Part shown: positions 1 to 42,446 of the stretch, in pieces | How positions within the stretch are numbered: position 1 is the stretch's first letter | Layout of the letters: every line of letters starts with the position of its first letter | Assembly: GCF_000429925.1 (NCBI RefSeq) | Contig: NZ_AUCU01000041.1 | Span: forward strand, 1-42,446 | Direction of reading: 5' to 3' | Source: Desulfatirhabdium butyrativorans DSM 18734 | Lineage (GTDB): Bacteria > Desulfobacterota > Desulfobacteria > Desulfobacterales > Desulfatirhabdiaceae | DNA length: 42,446 nucleotides | The notes under the pieces: model-generated | What the model was told of the DNA's origin: nothing | Databases searched by the model: none | What the model saw: only the letters and a program-made list of their open reading frames with translations | Translations under genes and position numbers: made by a program

Positions 1-169
1 AATAGTCTTTCAGCTCCTGTTCCGTAATTTGCAAAGGATCTTTGTTGATGTATTCGAGGAGTTGACGAACGGATCTGGCATAACTTTCCTGGGTTTTGTC
101 ACCCTTACCAGCCAGTTGCAAAACATTGATGGTTTTGGTGTACCAGGGTGTCTGAAGCGTGTGTGACAT
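1..169 (-). CDS. Tyrosine recombinase / integrase, N-terminal fragment (runs off window)
   Basis: An open frame starts with ATG at 167-169 on the minus strand and stays open to the window edge (56 codons). The peptide begins MSHTLQTPWYTKTINVLQLA and continues with a KTQESYARSVRQL stretch. That is the pattern of the SAM-like core-binding domain at the N-terminus of XerC/XerD-type tyrosine recombinases, where a short helix precedes 'T.ESY...VRQL'. The catalytic domain (R-H-R-Y) would lie outside the window, so activity cannot be judged. A good Shine-Dalgarno (GGAGAG) sits just before the start. It is buried in a perfect inverted repeat (see 168-220). Such proteins often belong to mobile elements, but element boundaries are not visible. 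Assignment is by pattern only. Confidence 0.65.
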   Translation of the reverse strand, partial: MSHTLQTPWYTKTINVLQLAGKGDKTQESYARSVRQLLEYINKDPLQITEQELKDY

Positions 170-220
170 GATATCTCTCCTTTTTTTATGGTTATGGAAA
201 ACCCTGAGGAGAGATATCAT
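168..220 (-). promoter_or_regulatory. Perfect 13-bp inverted repeat covering the RBS and start of the recombinase
   Basis: ATGATATCTCTCC at 168-180 is exactly complementary to GGAGAGATATCAT at 208-220, with 27 nt between. On the recombinase mRNA the 3' arm contains the Shine-Dalgarno GGAGAG and the first two bases of the AUG. A folded leader would hide the translation start. Transposase genes are often protected in this way from read-through transcripts; whether this happens here is inference. It could equally be an operator or an element end. Confidence 0.6.
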
Positions 221-613
221 TTTTCCATCGCAAATGGTATTGCAGATTAAAAATGACCAGGCGTGAAGCCTGTCAGAATTTAAAGCACCGGCCTCGGAGT
301 ACGGGAACTGCCGCAAAGCGGCTTACTTGAACAGGAAATTTGCGAGAAAGCATAAAATTCAAAAGATGTGCTTTTACCCTTCTTTTAAACCGGTTCGCTA
401 AGTTAATGACATTGATGTCGGAGTAGTACCAACTGGTTAAGGGTCGGTCGAAATTATACAACTAAATGTAATTACAGTATATTAATAATAATATCATAAT
501 CTAATCTTGGTGTCGACCAATACTGGTTAGCTACCCCTCTATAAAAAACTGGGAAACTTCAGTTTATAATGATAGATGACAAATCTGACGTTTATAATCG
601 GCATTCCGCTTTT
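221..613. other. AT-rich gene-free stretch
   Basis: No convincing gene is seen. The DNA is visibly richer in A+T than its neighbours and contains small palindromes (GCCG-CAAA-GCGGC near 310; AAACTG...CAGTTT at 547-566). A 62-codon minus-strand frame at 273-461 has no recognisable product and no good ribosome site. The composition suggests imported DNA accompanying the recombinase. Confidence 0.5.
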
Positions 614-1333
614 TCATGAAAAATGTCCTGCATTCATCTCCTGCAATTCTTCGGAAAAATCCCATTTACCCGGAATACCCGGTTTGCACAAAGCCAGATC
701 AAGCAGCGAAAGAAACTGGCTTCTCGGCATTTCCACCGCCCCCATGCGCAACATATGCTGTGTCGGTACCTGGCAGTCGATCCAGTCGAAACCGTGATGT
801 CGCACAAAATCCACCAGTGAAACCAGTGCCACTTTGGAGGCATCGCGTTCCAGAGAGAACATGGATTCCCCGAAAAACGCCTTTCCCAGTGAAACGCCGT
901 ACAACCCACCCACCAAACGATCTCCTTGCCACACTTCGACCGAATGGGCAAAGCCCATCCGGTGCAGCCTGCAATAGGCATCTTCCATCTCGGATGTGAT
1001 CCATGTCCCTTCACCATTGTCGCTTCGAACGGTGCCACACAGATGGATCACCTGAGCAAAGCACGTATCCATCGATACCGTGAAGATATTCCTGCGAAGC
1101 GCTTTTCCCAGACTACGGGAAATATGTAACCCATCAGGGAACAAGACAAGCCTCGGATCAGGCGACCACCACAGGATAGGCTGATCATCGGTATACCAGG
1201 GGAAAATTCCCTTACGGTAGGCTTCAAGAAGGCGCCGCGGGCGCAGATCGCCGCCAACGGCAAGAAGACCGTCGGAATCGGCATCATGCGGAGGAGGGAA
1301 ACGCACAGCAGTATCGAGCAAATACACCGTCAT
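614..1333 (-). CDS. aat: Leucyl/phenylalanyl-tRNA--protein transferase
   Basis: The 239-residue product transfers Leu or Phe from aminoacyl-tRNA to proteins with N-terminal Arg or Lys, making them N-end rule substrates for ClpS/ClpAP. It acts in the cytosol. The family hallmark is clear: GLLAVGGDL near residue 22, then the block RKGIFPWYTDDQPILWWSP near residues 40-58. Length equals the usual ~230-240 residues. The C-terminal GNAT-like half carries the family-typical GLYGVSLGKAFFGESMFS, and DCQVPTQHMLRMGA follows. It lies 45 bp downstream of clpA on the same strand, so the two are probably co-transcribed, which fits a shared role. Start is the ATG at 1331-1333; the ribosome site is weak, so expression may depend on coupling to clpA. 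Confidence 0.97.
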   Translation of the reverse strand: MTVYLLDTAVRFPPPHDADSDGLLAVGGDLRPRRLLEAYRKGIFPWYTDDQPILWWSPDPRLVLFPDGLHISRSLGKALRRNIFTVSMDTCFAQVIHLCGTVRSDNGEGTWITSEMEDAYCRLHRMGFAHSVEVWQGDRLVGGLYGVSLGKAFFGESMFSLERDASKVALVSLVDFVRHHGFDWIDCQVPTQHMLRMGAVEMPRSQFLSLLDLALCKPGIPGKWDFSEELQEMNAGHFS

Positions 1334-1378
1334 GGAACCGATTCACCCCGTACCCGGACATGAAAACGCCAAAAAACG

Positions 1379-3610
1379 TCAGCAGCTCTCAAATTCGAAC
1401 AGCGGTTCGTCATCCTGGATCTTCAGGGTGACGCGGCCGCCGTTCTGCAGTTCTCCGAACAGAATGGCATCAGAGAGCGCATCCTTGATGCGGGTTTGGA
1501 TGATTCTGGAAAGCGGCCTTGCGCCATACTGCGCATCATGGCCCTGGGTCGCCAGCCAAGTTCTGGCCTCGGGGGACAGGATCAGCTCAACCCGCTTTGC
1601 CGCAAGCTGTCCATTCAGCTCGGCGATGAATTTATCCACGATCTGTTCCATGATCTGCCTTGTCAGCGATGAAAAATGGACGATCGCATCGAGCCGATTT
1701 CGGAATTCCGGGCTGAAGGCGTTTTCAACGGCCTTCTTGCTCTTGTCCTCGGCACTGGCCGTCGGAATGCCGAACCCGATGGAGGCTGCCGCCATTTCCC
1801 GGGAGCCGGCATTCGACGTCATGATAATAATGACATTTCGAAAATCGGCTTTTTTCCCGTTATTGTCCGTCAGTGTGGCATAATCGAGGACCTGCAGCAA
1901 AATATTGAACAGGTCCGGATGGGCCTTTTCGATTTCGTCGAAGAGCAGCACGCTGTGGGGATGTTTGCGGATATCATCGGTGAGCAAGCCTCCCTGATCG
2001 AATCCGATATAGCCCGGCGGAGCTCCAATCAGACGGGCGACGGCATGCTTTTCCATGTATTCGCTCATGTCGTAGCGGCTGAAATGAATCCCGAGCAGTT
2101 GAGCCACCTGGCGGGCCACCTCGGTCTTGCCCACACCTGTCGGCCCGGTGAAGAGAAAAGAACCTACAGGCCGGTTGGGCGCGCTCAGACCGGCCCTCGA
2201 TCGCTTGATGGCCGTGACGATGGCCTCGATGGCCGAATCCTGACCGAAGACCACTTGTTTCAGACCGCTGTCGAGGGTTTCCAGACGCTGTTTGTCGGAG
2301 GAAGAGACCCGCATGGCCGGAATTCGGGCCATCTTGGCGACGATTTTTTCGATGTCCGAGGGATGTATCCGCTTTCTGGACGGCTGGCCGCACAGCCGGA
2401 CGTAGGCGCCCGCCTCATCAATGACATCGATGGCCTTGTCCGGCAAATAACGGTCGTTGATGTGCTTTGCGGAAAGCTCCGCTGCAGATTTGAGGGCCGC
2501 ATCGGTGTACTGGATGCCGTGATGGCTCTCGTACTGGGGCTTGAGCCCCTTGAGGATCAGCACCGTTTCAGGTACCGAAGGCTCGTGGATTTCGATTTTC
2601 TCGAAACGCCTGGCCAGGGCCCGGTCTTTCTGGAAATGGTTCTTGTATTCCTCGTAGGTTGTCGATCCGATACACCGGAACTCGCCGCTTGCAAGAGCCG
2701 GCTTCAGGATGTTGGAGGCATCGAGCGAGCCGCCGCTCGTAGCGCCCGCCCCGACCACGGTATGAATCTCATCGATGAAGAGGATGGGGTTTTTGCGCTT
2801 TTTCAGGGCATCGATCACGCCCTTGAGGCGCTGCTCGAATTCACCCCTGAATTTGGTCCCCGCCAGAAGTCCTCCCATATCGAGGGCATAGATGCTGACA
2901 TCCCGGATGGGCTCGGGCACTTTCCCTTCAAATATTTTGAGGGCCAACCCTTCGGCCATGGCCGTTTTCCCGACTCCCGGATCGCCGACATAAATGGGAT
3001 TGTTTTTTCGCCGCCTGCAAAGGACCTGGATTGTCCGCTCGATTTCAGCCTCCCGGTGAATGAGTGGATCGATCCTGCCGCTTGCGGCCTTTTCGACAAG
3101 ATTGACCGTAAAAAGCGCCAGCGGGTCCGTCGTTTTTGTTTTGGATCCATCGCCTTCCGCAGGCGGATTCGCAAAAGGAGGCCTGGGCGCCTCATGAGAG
3201 ATGTAGCTCAGGACCGCAAGTCGTGTGATCCCGGCTTCCGTCAGAAAATAGGCTGCATAGGAATCCTTTTCCAGGAAAATCGATGCCAGAATGTCGCTGA
3301 CATCGACCTCACTCTTTTCTGCGGACTTCACGTGGTCCACCGCCCGCTGGATCACCCGCTGAAAACCCACTGTCTGGCGGATGGTATAGGCATCCTGCGG
3401 GGAAACGCTGCGAATATGCTCCTGAAAGAACATCTCGAGCGATTCGACAAGACGGTTGACATTGCCGCCGCAAGCTTCGATGATTTCCACCCCATAGCTG
3501 TCATGGAGGATGGCAAACAGAAGATGTTCGACGGACACATATTCATGACGACGGTGCCGGGCCTCTCTGAGGGCAAAACCGAGGGCCTGGTTGAGTTGCT
3601 TGCTGATCAT
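1379..3610 (-). CDS. clpA: ATP-dependent Clp protease ATP-binding subunit ClpA
   Basis: This Hsp100 unfoldase feeds substrates to ClpP. The 743-residue protein has the order expected of ClpA: an N-domain of two Clp_N repeats (about 1-145), a first AAA+ module with GDPGVGKT at 209-216 and Walker B LFIDEIHTVVGAG, no long ClpB-type middle coiled coil, and a second AAA+ module with GPTGVGKT at 489-496 and LLFDEIEKAH. A SIGFG loop near residue 611 corresponds to the IGL/F loop that docks on ClpP, which argues for ClpA and against ClpB. I chose the ATG at 3608-3610 because GGAAAGG lies 8 nt upstream and the family starts MI.K.L; an in-frame start at 3646 is less likely. No clpS, whose product delivers N-end rule substrates, is found upstream. 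Confidence 0.95.
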   Translation of the reverse strand: MISKQLNQALGFALREARHRRHEYVSVEHLLFAILHDSYGVEIIEACGGNVNRLVESLEMFFQEHIRSVSPQDAYTIRQTVGFQRVIQRAVDHVKSAEKSEVDVSDILASIFLEKDSYAAYFLTEAGITRLAVLSYISHEAPRPPFANPPAEGDGSKTKTTDPLALFTVNLVEKAASGRIDPLIHREAEIERTIQVLCRRRKNNPIYVGDPGVGKTAMAEGLALKIFEGKVPEPIRDVSIYALDMGGLLAGTKFRGEFEQRLKGVIDALKKRKNPILFIDEIHTVVGAGATSGGSLDASNILKPALASGEFRCIGSTTYEEYKNHFQKDRALARRFEKIEIHEPSVPETVLILKGLKPQYESHHGIQYTDAALKSAAELSAKHINDRYLPDKAIDVIDEAGAYVRLCGQPSRKRIHPSDIEKIVAKMARIPAMRVSSSDKQRLETLDSGLKQVVFGQDSAIEAIVTAIKRSRAGLSAPNRPVGSFLFTGPTGVGKTEVARQVAQLLGIHFSRYDMSEYMEKHAVARLIGAPPGYIGFDQGGLLTDDIRKHPHSVLLFDEIEKAHPDLFNILLQVLDYATLTDNNGKKADFRNVIIIMTSNAGSREMAAASIGFGIPTASAEDKSKKAVENAFSPEFRNRLDAIVHFSSLTRQIMEQIVDKFIAELNGQLAAKRVELILSPEARTWLATQGHDAQYGARPLSRIIQTRIKDALSDAILFGELQNGGRVTLKIQDDEPLFEFESC

Positions 3611-3867
3611 CGATAAAACCTTTCCAAAATACACACGCTGATGCATTGCGCCAAGAAATGTTCATGGCGGGGTGGGGCCGCCCCCGGAGATGGAAAGGCC
3701 AAAAGAGACGATGCCCTTACAAAATCAAACCGATCCCATCCATCCCTTAACCCTTAAAACTTAAAACTTTTCCCTAAATTTGCATTTTCACGATAAATGT
3801 TCATGGCGATATCCCCGCCCCCATCGGGAATGAAAACAGGCCCAAGGATAACTGCCGACTGTCCTCA
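3611..3867. repeat. clpA-ntrX intergenic region with two copies of an ATGAAAA-type repeat
   Basis: Two related segments lie here in direct orientation: about 3655-3700 (AAATGTTCATGGCG then CCCCCGGAGATGGAAAGGCC) and about 3783-3846 (ATTTTCACGATAAATGTTCATGGCG then GGGAATGAAAACAGGCC). The 14-mer AAATGTTCATGGCG is identical in both. Related copies occur near 17950, 20822, 20946 and 38461. No gene, and notably no clpS, is seen. An AT-rich run of TTAAAACTTAAAACTTTT separates the copies. Confidence 0.55.
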
Positions 3868-5232
3868 CTATAACAATCCTGGCGCCTTTATCAACTTTTG
3901 AATGACGGATCGGCTGATGTGCAACTGGGCCGCCGTTGCGGAGACGTCATTGCGGTTTTCAGCCAGCTTTTTCCGAATAAAGGTTTCCTTGAAGGCCTCG
4001 ACAGCGTCATCGAACGATTCCATCGAAAAAAGGCAAGCCAGGTCATTTGCTGCCGATACGGCCGATGGACTCATATTGTAGGGTGCGGGTAAATCAGTTG
4101 GCCGGATGGTTTCCGCCTCTGTCATGATGGAAAGACGCTCCATGAGACTTTTCAGTTCCCGGACATTGCCCGGCCAGCAGTAAGCGCAGAGACAGGCAAG
4201 GGCGTCTTCGGAAAGCCGCTTTCTGCTCCCGCGGCCCTGCGTGGCATTTGCCGCCAGAAAAATATCGGCGAGAACACCGATGTCTTCTTTTCTGTCCCGC
4301 AAAGGCGGTGCGATCACAGGAATGACATTGAGCCTGTAATAGAGCTCTTCCCGGAATGCTCCTGCCCGGATTTCTTTTTCAATATCCCGATTGCTTGTGG
4401 CTATGATCCTGGCATCCAGACGAAGGGTGCGGTTGCCCCCGACCCGCTCATATTGTTTTTCCTGGAGCACCCGCAGCAGTTTCCCCTGGTTTTTAAGGCT
4501 CAAATCCGTAATCTGATCCAACAAAAGCGTGCCTTTCCCGGCCAGCTCGGCCTTGCCCTTGCGTCTGCCGGTCGCGGCTGGGAAGGCATCCTTTTCATGA
4601 CCGAAAAATTCCGCATCGAAGCCTTCCTCGGAGAGATTCGCGCAATTGATATCGATGTAGGGCTCTTCGGCCCTGCGACTGAGCTGATGGATGGTTCTGG
4701 CAATGAGCTCCTTGCCGGTTCCGTTTTCACCGGTGATCAGAATCCAGGCATCCGTAGGCGCAGCCACAGCGATCTGCTTTTTCAAGGCCACAATGGCCGA
4801 ACTGTTGCCGTTGATCGCATGCTTTTCCAGCATCTTTCTGCGTAGATAACGATTTTGCTCTTCCAGTCGCTGGAAATTTAGCGCTCTCTGGATGGTCATG
4901 ATGACCTTGTCGAAAGACAGCGGCTTTTCAATGAGATCAAAAGCGCCCAGCTTGGTAGCCTTGACCGCAGTCTCGATGTTGCCATGGCCGGTAATGATCA
5001 ACACCTGAATGACCGGGCTGATTTTCTTGATTTCCTGAAGCGTCTCGATCCCATCGAGTCCAGGCATCCAGACATCGAGCAGGACGAGATCGGGGGCTGC
5101 ACTTTCGATTTTCTTGAGGGCCTCGTAACCGTTTGAAGCCGTGATGACATCGTATCCTTCATCCGAGAGCAACCCGCCGAGTGATTGTAAAATGGAAGGT
5201 TCGTCATCCACGATCATGATCGTCGGAAACAT
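3868..5232 (-). CDS. ntrX: NtrX-like response regulator with degenerate sigma54-activator motifs
   Basis: The 454-residue protein has a receiver domain (phospho-acceptor D53 in LLDVWMPG, acidic DD at 9-10), an AAA+ sigma54-interaction domain (Walker A GENGTGKE at 168-175, R-finger region, WPGNVREL) and a C-terminal Fis-type helix-turn-helix ending VSATAAQLHISRSVIQKL. Two key motifs are altered. The sigma54-contacting GAFTGA loop reads DAFPAA (215-220), and Walker B reads LLLDQ (236-240) with Gln in place of the usual Glu. It may therefore not activate sigma54 transcription in the standard way. Some NtrX proteins are reported to lack GAFTGA. The partner kinase NtrY is encoded upstream. Start ATG at 5230-5232 has AAGGAAT upstream; a longer in-frame start at 5328 would add residues before the receiver fold. 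Confidence 0.85.
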   Translation of the reverse strand: MFPTIMIVDDEPSILQSLGGLLSDEGYDVITASNGYEALKKIESAAPDLVLLDVWMPGLDGIETLQEIKKISPVIQVLIITGHGNIETAVKATKLGAFDLIEKPLSFDKVIMTIQRALNFQRLEEQNRYLRRKMLEKHAINGNSSAIVALKKQIAVAAPTDAWILITGENGTGKELIARTIHQLSRRAEEPYIDINCANLSEEGFDAEFFGHEKDAFPAATGRRKGKAELAGKGTLLLDQITDLSLKNQGKLLRVLQEKQYERVGGNRTLRLDARIIATSNRDIEKEIRAGAFREELYYRLNVIPVIAPPLRDRKEDIGVLADIFLAANATQGRGSRKRLSEDALACLCAYCWPGNVRELKSLMERLSIMTEAETIRPTDLPAPYNMSPSAVSAANDLACLFSMESFDDAVEAFKETFIRKKLAENRNDVSATAAQLHISRSVIQKLIKAPGLL

Positions 5233-5508
5233 TGATGCAATTCCTTCTTGGACTGATCCGTTTGAACAAAAAAGAACCTGGAAATCCGCATTCAGGAGAC
5301 AATTGATGCCTTCGAAGCAAGGCATCACCCAGGTAACGGCCGATATCCAATCCTATTAGACTGTCTGAACGAAAAACCCCTATTCGGAGCAGCTCGCCGC
5401 CTGCGGGCACGGGCGTGACTCGCCTTTCACCGGAGTGATGTAACATGCTGTCTTTGCAATAGGCTTTCATCACAGGTATACCCCGCTTTCAAGGTCATGA
5501 CGGATCGG
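5233..5508. repeat. ntrY-ntrX spacer holding a partial copy of the ~95-bp palindromic repeat
   Basis: About 5360-5405 reads CTGTCTGAACGAAAAACCCC followed by TATTCGGAGCAG and CGCCGCCTGCGGGCA. This matches one half of the element found complete at 9449-9544 and 12467-12549. The opposite half is missing or diverged. The insertion spreads the expected ntrY-ntrX operon by 276 bp and may affect read-through. No gene is seen here. Confidence 0.6.
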
Positions 5509-7737
5509 CTAACTCGGTACAGGCAATTCGATAATGAACCTGGCTCCGGATGGTTGATTGTCTTCCACACGAATGGTCCCGTGATGGTCCGAGATGATGG
5601 AATGAACGATTGTCAATCCAAGCCCCATCCCCGTCGCCTTGGTTGAAAAGTCCGGCTCGAAAATCCTGATCTTGTGCTCATCGGAAATGCCGCTCCCGTT
5701 GTCCGAGACCTCGAGGCTCAGCATCCGCTTTCCTTTGTGATAGGAAAGGATGACACGGATACAGCCTTCGCCATGAATGGAGGAAATGGCATTTTCAACA
5801 AGATTGATCAGAACCTGCCGGATCTGACGGCGATCCAGATTGAGAATGGGCAAATCCTTTGGTGTTTCCACCTCGAACCGGATGTTCTGTACACCCTCAA
5901 TATACGGTTTCAGAGCGTCCTGCACAATGGGGAAAATGGACTCCGGTTTCAATTCAGCGGCAGGAAACCGGGAAAATGTCGAAAATTCATTCACCAGGTT
6001 ACGAATGATCTCCACATGATCGATGATCATCTTGAGACATTCCGAAAAAACAGGATCGTTCAACCGGCTGCTGAATCGCCGCTGCAGCCGCTGAGCACTC
6101 AAGGTGATCGGAGTCAGGGGATTTTTCACCTCGTGTGCGATGCGTCTGGCCACCTCCCGCCAGGCTGCGGCCCGCTGTGCCTTTTCCTGTTCCGTCAAAT
6201 CATCGAACACCACCACATACCCGAGTTCCGGACCATCCCCCTGTCGCAGCACGTTGACATGGATCAAAAAGCTTCTGGGTTTGCCGCGAACAGCCAGCCG
6301 GATGGTTACATCCATGGCATCGCTTTCATGGGATGTTACCGAGCGCAACACGTTTTCGGCCAGCTTCAGGTGATCTGCCTTGAGCAACCTTCTGAAATTC
6401 TTACCGACCAGATCGGCGCTCCGAATGCCGAGCATGGTTTCGGCCGAAGCGTTGATGGTCGCAATGAAACCATGCTCATCCAGAGAAATCACTCCGGTCG
6501 AAATATGGTTTAAAACGATTTCCATATATCGGCGACGCTGCTCGATTTCGACATTCTGATTTTCGAGCTGTCTGGCAAACTGATGCTGCTGACCACGACT
6601 GATTTGCAGATCGTGGGTCATTTGGTTAAACACATCGACGAGATGGCCGATTTCATCATCTCCGACAGGTGCGATGCGTACGCTCAGGTCTCCTTCCGCC
6701 ACCCGCTTGGCGCCAACGGCAAGCTCCTGAATCGGAATGCTGATGGATTTGGCCAGATAAAAGCTGAACCAGACGGCACAGAATACGACAAGAGAGCCCA
6801 CAATCGAAAGAATCAGATAATAAGAGGACTGAATGGGTTTTTTGAGCAGCTTGATCTGCTGGTAGGCTTCGTACCCCCGATTGATCGATGCGATATTTTC
6901 GACAAGCTGGGGGGCAACAACCGAGCACAGTACAACGAAACCCTCCGCATCCTCGGGCTTGACACCAAAGGGTACGGTAGCGATGGAGCGGAACAGCTCT
7001 CCTCCTTGCATCGCTTCAGTAACGGAATGGACTTGTTTCGGCGAGGCAGGCTCGATGAGCACATCGCGGGTGAGGGGTTTGAACGTTCTTGGATTCAGTT
7101 TGGGATCCAGAACCTGGGCGAGCAATTTCGCCCTGACATCGTAGACCTCGATCCCATCGATGTTGAATGCCTTCAAAACGGTCTGCAGGTAATGGTTCAA
7201 ATCCTTGTTGCTGGCGGAATTCAGAAGCGATCTGCTTTTGATCTGAAAAGCGACACGATCGAGATAAAAGGCATGGGTATTTTCCAAAACACCGTAATGG
7301 TGGCGTCCGACATGGAGCGCGTTTTCCAGAGCCTGTTCAACCGGCAGATTGAACCATACATCGATGCTGGAGGTCAGAAAGGAAATGGAAAAATAGAACA
7401 GCACAACCGTCGGTACCAGCGTCATCGTGACAAACGCGACAAAGAGTTTGGTACGCAACTTGGCGCCCATCACGCGCCTTTTTCGATCGTAGAGGAGTTT
7501 GACGAGATTTCGGAAAACCAGAAAAATCAGCAGAAGCAGCAGCAACAGGTTGACGTTCGTAAGCGTGAACATCAACACCGTATGCAACAGGGGGAAAGTG
7601 GATCCGAAGCCTGCCATGCGGACTTCGATATAAACCAGAAAAGCGAAGGCCAGGGCAGCCGCAATGGCAATGATGATCTCGCGTTTACGGCGCTTCCGGT
7701 CTTCCGGAGCCAAATAGGAACCTGCTTTTCTTTTCAT
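5509..7737 (-). CDS. ntrY: NtrY-like membrane sensor histidine kinase
   Basis: The 742-residue kinase begins with several membrane segments (roughly residues 21-40, 50-72 and 93-115). A long extracytoplasmic sensor region follows, then another membrane helix near 305-325 that leads into a HAMP linker (SISIPIQELAVGAKRVAEGD). After that come a PAS domain, the HisKA dimerisation domain with H535 in RRIAHEVKNPLTPI, and a HATPase domain with NLVENAI, DNGSGI and GMGLGLTI. This order is the NtrY arrangement. It presumably phosphorylates the adjacent NtrX-like regulator. The signal is unknown; NtrY homologues are linked to nitrogen, redox or envelope status. The start ATG at 7735-7737 has no clear Shine-Dalgarno. 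The gene follows the DUF4390 gene by about 100 bp, a neighbourhood I recall from other deltaproteobacteria. Confidence 0.9.
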   Translation of the reverse strand: MKRKAGSYLAPEDRKRRKREIIIAIAAALAFAFLVYIEVRMAGFGSTFPLLHTVLMFTLTNVNLLLLLLLIFLVFRNLVKLLYDRKRRVMGAKLRTKLFVAFVTMTLVPTVVLFYFSISFLTSSIDVWFNLPVEQALENALHVGRHHYGVLENTHAFYLDRVAFQIKSRSLLNSASNKDLNHYLQTVLKAFNIDGIEVYDVRAKLLAQVLDPKLNPRTFKPLTRDVLIEPASPKQVHSVTEAMQGGELFRSIATVPFGVKPEDAEGFVVLCSVVAPQLVENIASINRGYEAYQQIKLLKKPIQSSYYLILSIVGSLVVFCAVWFSFYLAKSISIPIQELAVGAKRVAEGDLSVRIAPVGDDEIGHLVDVFNQMTHDLQISRGQQHQFARQLENQNVEIEQRRRYMEIVLNHISTGVISLDEHGFIATINASAETMLGIRSADLVGKNFRRLLKADHLKLAENVLRSVTSHESDAMDVTIRLAVRGKPRSFLIHVNVLRQGDGPELGYVVVFDDLTEQEKAQRAAAWREVARRIAHEVKNPLTPITLSAQRLQRRFSSRLNDPVFSECLKMIIDHVEIIRNLVNEFSTFSRFPAAELKPESIFPIVQDALKPYIEGVQNIRFEVETPKDLPILNLDRRQIRQVLINLVENAISSIHGEGCIRVILSYHKGKRMLSLEVSDNGSGISDEHKIRIFEPDFSTKATGMGLGLTIVHSIISDHHGTIRVEDNQPSGARFIIELPVPS

Positions 7738-7838
7738 GGTTGCGGCGTCGGGAAGGGGAGATGGCTTTTCCTTCGATATCCAAATTCCATCGAAGCTGCC
7801 GGTGGTTCATTCGCAACAAGCTCTCATGCTTGCCGGTG

Positions 7839-8405
7839 TCAGAAAATAAAATCGACACTGTACCAGTCGGTTTCAACATCCCAGAAAGACATGAACAACA
7901 GCACGTGATGCAGTGCAAGCGGAAGAGTCGCCTTTTTCAATCTAACCTTGGCCAGAAGCCGATATTGCCTTCCTTTTCCGAGTTGAGAAAGCGGAATGAT
8001 CTTCATGCCTTCAATATCGGTCATCAGTTCTCTGGCTTCATCGAAGGTTTTGACAATACGGATTTTTTCGGTATCCCATGACCTTTCGACAACATATTCC
8101 TTTTTGAGATTGTTGTATCGAATTGTATGCGTAATTTCGAGATCCACCAGTTTCTTGTCGAACCAGGCGCTCCTCGTTTGATACAGAAGAACGAAAAAAG
8201 AAAATGTCGTGGGAATACCGTGATTGATGGCGGCAGTAATCGATTCGGGGAAACTGTCCTCAACAGTCAGATAGAGCAATAAATCATCCCTGGTGTTTGT
8301 AACGATCAAATTGCTGATACTGACTTCTTTGGCGATTGCAGGATCGGAAACCAGGAGGAACAACGCCAGGCTCAGGATAAGCAGGCAAACCGAAAAACGA
8401 ACCAT
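7839..8405 (-). CDS. DUF4390 domain protein, secreted, unknown function
   Basis: The 188-residue product has a clear signal peptide (MVRFSVCLLILSLALFLLV...AIA, cleavage near residue 25) followed by a beta-rich domain with FSFFVLLYQTRSAWFDKK and IRYNNLKKEYVV. These match my memory of DUF4390. It is probably periplasmic. No enzymatic motif is visible. It sits between lpxC and ntrY on the same strand, 56 bp after lpxC, which suggests a link to envelope sensing by NtrY; that link is inference. I chose the ATG at 8403-8405 because it places the signal peptide at the N-terminus. A TTG start at 8474 would add 23 polar residues. Neither has a strong ribosome site. Confidence 0.8.
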   Translation of the reverse strand: MVRFSVCLLILSLALFLLVSDPAIAKEVSISNLIVTNTRDDLLLYLTVEDSFPESITAAINHGIPTTFSFFVLLYQTRSAWFDKKLVDLEITHTIRYNNLKKEYVVERSWDTEKIRIVKTFDEARELMTDIEGMKIIPLSQLGKGRQYRLLAKVRLKKATLPLALHHVLLFMSFWDVETDWYSVDFIF

Positions 8406-8461
8406 CGCAGGACGTCTTGAGGAGGATTCCCCCGAGAAGGAGGACGAGAAGGATGATCCTT

Positions 8462-9400
8462 TCAGGACGCCCAAGAGACATTCCTTTCCAGCACATCAAT
8501 GCCTGGCAAGGCCTCGGTGGAAGGGGGGCCGGTATAAGCCGATTCGATCGGTTGTATTTCCCAGGAGGTTTTCTCCGCAAACAAATGCTGCAAAAAGCGT
8601 TGATTAAACGCATGGCCTGAGCACCTGGTGACGACATGCCCCAGGATGGTCAAGCCCATCAGCGAAAAATCTCCTATGCAATCCAATAGCTTATGTCGAA
8701 CAAACTCATCCGGATATCGCAGACCTCCGGGATTGAGTACACCGTCTTTATCGATCACAATGGCATTGTCCAGACTGCCTCCGCGCGCCAAGCCCATCTT
8801 CTGCATTCCTTCCACCTCATGCAGAAAGCCAAATGTTCTGGCATTGCAGATTTCCTCCGAAAAGACCTTTTCGTTCAGATCCACCGAGCAGGTTTGTTCG
8901 GCAATCAAGGGGTGATCATACCGGATCGTGCAAGTAAGCCTGTAATGCGTGCAGGGATACACTGCGACCGATTTCCCGTTTTCCTCGATCTGGATCGGTT
9001 TGAGCATTACGAAGGCAAGTCGAGGTTTGCCCTGCTCGATTGTTCCTGCTGATTGGAGCACACGGGTGAACGGACCTGCACTGCCGTCCATGATCGGCAA
9101 TTCATAATTGTCCAGTTCGATCAGCGCATTGTCGATGGACAATCCGGAAAGGCTCGCCATCAGATGTTCGATAGTCGAAACGATGATGCCGTCATACCCG
9201 ATCACGGTAGCCAAACTCGTATCCACGACCAGGTTGAACCGGGCAGGAATGGGCGTTGCATCGGCAATATCCGTTCGCAGAAATTTGACGCCATGGTTTA
9301 CCGGGGCCGGACGAATACGGACATGGACCGTCCTGCCGGAGTGAACGCCCAGTCCCGAAAAATCGACAGCCTTGGCAAGAGTTCTTTGTATGGTATACAT
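8462..9400 (-). CDS. lpxC: UDP-3-O-acyl-N-acetylglucosamine deacetylase
   Basis: LpxC is the zinc deacetylase that commits UDP-3-O-acyl-GlcNAc to lipid A synthesis, so the organism has a lipopolysaccharide outer membrane. All metal and catalytic residues are visible at standard positions: H79 in STIEHLMAS, H236 and D240 in HKLLDCIGDF, and H263 in SGHAFNQ. The E. coli numbers are 79, 238, 242 and 265. The protein has 312 residues including a ~35-residue C-terminal tail. Start ATG at 9398-9400 gives the family-typical QRTLAK beginning; another ATG at 9431-9433 would add 11 residues. It lies in a minus-strand run with pilC, a PilS-like kinase and DUF4390, but 307 bp separate it from the kinase. 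Confidence 0.97.
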   Translation of the reverse strand: MYTIQRTLAKAVDFSGLGVHSGRTVHVRIRPAPVNHGVKFLRTDIADATPIPARFNLVVDTSLATVIGYDGIIVSTIEHLMASLSGLSIDNALIELDNYELPIMDGSAGPFTRVLQSAGTIEQGKPRLAFVMLKPIQIEENGKSVAVYPCTHYRLTCTIRYDHPLIAEQTCSVDLNEKVFSEEICNARTFGFLHEVEGMQKMGLARGGSLDNAIVIDKDGVLNPGGLRYPDEFVRHKLLDCIGDFSLMGLTILGHVVTRCSGHAFNQRFLQHLFAEKTSWEIQPIESAYTGPPSTEALPGIDVLERNVSWAS

Positions 9401-9448
9401 CAGTTGCTGGTCGGCTCTCTTATCTCTACACATAAGGCCCGGATATCA

Positions 9449-9544
9449 ATAGTGCCTGAACGGAAAACCCGTTTGGGATACAACCTGAGCCGGAGGGCAG
9501 GCGGCGCGCTGTTCCAAATAGGGGGTTTTTCGTTCAGGCACTAT
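9449..9544. repeat. ~95-bp palindromic repeat, complete copy
   Basis: The left end ATAGTGCCTGAACGGAAAAC and right end (complement) ATAGTGCCTGAACGAAAAAC form terminal inverted repeats of about 20 bp. Between them lies GATACAACCTGAGCCGGAGG and a GC-rich centre. It sits between the PilS-like kinase and lpxC. A second complete copy is at 12467-12549, a split copy at 40831-41144 and a half copy near 5360. It encodes nothing; open frames through it are by-products. It resembles a small non-autonomous element or an extragenic palindrome. Confidence 0.8.
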
Positions 9545-9707
9545 ATAATGTCGGAACGGAAATCCATCCTTCGATGACACGCATCTTCGGCGTTGGAACA
9601 ATTTTCTTTCCAATGTAGCGTATATCGTTTCGATTTGGCAATAGAAACCAACACAGAAACCATCGGGGAAAGGATGAGCAGATAATTCCGGATTCGGCAC
9701 TGAATCG
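9545..9707. other. Gene-free remainder of the pilS-lpxC gap
   Basis: Together with the palindromic repeat, this fills the 307-bp gap between the PilS-like kinase and lpxC. Nothing coding is recognised. A PilR-type regulator gene would normally be expected downstream of pilS, and no remnant of one is readable here. Confidence 0.5.
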
Positions 9708-11075
9708 CTATGTCAGTGGAAAGATCAGCTTCATAGTTGTCCCTTCGCCTTCTTTGCTGATCACCTCGATCCTGCCGCCATAATATTCCAAAATGCGGTG
9801 TACGATAGAGAGGCCGAGTCCCGTCCCTTGCGATTTTGTCGTATAAAAAGGATCGAAAATCCGGGCAATATCCTCCTTCGCGATTCCGGTACCGGAATCC
9901 GAAATCTGGAGCACGGCCTTTCCTCCTTTCTGTTTCGAAGCGACAAGTGTAATGGTGCCATCATCTTCTACCGCCTCCACTGCGTTCAGCAGCAGGTTCC
10001 ATACAACCTGATGAAAATGCGCCGGATCGATTCGCAGTTCAATGTCTCTTTCAATTTCCCGGGTCAATTGAATTTTCCGATTCATCGCCGGATCTTGTTC
10101 GAACAGGTCCAGAATATCGTTCAGTGCCACTTCAAGCTTCAGGTGCTGCCGCTGCTGGACCTTGGGCGGTTTTGCAAAGAACAGGAAATCCCCCAGCAGT
10201 TTGTTCAACCGATTGGCTTCCCGGGTAACGATAGCCATCAATTTTTCTTGGATCGCCTTGTTTTCGGGACCTTCTTTCAGCATCGTGGCCGCACCCACCA
10301 GAGAAGCGAGTGGATTCTTGATTTCATGAGCAAGACCCGCAGCCATTTCACCAAGAGAGGCGAGTTTCTCCACCCGTTTGATATGTTCGGCCATAGCCTG
10401 AAGCGTTTCCTTCGATCGCTTCGTCTGCTCGGCCAGAAAACCGCTCAGATACGCAACGGCAACGCTGGCAGCAACAAGAATGGCGATTTTGTAAATGACA
10501 TGGTGCAAATCCCTTGGACCGAGATCGTAAATGGCGTCTCCCGGCGGTGCGATGATTCTGGACCATTCCAGAACGAGCATGAATCCATACTGGAGGTTGG
10601 CCAGAATTGCCATGCTCAGGCTTCCGGGTTGATAGAGCAGTACACCGGCCGTTACGATGACCAGCAGATAGAGAAATGAAAAGGCACTGGAAAAGCTCCC
10701 GGTACAATAGATCAGCACGCTGCAAAGACTGATGTCACAGGCAAGCTGAAAGAGTGCAAAATATTCCGTCCTTCGAATATAAGGCAGCACGAGCGCATAC
10801 AAAATGGAAAGTATGAATACCGAAACGACGATCCCGTACAAAATCAGCAGACTGGAAGCGTGTTTCGGCAAATCGCTCCGATGCTGGACGAAGATGGTTG
10901 AACCCAGCAGGAGAACCGTAAAGACCACGCGAAAAAACATCAGCAATTTCAGGCGGCCGGCGAGTTGCGTACGATCGGTTTCAGCGGCTGGCAGCATCAA
11001 TCGACGCACGACAGGGCTGTTCCGTGTTTCCTGGGGAAGGAATAACCGATCGGGTGACTGTTGTTCTTGAAGCAT
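9708..11075 (-). CDS. pilS: PilS-like membrane sensor histidine kinase
   Basis: The 455-residue protein has about six predicted membrane helices in its first ~215 residues (for example LKLLMFFRVVFTVLLLGSTI and FSFLYLLVIVTAGVLLY). It continues with a short coiled linker, a HisKA domain with H250 in GLAHEIKNPLASL, and a HATPase domain with NLLLNAVEAV, DSGTGI and GTGLGLSI. A polytopic sensor next to pilC, 33 bp downstream, fits PilS, the kinase that with PilR controls pilin transcription through sigma54. No PilR gene follows; the next gene is lpxC. The kinase therefore lacks an adjacent partner in this window. The name pilS rests on context and topology, not on a diagnostic motif. Start is the ATG at 11073-11075. 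Confidence 0.8.
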   Translation of the reverse strand: MLQEQQSPDRLFLPQETRNSPVVRRLMLPAAETDRTQLAGRLKLLMFFRVVFTVLLLGSTIFVQHRSDLPKHASSLLILYGIVVSVFILSILYALVLPYIRRTEYFALFQLACDISLCSVLIYCTGSFSSAFSFLYLLVIVTAGVLLYQPGSLSMAILANLQYGFMLVLEWSRIIAPPGDAIYDLGPRDLHHVIYKIAILVAASVAVAYLSGFLAEQTKRSKETLQAMAEHIKRVEKLASLGEMAAGLAHEIKNPLASLVGAATMLKEGPENKAIQEKLMAIVTREANRLNKLLGDFLFFAKPPKVQQRQHLKLEVALNDILDLFEQDPAMNRKIQLTREIERDIELRIDPAHFHQVVWNLLLNAVEAVEDDGTITLVASKQKGGKAVLQISDSGTGIAKEDIARIFDPFYTTKSQGTGLGLSIVHRILEYYGGRIEVISKEGEGTTMKLIFPLT

Positions 11076-11108
11076 CGCTCGACTGTTCCAGAAGAAATGC
11101 CCAATGCA

Positions 11109-12317
11109 TCATGCAATGGCGCTGGCGATCTTGAAGATGGGCAGATACATGGCAATGACCAGCCCGCCAATGGTCACCCCAAGGAAAACCAGCATGAAAG
11201 GCTCGATCAGGGAGGTCAGGTTGGCCACAGCCTGATCCACTTCCTCATCGTAGAAATCGGCGATTTTTCCGAGCATGACATCGAGAGCGCCCGTGGTTTC
11301 TCCGACGGCAATCATTTGACAAACCATCGGGGGAAACACGTTGGTCTCAATGAGCGGATCGGCCATGGTCTGGCCTTCGGCGATTGCGGATCGCACCTTG
11401 TAAACGGCCGCTTCGATGACCTTGTTTCCAGCAGTCTTGGCGACAATTTCGAGCGCATCGAGAATCGCCACGCCGCTCGAAAGCATCGTTCCCATAGTGC
11501 GGGTAAATTTGGCCACAGCGACTTTCCGGATCAACACCCCAATGACAGGCATCATTAGCAGCAAATGATCGATCGCAACCCTGCCCTTTTCGGTGTTGTA
11601 ATATTTTTTCAGGGCAAACAGGAAAACCACAAGTGCCGCAATCATGTACAGGATATTTGCCTTGACAACCTCGCTGAGACTGACGACCAACTGTGTCGGC
11701 AAAGGAAGGGTGCTTCCCATTTCGGAAAACATCTTCTGAAAAACAGGTATGACGAAAACCAGAATGATGGCCAAAACGATGAGTGCGATGCCCAGAGTGA
11801 CCAATGGGTAGGTCATGGCACCTTTTACCTTGGCTTTGAGCTTGGCTGCCTTTTCGATATAGGCGGCAAGCCTTGCCAGAATCGTATCGAGGATACCGCC
11901 CGCCTCCCCTGCAGCGATCATGTTCACGAAAAGGCTGTCGAACTGCTTCGGATGCTTTTTCATGGCATCTGCCAGTGTGGTGCCGCTTTCGACTTGTTCT
12001 TTGATATCCTTGAGAATGGTCTTGAATGTCGGGTTCTCTTCCTGGGCTTGTAGAATATCCAGGCATTGGACAATGGGAAGGCCCGCATCGATCATTGTAG
12101 AAAATTGTCTGGTAAATAGAATGATGTCTTTTTCCTGCACCTTGGGCTGCAGGAAAGCGATACCGGCCAAAATGTCCTTGGGCTTGATTTTGATCTTGGT
12201 CGGCATGATCCCTTGCCGCGCCAGATGGTTTTTCACGGCGCGCTCATCGGCCAAATCGATTTCTCCCCGTTTGATTTCCCCTTTGCGATTCTTCCCGCTC
12301 CATTGATAAACCGGCAT
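11109..12317 (-). CDS. pilC: Type IV pilus inner-membrane platform protein PilC
   Basis: The 402-residue protein forms the inner-membrane platform on which PilB and PilT act in pilus assembly and retraction. Its N-terminus, MPVYQWSGKNRKGEIKRGEI, is typical of PilC/GspF. Two T2SSF domains follow, each with the FTRQFSTMIDAGLPI / FTRTMGTMLSSGVAI signature, and three membrane segments (around 170, 220 and 375). Start ATG at 12315-12317 has GGAGGATCAGG directly upstream; the longer frame to 12404 lacks homology-like sequence. The pilB and pilT ATPase genes, which often precede pilC, are absent: upstream lies a repeat and then a divergent gene. This gene may head a short pilC-pilS unit. Confidence 0.93.
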   Translation of the reverse strand: MPVYQWSGKNRKGEIKRGEIDLADERAVKNHLARQGIMPTKIKIKPKDILAGIAFLQPKVQEKDIILFTRQFSTMIDAGLPIVQCLDILQAQEENPTFKTILKDIKEQVESGTTLADAMKKHPKQFDSLFVNMIAAGEAGGILDTILARLAAYIEKAAKLKAKVKGAMTYPLVTLGIALIVLAIILVFVIPVFQKMFSEMGSTLPLPTQLVVSLSEVVKANILYMIAALVVFLFALKKYYNTEKGRVAIDHLLLMMPVIGVLIRKVAVAKFTRTMGTMLSSGVAILDALEIVAKTAGNKVIEAAVYKVRSAIAEGQTMADPLIETNVFPPMVCQMIAVGETTGALDVMLGKIADFYDEEVDQAVANLTSLIEPFMLVFLGVTIGGLVIAMYLPIFKIASAIA

Positions 12318-12466
12318 CCTGATCCTCCGAAAAAAATAGGGGTTATCGAACCGAAAATAAGTCCGACAATGCAGATGATTACCACAACCAAACCCTGACA
12401 ACAAGACGATCCTGCATCATTCTTTCGAGGTTGCGGTTGAATGATCCCCAAAAGGTGGATATGATA

Positions 12467-12549
12467 GAGCCTGAACGGAAAACCGTTTTGGGTACAACCT
12501 GAGCCGGAGGGCGGGCTGCTCCAAATAGGGGTTTTTCGTTCAGGCGCCA
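12467..12549. repeat. ~85-bp palindromic repeat, second complete copy, possible 5-bp target duplication
   Basis: AGAGCCTGAACGGAAAACCG at the left and GGTTTTTCGTTCAGGCGCC at the right form imperfect terminal inverted repeats around ACAACCTGAGCCGGAGGGCG, matching the copy at 9449-9544. The sequence ATGAT occurs on both outer sides (12462-12466 and 12550-12554), which could be a target-site duplication. It lies in the divergent pilC / nucleotidyltransferase intergenic region (12318-12592), which holds no gene. Confidence 0.7.
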
Positions 12550-12592
12550 TGATCGTTTTTGAATCCGCTCGTTCATCTTATCCCGGGGCTAT

Positions 12593-15274
12593 ATGAACCC
12601 AGAATCCGGCCTGACCGTCATCACCACCCATCTCAATGCGGATTTCGATGCGCTGGCATCGATGCTGGCCGCACAGAAGCTCTACCCGGATGCGCTGGTG
12701 GTTTTCCCCGGATCGCAGGAAAAGAATCTTCGAAATTTTTTCATCAGCTCGATGGCTTACCTGTTCAATATGGCCGATATCCGATCCATCGATTTTTCAG
12801 CGATTCGCCGTCTGGTTCTGGTAGACACCAGACAGCCGTCCCGGATCGGCAAATTCGCCGAAATCCTGCACAACCCCGGCACCGAAATTCACGTCTACGA
12901 CCATCACCCTCCGATGCAGACCGACATCCGGGGGCACGCGGAATACTGCCGGATCACCGGAGCCACCGTCACGCTGCTGTGTGAGCTGATTCGTAAAAAA
13001 GGAATCGAAATTACGGCAGACGAAGCTACCGTCATGTGTCTGGGTATTTACGAAGACACGGGTTCCTTCACCTTTCCCTCGACGACGGCCGAGGATTTTC
13101 TGGCAGCAGCCCACCTGCTCTCCTGCGGCGCCAACCTGAACACGATCTCCTCCATGCTGGCCCGCGAAATCAGCCCTGAGCAGGTATCCCTGCTGAACGA
13201 AATGATCCAGTCGGCAAACCGCTATGCCGTCAAGGGCGTCGAAGTGGTGGTCACCACCGTTTCCTCCGATCGCTACGTCCCCGATTTTGCGTTTCTGGTC
13301 CACAAACTAGTCAAGATGGAAAACCTGGCCGCCCTGTTTGCCGTGGCATCGATGGAAAACAAGATTCATATCGTCGGCCGCAGCCGGGTACCCGAGGTGG
13401 ATGTGGGCGCCATCCTCTCGAGACTGGGCGGAGGGGGGCACGGATTCGCCGCATCGGCCACGCTCAAGGACTATACCCTGGTCCAGGCCGAGCAGAAGCT
13501 TGTCGAAATCATCTATCAAACGGTTCGCCCGCGAAGGCTCGCCCGGGACATCATGTCCTCGCCAGCCATCACCATCGGCCCCACCATGACCTGCAAACGG
13601 GCTGCTGAAATGCTCAACCGGTACAACATCAACGCCTTGCTGGTCACCGATCCCGCTCAGGGCCAATCCCCCCTTCTGGGCTACATTTCCCGTCAGGTCA
13701 TTGAAAAGGCCCTCTACCACCATCTGGACGAGGTGGCGGTCCGGGAGTATATGACAAGCGACATGGCCTGGGTGTCACCTGAGGCGGATCTGGCCGAAAT
13801 CCAGCAGAAAATCATCGAAAACAAGCAACGTATTCTGCCTGTCGTCCAGGACGATAAAATCATGGGGGTTGTCACGCGAACGGACTTGCTCAATCTCATC
13901 GCGCGGCAGTCCAGCATTGATATGGCCAATGAATCGGGGAATTTTCAGGATATCATCCAGGCCCGAACCCGGAACATCCTGCCGGTGATGATCGAGCGGC
14001 TTTTCCCCCACCAGCTCCAGCATCTGCGGAACATCGGCTCGGTTGCACGGGAAATGGGAATCGAAGCCTTCGTCGTGGGCGGTTTTGTGCGAGACATGTT
14101 TCTCAACCGGCCCAACGACGACATGGATATCGTGGTGGAAGGCGACGGCATCGCCTTTGCAAGGCAATATGCATCCGCCACAGGCGCCCGGGTGCACACC
14201 CATGGCCATTTCGGCACTGCGGTCATCACCTATCCCGACGGGTTCAAAATCGATGTGGCCACGGCACGCATGGAATATTACCAGTTTCCCACAGCCCTGC
14301 CCATTGTGGAGATGAGCTCGATCAAGCTCGATCTTTTCCGCCGGGATTTTACCATCAACACCCTGGCCATCCAGCTCAACCCGGACAAATTCGGGATCCT
14401 GATCGATTTTTTTGCGGGCCAGAAGGACATCAAGGAAAAAGCCATCCGGGTCCTGCACAACCTCAGTTTCGTGGAAGATCCCACCCGGGCCTTCCGGGCC
14501 ATCCGGTTCGAGCAGCGCTTCGGGTTCAACATGGGCAAGCTCACGGCAGGATTGATCGAAAATGCCGTCAAAATGGATTTTTTCTCCCGCCTGAGCGGCA
14601 GAAGGGTTCTGAACGAGCTTCGTCAGATCTTTGGTGAGCAAAACCCCATCCCGGCCATTTTCCGCCTGAACGAATTTCAACTGCTCCGCGTCATCCATCC
14701 AAATTTTCAGCTCTCCGCAGACAAGGCCACACTGCTTGCAGGCGTGAAAAGCATACTGACATGGCACGAGCTGTTGTTTCTCGAAGAGCCGATTCAGAAA
14801 TGGATCATCTATTTTCTGGTCATGATGAAAGGCTATGATCTCAAAACGGCAGAAGATATTTTTACCCGCCTGGAAATGCCTGTAAAAATCAGAGAAATAC
14901 TGGGAAAAGAGAGGATTGTCGCCGAAAAGACCCTGGCCTGGCTGGAGCGGCATTCACCGGTGTTGAACAGTGTCCTGTGCGATCATCTTGCAGATATCCG
15001 CACCGAAGTGCGCCTTTACATGATGGCATTGGCCAGACAGGAAGGGGTCAAGCGGGCCATATCGCAATACTTCGTCAAACTGCGATTCCTCAAGCCGATA
15101 ACGACCGGAGAAGACCTCAAGCGCATGGGGTATCCGCCGGGTCCGATTTTCAAGGACATACTGCTCGGCATCCGCAACGAAAAGCTCAATGGTCATCTTG
15201 AAACCAAAGAAGACGAGATCCGTTTCATTCAGGAACATTTCCCCCTTCCCGAAGTTGGAAAAAAACCGGATTGA
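12593..15274 (+). CDS. DHH phosphoesterase-CBS-CBS-tRNA nucleotidyltransferase fusion
   Basis: The 893-residue protein joins three modules. Residues ~1-310 are a DHH/DHHA1 phosphoesterase of RecJ/NrnA type: THLNADFDALAS, VLVDTRQP, VYDHHPP, YEDTGSFTFPS, and the nucleic-acid loop GGGGHGF. All four catalytic motifs look intact. Residues ~315-445 are a CBS pair (ARDIMSSPAITIGP, VREYMTSDMAWVSP) that would bind adenine nucleotides. From ~490 comes a class II CCA/poly(A) nucleotidyltransferase with VGGFVRDMFLNRPNDDMDIV (the DxD metal site), RRDFTINTLA and EDPTRAFRAIRFEQRF. The fusion is known in deltaproteobacteria and some thermophiles. Whether it adds CCA or only A cannot be told. The ATG at 12593 lacks a strong Shine-Dalgarno; the domain begins within ten residues. 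Confidence 0.92.
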   Translation: MNPESGLTVITTHLNADFDALASMLAAQKLYPDALVVFPGSQEKNLRNFFISSMAYLFNMADIRSIDFSAIRRLVLVDTRQPSRIGKFAEILHNPGTEIHVYDHHPPMQTDIRGHAEYCRITGATVTLLCELIRKKGIEITADEATVMCLGIYEDTGSFTFPSTTAEDFLAAAHLLSCGANLNTISSMLAREISPEQVSLLNEMIQSANRYAVKGVEVVVTTVSSDRYVPDFAFLVHKLVKMENLAALFAVASMENKIHIVGRSRVPEVDVGAILSRLGGGGHGFAASATLKDYTLVQAEQKLVEIIYQTVRPRRLARDIMSSPAITIGPTMTCKRAAEMLNRYNINALLVTDPAQGQSPLLGYISRQVIEKALYHHLDEVAVREYMTSDMAWVSPEADLAEIQQKIIENKQRILPVVQDDKIMGVVTRTDLLNLIARQSSIDMANESGNFQDIIQARTRNILPVMIERLFPHQLQHLRNIGSVAREMGIEAFVVGGFVRDMFLNRPNDDMDIVVEGDGIAFARQYASATGARVHTHGHFGTAVITYPDGFKIDVATARMEYYQFPTALPIVEMSSIKLDLFRRDFTINTLAIQLNPDKFGILIDFFAGQKDIKEKAIRVLHNLSFVEDPTRAFRAIRFEQRFGFNMGKLTAGLIENAVKMDFFSRLSGRRVLNELRQIFGEQNPIPAIFRLNEFQLLRVIHPNFQLSADKATLLAGVKSILTWHELLFLEEPIQKWIIYFLVMMKGYDLKTAEDIFTRLEMPVKIREILGKERIVAEKTLAWLERHSPVLNSVLCDHLADIRTEVRLYMMALARQEGVKRAISQYFVKLRFLKPITTGEDLKRMGYPPGPIFKDILLGIRNEKLNGHLETKEDEIRFIQEHFPLPEVGKKPD

Positions 15275-15275
15275 T

Positions 15276-15342
15276 GGAAGTCAGGAGTCAGGAGTCAGAA
15301 GTCAGAAGGCAGAAGGCAGAAGGCAGAAGGCAGAAGGCAGAA
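15276..15342. repeat. Heptanucleotide tandem repeat array 1 (GTCAGAA / GGCAGAA)
   Basis: Directly after the stop of the fusion gene, about nine units of a 7-bp motif follow: GTCAGGA, GTCAGAA and then GGCAGAA. The same motif in opposite orientation makes up arrays at 18168-18237 and 35865-35957. The period of 7 and lack of unique spacers exclude CRISPR. Confidence 0.9.
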
Positions 15343-15681
15343 GAGCCGTTTGCCAAAGTCCTTCGGCGTCATTTCGGCGAAAGCCGGAATCCAGTTCTTT
15401 TCAGTACATTCTGCACCCCTCCTGCCGGCGGCTTCAACCACCTTCCCTGCTGCACCGCGAAAGCAACCCGCCCCCCGAACGCCCGCCATTCCCGATTCCT
15501 GTCCGGGCCGAACAATTGCCTTGCATATCGTCTCCAAAATCGATAGATATTCCGTTTCAATTTGGGCCATTCGCTTTTCCGGACTGGCGATGGCCCGCAA
15601 TCCATCAACTGCGCAACCACAGCGGGCATAGGATCGATTTTCACAACAGAGACAGGATCTGTTTCTGTTTTGCCATCAGGT
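15343..15681. other. Gene-poor spacer with a GTCATTTCGGCGAAAGCC-type palindrome
   Basis: About 15368-15391 carries the palindromic motif CGTCATTTCGGCGAAAGCCG, akin to the cores near 18048 and 41810. Minus-strand frames across 15400-15644 are open but overlap each other and read into the repeats. One (beginning MRAIASPEKRMAQIETEYLS from 15600) is conceivable as an old gene fragment, but I recognise no family and no ribosome site. Confidence 0.4.
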
Positions 15682-15742
15682 GGGTCAATTGCAAAAGTTC
15701 TGCTGCGTCATGCCGACGAAATCCCGCTTTACAATTGGCTCA
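15682..15742. repeat. Short MITE-like copy (both ends, almost no interior)
   Basis: GGGTCAATTGCAAAAG at the left and TTTACAATTGGCTCAG at the right are the two inverted ends of the family whose longest copy is at 41789-41940. They enclose only about 30 bp (TGCGTCATGCCGACGAAATCC). It looks like an internally deleted member, just upstream of the CBS gene. Confidence 0.7.
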
Positions 15743-15787
15743 GATACCAGCGTCGTTTTCTTCAATCCGTCAAGAAGGAGGGTTCCG

Positions 15788-16378
15788 GTGAAATCGTACA
15801 AAGTGAAAGACCTCATGGTACCACTGGCCGAGTATGCTACCGTCGATGAAGACGCCAGCCTTTTCGAGGCGGTCACTGCCCTGGAGAAGGCCCAGATCGA
15901 ATACGACCACAGCGCCTACAAGCACCGGGCCATTCTGATTCTCGACAAGGCGGGAAAGGTCGTAGGCAAAGTCAGCCAGCTCGACATATTGCGCGCACTC
16001 GAACCCAAATATGACGAAATGCAGGGCAGCGAAGGCCTGGCCCGTTTCGGGTTCAGCAAAAAATTCATGAAATCCCTCCTGCTGCAATACCGGCTTTTCG
16101 AAAATCCCCTGGAGGATATCTGCAGAAAGGCCTGTGAAAAACAGGTCAAGGAATTCATGCACAGACCGACAGAAGGCGAATACGTCGACATGGAGGCCAC
16201 CCTCGATGAGGCCATCCACCAACTGGTGCTCGGCCACCACCAATCGCTGATCGTCACCCGGGATACGGATATCGTTGGAATTCTGAGGCTGACCGACGTG
16301 TTTGCGGCTGTCTTCCATATCATGAAACAATGCCAGGCAGAACACGCGGAATCGGGTCAGAGCTGCGAAAAAACATAA
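15788..16378 (+). CDS. CBS-pair domain protein
   Basis: The 196-residue protein is almost entirely a pair of CBS domains: VKDLMVPLAEYATVDEDASLFEAV... with KAGKVVGKVSQLDIL near 5-70, and VKEFMHRPTEGEYVDMEATLDEAI with DTDIVGILRLTDVF near 118-180. No other domain is present, so it is probably an adenine-nucleotide-sensing regulator. The start is the GTG at 15788, chosen because AAGGAGG lies 7 nt upstream. A frame open from 15680 would run through a repeat. The anion transporter gene follows 99 bp downstream in the same direction. A role in setting transporter activity by energy charge is possible but only inferred. Confidence 0.85.
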   Translation: MKSYKVKDLMVPLAEYATVDEDASLFEAVTALEKAQIEYDHSAYKHRAILILDKAGKVVGKVSQLDILRALEPKYDEMQGSEGLARFGFSKKFMKSLLLQYRLFENPLEDICRKACEKQVKEFMHRPTEGEYVDMEATLDEAIHQLVLGHHQSLIVTRDTDIVGILRLTDVFAAVFHIMKQCQAEHAESGQSCEKT

Positions 16379-16477
16379 AGTCGAACGCCGGTCTCTGGCC
16401 AACGGCCCCCATAGCGCCATACCCGATTGGATCACACCCAGCATCGAATTCATCATGGAGTTTACAGGAGAAAACCG

Positions 16478-17947
16478 ATGTCACAAGCCATAGAAGCCGA
16501 AACACCACAAACCGACTGGAAACGCCCGCTGTTTCTGATTCTCGGAATCGTCTTGTTCGCCATCGTCTACTATTCGCCCCCCTGGCCCGATGCCATCGAT
16601 CCAATGGGGAAAAATTTTGTATTGAGCCGAGAGGGAAAAGGCGCCCTGGCCGTATTCCTTCTGGCCGGCACCTGGTGGGTATTCGAAGTACTGCCCATCG
16701 GGGTCACCAGTATCGCCATCGGTGTCCTGCAGGTCCTTTTCCTGATCCGCCCTCCGGAAAAAGCCTTCAAGGATTTCATGGACCCGAGCGTGCTGTTCAT
16801 CTACGCATCGGTGGCCATCGGGCTCGTGTTCACCAAGACCGGCCTTACCAAACGGCTGGCCTACAAGATGCTGATGGTTGTCGGTGAGAAAACCAGCGCC
16901 ATCTACCTGGGATGCATGGTGGTGACGGCGCTTCTGACGCATATCATGGCGCACACGGCCGTTGCGGCAACCATTTATCCGCTGCTGCTGGCCATCTATT
17001 CACTGTATGGGGAGGGGGACAAACCCACCCGCTTCGGCAAGGGCCTGTTCATGAGCATGGCCTACGTGGCTGGCGCAGGCAGCATCATCACCCTGCTGGG
17101 TGCTGCCCGGGGCGCGGTTGCCGTTGGGTTTTTCAAGGACATTGTGGGCAGGGAAATCACGTTTTTCGGTCTGTCCTATTACCTGTTTCCCCTCGGCTGG
17201 GTCATGGTTTTCCTGCTGTGGGGGTTTTTCATGATTTTTTTCAAACCCGAAAAAAAGTCCATTCCGGGACTCCGGGAAAAAGCCCGGCAACTGAACGCCC
17301 AACTGGGATCGCTCACCCGGAACGAAATTCTGGCCGCAGGCATCGTATTGAGCTGTATCGTCGTCCTGTCGCTTCGCTCCTTCTTCCCGGCGCTCAACAA
17401 ACTGGACAAGACGGCCATCATCCTCATCTCCACGCTCCTGTTTTTCATCTTCAACATTCTGGACATCGAAGATCTGGAAAACGTCCCCTGGAACATCATC
17501 CTGCTGTTCTCCGGTGCCATGAGCATCGGCTTCTGCCTCTGGGAAACCAATGCCGCCAAATGGCTGGCCGTCAACTGGCTGGTCATGTTCCAGAAGGCCA
17601 ACTGGTTCATCTTCATCATGAGCATCGCCTTCTTTGTCCTCGTCATGACCAATTTCATCATGAACGTGGCGGCCATCGCCATCTCCCTGCCCGTCGCCCT
17701 GGTGATCGCCCCTTATCTCCATGTGGCGCCCGAAGTCATTTTCTTTTCCGCCCTGGTTGCCGCAGGCATGCCCTTCATGCTGCTGGTCGGCGCGGCGCCC
17801 AATGCCATCGCCTACGACTCGAAACAATTTACATCCGGGGAGTTCTTCAAATACGGCGCCCTGGCCAGCATCATGCTGATGATCGTTCTGGCGGTTTTTA
17901 TTACCGTCATCTGGCCGCTCATGGGCATGCCCATCACGATCAAATGA
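16478..17947 (+). CDS. SLC13/DASS-family anion (dicarboxylate-type) transporter
   Basis: The 489-residue polytopic membrane protein has about 11-12 hydrophobic segments and the two-repeat plan of divalent anion:Na+ symporters. The paired substrate/Na+ motifs appear as THIMAHTAVAATIYP in the first half and VGAAPNAIAYDSKQF near the C-terminus, with TNFIMNVAAIAISLPVAL just before. The SNT motifs of typical dicarboxylate carriers read HTA and APNA here, so the substrate (C4-dicarboxylate, citrate, sulfate or another anion) cannot be fixed. Start ATG at 16478-16480 is preceded by ACAGGAGAAAACCG, a good ribosome site. Its partner upstream encodes a CBS pair. Confidence 0.88.
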   Translation: MSQAIEAETPQTDWKRPLFLILGIVLFAIVYYSPPWPDAIDPMGKNFVLSREGKGALAVFLLAGTWWVFEVLPIGVTSIAIGVLQVLFLIRPPEKAFKDFMDPSVLFIYASVAIGLVFTKTGLTKRLAYKMLMVVGEKTSAIYLGCMVVTALLTHIMAHTAVAATIYPLLLAIYSLYGEGDKPTRFGKGLFMSMAYVAGAGSIITLLGAARGAVAVGFFKDIVGREITFFGLSYYLFPLGWVMVFLLWGFFMIFFKPEKKSIPGLREKARQLNAQLGSLTRNEILAAGIVLSCIVVLSLRSFFPALNKLDKTAIILISTLLFFIFNILDIEDLENVPWNIILLFSGAMSIGFCLWETNAAKWLAVNWLVMFQKANWFIFIMSIAFFVLVMTNFIMNVAAIAISLPVALVIAPYLHVAPEVIFFSALVAAGMPFMLLVGAAPNAIAYDSKQFTSGEFFKYGALASIMLMIVLAVFITVIWPLMGMPITIK

Positions 17948-18047
17948 CCTGAATGCTCATGGCGCCGGAGGCCATTGCCAGGGATGAAAATCCGGCCGGC
18001 ATGGCCGCAGAAACCAAGGGCCCTCACCCCGGCGGAAGCCTCGGGCC
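17948..18047. repeat. ATGAAAA-type repeat copy downstream of the transporter
   Basis: GAATGCTCATGGCGCCGGAG...CAGGGATGAAAATCCGGCCGG at about 17950-18000 resembles the copies near 3783 and 20822. CACCCCGGCGGAAGCC near 18025 is a further palindromic scrap. No gene is seen. Confidence 0.5.
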
Positions 18048-18146
18048 GTCATTCCGGCGGAAGCCGGAATTTATTCATTTCAAACCGTTATAGACCCCGG
18101 CTTTCGCCGGGGTGACGAAAAAATGGGGGTTTTGCAATTGGCTCAG
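18048..18146. repeat. MITE-like element lacking its left end
   Basis: CCGTCATTCCGGCGGAAGCC, then TTCATTTCAAACCGTTATAG, CCCCGGCTTTCGCCGGGGTG and finally TTTTGCAATTGGCTCA reproduce the architecture of the copy at 41789-41940, except that the left TGAGCCAATTG end is absent. Confidence 0.75.
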
Positions 18147-18167
18147 AAAACAGGAGCCATCCGCTTT

Positions 18168-18237
18168 TCTTCTGACTTCTGACTTCTGACTCCTGACTCC
18201 TGACTTCTGACTCCCGACTTCTGACTTCTGACTCCTG
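18168..18237. repeat. Heptanucleotide tandem repeat array 2 (TTCTGAC / TCCTGAC)
   Basis: Ten units of TTCTGAC, TCCTGAC or TCCCGAC run head to tail, ending about 30 bp before the next gene. It is the reverse complement of array 1. Unit variants alternate, as in array 3. Confidence 0.92.
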
Positions 18238-18266
18238 TTTTTCCGTTTTCCCAACAAAGGAGGCCC

Positions 18267-19691
18267 ATGCGAGACATCACAAGCCTGCTGCACCGGATCA
18301 CCCAGAGAATCAGCATCAACTTGCGGGAACAGCACTTCGATATCCATCCCTATGTCGAGCGCACCATTCCCCTGAGCCAGATGATCAAATTCTATGCGTT
18401 CTACGGCATTACCCCCCACCATCCCCTCAACTTCCATTTCAGCCATTCCAGCCTGGCGGGGAGTTATTTCCTCGGCAAATGCAGTGTCGATCACTCCATC
18501 CTGTACAAGAGCGACATCCGGGGGGACGAACTCAAGCACAAGGGGGATATCTTTCCCTTCGAAAACGCCTCCATCACCGTCCATGAAGATGAGGCCATCG
18601 ATGTTCGGGACAGTTTCCTCATCAAGACCCTGGTGCACAATTTTTCACACGACCCGGAAAGCCTCGAAAATTTTTTCATCCATGACACCCTGGCCATGCA
18701 TTACGCCAATATTCACGGCTCGCCGACGGAAGGCTGCTTCATGGAGCCATTCAGTACGGTGGATTTGACGACGCAGCACGATTGCGTGATCGGCCGCTTT
18801 TCCTACATTCAGGTCGGGGAGATGTCCCATCTGAAAATTCCGGCGGGAACCATCTGGATTCGAAAACCGGGCGCCTTCAATTTCCTCTACCGCTTCCCCC
18901 AGCACATTCTCGATCGCTATATTCTGTATGATCCCATCAGCGGCCCCCCGCGCGGAATTTTTATGGACTTTCTCGAGGCACGTAAGGCCGATTTCAAGCG
19001 AGTATTCGATGTCATGCATATCGATCCATCCATCAAGATCCCTGCGGGGGCATCCCTGGACCGGTATGCCGTCGTCAAGCCGAAAGTGCAGATCGGCGAG
19101 AACGTTCTGGTCGCACAGCGCAGCTATCTGGAAAACTGCTGGATGGGAAAAGGCGCAAACGCCCAGGAAAACTGCTACATCATCAACTCCAGACTCGAAG
19201 GCTACGATGTCACAGCCCACGGCGCCAAATTGATCCATTCCATGCTCGATCGGAACGTATTCGTGGGATTCAACTCCTTCATCCGGGGGCAAATGGATCA
19301 TCCGGTGCGCATCGGCAAAGGCTGCATCGTCATGCCGCACACCATCATCGATACACCGGCCGGCATCACGATTCCGGATGACCATCTCGTGTGGGGCATC
19401 ATCGAATCGGAGGCCGACCTTCCCCACCACAGCATGGCCATCGAGCAGTTCTCCCGCATCAGCGAGGGCCTCATGGTCCGGGACATGATGTTTGAAGGCG
19501 ACGGGGCGGCATTCGTTCATGCATTCCGGCACCGGATCGAGCACATCCTCGAAGCCAACGGGGCGTATTTCGACGGCATCCACAACCAGGGGCATGCCCA
19601 GAAGAACCGCTTCATCGCGTTCAACACCATCCAGCCCTACCCGGACGGCGATCGCATGGGCATGTATCCCACCATTGACATCCGGCCCTGA
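18267..19691 (+). CDS. Left-handed beta-helix (hexapeptide-repeat) protein, unknown function
   Basis: The 474-residue protein is preceded by AAAGGAGGCCC, an excellent ribosome site. Its middle and C-terminal half show imperfect hexapeptide-like turns typical of left-handed beta-helix proteins: AVVKPKVQIGENVLVAQRSY, WMGKGANAQENCYI, NVFVGFNSFIRG, VRIGKGCIVMPHTIID and GITIPDDHLVWGII. The N-terminal ~150 residues contain many His and acidic residues (HFSHSSLAGSYFLGKCSVDH, HEDEAIDVRD) and no recognisable catalytic domain. Such folds usually serve acyl- or nucleotidyl-transferases or carbonic anhydrases; neither is shown. It has no signal peptide. It lies between the transporter and panB with no evident operon partner. 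I cannot name a family. Confidence 0.75.
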   Translation: MRDITSLLHRITQRISINLREQHFDIHPYVERTIPLSQMIKFYAFYGITPHHPLNFHFSHSSLAGSYFLGKCSVDHSILYKSDIRGDELKHKGDIFPFENASITVHEDEAIDVRDSFLIKTLVHNFSHDPESLENFFIHDTLAMHYANIHGSPTEGCFMEPFSTVDLTTQHDCVIGRFSYIQVGEMSHLKIPAGTIWIRKPGAFNFLYRFPQHILDRYILYDPISGPPRGIFMDFLEARKADFKRVFDVMHIDPSIKIPAGASLDRYAVVKPKVQIGENVLVAQRSYLENCWMGKGANAQENCYIINSRLEGYDVTAHGAKLIHSMLDRNVFVGFNSFIRGQMDHPVRIGKGCIVMPHTIIDTPAGITIPDDHLVWGIIESEADLPHHSMAIEQFSRISEGLMVRDMMFEGDGAAFVHAFRHRIEHILEANGAYFDGIHNQGHAQKNRFIAFNTIQPYPDGDRMGMYPTIDIRP

Positions 19692-19737
19692 TCGGCGTTT
19701 CCGGCCGGCCAGGGCCCCGTCAAAGTTCTCCACCCCA

Positions 19738-19786
19738 CAGACAGCCTGCTCGTGATTCCGGGCACCAAGCAGGCAGGCTGTTTTGC
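19738..19786 (+). terminator. Probable intrinsic terminator after the beta-helix gene
   Basis: ACAGCCTGCT and AGCAGGCAGGCTGT form an imperfect GC-rich stem followed by TTTTG. It lies about 50 bp after the stop codon at 19691 and separates this gene from panB. Confidence 0.5.
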
Positions 19787-19951
19787 CCCCGTCCTTGCCA
19801 AACCCGAATCGTTGCGGTATGGTAATCGCTCAACGAAAATTGCATGCCGCAATCGCCTGGCTTCAGCCTGGCGATGCGCTTGCGATTCACGTTGCGTGGC
19901 ATTTCTGAAAAATTCCGCTGCATCCATTACCGTTTGACCCCGGAGGCCCAA

Positions 19952-20740
19952 ATGCCATCACCCATCACCATTCCCGCTCTTTTCAGGATGAAGCGGCAAT
20001 CCGAAAAAATCGCCGCCGTAACCGCCTACGATTTCCCCACAGCCAAAATCGCCGAAGATGCCGGTATCCATCTGGTTCTGGTTGGCGATTCCCTGGGCAT
20101 GGTCGTACAGGGCAATACCAACACCCTGCCCGTCACGATGGAGGAAATGCTCTACCATACCCGCATCGTGGCGCGAACCTGCAGGCAAGCCTTCGTCGTC
20201 GGGGACATGCCCTTCATGTCCTACCAGACGGACATTCCCGCAGCCATTGCCAATGCGGGAAGATTCATCAAGGAGGCTGGCGCTGCGGCCGTCAAGCTTG
20301 AAGGCGGCGCATCGGTGAGCAGGGTAATCGAGGCCTTGACCGAAGCCGGAATTTCCGTTCAGGCCCACATCGGCCTCACCCCCCAATCCGTTCACCAGAT
20401 GGGCGGGTACAAGGTGCAGCGGGATGAGGAGCGGCTTCTGAACGATGCGCTCGAAGTGGAGGCTGCCGGCGCCTTTTCCGTCGTCCTGGAAGGCATTCCG
20501 GCGGATATCGCTGCAACCATCACCCAACGGCTGCAAATCCCCACCATCGGCATTGGCGCCGGCCCGCACTGCGACGGCCAGATCCTTGTCATCCATGACC
20601 TGCTGGGATTGACGGACCGCCATGTCCCGAAATTCGTCAAGCCCTACGCCCAGTTGATGGCCATCGGCAAAGACGCCGTGGCGAAATACGTCCAGGAAGT
20701 GGGTTCCGGCGAATTCCCGGGACCGGAGCATTGTTATTAA
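19952..20740 (+). CDS. panB: 3-methyl-2-oxobutanoate hydroxymethyltransferase
   Basis: PanB adds a hydroxymethyl group from 5,10-methylene-THF to alpha-ketoisovalerate, giving ketopantoate, the first step of pantothenate and CoA synthesis. The 262-residue length is normal. Diagnostic blocks are all present: [32 protein letters not shown] (metal-binding Asp), [18 protein letters not shown] (Lys/Glu of the active site), [20 protein letters not shown] and [16 protein letters not shown]. Start ATG at 19952-19954 is set by CCGGAGGCCCAA upstream; the frame is open for 36 further codons but without family sequence. The next gene downstream is a DUF2520 Rossmann protein, 303 bp away. No panC or panD is in the window. 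Confidence 0.97.
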
Positions 20741-21043
20741 GGCAGGCTTTCGCCGGTGGCCATAAGGCTTTGAAATGAATGGATTCCTCCCGCCAAGGGC
20801 GGGATTTCGCCGGAATGACGGTCGTATTTTCATCTCCCGGAGCGCCGATGCCGCCATGAGCATTTATGTGAAAATACTGCAGTGGGCAGTGGCCCGTAGG
20901 GGCGACCCGCCGGTTGCCCCTACGAGTCCCTGCGAATGCCTTGGTCAGTATTTCCACATCCGCCGGAAGGACGGATTGGATTTTCATCTCCGGGGTCGGC
21001 GCCCGAATTGAAAAAGGCATCCATTGGGGATAAGGAAGCAATC
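20741..21043. repeat. Composite of four repeats between panB and the DUF2520 gene
   Basis: Four pieces are stacked here. About 20741-20822 is an inverted interior of the MITE-like family (TGAATGGATTCCTCCCGCCA, GGCGGGATTTCGCCGGAATG). About 20822-20880 is an inverted ATGAAAA-type copy (TATTTTCATCTCCCGGAGCG...ATGAGCATTTATGTGAAAAT). At 20895-20929 lies a GTAGGGGCGAC / TTGCCCCTACG palindrome. About 20946-21005 is another ATGAAAA-type copy (GGATTTTCATCTCCGGGGTC). No gene lies here. Confidence 0.6.
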
Positions 21044-21907
21044 ATGAAACCAGTTGTCGCCATCGTGGGATGCGGCAGAACCGGATCGGCGCTCGGCGTG
21101 ATGCTGGCGCAAAAAGGCTATCCTTTTTCGGGACTGGCCAGCCGCAGCCTCGATTCCGCCAGGCGTCTCGCCGCCCGCTGCGGCATTGGCCGCTATTCGG
21201 ATCGGGCATCGAGCATCACCCGGGAATCGGACATCATTCTGCTGACCACGCCAGACGATGCCATCCAGCAAGCCTGCGAAAGGCTCGTCCAGGAAAACGG
21301 CATTTCACCCGGCGCCGCCGTGCTGCACTGCTCCGGCGCCCATCCATCCACCATCCTCGCCTCGGCCAGAACCATCGGCGCTGCCATCGGCTCCATGCAC
21401 CCGCTGCAGAGCTTCGCCTCTACCGACGTCATCGGCAATCCGTTTCTGGGCATTCAGATGGCCATCGAGGGAGACGATGCGGCATGCCGGAAGGCAAGGG
21501 AGATCGCCATCGATCTGGAAGCCCATCCGATTTCCATTGGAACCGAAACCAAGCCGCTCTATCATGCGGCGGCCGTGGTCGCCTCCAACTTCCTGGTTGT
21601 CCTGATGGATATGGCCCTTCGGCTGAACGCCGCATCAGGCATCCCCTATGGGGATGGCTTCGCCGTGCTCAAACCGTTGATCACGGGCACCATCCACAAT
21701 ATCGAGCGGATCGGCCCGCAGGCTGCACTGACCGGACCGGTTGTCCGATCAGATTTCCAGACGGTGAAAACCCATCTTCAGGCAATACAAGCCCATGCCC
21801 CGGAATGGCTCCTCCTGTATCGGAGTCTGATTCAAAGCACCGCTGAGCTTGCCTACAAAGCAGGAAGAATCACCCAAGAAACAAGGGACCGGTTTCTGGC
21901 ATTCTAA
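21044..21907 (+). CDS. Rossmann-like DUF2520 oxidoreductase-type protein
   Basis: The 287-residue protein opens with a dinucleotide-binding fold (VVAIVGCGRTGSALGVML, GxGxxG type, residues ~4-21) and continues ASRSLDSARRLA, DIILLTTPDDAI and VLHCSGAHPSTIL, the pattern of the Rossmann-like plus DUF2520 family. The C-terminal helical part (LYHAAAVVASNFLVVLMDMA, LTGPVVRSDFQTVKTHL) is the DUF2520 domain. The overall plan resembles ketopantoate and hydroxyacid dehydrogenases. It lies just after panB, and a DUF2520 gene also neighbours panC-panD in mycobacteria as far as I recall, so ketopantoate reduction is a reasonable hypothesis. The start ATG at 21044-21046 has TAAGGAAG upstream. Confidence 0.88.
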   Translation: MKPVVAIVGCGRTGSALGVMLAQKGYPFSGLASRSLDSARRLAARCGIGRYSDRASSITRESDIILLTTPDDAIQQACERLVQENGISPGAAVLHCSGAHPSTILASARTIGAAIGSMHPLQSFASTDVIGNPFLGIQMAIEGDDAACRKAREIAIDLEAHPISIGTETKPLYHAAAVVASNFLVVLMDMALRLNAASGIPYGDGFAVLKPLITGTIHNIERIGPQAALTGPVVRSDFQTVKTHLQAIQAHAPEWLLLYRSLIQSTAELAYKAGRITQETRDRFLAF

Positions 21908-22176
21908 AAAGGGCTTTTGTGCTTCCTTTGAACCGAATCGTTTAGTCAATTGCTTTCTGAAAGATTTTTTCTGCCACGCATGGGGCTTCGTCCAACCCTT
22001 ACTTCCGGTCCAAAAAGGAGCCAATTTTTCCGGTTTTAAGGGAGCCATTTGGGGCTGAGGGCTGATTTTGAGCAACGGTATGCGTCGTTGCCGATAAAAT
22101 TGGCAAATAAGGTTGATTGGCAACGGGTGGCAAAAAGGCTACCGGTTGTCGGGTGTATAATGTGGTTTATCGTGGA
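21908..22176. other. Gene-free stretch beside the transposase remnant
   Basis: I recognise no gene. A minus-strand frame here is rich in Lys and aromatic residues and reads on into the DUF2520 gene, so it is probably not real. The paired phrases GGAGCCAATTTTTCCGG and GGGAGCCATTTGGGG near 22020-22050 are locally repetitive. Confidence 0.4.
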
Positions 22177-22497
22177 TCATTTGTCTTTTTGTCGATAGCT
22201 TTTTCCCTCCAGGATGAGAACCACTGAACGGATACTGTTCTGATGTTCGACCAGTTTTTCAAGATACACTTTGATCGGATCCCCTAAACTCATGATAAGG
22301 GCCACTTCATCCGATACCGAATGGGAGTTTCTGTGTCTGATGGCCTCGATGCGATGTGCTTCGATCTCGATTCTGCGGTGTTTTTCCCAGCAGCGCTGGT
22401 GTCGGGCTACCCGGTTTTCGTTGTAGAAGAGCTAAACGGTGCGGTTATCCGCCTTGAGGATGATGTGTTTTCCGACAAGCCAGGGCGGAACCGTTAG
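22177..22497 (-). pseudogene. IS21-like transposase (IstA) C-terminal remnant
   Basis: On the minus strand, a continuous frame from 22497 reads LTVPPWLVGKHIILKADNRTV, then an in-frame TAG (22432-22434). It continues LFYNENRVARHQRCWEKHRR... and ...VALIMSLGDPIKVYLEKLVE to a TGA at 22177-22179. 'VP..LVGK...KAD..TV.LFY...RVARH.R' is the C-terminal pattern of IS21-family (Mu-type) transposases. Only about 107 codons remain, so the gene is dead. Its upper end abuts the stop codon of the sigma54 activator, marking an old insertion boundary. No istB or terminal repeats are seen. Confidence 0.6.
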
Positions 22498-23867
22498 GAA
22501 ACGTCCGTTTTAGCGCATGTGGCGTTTTCAATTCGAATTTCGGGATGTTCCTCCAGAAAACGATACAGCGTTGCCCTTCCGACCCCAAGTGCCCGTGCCG
22601 CCTTCACTTTGTTCCATCGGGTCGAAATCAGGGCCTGGATGGTCGCTTCGACGGCCAGTTTCCGGTTTTTTTCTCCAATCGGTATGTCGTTGACGGACGT
22701 TTTCCGATGAAGTTCAATGGGGAGGGAGTTGGCCGTTATTTTACCGTTCTTGCTCTGTACAAAGGCAAACTGGATGGCGTTCTGCAATTCGCGTACATTG
22801 CCGGGCCAGTGGTAATTGGTCATCATGGCCATGGCTTCAGAGGAAACGACAGGCATGGGCTGGTTGTAGCGCTTGACGGCCTGCATCAGGAAATGGTGAA
22901 CCAGAAGGGGAATATCCCCCTTGCGCTGCCTGAGCGGTGGCAGATGAATGGGGATGACATTCAGCCGGTAATACAAATCCTCCCGGAACCGGTTTTGCCG
23001 AACTTCCTCCTTCAAGTCCTTGTTCGTTGCGCTCATGATGCGCACATCCACCGATACGGTTTTTTCACCGCCGACCCTGTCGAATTCGCCTTCCTGAAGA
23101 AACCGCAATAATTTTACCTGCACCGGCTTGCTCAGGTCCGCGACTTCGTCCAGGAAGATCGTTCCGCCGTCGGCCAGTTCGAAACGGCCTTTCTTGTCCC
23201 GCAGAGCACCCGTGAAAGAACCTTTTACGTGTCCGAAAAGCTCCGATTCAATCAACCCTTCCGGAAGGGCTCCGCAATTGATTGGGACAAAAGGACCTGC
23301 TCTCCGGTGGCTTTCGGCGTGGACGGCTGCCGCGATCAATTCTTTTCCTGTTCCGGTTTCCCCGGAAATATGGATGGGATAATCGTAGCGGGCAACGTTT
23401 CGAACCTGCTGAAAGATGGCCAGCATTGCCGGGTCGGTCCCGATGATCTCACAGAACCCCAGGGCCTTTTCGGCTTTCGTCGTCAGATTGACATGGGTGG
23501 TGACATCGGTGAAGGAGGCGAGAATTCCTGCAAGGTTGCCGTTTTCATCATGGATGCCGGTAATGACCATGTCGATGCAGCGGAATTCACCCTGCTTGGT
23601 TTTAATGTACTGGGTCTCGGTGAGTTCTTTCTCGAGCAGTGGCCTTTCGCCGCAGAAATGGCAGCGGTTGCCACAGAAAGGACCGCCCATGGCAACATGG
23701 CAGTCAATTCCGATAACTTCATCCTTGCGGTATCCGGTGATGGCTTCCGCTGCCTTATTGAAAAAGAAAATCCGACGGTTGAGGTCATGTGCGATGATGC
23801 CCTCCTTGAGGTTGTCCAAAATTCGCTCGAGATTGGCGTTGTATGCGATCAGTTCTTCCGCTTTCAA
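22494..23867 (-). CDS. PAS-domain sigma54-dependent transcriptional activator with cysteine cluster
   Basis: Counting from the TTG at 23865-23867, the 457-residue protein has a PAS domain (about 5-125) that contains C56, C65, C69 and C72 in CHVAMGGPFCGNRCHFCG. The spacing C-x8-C-x3-C-x2-C could hold an iron-sulfur cluster or other metal. An intact AAA+ domain follows (Walker A GETGTGKE 169-176, GSFTGA 216-221, FLDE 238-241, WPGNVREL), then a Fis-type HTH (VKAARALGVGRATLYRFLEE). It should activate sigma54 promoters in response to a cytosolic, perhaps redox, signal. I prefer the TTG because CGGAGG lies 7 nt before it; a GTG at 23919-23921 is an alternative that overlaps the upstream barrel gene by 19 bp. 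Confidence 0.88.
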   Translation of the reverse strand: MKAEELIAYNANLERILDNLKEGIIAHDLNRRIFFFNKAAEAITGYRKDEVIGIDCHVAMGGPFCGNRCHFCGERPLLEKELTETQYIKTKQGEFRCIDMVITGIHDENGNLAGILASFTDVTTHVNLTTKAEKALGFCEIIGTDPAMLAIFQQVRNVARYDYPIHISGETGTGKELIAAAVHAESHRRAGPFVPINCGALPEGLIESELFGHVKGSFTGALRDKKGRFELADGGTIFLDEVADLSKPVQVKLLRFLQEGEFDRVGGEKTVSVDVRIMSATNKDLKEEVRQNRFREDLYYRLNVIPIHLPPLRQRKGDIPLLVHHFLMQAVKRYNQPMPVVSSEAMAMMTNYHWPGNVRELQNAIQFAFVQSKNGKITANSLPIELHRKTSVNDIPIGEKNRKLAVEATIQALISTRWNKVKAARALGVGRATLYRFLEEHPEIRIENATCAKTDVS

Positions 23868-23902
23868 CTGAAGGCCTCCGTCGGAACATCCCTGGGTTGG
23901 TG

Positions 23903-24574
23903 CTATGGCAGAAAATACCACGTCAATCCGAACGAAAAGACTTGGGTTTTCGGTTCATCCTCCACCGTTTCCCAGTGAGAACCATTCGGCATATAGGAAT
24001 CGTAAGAAAGTCTGTCGTAGGCAGTGTATCGGTAAGAAAAGTTCATCGACCATACGGAAGACAGGTGATATTCGATGCCTGCGCCTGCCGTATACCCAAG
24101 TTTCCACTCGTTGATATCATAACGGCTCGCAAAAGGGGATTCTTTCTTTTCCTGGATGTTTCCCTGGCCGATGCCGCCGTCGAAAAACACGGACAGGGAA
24201 TCCGAGATCCGGAGGGCAGGACGCAGGCCAAACGCATAGGAATAGGGGATGCGGTATGTCAAATGGGCTGGCTCATTTGTGTAAAGGGTCCATTCGTCAT
24301 TGGATAGACCGATCCTTCCCTGAAGTCCCATGGAGAGGCCTGCCCCGAGGGGACGCATGTAGCCGAAAATCAAAGAACCGGTTTGTCCGTATGCGAGATC
24401 AACGTATCTGTCGTTCGGGCTGCCATCCATATAGGAATATTGCGGTTCGAAGCGGGTTTCGGCGTAACCGATTTCCGTTCCAGCATAGAAAAAACCCGCA
24501 TCTGCGGATGCCACAAGGAGCATAGGTGCAACCAGCAAGGCCACCAGAAAAGCGACGGTTTTTGTTATGGCCAT
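23903..24574 (-). CDS. Outer-membrane beta-barrel protein
   Basis: The 223-residue product has a signal peptide (MAITKTVAFLVALLVAPMLLVASADA). It is followed by alternating hydrophobic strands rich in Gly, Tyr and Phe (GFFYAGTEIGYAET, SLIFGYMRPLGAG, YSYAFGLRPALRI, LGYTAGAGIEYHL, WSMNFSYRYTAYD), and it ends in FGLTWYFLP with aromatic residues near the terminus, as outer-membrane barrels do. It resembles small OmpA/OmpW-type eight-stranded barrels; no specific ligand is evident. Start ATG at 24572-24574 has AAAGGAGGCTATCG. The sigma54 activator gene begins close to its 3' end, so the two are probably co-transcribed. Confidence 0.8.
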   Translation of the reverse strand: MAITKTVAFLVALLVAPMLLVASADAGFFYAGTEIGYAETRFEPQYSYMDGSPNDRYVDLAYGQTGSLIFGYMRPLGAGLSMGLQGRIGLSNDEWTLYTNEPAHLTYRIPYSYAFGLRPALRISDSLSVFFDGGIGQGNIQEKKESPFASRYDINEWKLGYTAGAGIEYHLSSVWSMNFSYRYTAYDRLSYDSYMPNGSHWETVEDEPKTQVFSFGLTWYFLP

Positions 24575-24904
24575 CGATAGCCTCCTTTCATCGTGACAAA
24601 GATCACACCGCCATCATTGATCAACCGCAAAGCGTACCTCGGGTTTATCGCAAGCGATGCACAATGCCTTCTGTATGTTCATATATCGGGAAGGAAGAGT
24701 TTTCAAGCACTATTGCAACGGGTTGCTGCATGGACACCAACCCGGCATGATCACCGGAGAGGTGGCCATTTTTCTTGTCAACCGGATGGCGCTCATGTTA
24801 TGCAAACAAGCATTGGGATAGCCTCTAAATTCTAAATTCGGTTTAGTGCTCTATCCCCCGGAATCTAAACCCTTCATCAACAATAGCAGGAGGAGGATGG
24901 GCAT
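24575..24904. other. Divergent intergenic region between the barrel gene and the ABC transporter
   Basis: 330 bp without a gene. It must hold promoters for both directions, but I could not place a convincing -24/-12 or -35/-10 pair. A TGGCGCTCATGTTATGCA segment near 24788 superficially resembles a sigma54 site but has 2 bp too many between GG and GC. The phrase CTAAATTC is repeated near 24824-24838. Confidence 0.4.
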
Positions 24905-25924
24905 ATGAAAACATTCGGTCGATGGGGATGGTCGGTTGTGCTGGCGGTTCTGGTTTTCTCGCCCGCGGTCTTTGGGGGCACGCTCGATGATGTCAAGGCC
25001 AAGGGGTATGTGCAAGTTGGTGTCAACGGTCAGCTTTTCGGGTTCGGTATGCCCGATGAGAAAGGCGAATGGAAAGGTCTCGATGTGGATACGGGCCGGG
25101 CGATTGCTGCAGCCATCTTTGGGAATGTCACCAAGATCAAGTTTGTTCCGTTGACTGCCGTGCAGCGGTTTACGGCGCTCCAGTCCGGTGAGGTGGACGT
25201 GCTCTGCCGCAACGCAACATGGACCCTGAGCCGGGATACGCAACTGGGGCTCAATTTCGTTCAGGTCAACTATTATGACGGTCAGGGCTTTATGGTGCCC
25301 AAAAAGATGAACATCAAGAGTGCCAAGCAACTCGATGGCGCAACGGTATGCGTACTCCCCGGAACCACGACCGAGCAGAACCTGGCGGATTATTTCCGAA
25401 CCAACAACATGAAGATGAAACCGGTTGTCATCGACAGCAATACCGAACTGAACAAGGCGTTCTTTGCGGGCCGTTGTGACAGTCTGACATCGGATGTATC
25501 CCAGCTTGCCGGAGCCCGTTCGGTTGCGCCCAATCCTGCCGATTATGTGATCCTGCCCGAAGTCATCTCCAAAGAACCGCTGGCGCCTGCGGTTCGGCAT
25601 GGCGATGATCAGTGGAAGGATATCGTCAATTATTCCGTTCTGGCGCTGATAGCAGCCGAGGAAATGGGAATTACCTCCAAAAACGTGGACGAAATGCTCA
25701 AGAGCACCAATCCTGAGGTACAGCGCTTTCTGGGGGTTGTTCCCGGAAACGGCAAAGCCCTTGGACTGGATGAAAAATGGGCGTACAACATCATCAAGCT
25801 GGTCGGAAATTATGGCGAGGTCTTCGAACGAAACGTCGGCGCCAAAACACCTCTGGCGCTGGAGCGGGGGTTGAATGCTCTGTGGACAAAGGGCGGGTTG
25901 ATGTATTCACCGCCGTTCAAATAA
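24905..25924 (+). CDS. aapJ: General amino-acid ABC transporter, periplasmic binding protein
   Basis: This 339-residue binding protein captures amino acids in the periplasm for the AapQMP-type importer. A signal peptide (MKTFGRWGWSVVLAVLVFSPAVFG) precedes a family 3 solute-binding fold: GTLDDVKAKGYVQVGVNG, KGLDVDTGRAIAAAIFG, VPLTAVQRFTALQSGEVDVL, NATWTLSRDTQLGLNFVQVN, YYDGQGFMVPK and a C-terminal YGEVFERNVG. These blocks and the length above 330 match AapJ/BztA. GAGGAGGATGGGCAT precedes the ATG. It is the first gene of a tight four-gene operon. Substrate range in characterised Aap systems is broad for L-amino acids; here it is inferred. Confidence 0.93.
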   Translation: MKTFGRWGWSVVLAVLVFSPAVFGGTLDDVKAKGYVQVGVNGQLFGFGMPDEKGEWKGLDVDTGRAIAAAIFGNVTKIKFVPLTAVQRFTALQSGEVDVLCRNATWTLSRDTQLGLNFVQVNYYDGQGFMVPKKMNIKSAKQLDGATVCVLPGTTTEQNLADYFRTNNMKMKPVVIDSNTELNKAFFAGRCDSLTSDVSQLAGARSVAPNPADYVILPEVISKEPLAPAVRHGDDQWKDIVNYSVLALIAAEEMGITSKNVDEMLKSTNPEVQRFLGVVPGNGKALGLDEKWAYNIIKLVGNYGEVFERNVGAKTPLALERGLNALWTKGGLMYSPPFK

Positions 25925-25936
25925 CGTTTACGACGA

Positions 25937-27178
25937 ATGGATCGCATCAGAAAAAAGCCGGAAAAGCCGATCATGAATGTCCAGCAACCGGCCGGTTATC
26001 CTGTTGGCGAGTCGATAGATGATCACCAAATTCCTTTCTGGCACAACCCCGCCCGCCGGGCTCTCGTGTACCAGTTGGCCGCGCTGATCATCACCGCTGC
26101 CATCGGTGGCTATCTCTTTCACAACACGGTCGTGAATCTCAAACGGCAGTCGATCGCCACCGGTTTCGGATTTCTGGAACGGGAGGCGTCCTTTGAAATC
26201 GGTGAGTCGCCGATTCCCTTTTCGGCTTCCCAATCCTATGCACGGGCGCTGCTGGTCGGATTGCTCAACACCATCAAGGTTGCGGTTACCGGGGTGTGTC
26301 TCTCGCTCGTTCTGGGGCTGTTTGTCGGGATCTGCAGGCTTTCGGGCAACTGGCTCGTTGCGCGTCTTGCCGCTCTATACATCGAGGTGTTTCAGGATAT
26401 TCCCGTTCTGCTGCAGTTGTTTTTCTGGTATGCCGTTTTTTATGATTCTCTGCCGCCGCCCCGGTTGGCAATTACCCCGCTTCCGGGGGTGTTTTTGTGC
26501 AATCGCGGGCTGATCTTTGCGGTACCGCAAGACCATCCCGCCTACAGGGCCATGGCGGCGGCTTTTCTGGCAGGCTGCGTGATCGTCTTCCTGCTCCGGA
26601 GATGGGCCAGAAAACGGCAGGAGCGGACAGGGCGGATTTTCCCGGTTGTCCGCACTTCTTTCGGGATGCTGCTGGGGCTGCCTTTTATGGTCTGGGCAGG
26701 TGCCGGGTTTCCGGTGGCCATTCGTGTGCCACAGCTTTCCGGATTCAATTTTTCGGGAGGTATGGCCATCAGTCCCGAGTTTACGGCCTTGCTGCTCGGG
26801 TTGGTGCTGTATACGGCGGCATTTGTTGCCGAGATTGTCCGGGCCGGCATCCAGGCCGTCAGCAAGGGACAGAGTGAGGCCGCCATGGCGATCGGATTGA
26901 AACCGTGGCAGATCATGAATCTGGTGATTTTGCCCCAGGCGCTTCGCATCATCATCCCGCCGCTGACCAGCCAGATGATGAATCTGACCAAGAACAGCTC
27001 GCTTGCGGTCGCCATCGGGTATCCGGACTTTGTCTCGGTCGCTTCCACCACCATCAACCAGACGGGGCAGGCCATCGAGGGTGTGGCGATGATCATGGTC
27101 ATTTACTTGATCATGAGCCTGATCACCTCGGCATTCATGAACTGGTACAACCGGAAAAAGGCCATTATCGAGCGGTAG
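25937..27178 (+). CDS. aapQ: General amino-acid ABC transporter permease, AapQ type
   Basis: The 413-residue membrane permease has an N-terminal extension and about eight hydrophobic segments. The usual EAA loop appears late as GQSEAAMAIGLKPWQIMNLVILPQAL. The early block ALLVGLLNTIKVAVTGVCLSLVLG and IEVFQDIPVLLQLFFWY are typical of polar amino-acid permeases, and the extra ~120 residues in the middle (FLLRRWARKRQERTG and flanks) are characteristic of AapQ/BztB. It forms the channel with AapM. It starts 12 bp after aapJ; ATG at 25937 is used, but ATG at 25973, with GGAAAAG upstream, is possible. Confidence 0.9.
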   Translation: MDRIRKKPEKPIMNVQQPAGYPVGESIDDHQIPFWHNPARRALVYQLAALIITAAIGGYLFHNTVVNLKRQSIATGFGFLEREASFEIGESPIPFSASQSYARALLVGLLNTIKVAVTGVCLSLVLGLFVGICRLSGNWLVARLAALYIEVFQDIPVLLQLFFWYAVFYDSLPPPRLAITPLPGVFLCNRGLIFAVPQDHPAYRAMAAAFLAGCVIVFLLRRWARKRQERTGRIFPVVRTSFGMLLGLPFMVWAGAGFPVAIRVPQLSGFNFSGGMAISPEFTALLLGLVLYTAAFVAEIVRAGIQAVSKGQSEAAMAIGLKPWQIMNLVILPQALRIIIPPLTSQMMNLTKNSSLAVAIGYPDFVSVASTTINQTGQAIEGVAMIMVIYLIMSLITSAFMNWYNRKKAIIER

Positions 27179-27183
27179 GGATC

Positions 27184-28275
27184 ATGATGACGGTATATTA
27201 CGGCAGCGGGGAAGATGTTCGGCCGCCGGTGACATCGACGGGAGCTCTGGGCTGGATCCGGGAGAACCTCTTCAACGGGGCGCTCAATTCCATCCTGACC
27301 TTGTTGTGCCTGGCGCTGTTCGCCCGGGTTTTCCCCCCGCTTTTCCGGTGGATATTCATCGACAGTCTCTGGATGTCCACCTCATCGGCATGCCGCAATA
27401 TCAAGGGTGCATGCTGGTCCATCATTTCAACCAATTACCGGTTCATTCTGTTCGGGTTCTACCCCTATGCGCTGCAGTGGCGGCCAACGATCGCCGTGTT
27501 GCTCCTGATCGTTTTGCTTCTGGTCAGCCGCAATCGTTCCTTCTGGAACAAGTCACTGCTCTATGCCTGGATTGCGGGGCTCCTCGCCATGGGTATCCTG
27601 ATGCAGGGCGGGATGTTCGGCCTGCAGCGGGTGCAAAGCGATCAATGGGGGGGATTGCCGCTGACGCTTCTTCTGGCGGTGTTTGGCCTGGCGGCCGCCT
27701 ATCCGCTGGGCGTGCTTCTGGCGCTGGGCAGACGAAGCAGACTGGCCGTCATTCGGGTGCTTTCGGTCCTGTATATCGAAATCATCCGGGGGGTTCCCCT
27801 GGTGAGTCTGCTCTTCATGTCAGCAATCGTTTTTCCCCTGTTCCTGCCGGAAGGCATGACGGTCAACAAGATCATCCGGGCGCAGGCCGCAATCATCCTC
27901 TTCACGGCGGCCTACATCGCGGAGGTGGTCCGGGGCGGGCTTCAGGGAATTCCAAAGGGGCAGTATGAGGCGGCCGAGTCCCTGGGCCTCAATTATGTCC
28001 AGACCATGCGGCTGATCGTGCTGCCGCAGGCGCTCAAAATCGTCATTCCGCCTTCCGTCAGCGTGCTCATTTCGGCATTCAAGGATACGTCTCTTGTGGT
28101 GATCATCGCCCTGTACGATCTTCTGAAAACCACGCAGTCGACGCTTTCCAATCCGAACTGGATGGGCTTTTCCTCGGAAGCCTATGTTTTCCTGGCATGT
28201 ATCTATTTCATTTGTTGCTATGGTATGTCCCGCTACAGCAGACAGCTCGAAAGGGAACTTGGGGCGCCGGCGTGA
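27184..28275 (+). CDS. aapM: General amino-acid ABC transporter permease, AapM type
   Basis: The 363-residue permease carries the EAA loop [28 protein letters not shown] near its C-terminus and the block [20 protein letters not shown], typical of the polar amino-acid permease family. An N-terminal [18 protein letters not shown] is characteristic of AapM. About eight membrane segments are present. It begins 5 bp after the aapQ stop at an ATG preceded by GGTAGGG, and pairs with AapQ. Confidence 0.92.
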
Positions 28276-28300
28276 AGCCGGAGGAAAGGGTGTTGGCGTC

Positions 28301-29077
28301 ATGCAGGATGGGGTGCGGCAACCGGATGGATCAAAACTGATGCAGCAGGAGATGATCCGCTTCGAGGATGTCCATAAATGGTATGGCGAATTCCATGTCC
28401 TGAAGGCCATCCATCTCACCGTTCACAAAGGGGAGCGGGTCGTCATCTGCGGGCCGTCCGGGTCCGGGAAAAGTACGCTCATTCGCTGCATCAATCGCCT
28501 GGAGCGGCATCAGCGGGGAAAAATCGTTGTCGACGGCATCGAGTTGACGGACGATGTGCGGAACATCGAAAAAATCCGCGCAGAAGTCGGCATGGTTTTT
28601 CAGCACTTCAACCTGTTTCCGCATCTGAGTATTCTGGAAAACCTCACCGTGGGGCCGATCTGGGTCCGGAAAATGCCCAGGAAGCAAGCCGATGAGATGG
28701 CGATGGCCTTTCTGGAAAAAGTCCATATCGCCGATCAGGCCAGAAAATTTCCCGGCCAGCTTAGCGGCGGCCAGCAGCAGCGGGTGGCCATCGCCCGCAG
28801 CCTGTGCATGAAACCGAGCGTCATGCTCTTTGACGAGCCGACCTCGGCACTGGATCCGGAAATGGTCAAGGAAGTCCTCGATGTGATGATCGAGCTTGCG
28901 GAAGAGGGCATGACCATGATCGTCGTTTCGCACGAAATGGGTTTTGCACGAAGCGTGGCCCACCGGGTCCTGTTCATGGATGCCGGTCAAATTTTGGAAA
29001 GCAATACGCCGGATGAATTTTTCACCAGCCCGCAGCACGAGCGTACTCAACTGTTTTTGAGCCAGATTCTGCATTGA
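28301..29077 (+). CDS. aapP: Amino-acid ABC transporter ATP-binding protein, AapP type
   Basis: The 258-residue ATPase energises the AapQM channel. It shows Walker [10 protein letters not shown] (51-59), Q-loop [14 protein letters not shown], the signature [15 protein letters not shown], Walker [13 protein letters not shown] and the switch VVSHEMGF. These are the exact forms found in polar amino-acid importers. Start ATG at 28301 has GGAGGAAAGG about 10 nt upstream; a second ATG at 28340 lacks a clear site. The gene closes the operon. A weak stem (ACGGCC/GGCCGT near 29120) follows but has no T-run. Confidence 0.94.
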
Positions 29078-29315
29078 GATTATGCCATGATGGTCTCCCA
29101 AAAGTCCATCACGAGGACGGCCGTTTTTGCAAGGCCGTTATGCCCTGTTTGTCAACTGACCGGCGAAATCCGGTTGGTTCCTGAATGGAAACCCCGCTTC
29201 ATTTCCGATCCCGACCGATGATCATGCCGTTTTCCTTGCAGCGGCGGGCTGAAAAGGAGACCTTTTTCGGAGGAAGACCAAAATTCACATTGACTGTTTT
29301 GATCAGCTATGTTAG
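29078..29315. other. aapP-F0 cluster intergenic region, possible promoter
   Basis: No gene is seen. TTCACA, 18 bp, then TATGTT (about 29285-29314) could serve as a sigma70-type promoter for the F0 genes. TTGACT overlaps it at an unsuitable spacing. If this promoter is used, the first F0 gene must start inside the frame rather than at 29316. Weak evidence. Confidence 0.3.
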
Positions 29316-29585
29316 GTGAAGCAAGTTTTTTTGAATTCACCCAACGGATCGAAACGAGTTCTCGTTGTGAAGCGCGAAACCAGGCGGATGATTCGGGAGT
29401 TGGCTTCCTATGCAAGCCTGGGCCTGTCGGTTGCTTTATCAATCTTTATCGGCCTTGGCATCGGAGTGTATCTCGATAAAAAATTCGATTCTTCTCCTTG
29501 GCTGACATTGATTTTTCTGGGGTTGGGCATAGCGGCAGGGTATCGGAACATCGGGCTGGTCATCAAAAAATCACGGAATCTCTGA
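29316..29585 (+). CDS. AtpZ/AtpI-family small membrane protein of the ATP synthase cluster
   Basis: The 89-residue product carries two membrane helices (LASYASLGLSVALSIFIGLGIGVYLDKKF and WLTLIFLGLGIAAGYRNIGLVI). The GxxxGxxLDK pattern is typical of the AtpZ/AtpI-like family encoded at the head of F-type ATP synthase operons. Its role is assumed to be in c-ring assembly or Mg2+ supply. The start is uncertain: the GTG at 29316 has no ribosome site, and a GTG at 29367 or the ATG at 29388 would still keep both helices. The next gene follows without a gap. Confidence 0.8.
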   Translation: MKQVFLNSPNGSKRVLVVKRETRRMIRELASYASLGLSVALSIFIGLGIGVYLDKKFDSSPWLTLIFLGLGIAAGYRNIGLVIKKSRNL

Positions 29586-29586
29586 C

Positions 29587-30018
29587 GTGAGTGAAATTCG
29601 ACAAGCAAGCAAATCGATCGTGGATAATGCCGAAATCCAAAGACGAATCCTGACCTTCGTCAACGTGGCGAACTGGGTTCTGTTCGCTGTCCTGGTTGTT
29701 GGCGGCATGCTGCTTGCCGGGTCCAAAATCTTCCTCGGGATCCTTTTCGGAGGGCTCATCGTCACCGTCAATTTCCATCTGCTTGCACGCACCCTCAAGC
29801 ATTCGCTCACCCCCCCGTTTCTCAAGTCCCACAACAGCATCCTGGCCAAATACTACGTCCGGTTTACCATCAGCGGGCTGATCATTTTTGTGCTCATTTC
29901 CGAACATATCGTTCATCCAATCGGACTGTTCATCGGGCTGTCGGTTGTCGTGGCCAGCATCATGCTCGCAACCGTCTGTGAGATCACCAAACTTTTTTGC
30001 TGCAAGGAGGCTGTGTAA
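29587..30018 (+). CDS. atpI: ATP synthase subunit I
   Basis: The 143-residue protein has four hydrophobic segments (VNVANWVLFAVLVVGGMLL, IFLGILFGGLIVTVNFHLL, VRFTISGLIIFVLI, IGLFIGLSVVVASIMLA). The sequence GGLIVTVNF, followed by LAKYYVRF, is typical of subunit I, an assembly helper for the c-ring. Start GTG at 29587 is one base past the stop of the preceding gene, so translation is probably coupled. It ends within the ribosome site of atpB (AAGGAGG). Confidence 0.85.
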   Translation: MSEIRQASKSIVDNAEIQRRILTFVNVANWVLFAVLVVGGMLLAGSKIFLGILFGGLIVTVNFHLLARTLKHSLTPPFLKSHNSILAKYYVRFTISGLIIFVLISEHIVHPIGLFIGLSVVVASIMLATVCEITKLFCCKEAV

Positions 30019-30020
30019 GG

Positions 30021-30710
30021 ATGCAACATCCCTATCTGTTTTTCGTAAAGCTTTTCGATGCGATCGGTTTGGGTGCGTTTGCCCATCACTATCCCCATGT
30101 CATTTATTCCTGGGTCGTCATGCTGCTGCTGATCATCCTGGGATACCTCGGCACAAAAGGGATAAGTCTGATCCCGACAAAGGGGCAGAATGTCTTTGAA
30201 ATCGTGATTTCCGGGATCGAAGACTTCATGATCGATATTACGGGGGAAGAGGGGCGATGGTTGTTTCCGCTGATCGCGACCATCTTCATCTATATTTTCA
30301 CCTGCAACCTGATCGGCCTGGTTCCGGGGTTCTTCCCGCCGACGGCCAGCCTGAACACCACGCTTTCGTGTGCGCTGACGGTCGTCGTCTTCACCCACAT
30401 CATCGGGGTGAAGTATCACGGCGCCAAGTACATCAAGCATTTTCTCGGGCCGGTGTGGTGGATGATCCCGATCATCTTCCCTATCGAGGTGATCGGCCAT
30501 CTGGCCAGAATCCTGTCCCTGTCCTTCCGTCTTTTCGGAAACATGATGGGGCATGAGCTGGTCCTGGGCATTCTGTTCTTCCTGGCCGGGGCTTTCTTTG
30601 CGCCGCTGCCGATCATGGCGCTGGGTATTTTTGTGGCCCTGGTTCAGGCGTTCGTCTTTTTCCTGCTTTCGATCATGTATTTTACGGGAGCAATGGAACA
30701 CGCGCATTGA
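30021..30710 (+). CDS. atpB: ATP synthase F0 subunit a
   Basis: Subunit a forms the ion half-channels against the c-ring. The 229-residue length and about six helices are normal. The essential arginine lies in LARILSLSFRLFGNMMGHEL (LSLSxRLFGN motif), and PLIATIFIYIFTCNLIGLVPGFFPPTA is another family block. Start ATG at 30021-30023 follows AAGGAGGCTGTGTAAGG; an upstream start at 29997 is less likely. It is followed by atpE after 131 bp. Confidence 0.95.
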   Translation: MQHPYLFFVKLFDAIGLGAFAHHYPHVIYSWVVMLLLIILGYLGTKGISLIPTKGQNVFEIVISGIEDFMIDITGEEGRWLFPLIATIFIYIFTCNLIGLVPGFFPPTASLNTTLSCALTVVVFTHIIGVKYHGAKYIKHFLGPVWWMIPIIFPIEVIGHLARILSLSFRLFGNMMGHELVLGILFFLAGAFFAPLPIMALGIFVALVQAFVFFLLSIMYFTGAMEHAH

Positions 30711-30841
30711 TAATGGTTTGTGAACTACCTTTTTATGCAATATGTCTGAAAAGCAGGATTCACCCATTCGGTTATCCTTGTTGGGGGACAATGGAAGAAG
30801 CCGAATTTTATCATCATTCATCAAGGGAGGAGAGGTAAAAC

Positions 30842-31123
30842 ATGGAAGCACAAGCATTACAGTTCTTCATCGCCTGTGTAACGGCAGCCGGTTTCGGTAT
30901 CGCAGTGGCGGCTTTCGGGTGCGGTATTGCCCAGGGTCTCGGTCTTCGGGCCGCTGTGGAAGGTATTGCCCGAAATCCCGAATCATCCGGTAAGGTTACC
31001 GTTACCCTGCTGATCGGTCTGGCCATGATCGAGTCTCTTTGTATTTATGCGCTCGTCATCGCCCTGATCCTGATCTATGCGCATCCGCAGGCAGCAGCCA
31101 TCGCGAAGCTGTTCGGCAAATAA
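30842..31123 (+). CDS. atpE: ATP synthase F0 subunit c, possible Na+-type ion site
   Basis: The 93-residue hairpin proteolipid forms the rotor ring. Helix 1 has [19 protein letters not shown] with Q31, and the loop ARNPES is the contact site for F1. Helix 2 has [17 protein letters not shown] with the ion-binding E64 followed by S65. Q31, E64 and S65 align with Q32, E65 and S66 of Na+-binding c-subunits such as Ilyobacter, but the Thr at the next position is Leu here, so Na+ versus H+ is open. GGGAGGAGAGG precedes the ATG, a strong site suited to a high-copy subunit. No F1 genes follow; a terminator does. Confidence 0.95.
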
Positions 31124-31150
31124 TTTCCGATCCTGCAGTTGTTTTTCTTC

Positions 31151-31190
31151 ACAAAAGGCCGTTTCCGGGCAACCGGAAGCGGCCTTTTGT
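31151..31190. terminator. Bidirectional terminator between atpE and trpA
   Basis: ACAAAAGGCCGTTTCCGG and CCGGAAGCGGCCTTTTGT form a near-perfect stem with T-runs on both strands. It ends the plus-strand F0 cluster and the minus-strand trp operon. Confidence 0.9.
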
Positions 31191-31208
31191 ATTGGCGGTA
31201 GTGGGGAA

Positions 31209-32024
31209 TCAGCGAGTTGCAGCCTTGTATGCGCTCGTTTGCGCCGCAAGCAGCATGGGCAGGGTGCTTTCCTCCTGCCTTGATACCGCCTCTTCGATGA
31301 TCCGCTCGAAGGCGCTGCCGATCACGACACCATCAGCCTGTTTGGCGATGCGGGCGACATCCGCCACCGTGCTGATGCCGAAACCAACGCATACGGGCAG
31401 CTTCGTGTATTGTCTCAGCCTGTGGACGTTTTCCTCGACGGTGTCCCCCTGCAGTCCGGCGCTACCCGTTACCCCCGTTTTCGAGACGAGATAGAGAAAC
31501 CCTTCGGCCCTGGCGGCAATCGTGCGGATGCGCTCATCGGGTGTGGTCGGCGCGATCAGGCGGATCAGGGAGAGCCGAGGCGGGGTTGGCCACTGATCGG
31601 TCATTTCGCTGGATTCTTCCGGCGGCAGATCGACGATCAAAACACCGTCCGCGCCTGCATTGACGGCATCCCCGTAAAAGCGCTTCACGCCGTAGGCGAA
31701 AATGGGGTTGTAGTAGCTGAAGAGAACGATCGGGGTCTCGATGTCCCGGCGCAGCGCCGCAACCATTTCCATGACGTTTGCAGGCGTCATCCCCTGCCGG
31801 AGCGCCCGCTGGGAAGATCGCTGGATGACCGGGCCGTCAGCCGTCGGATCCGAAAAGGCGATGCCGAGCTCCAGAAGATCGAGCCCGCTTCGGCACATGT
31901 CCCGGCAAACTGCCAGCGATGTCGCCATATCCGGATCGCCTGCCGTGACAAACCCGATCAGGGCTTTTTCCCGTTTTTGCTTCAGGGTATCGAAGAGATG
32001 GGCGATTCGGTTCATGATGCGCAT
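31209..32024 (-). CDS. trpA: Tryptophan synthase alpha chain
   Basis: TrpA cleaves indole-3-glycerol phosphate to indole, which passes to TrpB. The 271-residue (beta/alpha)8 barrel has the catalytic Glu in [21 protein letters not shown], the second catalytic Asp region in [14 protein letters not shown], and the phosphate loops TGVTGSAG and [11 protein letters not shown]. It is the last gene of the operon; its start overlaps the trpB stop by 13 bp. Two starts nine bases apart are possible (32022-32024 and 32013-32015); GGAAAGG lies upstream of both. Confidence 0.97.
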
Positions 32025-33256
32025 TTCCTTTCCGACGATGCAGTTGCCGTGAACTGGGTGAAGATGGCCAGGTCCTTGTCCCCGCGGCCCGAGAGATTGA
32101 CGATGATCCGCTCATTGCCTGGCCTCCGGGGGGCATCCTGGATGGCGAAAGCCAGGGCATGGGCGCTTTCCATCGCCGGAATGATGCCTTCGGTGCGGCA
32201 CAGGGTGCGAAAGGCCTCGATTGCCTCCGTGTCGGTGACCGAGGTGTATCGGACCCTTCCGGAATCCTTCAGCATCGCATGCTCCGGCCCCACGCCGGGG
32301 TAATCGAGACCCGCGGAAACGGAATGCGCTTCCTGGATCTGGCCGTTCGGATCCTGCAGAACGTAGGATTTGGATCCGTGCAGCACGCCGACGCTTCCGG
32401 CGGAGAGCGTGGCCGCATGGCGACCGGTTTCGACCCCGTGCCCGCCTGCCTCGATGCCGATCATCTCCACCGGATCGTTCAGAAACGGATAGAAAAGCCC
32501 CATTGCATTGCTGCCGCCGCCGACGCAGGCGATCAACAGATCCGGCAGGGCGCCGCAGGCGGCTTTCATCTGCGCTCTGGCCTCGATCCCGATGATCTTC
32601 TGAAACTCCCGCACCATCAGCGGATAGGGATGGGGGCCGGCGACGGAGCCGATGACATAGAAGGTGTCGGCTACGGCTTCCGTCCAGTAGCGCATGGCCT
32701 CGTTCATGGCGTCCTTGAGCGTGCCCGTCCCGGAGGACACGGAGATGACCTGCGCCCCCAGCAGTTCCATGCGCTGGACATTGGGCGCCTGGCGCCGGAT
32801 ATCTTCTTTGCCCATGAAAATCCGGCATTCCATCCCCAGGAGCGCGGCCACGGTTGCGGTGGCAACCCCGTGCTGGCCCGCACCGGTTTCGGCGATGAGC
32901 TTGGTCTTTCCCATGTAACGGGCCAGCAGGCCCTGCCCTAGGGTGTTGTTGATCTTGTGGGCGCCGGTGTGGGCCAGATCCTCCCGTTTCAGGTAGATCA
33001 TCGCGCCGCCGAGCATTTGGCTCAGGCGCTTTGCCGGATAGAGGGGCGTCGGTCTTCCGGCGTAGTCTTTCAGAAGGGCCGCCAGTTCCTGCTGGAAGGC
33101 CGGATCATCCCGAAAATGGAAAAAGGCCGTTTCGAGTTCCAGCAGGGCAGGCATCAGGGTTTCGCCGACATAGCGCCCCCCGTAGGGGCCGAAATGGCCC
33201 CGCAGATCCGGCTGCGACAGGGCGGATGAAGGCATGGATGAATCGGTTGCGTTCAT
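32012..33256 (-). CDS. trpB: Tryptophan synthase beta chain
   Basis: TrpB condenses indole with serine using PLP. The 414-residue protein has PLP lysine K101 in [13 protein letters not shown], the substrate loop [13 protein letters not shown], the phosphate-binding [10 protein letters not shown] and the serine site [12 protein letters not shown]. This is TrpB1, the partner of TrpA. Start ATG at 33254-33256 is preceded by GAGGAGAATTTTTTC. It overlaps the end of trpF by four bases, so translation is coupled along the operon. Confidence 0.98.
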
Positions 33257-33945
33257 GAAAAAATTCTCCTCGATGGTTTGGGCAAAGCAGGGTTGCGGGT
33301 CGCCTGCAGGAGCATGCGCACTTTGGCCAGGTCTTTTCTGCCCGGGCAGAATTCCACGCCCGAGCTGACATCGATGGCGTCGGGGCAGGCATCCCGGATC
33401 GCCTTTACGACATTTTCAGGGGTCAGGCCGCCGGCCAGGATCAGGGGGCTCTGCTCGGCAAGGGGTTTTGCCGCGGCCCAGTTCCAGGCCTGGGCGTTTC
33501 CGCCGGGGAAGGGGCCTTTTCCGCATTCCACCAGAAAGGCGCTGCAGCGGTAAGCGGCTGCATCCGAAAACAGCGGGTTGCGGTTCCAGAACAGGGTCTT
33601 GATGGTCAGCATTCCCTGCGAAAAAAACCGTTCGGCAAGCGCCGGGCTTTCGTTTCCGTGAAGCTGCACGCCGTTGAGCCTGCAGGCGGTGATGGTGGAC
33701 TGGATGTTTTCCGCCGTTTCATCCACGAACACGCCGACAAGCGGGAAATCCGGCGGCAAAGCCTCCCGGATGGCCTGTGCCTGCTCGATGGAAACGAACC
33801 GGGGGCTTGGCGGATAAAAAATCAGGCCGATGGCCGATGCGCCGGCTTCCATGCAGGCGCATGCTTCATCGGGCCGGGTGAGGCCGCAGATCTTCGCCGG
33901 AAAGGCTTGCTGGACCCGCGATGGGGGTAGGGATGTCGGGTTCAT
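33253..33945 (-). CDS. trpF: Phosphoribosylanthranilate isomerase
   Basis: TrpF converts phosphoribosylanthranilate to its ribulose form. The 230-residue barrel starts [20 protein letters not shown] with the catalytic Cys, then [28 protein letters not shown] and, near the end, [12 protein letters not shown] and AIDVSSGVE, the catalytic Asp region. It is a separate gene and not fused to trpC as in enterics. AGGAGAAAGGATACA lies before the ATG. Stop and start codons overlap those of trpB and trpC. Confidence 0.96.
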
Positions 33946-34745
33946 TGTATCCTTTCTCCTTCGATCAATTGCCGGAGGACAGCGCCCGGGTCGGCGGCCC
34001 GGGAAAGGGTTTCACCGATCAGAAAATGGCGGAATCCGGCCTGCGCCAGAAATTCGATGTCCCGCCGGTTGCGGATACCGCTCAGGGCAATGGCCGTGAT
34101 ATCGTTTCGCAGAAGGGGCCGCAAACGGGCGCATACGGAAAGATCCGTCTCGAAGGTGGCGAGATTCCGGGCGTTGATGCCGACCGTGGCGGCGCCGGCC
34201 TGCAGTGCGATCTCGATTTCCCGCTCCGATGCCACTTCGACGAGGGCATCGAGATCCAGTTGCCGGCAGAGCGCGAGCAGCTCCGACAGCAGGCCGGGAT
34301 CCAGGATGCGCACGATCAGCAGGAGGGCATCGAGCCCTGCAGCCCGGGTTTCATAGACCTGATACGGGCTGAGGATGAAATCTTTGCGCAGGACGGGAAT
34401 GGCTACGCTCTCCCGCACCGTGCGGGCATCCTCGAGGCTCCCCCTGAAAAAGGCCGCTTCGGTCAGCACCGACATGGCCGATGCGCCGGCCTTCTCGCAG
34501 GCGCGGGCATAATGCGCCGGATCGATGTCGAGCCGGATGGCACCCTTGGAAGGCGAGGCACGTTTGACCTCGGCAATGACGTGAATCCGGGATGATTCGG
34601 GTCCATCCGGATGGCCGGGGAAGGGCCTTCTCGTTCTGGGTGTGGAGCAGGCCGTTTCGAGAATGGCTTGCGGGATGCGCCGTTGTGACGCTTCGATTGC
34701 GAGGCGCTTGGTCTCCTGAATGGTTTCCAGAAAGTCGGGTTTCAT
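33942..34745 (-). CDS. trpC: Indole-3-glycerol phosphate synthase
   Basis: TrpC closes the indole ring by decarboxylation. The 267-residue barrel has VIAEVKRASPSKGAI (catalytic Glu and Lys), ACEKAGASAMSVLTE, LRKDFILSPYQVYE, DALVEVASEREIE, GINARNLATFETD and ALSGIRNRRDI. Start ATG at 34743-34745 follows TGAGGCCGCC. Its final bases overlap the trpF start as ATGA. Residues around 30-50 form a Pro/Arg-rich insert (STPRTRRPFPGHPDGP). Confidence 0.97.
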   Translation of the reverse strand: MKPDFLETIQETKRLAIEASQRRIPQAILETACSTPRTRRPFPGHPDGPESSRIHVIAEVKRASPSKGAIRLDIDPAHYARACEKAGASAMSVLTEAAFFRGSLEDARTVRESVAIPVLRKDFILSPYQVYETRAAGLDALLLIVRILDPGLLSELLALCRQLDLDALVEVASEREIEIALQAGAATVGINARNLATFETDLSVCARLRPLLRNDITAIALSGIRNRRDIEFLAQAGFRHFLIGETLSRAADPGAVLRQLIEGERIQ

Positions 34746-34752
34746 GGCGGCC

Positions 34753-35778
34753 TCAGATTTTCGGCGTGTGCGCCTGGGTGAAGCGCACAAGGGCGTCGAG
34801 CTTTTCCATAGCTCTGCCGCTGTCGATGGCCTCTTCCGCCATCCGGATGCCTTCCGGAATGTCAGCGGCTTTTTCCGCGCAAACAAGGGCTGCGGCGGCG
34901 TTCAGTAAAACGCAATTGCGGGCATCCCCCGGCTCTCCGGAGAGGATGGCCCGGGTGATGGCCGCATTCGTTTCGGGATCACCGCCGGCCAGCGATTTCG
35001 GGTCTGCGAGGTGGCCAAAGATCATGTCCGGAAACAGATCGTAGGTGCGGATCATGCCGCCTTTGAGCTCCGATACCCGGGTGGGGGCGCAGACGCTGAT
35101 CTCGTCCAGACCGTCATGCCCATGGACGACCATCGCACGTCTGCTGCCAAGCGTTTTGAGGGCCTGGGCAAACAGCTCCGTCAACGAAGGCGCATAGACG
35201 CCCAGCAGTTGGCAATTGGCGCCGGCCGGGTTGGTGAGCGGGCCGAGCATGTTGAACAGGCTGCGGATGCCGACCTCCTTCCGGGCTTTGGCCGCATGGC
35301 GCATGGCCCCATGAAACAGCGGCGCAAAGAGAAAACCGATGCCGATCCCGTTGACGGCTTCTTCCACCACTTCGGGGGGGCAGGAAAGGGAGACGCCGAG
35401 GGCTTCGAGCAAATCGGCGCTGCCGCATTTGCTGGAAACCGAGCGGTTGCCGTGTTTGGCCACCGCTACCCCGCAGCCGGCTACGACGAACGCCGTAGTG
35501 GTGGAAATGTTGAAGGTCCCGGCCATATCGCCTCCCGTGCCGCAGGTGTCCACCACGATCGGCGCATCGGTCTGGATGCGCTTGGCGGTCTTTCGCATGG
35601 TTCGGGCCGCCCCCCCCAGCTCATCCGCTGTTTCCCCTTTGGTGGCCAGCGCCGCCATGAAGGCTGCAATCTGGGTGTCGGCAAGAGCGCCGGAGAGCAA
35701 CGTTTCCATGAGGGATGCGGTTTCGCTTTCGGTCAGGTCTATTCTTCGGACAATTTTTTGGATGCAATCGATGTACAT
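34753..35778 (-). CDS. trpD: Anthranilate phosphoribosyltransferase
   Basis: TrpD adds phosphoribosyl to anthranilate. The 341-residue protein shows VDTCGTGGDMAGTFNISTTTA (the PRPP-binding KLH.G-type region), VAKHGNRSVSSKCGSADLLEALG and FNMLGPLTNPA. Start ATG at 35776-35778 has GAAGGAG 5 bp upstream. It is separate from trpG, unlike the enteric fusion. A repeat cluster of about 190 bp separates it from trpG within the operon. trpC follows 7 bp downstream. Confidence 0.97.
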   Translation of the reverse strand: MYIDCIQKIVRRIDLTESETASLMETLLSGALADTQIAAFMAALATKGETADELGGAARTMRKTAKRIQTDAPIVVDTCGTGGDMAGTFNISTTTAFVVAGCGVAVAKHGNRSVSSKCGSADLLEALGVSLSCPPEVVEEAVNGIGIGFLFAPLFHGAMRHAAKARKEVGIRSLFNMLGPLTNPAGANCQLLGVYAPSLTELFAQALKTLGSRRAMVVHGHDGLDEISVCAPTRVSELKGGMIRTYDLFPDMIFGHLADPKSLAGGDPETNAAITRAILSGEPGDARNCVLLNAAAALVCAEKAADIPEGIRMAEEAIDSGRAMEKLDALVRFTQAHTPKI

Positions 35779-35801
35779 AAAGACTCCTTCGTGATGGGCG
35801 A

Positions 35802-35966
35802 ACACAGGGGTTCGCCCCTACGGGACATATGGATTTCCGCTGTCTCCAGCCATCAGCCTTCTAACCCCTGACTTCTGTCTTCTGACTTCTGTCTTCTGAC
35901 TCCTGTCTTCTGACTCCTGTCTTCTGACTCCTGTCTTCTGACTCCTGACTCCTGCCTCCTCCAATT
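35802..35966. repeat. Repeats inside the trp operon: GTAGGGGCGA scrap plus heptanucleotide array 3
   Basis: GGGCGAACACAGGGGTTCGCCCCTACGG (about 35808-35822 is the core) is a palindrome related to 20895-20929. From 35865 to 35957 some thirteen units of TTCTGAC, TTCTGTC or TCCTGTC follow, the same family as at 15276 and 18168. It lies between trpG and trpD; transcription must cross it. Confidence 0.85.
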
Positions 35967-36563
35967 TCATGCCGCAAGGGCAAGACCTTCGATTTCGCCG
36001 CTCATCGTCAGAAAATTGCGCAGCATCCGCTTCCCGACATGGGTCATTTTGGATTCCGGATGAAATTGAATGCCTTCCGTGGGATGCTCCCTGTGCCGCA
36101 GCCCCATGATTTCACCATCTTCGGATTCGGAGGTGATTTCCAGACAATCCGGGAAATCGTTGCGGAGAACGGCGAGCGAATGGTAGCGCATGGCCTGGAA
36201 AGGGCCCTGGATACCCCGGTACAGGTGTTTCCCGTCTGAGCTGATCATCGAGACCTTCCCGTGCTTGAGCGCCTTGGCATAGCCGACCCTTGCCCCGAAG
36301 GCCATGCCGATGGCCTGGTGGCCCAGGCAGACCCCGAGCATGGGGATGCGGCCCGAGAAATGGCGGATGGCATCGAGGATGATGCCCGCGGATTCCGGCC
36401 TTCCCGGCCCGGGCGAGATGACGATCCCGTTGGGCTGCATCCGCTCGATGTCGGCGATGCCGATGGCGTCGTTTCGGGCCACCCGGACATCGGCGCCCAG
36501 TTGTTCGAGATACTGGATCAGGTTGTAGGTAAAGGAGTCGTAGTTGTCGATCATCAGAATCAT
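35967..36563 (-). CDS. trpG: Anthranilate synthase component II (glutamine amidotransferase)
   Basis: TrpG releases ammonia from glutamine for TrpE. The 198-residue class I amidotransferase has LMIDNYDSFTYNL at the start, SPGPGRPESAG, the nucleophile Cys in GVCLGHQAIGMAFG, and the His-Glu pair in IQFHPESKMT. The triad is complete. Start ATG at 36561-36563 is preceded by AAGGAAGGACAACC and overlaps the trpE stop by four bases. It may also serve PabB, as in organisms with a single such subunit; that is not testable here. Confidence 0.97.
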   Translation of the reverse strand: MILMIDNYDSFTYNLIQYLEQLGADVRVARNDAIGIADIERMQPNGIVISPGPGRPESAGIILDAIRHFSGRIPMLGVCLGHQAIGMAFGARVGYAKALKHGKVSMISSDGKHLYRGIQGPFQAMRYHSLAVLRNDFPDCLEITSESEDGEIMGLRHREHPTEGIQFHPESKMTHVGKRMLRNFLTMSGEIEGLALAA

Positions 36564-38074
36564 GGTTGTCCTTCCTTTCCGGAATGCGGCGTGCTGGCGC
36601 CGACGGGTCGAATCCACTGCAGGCCTTTCTGGATGGCCATGGATTTGTTGATGGTTTCCTGATATTCGGTTTCGGGATTGCTGTCTGCCACGATACCGGC
36701 CCCTGCCCGCATGATGAGAGTATCGTTGCGGATGATGGCTGTCCGGATGGTGATGGCAAAATCCATGTTTCCCTGAAACGAGATATAGCCGACCGCGCCA
36801 CCGTAAGGGCCCCTGGCATCCGGCTCCAGTTCGGCAATGATCTGCATGGCCCGGATTTTGGGCGCGCCGCTCAGCGTTCCCGCCGGAAAGCAGCTCTGCA
36901 GCAGGTCGTATGCATCGAGACCCGGTTTGAGCTCCGCCTGGATGTTCGAGACCAGGTGCATGACATGGGAATAGCGCTCCACGAACATCAAATCCGTCAC
37001 CTGCACGGTCCCGGTCGCTGCGACCCTGCCCAGATCGTTTCGTCCCAGATCGACCAGCATCAGGTGCTCGGCCTTCTCCTTTTCGTCGGCCAGCAGTTCA
37101 TTGGCATAGGCCCGATCCTGCTGTTCGGTGGCGCCGCGGGGTCTGGTGCCGGCGATCGGCCGGAGTACGGCCTGGCCGTTTTCCAGACGAACCATGGTTT
37201 CCGGGGAGGAGCCGATCAGGATGGTGCCGCCCAGCCGCATGAAAAACAAATAGGGGGACGGGTTGACGAAACGCTGCATGCGATACAGCAGGAAGGGATC
37301 GCGCGGGGCCGGGCAGCGAAATGGCTGGGAGATGACCGCCTGGATGACCTCGCCTTCCCGGATGTGGTGCAGCACGGTTTGGACCATTTGCAGGAAATGC
37401 GCCCGCGGGTAAACCGGTTCCAGAGACAGGGCTTCCCGTTGCGGACCCTGCTGGGGCGGCGCAGGCGCATCGATCCGCCGAACCAGATCGGCGAGGCGTT
37501 CATCGGCAAGCCGGAAAGCGTCTTCGGCCGATCCGCTGTCGGCCAGGAAAGCCAGGACAATGGCAAAAATCGTGTGCCGGACATTGTCGAACACGATGAG
37601 GGCATCCGGAACGATGAAATGGGCAATAACCTCATCCGGTTTCGTATGGCACGGAATCTTTTCGAAAAACTGCACCATTTCATAATTCAGGTATCCCACA
37701 AGCCCGCCCCAGAACCGGGGAAGGGAAGTCATCTCGGGGATGGAAAACCCTCTCATGAAGTCCCGGAGTACCGGCATGGGGTTCCCTTCATGCAGGCGGG
37801 TGGTGACATCGTTTTTGTCCACAATCTCGATCCGGTCCGCAAAGACATGGAGCTCGTACCGTGCGGATACGCCCATGAAGGAGTATCTGCCCCAGCGCTC
37901 GCCGCCTTCAACGCTTTCGAAGAGAAACACCGGTCGGTCGGGGCCATCGAAGCGGCTGAGCAGGGTGACCGGCGTGTGGAGATCGCCGAGGATTTCGGCG
38001 ACGCGCGGCAGGACCGTACAGTGGTCCGCCATGCCGAGAAATTGCGCGCGATCCGGAAAATGTCGAAGCAGCAT
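36560..38074 (-). CDS. trpE: Anthranilate synthase component I
   Basis: TrpE makes anthranilate from chorismate. The 504-residue protein carries the N-terminal Trp-binding element FLFESVEGGERWGRYSF, a counterpart of the LLES feedback site, and the chorismate-binding C-terminal half with PIAGTRPRGAT, VDLGRNDLGRVA, FPAGTLSGAPKIRAMQII and YGGAVGYISF. It is thus probably feedback-inhibited by tryptophan. Start ATG at 38072-38074 has AAGGAATTTCTCAG upstream. It is the first structural gene of the operon, downstream of the leader and two terminators. Confidence 0.97.
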   Translation of the reverse strand: MLLRHFPDRAQFLGMADHCTVLPRVAEILGDLHTPVTLLSRFDGPDRPVFLFESVEGGERWGRYSFMGVSARYELHVFADRIEIVDKNDVTTRLHEGNPMPVLRDFMRGFSIPEMTSLPRFWGGLVGYLNYEMVQFFEKIPCHTKPDEVIAHFIVPDALIVFDNVRHTIFAIVLAFLADSGSAEDAFRLADERLADLVRRIDAPAPPQQGPQREALSLEPVYPRAHFLQMVQTVLHHIREGEVIQAVISQPFRCPAPRDPFLLYRMQRFVNPSPYLFFMRLGGTILIGSSPETMVRLENGQAVLRPIAGTRPRGATEQQDRAYANELLADEKEKAEHLMLVDLGRNDLGRVAATGTVQVTDLMFVERYSHVMHLVSNIQAELKPGLDAYDLLQSCFPAGTLSGAPKIRAMQIIAELEPDARGPYGGAVGYISFQGNMDFAITIRTAIIRNDTLIMRAGAGIVADSNPETEYQETINKSMAIQKGLQWIRPVGASTPHSGKEGQP

Positions 38075-38110
38075 CTGAGAAATTCCTTGGTTGTATGGCG
38101 TTCAAAACAG

Positions 38111-38143
38111 AAAAGGCCGTGGAAATATCTTCCACGGCCTTTT
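38111..38143 (-). terminator. trp leader terminator hairpin B (trpE-proximal)
   Basis: AAAAGGCCGTGGAA, a 5-nt loop and TTCCACGGCCTTTT form a perfect 14-bp stem ending in T's, 36 bp before trpE. Its arms share the GGCCGTGG core with hairpin A, so the 3' arm of A can pair with the 5' arm of B for about 12 bp. That offers an antiterminator. Confidence 0.85.
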
Positions 38144-38152
38144 CTGGGAAAC

Positions 38153-38187
38153 AAAAAAGGCCGTGGGCGGGAAACGCCCACGGCCTT
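38153..38187 (-). terminator. trp leader terminator hairpin A (leader-proximal)
   Basis: AAGGCCGTGGGCG, a 5-nt loop and CGCCCACGGCCTT form a perfect 13-bp stem, followed on the transcribed minus strand by a T-run (38158-38153). It is a strong intrinsic terminator located 18 bp after the leader peptide stop codon. Confidence 0.88.
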
Positions 38188-38205
38188 GAAGAATCAATTC
38201 ATCAC

Positions 38206-38298
38206 TCAGGCATCGCCGGCGATTCCCCGGGAAACGGTACGCCAGCACCACCAGCATCGTGCTTCGCTTGTTGTCGATTGTACAGAGATGGTTGCCAT
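38206..38298 (-). CDS. trpL: trp operon leader peptide with WW-C-W
   Basis: A 30-codon frame on the minus strand runs from ATG at 38296-38298 to TGA at 38206-38208. It reads MATISVQSTTSEARCWWCWR and then TVSRGIAGDA. Trp codons at residues 16, 17 and 19 (38251-38253, 38248-38250, 38242-38244) are far above chance. The peptide lies between the trp promoter and the terminators, as in attenuator-controlled operons. AGGAA about 11 nt upstream may serve as the ribosome site. It has no function of its own other than sensing charged tRNA-Trp. Confidence 0.85.
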   Translation of the reverse strand: MATISVQSTTSEARCWWCWRTVSRGIAGDA

Positions 38299-38344
38299 GA
38301 TCTTGTGATTCCTGAAAAAGAATACGTTATCTTGATGGTCGAGG

Positions 38345-38373
38345 AAAATATATCGGTGATCGGGCGATGTCAA
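38345..38373 (-). promoter_or_regulatory. trp operon sigma70-type promoter
   Basis: On the minus strand, TTGACA (38373-38368) is followed by exactly 17 bp and TATTTT (38350-38345). That is a perfect -35 and a good -10, about 47 bp upstream of the leader peptide start. No clear TrpR operator is visible. Confidence 0.8.
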
Positions 38374-38460
38374 CAGTTTTTTGTCCTTGATATGGGATTG
38401 TTTTCCGGGATAAGAAGGAAACGGGGTGGCTGGAGGATCGATCCGAAAGCGACGCCCCAG

Positions 38461-38500
38461 CTCATGGCCGGATTTTCATTGCCGGAGGGGGCCGGAGCGG
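38461..38500. repeat. ATGAAAA-type repeat copy at the 5' edge of the DUF1566 gene
   Basis: CTCATGGCCGGATTTTCATTGCC (about 38461-38483) read on the minus strand gives GGCAATGAAAATCCGGCCAT, matching the family copy at 17985-18000. It coincides with the point where the DUF1566 frame loses recognisable sequence. Confidence 0.5.
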
Positions 38501-38501
38501 C

Positions 38502-38984
38502 TTGATCTGGGAGGTGAAACAGAACAAGGATGGCCAAAAAAACTACGAGAACCCCCATGATGCGGACAATGTCTATACCTGGTACAATCCGGCCGATTCC
38601 CATCCGGGTGGTTCCGGTGAAGGCCGCAATACAAAGGATTTCCTGGATGCCCTGAACAGGGCCCGTTTCGGCGGCTACAGTGACTGGCGGCTGCCGACCG
38701 TCAAGGAACTGGCCTGCCTGGTACGATACGAGACGGCGCACCCCGGCCCAACGATCGATACCCGGTATTTTCCCAACACGATGTCTTCCGTTTACTGGTC
38801 ATCCACTGGCAGCGCCGGCTATCCGGACTATGCCTGGCTTGTGGATTTCTACAAAGGCGCCGTCTACGACGGCGAAAAGATTTACGGCAATTTCGTCCGC
38901 GCCGTCCGGGCGCGCCATGATGCCTCCGGCTGCAAAGCCGAAAAGTGTCCCGCAACCAGATGCAACCAATGTGGATCCCCTTGA
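38502..38984 (+). pseudogene. DUF1566 (Lcl C-terminal) domain protein, probably 5'-truncated
   Basis: The frame from a TTG at 38502 (160 residues) contains most of a DUF1566 domain: GLIWEVKQNKDGQ, DNVYTWYNP, TKDFLDALNRARFGGYSDWRLPTVKEL, VYWSSTGSAGYPDYAWLVDF and FVRAVR. The C-terminal tail is Cys-rich (SGCKAEKCPATRCNQCG). Full-length relatives usually have a signal peptide and a 'DNGDG.VTD..TGL.W' lead-in. Here the upstream frame stays open but reads RIFIAGGGRSGLIWEV, and it is derived from a repeat. No start with a ribosome site exists. I infer that the 5' end was lost. The function of the domain is unknown; it occurs in surface and secreted proteins. Confidence 0.65.
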
Positions 38985-39062
38985 CAGCGAAATCGGATGT
39001 ATTATTTTCTGGACGAAATGGAAACTATAACCATCTGATACAAAACGGAAAGGAGGTCCACC

Positions 39063-39506
39063 ATGATGAGCTTGACACCTATTGTATCCAGTAATTGGGT
39101 AGGCCGACCGGCCCGGGACATGTTCAACTGGCTGTGGGAAAATACGTTGCCGTCCTTTTTCGAAGGGGATCGGGAGTGCATGTGGCATCCCCGCATCGAC
39201 GTGGCCGAGAGCGATAGGGAAATTACCGTTACGGCCGAGCTTCCCGGCTTGAGCAAGGACGATGTCGAGATTACCCTGACAAACAATATGCTGACCATCG
39301 GCGGCGAGAAAAAGCGCGAAACCGAGAACAAGAACGAGAACTACCACATGATTGAACGAAGCTTCGGCTCTTTCTGCCGAACGGTTGCCCTGCCGGTGGA
39401 AGTCGATACCGAAAAAATCGATGCCGTATTCAAGGATGGCGTGCTGAGCGTGCGCATACCCAAGAGCGAAAAGGCGGTTCCCAAGAAGATCGCCATTACC
39501 GATTGA
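39063..39506 (+). CDS. Small heat shock protein (Hsp20 / alpha-crystallin)
   Basis: The 147-residue holdase chaperone has an alpha-crystallin domain from about residue 43 to 135: HPRIDVAESDREITVTAELPGLSKDDVEITL, with LTIGGEKK, ERSFGSFCRTVALP and the end motif DGVLSVRIPKSE. A C-terminal KKIAITD supplies the I-x-I anchor used in oligomer assembly. AAAGGAGGTCCACC precedes the ATG. The gene is single and followed by a strong terminator. No sigma32 or CIRCE element is visible in the 78 bp upstream. Confidence 0.95.
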   Translation: MMSLTPIVSSNWVGRPARDMFNWLWENTLPSFFEGDRECMWHPRIDVAESDREITVTAELPGLSKDDVEITLTNNMLTIGGEKKRETENKNENYHMIERSFGSFCRTVALPVEVDTEKIDAVFKDGVLSVRIPKSEKAVPKKIAITD

Positions 39507-39523
39507 TCCTGCCATACAGCCCG

Positions 39524-39560
39524 AAAAAGGCGCCGGACGTTTTCTCCGGCGCCTTTTTTT
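39524..39560 (+). terminator. Intrinsic terminator after the Hsp20 gene
   Basis: AAAAAGGCGCCGGA and TCCGGCGCCTTTTTTT form a 14-bp stem followed by T's, 18 bp after the Hsp20 stop. hemW begins only 27 bp later. Confidence 0.92.
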
Positions 39561-39586
39561 ATGCCGGAAAGGCGCCGATTCTGTTG

Positions 39587-40747
39587 ATGCAAGCCGGCCT
39601 CTACATTCATATTCCCTTCTGCATCCGGAAATGCCGCTACTGCGATTTCTATTCCGTCACCGATCGAAACCGGATCGATGCCTTTCTGTGCGCCCTGCAT
39701 CGGGAAATCCGGCTTCGCGCCGCAGACGGCAACAAGTCCTTCGATACGATTTATATCGGCGGCGGAACCCCTTCCATGCTTTCTTCCGCCCAGATCGGCA
39801 GCATCCTGGAGGCGCTTTTCCGGAGTTTTCCCATCGAGGCATCGTGTGAAGTGACGCTCGAGGCCAATCCGGGTACCGTGGACGGGCAGCGGCTGGCCAG
39901 GCTGAGAGCGCTGGGGATAACCCGTCTCCAACTGGGGATTCAGAGTTTCCAGGATGAGGCGCTGCAATTTCTCGGGCGCATCCATACGGGCCGGGAGGCC
40001 GAACGGGTCCTCCAGGACGCCCTTGCCATCGGCGGGTGGAAGGTGGGGGCGGATTTGATATACAATATTCCGGTGCGGGGCCGCCTTGCCCTGATGCAGG
40101 ATCTGGCGCATCTCGCCCGGATTCGGCCGCATCATCTCTCGTGTTACAGCCTGGGCATCGAAGAGGGCACCGCCCTGCACGATGCCTTGCAGCGCGGGGA
40201 ATTTCAACCGCTTCCGGAAGCGGAAGAAGCCGGCCGGTTCCGGATCGTTGCCGAAAAACTCTCCGATGCGGGATACGCGCAGTATGAAATATCGAATTTC
40301 GCCTTGGTACTTAGTGGCGATGATCATATCAACCGCTCCCGCCACAACGGCAAGTACTGGTCCGGTGCGCCCTATCTGGGCCTGGGGCCCGGCGCCCATT
40401 CCTACCTGCCGCACGTGAGAAGCTGGAACGACCGGAATCTGGCTGGTTATGTTGAAAACCTCTCGCAGGGGCGGCTTCCTCCGGGCGGATCGGAAGCGCT
40501 GAGCCGGGAAAACCGGATGGTCGAGACTGTCTTTCTGGGGCTGCGGACATCGGAGGGCATCGACAGCCATACCTTTCACGCCGACTTTGGCATCGATCTT
40601 GCCGGGATCATCCGGCAGATGATGGCACAGAGACCCTGGCGGCGCCTGATGGCATTCGATGGCGCGCGGGTGGTCCTCACCCGGGATGGGTGGGTGGTGA
40701 TGGATGCCGTCGTCCGGCAGATCGTCGAGCGGATCAGCGGGCGCTGA
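39587..40747 (+). CDS. hemW: Radical SAM heme chaperone HemW
   Basis: The 386-residue protein binds a [4Fe-4S] cluster through C12, C16 and C19 in HIPFCIRKCRYCDFYS. The residue after CxxxCxxC-D is Phe, as in HemW, not the fourth Cys of the oxygen-independent coproporphyrinogen oxidase HemN. Further family blocks are YIGGGTPSML, EANPGTV, RLQLGIQSFQDEALQFLGR, DLIYNIPVRG, YEISNFAL and YLGLGPGAHSY. HemW is believed to insert heme into respiratory enzymes. Start ATG at 39587 is chosen because the protein begins MQAGLYIHIPFC; GGAAAGG lies 14 nt upstream. The upstream frame crosses the Hsp20 terminator, so a start there is unlikely. Confidence 0.93.
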   Translation: MQAGLYIHIPFCIRKCRYCDFYSVTDRNRIDAFLCALHREIRLRAADGNKSFDTIYIGGGTPSMLSSAQIGSILEALFRSFPIEASCEVTLEANPGTVDGQRLARLRALGITRLQLGIQSFQDEALQFLGRIHTGREAERVLQDALAIGGWKVGADLIYNIPVRGRLALMQDLAHLARIRPHHLSCYSLGIEEGTALHDALQRGEFQPLPEAEEAGRFRIVAEKLSDAGYAQYEISNFALVLSGDDHINRSRHNGKYWSGAPYLGLGPGAHSYLPHVRSWNDRNLAGYVENLSQGRLPPGGSEALSRENRMVETVFLGLRTSEGIDSHTFHADFGIDLAGIIRQMMAQRPWRRLMAFDGARVVLTRDGWVVMDAVVRQIVERISGR

Positions 40748-40760
40748 TCGCTGGTTCTTC

Positions 40761-40822
40761 CGGTCCCGCCAAAGGCGGGATTTCGTCTGGGTGACAAAAA
40801 ATAGGGATTTTGCAATTGGCTC
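40761..40822. repeat. MITE-like element, right half
   Basis: GGTCCCGCCAAAGGCGGGAT, TTTCGTCTGGGTGACAAAA and TTTTGCAATTGGCTCC reproduce the right half of the 41789-41940 element. It lies directly after hemW. Confidence 0.8.
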
Positions 40823-40830
40823 CATAGATA

Positions 40831-41144
40831 ACGCATGAACGGAAAACCCCTATTCGGAGCAGCGCGTCGCCTGCGGGCAGGCAATTTTGCGATACAGCGT
40901 GAAATCCTGCGGAACACAGGACAGCCGCCCGATATCGTAAGGGCCGGGCGGGTCCGGATCCGTCCAGAAAAGCCGAATCCAATGAATGATGTGTTTATAT
41001 TGTGATTTCTCCTGGAGAACGCCCGGCCCAATCACGCCTTTGGCGTGATCTCCGGCGGCTTCAGACAAGTTCCCGCTGCATCGCAAAACAGCCTGCCCTC
41101 CGGCTCAGGTTGTATCCAAAACGGGTTTTCCGTTCAGGCACTAG
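40831..41144. repeat. ~95-bp palindromic repeat split by a ~210-bp insertion with 15-bp inverted ends
   Basis: The left part (GCATGAACGGAAAACCCC, TATTCGGAGCAG) and the right part (CCCTCCGGCTCAGGTTGTAT, AACGGGTTTTCCGTTCAGGC) join to form the family element in reverse orientation. Between them lie about 210 bp bounded by TTTTGCGATACAGCG (left) and CGCTGCATCGCAAAA (right), which are 14/15 inverted repeats. The insert contains further palindromes (GGGCCGGGCG/CGCCCGGCCC; ATCACGCC/GGCGTGAT). I find no gene in it; a minus-strand frame around 40850-41086 resembles nothing known. Confidence 0.65.
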
Positions 41145-41204
41145 ACAACACCAGGTGGAGGATATTCAAATTTTTCCATTTTTCTTCGTACCCTTGCGGT
41201 ATTT

Positions 41205-41522
41205 TCAGTTTTTTGATGCCAAACGCAGATTTTTATCCATGCGGGAATGAAGGACGCGGACGATCTCGATTCCATCCTTTATTTCCCTGTAATAAACGAT
41301 GTAATTATAGAATCGTTTGACGGGGAAAAAACGCAAGCCCTTTAATTGTGGATGCCTTGTCCAATACAACGTACCGATTGTTGGCATGTCGGCCAGCTTT
41401 TCAAACGTGTCTTGGGCCGCCTGATAGGTTCGATCCGCCGCGTCGGGATTATCGCGGGCGATGTAAAGCCAGATGTTGATTAAATCGCTTTCAGCGGCAG
41501 GCGTTATCAGGATTTGCGGCAT
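41205..41522 (-). CDS. parE: ParE/RelE-superfamily toxin
   Basis: The 105-residue protein fits the ParE plan: ILITPAAESDLINIWLYIARDNPDAA at the start, a helix pair to about residue 50, and the C-terminal strands GLRFFPVKRFYNYIVYYREIKDGIEIVRVLHSRMD. ParE toxins usually target DNA gyrase; RelE members cleave mRNA at the ribosome. The FPV.RF.NYIVYYR pattern favours ParE, but the target is unproven. Its start directly abuts the antitoxin stop. Confidence 0.85.
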   Translation of the reverse strand: MPQILITPAAESDLINIWLYIARDNPDAADRTYQAAQDTFEKLADMPTIGTLYWTRHPQLKGLRFFPVKRFYNYIVYYREIKDGIEIVRVLHSRMDKNLRLASKN

Positions 41523-41756
41523 TTATTTTTCCCGTTCTTTAAGCAGCGCCTCAGCTTTTTTCTGCAGTGCCGCCATATCGAGCGGCATTGCCTTGCCGCT
41601 TTCAACGCCTTCAAGCAAGAGCCGGTCGATTTCTTCACGGTCGTGCCGTATAAGGTCGCGCAGGTAATCGCTCGCGCTTTGATATTCTCCGGTGCTGATC
41701 CGAGACTCGATGAACACCATCAATTCATCAGGCATGGATACATTCAGCGTTGCCAT
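41523..41756 (-). CDS. parD: ParD-type antitoxin (CopG-like)
   Basis: The 77-residue protein has a ribbon-helix-helix N-terminus (MATLNVSMPDELMVFIESRI) with the GEYQSASDYLRDLIRHD motif shared by ParD antitoxins. A charged C-terminal helix would wrap the toxin (EIDRLLLEGVESGKAMPLD, ALQKKAEALLKEREK). AAAGGGGGGCTCAT stands before the ATG. It precedes the toxin gene with no gap, as usual for type II pairs, and probably autoregulates the pair with the toxin. Confidence 0.87.
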   Translation of the reverse strand: MATLNVSMPDELMVFIESRISTGEYQSASDYLRDLIRHDREEIDRLLLEGVESGKAMPLDMAALQKKAEALLKEREK

Positions 41757-41788
41757 ATGAGCCCCCCTTTCTCTTGATTTTATTCACA

Positions 41789-41940
41789 TGAGCCAATTGC
41801 AAAAGTCCTTCTGCGTCATCCCGGCGAAATCCCGCCTGTGGCGGGAGGAATCCATTCATTTTAAAGCGTTATGGACCCCTCCCGCCAAAGGCGGGATTTC
41901 GCCGGGATGACGAAAAAATGGGGGTTCTACAATTGGCTCA
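41789..41940. repeat. MITE-like element, complete copy with inverted ends
   Basis: TGAGCCAATTGCAAAA at the left and TTCTACAATTGGCTCA at the right are terminal inverted repeats. Inside, CGTCATCCCGGCGAAATCCC and GGGATTTCGCCGGGATGACG form a second, nested inverted pair, each with its own CCCGCC/GGCGGG hairpin. The whole 152 bp can fold on itself. Related copies: 15682-15742, 18048-18146, 20741-20822 (inverted) and 40761-40822. No gene lies inside. Confidence 0.85.
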
Positions 41941-42158
41941 CATATATCACCTATGGCAAAGTTTGCCAATATCGCTTTTGGGCAGTTCCGCCCATCGGGC
42001 GGAGCGGGTGTTATTCGCCAAGAGGCTCTTGGGAAGTTTCTGTTGTGTCTGACAGATTTAACGGTTTTACCACCCAGATCATATAGAGCAGGAATCAGAT
42101 TTGTTGCCGTATCCAAAGGCCGAGTGAACAGCGGAACACCGGGATGATGATAACCCCA
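41941..42158. other. Interval between the MITE-like element and the group II intron
   Basis: No gene is certain. A plus-strand frame begins MAKFANIAFGQFRPSGGAGV at 41953 and extends 64 codons to just before the intron boundary. It could be the end of a gene interrupted by the intron, but its start has no good ribosome site and I recognise no family. The opposite strand is also open. Confidence 0.35.
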
Positions 42159-42446
42159 GTGCGGCCGGGCAAGGTCGCGTGTTTTAGTGGGTGAGAAGCC
42201 CATCCCGGAAGGCATAGCCAGCCACCGGATAGCGAGTCCTTGGACGTAAGGGGGTGACCCCGAGCGTTAAGCGTAGGACAGCGAACTGGCAGGCCGTAAG
42301 CCGCAAGGCTGAAGTGATTGAGCCCCGAAATACACAAACATGGGAAAGACGACGCTTTTAGGGTAGCGGAAGTCGATGCAAAGTTGGCGATAGTGGCGAG
42401 CCGATGGCGTTTCCCCGGGGTCTGAGAGCATGGCATGTCGGATATT
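42159..42446 (+). mobile_element. Group II intron, 5' part of domain I (runs off window)
   Basis: The sequence begins GTGCGGCC, the group II 5' splice-site consensus GUGYG. It continues with elements seen in bacterial group II introns: GTGGGTGAGAAGCCCAT, CTGGCAGGCCGTAAGCCGC, AAGGCTGAAGTGATTGAGCC, GGGAAAGACGACGC and GCGGAAGTCGATGCAAAG. Only domain I is included; the maturase and domains II-VI would lie beyond 42446, so activity and class cannot be judged. The exon before it ends GATGATGATAACCCCA. Open frames on the minus strand of this region are artefacts of structured RNA. Confidence 0.75.

What the first reader, a model, noticed from the sequence alone, without database searches (positions are those of the whole stretch)
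12593..15274. Phosphoesterase, nucleotide sensor and tRNA nucleotidyltransferase in one chain
Seen: intact DHH/DHHA1 motifs, a CBS pair and an intact class II nucleotidyltransferase core within 893 residues. Known: this fusion occurs in several lineages but, as far as I recall, its combined function is not established. Inference: a nuclease that trims 3' ends or degrades nanoRNA, tied to an enzyme that rebuilds the tRNA 3' end, and tuned by adenylates, would be a self-contained tRNA end-maintenance machine.
Basis: partly seen in the sequence, partly recalled or inferred. Interest (0 to 1): 0.5.

Follow-up and report, generated by a model that had tools for sequence, protein, structure and literature searches.

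The report
A-adding tRNA enzyme with phosphodiesterase half
This gene encodes a widespread, already described type of tRNA-tail enzyme joined to a small-nucleotide-cutting enzyme and a nucleotide sensor; it probably adds only the last letter of the tRNA tail with the help of a second enzyme in the same cell, and what the cutting half does is still unknown.

Summary
In detail: window 12593-15274 (+) is an intact 893-residue DHH-DHHA1-CBS-CBS-class II nucleotidyltransferase. The genome holds a second class II nucleotidyltransferase (G000:C7, 477 aa) whose flexible loop is 13 residues shorter, the published hallmark of bacterial CC-adding enzymes. The window protein keeps the full loop and is most like the A- and CCA-adding enzymes of Aquifex and Thermotoga. 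It is best read as the A-adding half of a pair, not a self-contained machine. Four of the 44 tRNA genes found, including the only His and only Lys-UUU genes, lack an encoded CCA, so both enzymes are probably essential. The DHH metal ligands are intact in 121 of 124 rows. The best studied relative cuts 2-4 nt RNAs from the 5' end, which argues against 3'-end trimming. The fusion is full-length in 119 of 148 genomes sampled across the phylum, and the T. maritima version is in print. The role of the DHH-CBS half stays open, but natural controls exist: 112 of 143 relatives also carry it as a separate protein; some have the polymerase half alone; 17 of 20 listed genomes without a c-di-AMP synthase have a fusion-sized enzyme; nine have the fusion without a detectable partner.

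The parts
12593..15274 (+). whole gene, 893 aa, DHH-DHHA1-CBS2-class II tRNA nucleotidyltransferase
12617..13048 (+). DHH domain (residues 9-152), metal ligands H13, D17, D19, D78, H104, H105; D155 lies just behind it
   Evidence: Pfam PF01368; ligand columns
13283..13522 (+). DHHA1 domain (residues 231-310) with R263-S264 and GGGGH283
   Evidence: Pfam PF02272; columns
13538..13903 (+). CBS pair (residues 316-437); second repeat has GVVTRTD (ribose-binding type motif, recalled), first lacks the Asp
   Evidence: Pfam PF00571, two stretches, best 383-437; columns
13913..13963 (+). low-confidence linker (residues 441-457) between the two halves
   Evidence: pLDDT under 50; median pairwise identity of residues 438-465 is 0.16, against 0.47-0.55 for DHHA1, CBS and DHH, 0.66 for the catalytic head and 0.37 for the tail half
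14066..14449 (+). nucleotidyltransferase head (PolyA_pol, residues 492-619)
14267..14344 (+). flexible loop region R559-R584, 26 residues, as in A- and CCA-adding enzymes
   Evidence: 26 residues in 124 of 124 fused rows; 13 in the second enzyme of this genome
14573..15247 (+). neck, body and tail helices (residues 661-885)
   Evidence: predicted structure and VIA-align match to 3h38 over 456-884

Best explanation
The protein is the A-adding member of a split CCA-adding system. A separate enzyme (G000:C7, 477 aa) adds C74 and C75; the C-terminal half of the window protein then adds A76, both on the few tRNAs whose genes lack CCA and in repair of damaged ends. The N-terminal half is a working DHH-DHHA1 phosphodiesterase of the kind that cuts very short oligonucleotides (pNpN, 2-4 nt RNA), under control of an adenylate-binding CBS pair and tied to the polymerase by a flexible linker. 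Its likely job is to clear or sense short RNA ends and adenylates near the polymerase and to adjust A-addition to the state of the ATP pool. Steps: domains, motifs, partner gene and tRNA genes are shown from sequence; A-only specificity is inferred from the partner's loop deletion; activity, substrate and ligand of the DHH-CBS half are inferred from relatives.
For: Match to NF041569 'A-adding tRNA nucleotidyltransferase' (960 bits, residues 8-881 of 893). Best folds: T. maritima CCA enzyme, Z 37.6 over 456-884, and 4wby (Aquifex A-adding enzyme, recalled), Z 36.8 over 460-867; GdpP catalytic domain with pApA, Z 27.4 over 4-311. Second enzyme in the genome with a loop 13 residues shorter; the short loop is the published hallmark of bacterial CC-adding enzymes (PMC3925840 section 10; PMC7014341 passages). 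40 of 44 tRNA genes found encode CCA; the only His-GTG, Lys-TTT and Glu-CTC genes do not. DHH ligands intact in 121 of 124 rows. Two confident halves with a low-confidence linker (mean pLDDT 85.6, pTM 0.49).
Against: The protein scores 960 bits on NF041569, below its curated cut-off of 1440. A- and CCA-adding enzymes of this clade were not told apart by any test here: nine relatives have the same fusion with no detectable partner, and in one of them (G127) the only tRNA-Thr(TGT) gene lacks CCA, so there the same architecture should make all of CCA. The partner's EDxxR motif reads KDPLR, and partners in nine other loci have loops of 17-26, so the 13-residue hallmark is not shared by all partners. 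The genome has three other small DHH-DHHA1 proteins (328, 433 and 329 aa), so the fused copy need not do bulk nanoRNA turnover. In T. maritima the N-terminal domains are not needed for CCA addition (PMC8208693 passage).
Confidence: 0.6

Rival explanations
1. One reading: one self-contained machine that trims the tRNA 3' end with its DHH nuclease and rebuilds it, tuned by adenylates.
For: Nuclease and polymerase are in one chain with intact motifs; repair of CCA is a normal duty of such enzymes (established knowledge).
Against: A second, loop-deleted nucleotidyltransferase is present. The best studied DHH-DHHA1 RNase acts on 2-4 nt RNA from the 5' end (PMC9757072 passages). The halves are joined by a low-confidence linker with pTM 0.49, so no fixed handover path is predicted (monomer only). 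Some relatives have the polymerase half alone (G037, G052).
Confidence: 0.06
2. The DHH-CBS half is a c-di-AMP or pApA phosphodiesterase that links c-di-AMP signalling to tRNA A-addition.
For: Best structural match of residues 4-311 is the GdpP catalytic domain with pApA (Z 27.4), and TmPDE follows. The genome has a CdaA-like diadenylate cyclase (177 bits against a cut-off of 188.8 for CdaA). None of the six DHHA1 proteins of the genome is a GdpP: they are AlaRS, RecJ, the fusion and three of 328-433 aa, so another protein must cut c-di-AMP if it is made.
Against: 36 of 143 relatives have no cyclase match; of the 20 of these that are listed, 17 have a PF01743 frame of 895-995 aa, and the six of those 17 that I aligned have all ligands (L004, L010, L014, L021, L030, L031). 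B. subtilis NrnA did not act on c-di-AMP (PMC9757072 passage). DHH-DHHA1 folds are too alike for a fold match to name the substrate.
Confidence: 0.2
3. The window enzyme is a complete CCA-adding enzyme and the second enzyme is redundant or has another RNA substrate.
For: T. maritima homologue with the same kinds of domain is a full CCA enzyme (PMC3925840 section 10; PMC8208693 passages). Nine relatives have the fusion and no detectable partner.
Against: The second enzyme of this genome has the CC-adding loop deletion and intact GGxxRD, DxD and RDFT motifs; a CC enzyme alone would be useless without an A-adding one.
Confidence: 0.2
4. The DHH half is a catalytically dead scaffold for dimer formation or CBS positioning.
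For: In one relative (G078; rows L009 and L088 are the same gene) the motif IV Asp is Ala while the polymerase motifs are intact; some relatives have the polymerase half alone.
Against: All ligands and the GGGGH histidine are conserved in 121 of 124 rows; of the other three, two are that one gene and one lacks the N-terminal residues at a contig end. The DHH domain is more conserved than the tail of the polymerase (median pairwise identity 0.55 against 0.37).
Confidence: 0.12

Closest known systems
Thermotoga maritima CCA-adding enzyme (PDB 3h37-3h3a, 5hc9)
   Same: Class II nucleotidyltransferase half aligned over 456-884, Z 37.6, 33% identity; the native protein also carries 'Nrn' and CBS domains (PMC8208693 passages).
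   Different: The T. maritima enzyme adds all of CCA alone (PMC3925840); here a second, CC-type enzyme is present. The solved chains are 441 residues, i.e. the polymerase part.
[quoted passage not shown] entry identity recalled)
   Same: Z 36.8 over 460-867, 33% identity; works with a separate CC-adding enzyme (PMC3925840 section 10).
   Different: Whether AaL has the same N-terminal half was not checked here; the solved chains are 390-410 residues.
NF041569 A-adding tRNA nucleotidyltransferase (A-tRNAntase)
   Same: Whole length, model positions 2-875 of 880.
   Different: 960 bits against a curated cut-off of 1440, so not an accepted member. Geobacter sulfurreducens CC- and A-adding enzymes are cited in PMC8208693 (passages) and in the reference list of PMC7014341; the primary paper was not held.
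GdpP / TmPDE / NrnA (DHH-DHHA1 phosphodiesterases)
   Same: Fold of about residues 4-313 (Z 27.4 down to 20.2), ligands and GGGGH.
   Different: Here fused to CBS and a polymerase; the NrnA equivalog model gives 55 bits against a cut-off of 350. In Bacilli a clustering of DHH-DHHA1 domains separates CCA-adding enzymes from NrnA, RecJ and GdpP (PMC9757072 passage).
Stand-alone DHH-CBS protein of relatives (433 aa, L038 in this genome)
   Same: Same domains in the same order, 32% identity over residues 7-433.
   Different: No polymerase half; found in 112 of 143 relatives at 52% identity or more (counted). I ran no paper search aimed at it.

Membership tests
Bacterial class II tRNA nucleotidyltransferase (AaL / TmCCA group) | Catalytic GG-x-x-RD and DxD | tested here: met
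   G496 G497 R500 D501 D510 D512 in 124 of 124 rows
Bacterial class II tRNA nucleotidyltransferase (AaL / TmCCA group) | RRDFT and EDxxR nucleotide-template motif | tested here: met
   R583 R584 D585 and E628 D629 R632 in 124 of 124 rows
Bacterial class II tRNA nucleotidyltransferase (AaL / TmCCA group) | Head-neck-body-tail fold | tested here: met
   Z 37.6 to 3h38 over 419 residues, rmsd 3.2, on a predicted model
A-adding or CCA-adding (not CC-adding) enzyme | Full-length flexible loop | tested here: met
   26 residues R559-R584 in 124 of 124 rows; 13 in the partner
A-adding enzyme (A only) | Separate CC-adding enzyme in the genome | tested here: met
   P0002, G000:C7, by loop deletion only; its activity is not shown
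A-adding enzyme (A only) | Adds A to tRNA-CC and does not add CC | not testable with these tools
   needs an assay
NF041569 equivalog (A-tRNAntase) | Curated cut-off of 1440 bits | tested here: not met
   960 bits
DHH-DHHA1 phosphoesterase superfamily | Metal ligands of motifs I-IV and GGGH | tested here: met
   H13 D17 D19 D78 D103 H104 H105 D155 H283
NrnA equivalog (NF053633) | Curated cut-off of 350 bits | tested here: not met
   55 bits
c-di-AMP phosphodiesterase | Hydrolyses c-di-AMP or pApA | not testable with these tools
   only indirect: synthase not found in genomes that keep a fusion-sized enzyme
CBS pair | Two CBS repeats, family above Pfam cut-off | tested here: met
   76.2 bits against 24, two stretches
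Adenylate-binding CBS | G-x-[IV]-T-x-x-D motif (recalled) | tested here: inconclusive
   present in repeat 2 (G 124, T 120, D 118 of 124 rows), Asp absent at that place in repeat 1

The most novel reading that the evidence does not exclude
The DHH-CBS half is a portable adenylate-gated short-RNA phosphodiesterase that exists both alone and fused to the tRNA polymerase, and in the fused form it sets how far the polymerase goes: the same fused enzyme is A-only where a CC partner exists and makes all of CCA in relatives that have lost the partner, with the N-terminal half removing short or wrong primers so that only real tRNA ends are extended.
Probability: 0.12. Interest if true: 0.6.

Novelty: new member of a known kind. 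Interest (0 to 1): 0.24.

Why it matters
tRNA tails must be complete for protein synthesis, and many members of this phylum seem to use a division of labour in which one enzyme carries an apparently active nuclease and sensor of unknown purpose. The survey supplies natural controls that make the old question testable: relatives with the polymerase half alone, with a separate copy of the nuclease half, without a detectable c-di-AMP synthase, and without a detectable CC-adding partner.

Tried and rejected
Self-contained end-maintenance machine: rejected because a second nucleotidyltransferase with a CC-type loop is in the genome.

Decayed or dead DHH half: rejected as the general case, though one relative, G078, has lost the motif IV Asp.

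c-di-AMP as obligatory substrate or ligand: weakened by genomes without a synthase match that have a fusion-sized enzyme.

Poly(A) polymerase (PcnB): the window protein scores 70 bits against a cut-off of 306 and the genome has only two PF01743 proteins. Defence system: no PADLOC match at 0.001. Plasmid carriage: four plasmid records match at 1e-20, one over the whole length, in a cyanobacterium.

Sole nanoRNase: the genome has no match to the Orn model NF003765 (the control rang in 3 of 14 named genomes), but it has three other small DHH-DHHA1 proteins, and other kinds of nanoRNase were not searched.

Gene neighbourhood as a clue: of the window plus 80 related loci, flanks of 33 hold a gene of the peptidase M50 cluster, 44 of the scpA cluster and 37 of the scpB cluster (one member of each, from L202, named). 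Order and distance were not tested for each locus. The window gene does not have these neighbours. The trpS cluster was chained to unrelated frames and I do not count it.

Rows dropped or doubled: L268 gave no qualifying frame. L009 and L088, and L022 and L085, are the same genes counted twice; other doubles between the two genome collections were not sought. In one search seven partner loci (L285, L288, L290, L072, L073, L075, L076) failed my motif filter and their loops were not compared. Of the loci compared, four (L070, the window's own genome; L071, L074, L296) have the 13-residue loop and nine have 17-26, so the hallmark is clear for the window's own genome and not for every relative.

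Tree: the partner label of most 'plus' rows rests only on two or more PF01743 stretches, and long branches are present.

Primary papers on Geobacter and on the phylogeny of these enzymes were not held. In nine paper searches (listings, with passages or sections of five papers) I saw no experiment on the DHH-CBS half beyond the statement that it is not needed for CCA addition.
Full report
What is there. The frame 12593-15274 (+) is one intact gene of 893 codons plus stop. Pfam finds DHH, DHHA1, CBS in two stretches and the PolyA_pol head, each family above its cut-off. AlphaFold2 on a 60-row alignment gives mean pLDDT 85.6 but pTM 0.49, with a break in confidence at residues 441-457: two well-formed halves on what looks like a flexible linker. 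The linker is also the least conserved part (median pairwise identity 0.16; 0.47-0.55 for DHHA1, CBS and DHH, 0.66 for the catalytic head, 0.37 for the tail). VIA-align places 456-884 on the T. maritima CCA-adding enzyme (Z 37.6, 33% identity) and 460-867 on 4wby (Z 36.8; the Aquifex A-adding enzyme, entry identity recalled), and 4-311 on the GdpP catalytic domain with pApA (Z 27.4), followed by TmPDE, mycobacterial NrnA, a Deinococcus RecJ-like protein and Bacillus NrnA.

Second enzyme in the genome. There is: G000:C7 holds a 477-aa nucleotidyltransferase with PolyA_pol, RNA-binding and HD domains, found as two PF01743 pieces over the cut-off. Between the conserved Arg of the head (559 of the window protein) and the RRDFT motif, the window protein has 26 residues and the second enzyme 13. 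A shortened flexible loop is the published hallmark of bacterial CC-adding enzymes, and the loop is needed for A but not for CC (PMC3925840, section 10 read; PMC7014341, passages read). So the pair reads as CC-adding (G000:C7) plus A-adding (window). Against: the second enzyme's EDxxR motif reads KDPLR. PMC8208693 (passages and section 15 read) states that some delta-proteobacteria have CC- and A-adding pairs and others a CCA enzyme only, and cites work on Geobacter sulfurreducens that I could not open. NCBIfam carries the architecture as 'A-adding tRNA nucleotidyltransferase', but the window protein scores 960 bits against a cut-off of 1440, so I do not file it as an accepted member of that equivalog.

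Is the activity needed? Of the 44 tRNA genes found in the genome (97.3% complete) 40 encode CCA; Lys-TTT, His-GTG, Glu-CTC and one Met-CAT do not. The His-GTG, Lys-TTT and Glu-CTC genes are the only ones found with their anticodons. Complete CCA synthesis, hence both enzymes, is probably essential; this is inference.

The DHH half. In the window protein plus 123 related rows (one of 124 loci dropped, two genes present twice) all DHH ligands and the GGGGH histidine are intact in 121 of 124; two exceptions are one gene (G078, motif IV Asp to Ala) and one lacks its N-terminus at a contig end. But the inferred 3'-end trimming does not follow: B. subtilis NrnA prefers 2-4 nt RNA and starts at the 5' end, does not act on c-di-AMP or pAp, RecJ is 5'-3', and earlier reports on NrnA's direction disagreed; in Bacilli a clustering of DHH-DHHA1 domains separates CCA-adding enzymes from NrnA, RecJ and GdpP (PMC9757072, passages). 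In T. maritima the N-terminal domains are not needed for CCA addition (PMC8208693 passage). The genome's six DHHA1 proteins are AlaRS, RecJ, the fusion, a stand-alone DHH-CBS protein of 433 aa (32% identical to residues 7-433), an NrnA-like protein of 328 aa (101 bits against a cut-off of 350) and a third DHH protein of 329 aa. No Orn was found with NCBIfam NF003765. The fused copy is therefore one of several candidates for short-RNA turnover.

Distribution. In the class survey 145 of 146 genomes have PF01743 and 135 have two or more matching stretches, though some are one gene in two pieces, as here. Across the phylum 135 of 148 genomes match the window protein at 1e-30: 119 over residues 9 or earlier to 857 or later (five of these rows with one stop counted by the tool), nine in part, five (G153, G189, G194, G254, G276) over the polymerase half alone, and two (G205, G231) too weakly to be among the listed rows; 13 have no match (recount). 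In the class survey G037 and G052 (genomes of about 2 Mb) also have the polymerase half alone, with the 26-residue type of loop by eye, and no DHH-CBS match at 1e-10. The stand-alone DHH-CBS protein occurs in 112 of 143 genomes at 52% identity or more, with pieces in three more (counted; recount).

c-di-AMP. The genome has a CdaA-like diadenylate cyclase. But 36 of 143 genomes have no match; 20 of these are listed, and 17 of the 20 have PF01743 in a frame of 895-995 aa, two are G037 and G052, and for G018 the row was not shown. A c-di-AMP role is possible here but is unlikely to be the general reason for the fusion.

Partner loss. Nine genomes (G022, G048, G058, G065, G086, G106, G127, G139, G142) have the fusion and no second enzyme by two searches; four of them show a further weak hit outside the fusion, which matches only the HD side of the query or later. 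A tree of 29 fused proteins needs five gains or losses of the partner, at least three forced by well supported branches (long branches present, labels partly alone). In G127 the only Thr-TGT gene and one Met-CAT gene lack CCA (42 of 44 encode it), so its fused enzyme should make all of CCA; its close relative G112 has the partner and 43 of 44 encoded. Assembly gaps could hide a partner in single genomes, less so in four of the five sampled genomes of one genus (g39).

Verdict. A real, intact and ordinary member of a known architecture, misread as self-contained. The open part is the role of the DHH-CBS half.

Noticed in passing
L038 847-2148 (+), G000:C26: Stand-alone DHH-DHHA1-CBS-CBS protein of 433 aa, the N-terminal half of the fusion without the polymerase, found in 112 of 143 genomes of the class at 52% identity or more.
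   Followed up: partly
L282 3820-5079 (+) and L283 (G037, G052): Polymerase half alone, and no DHH-CBS match or c-di-AMP synthase match in these two genomes of about 2 Mb.
   Followed up: partly
G127, G065, G058, G139 and five others: Fused enzyme without any detectable CC-adding partner; in G127 the only tRNA-Thr(TGT) gene lacks CCA.
   Followed up: partly
L009 / L088 (G078): Motif IV Asp of the DHH half is Ala while the polymerase motifs are intact; a natural dead-nuclease candidate.
   Followed up: no
window 15680-16378 (+) and 16427-17947 (+): A small CBS-pair protein followed by a sodium/sulfate symporter lies downstream; flanks of many related loci instead hold peptidase M50, scpA and scpB genes.
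   Followed up: partly
G111, L089 1048-2154 (-): A 368-aa nucleotidyltransferase unlike P0002 with what looks like a short loop, possibly an alternative CC-adding partner.
   Followed up: no
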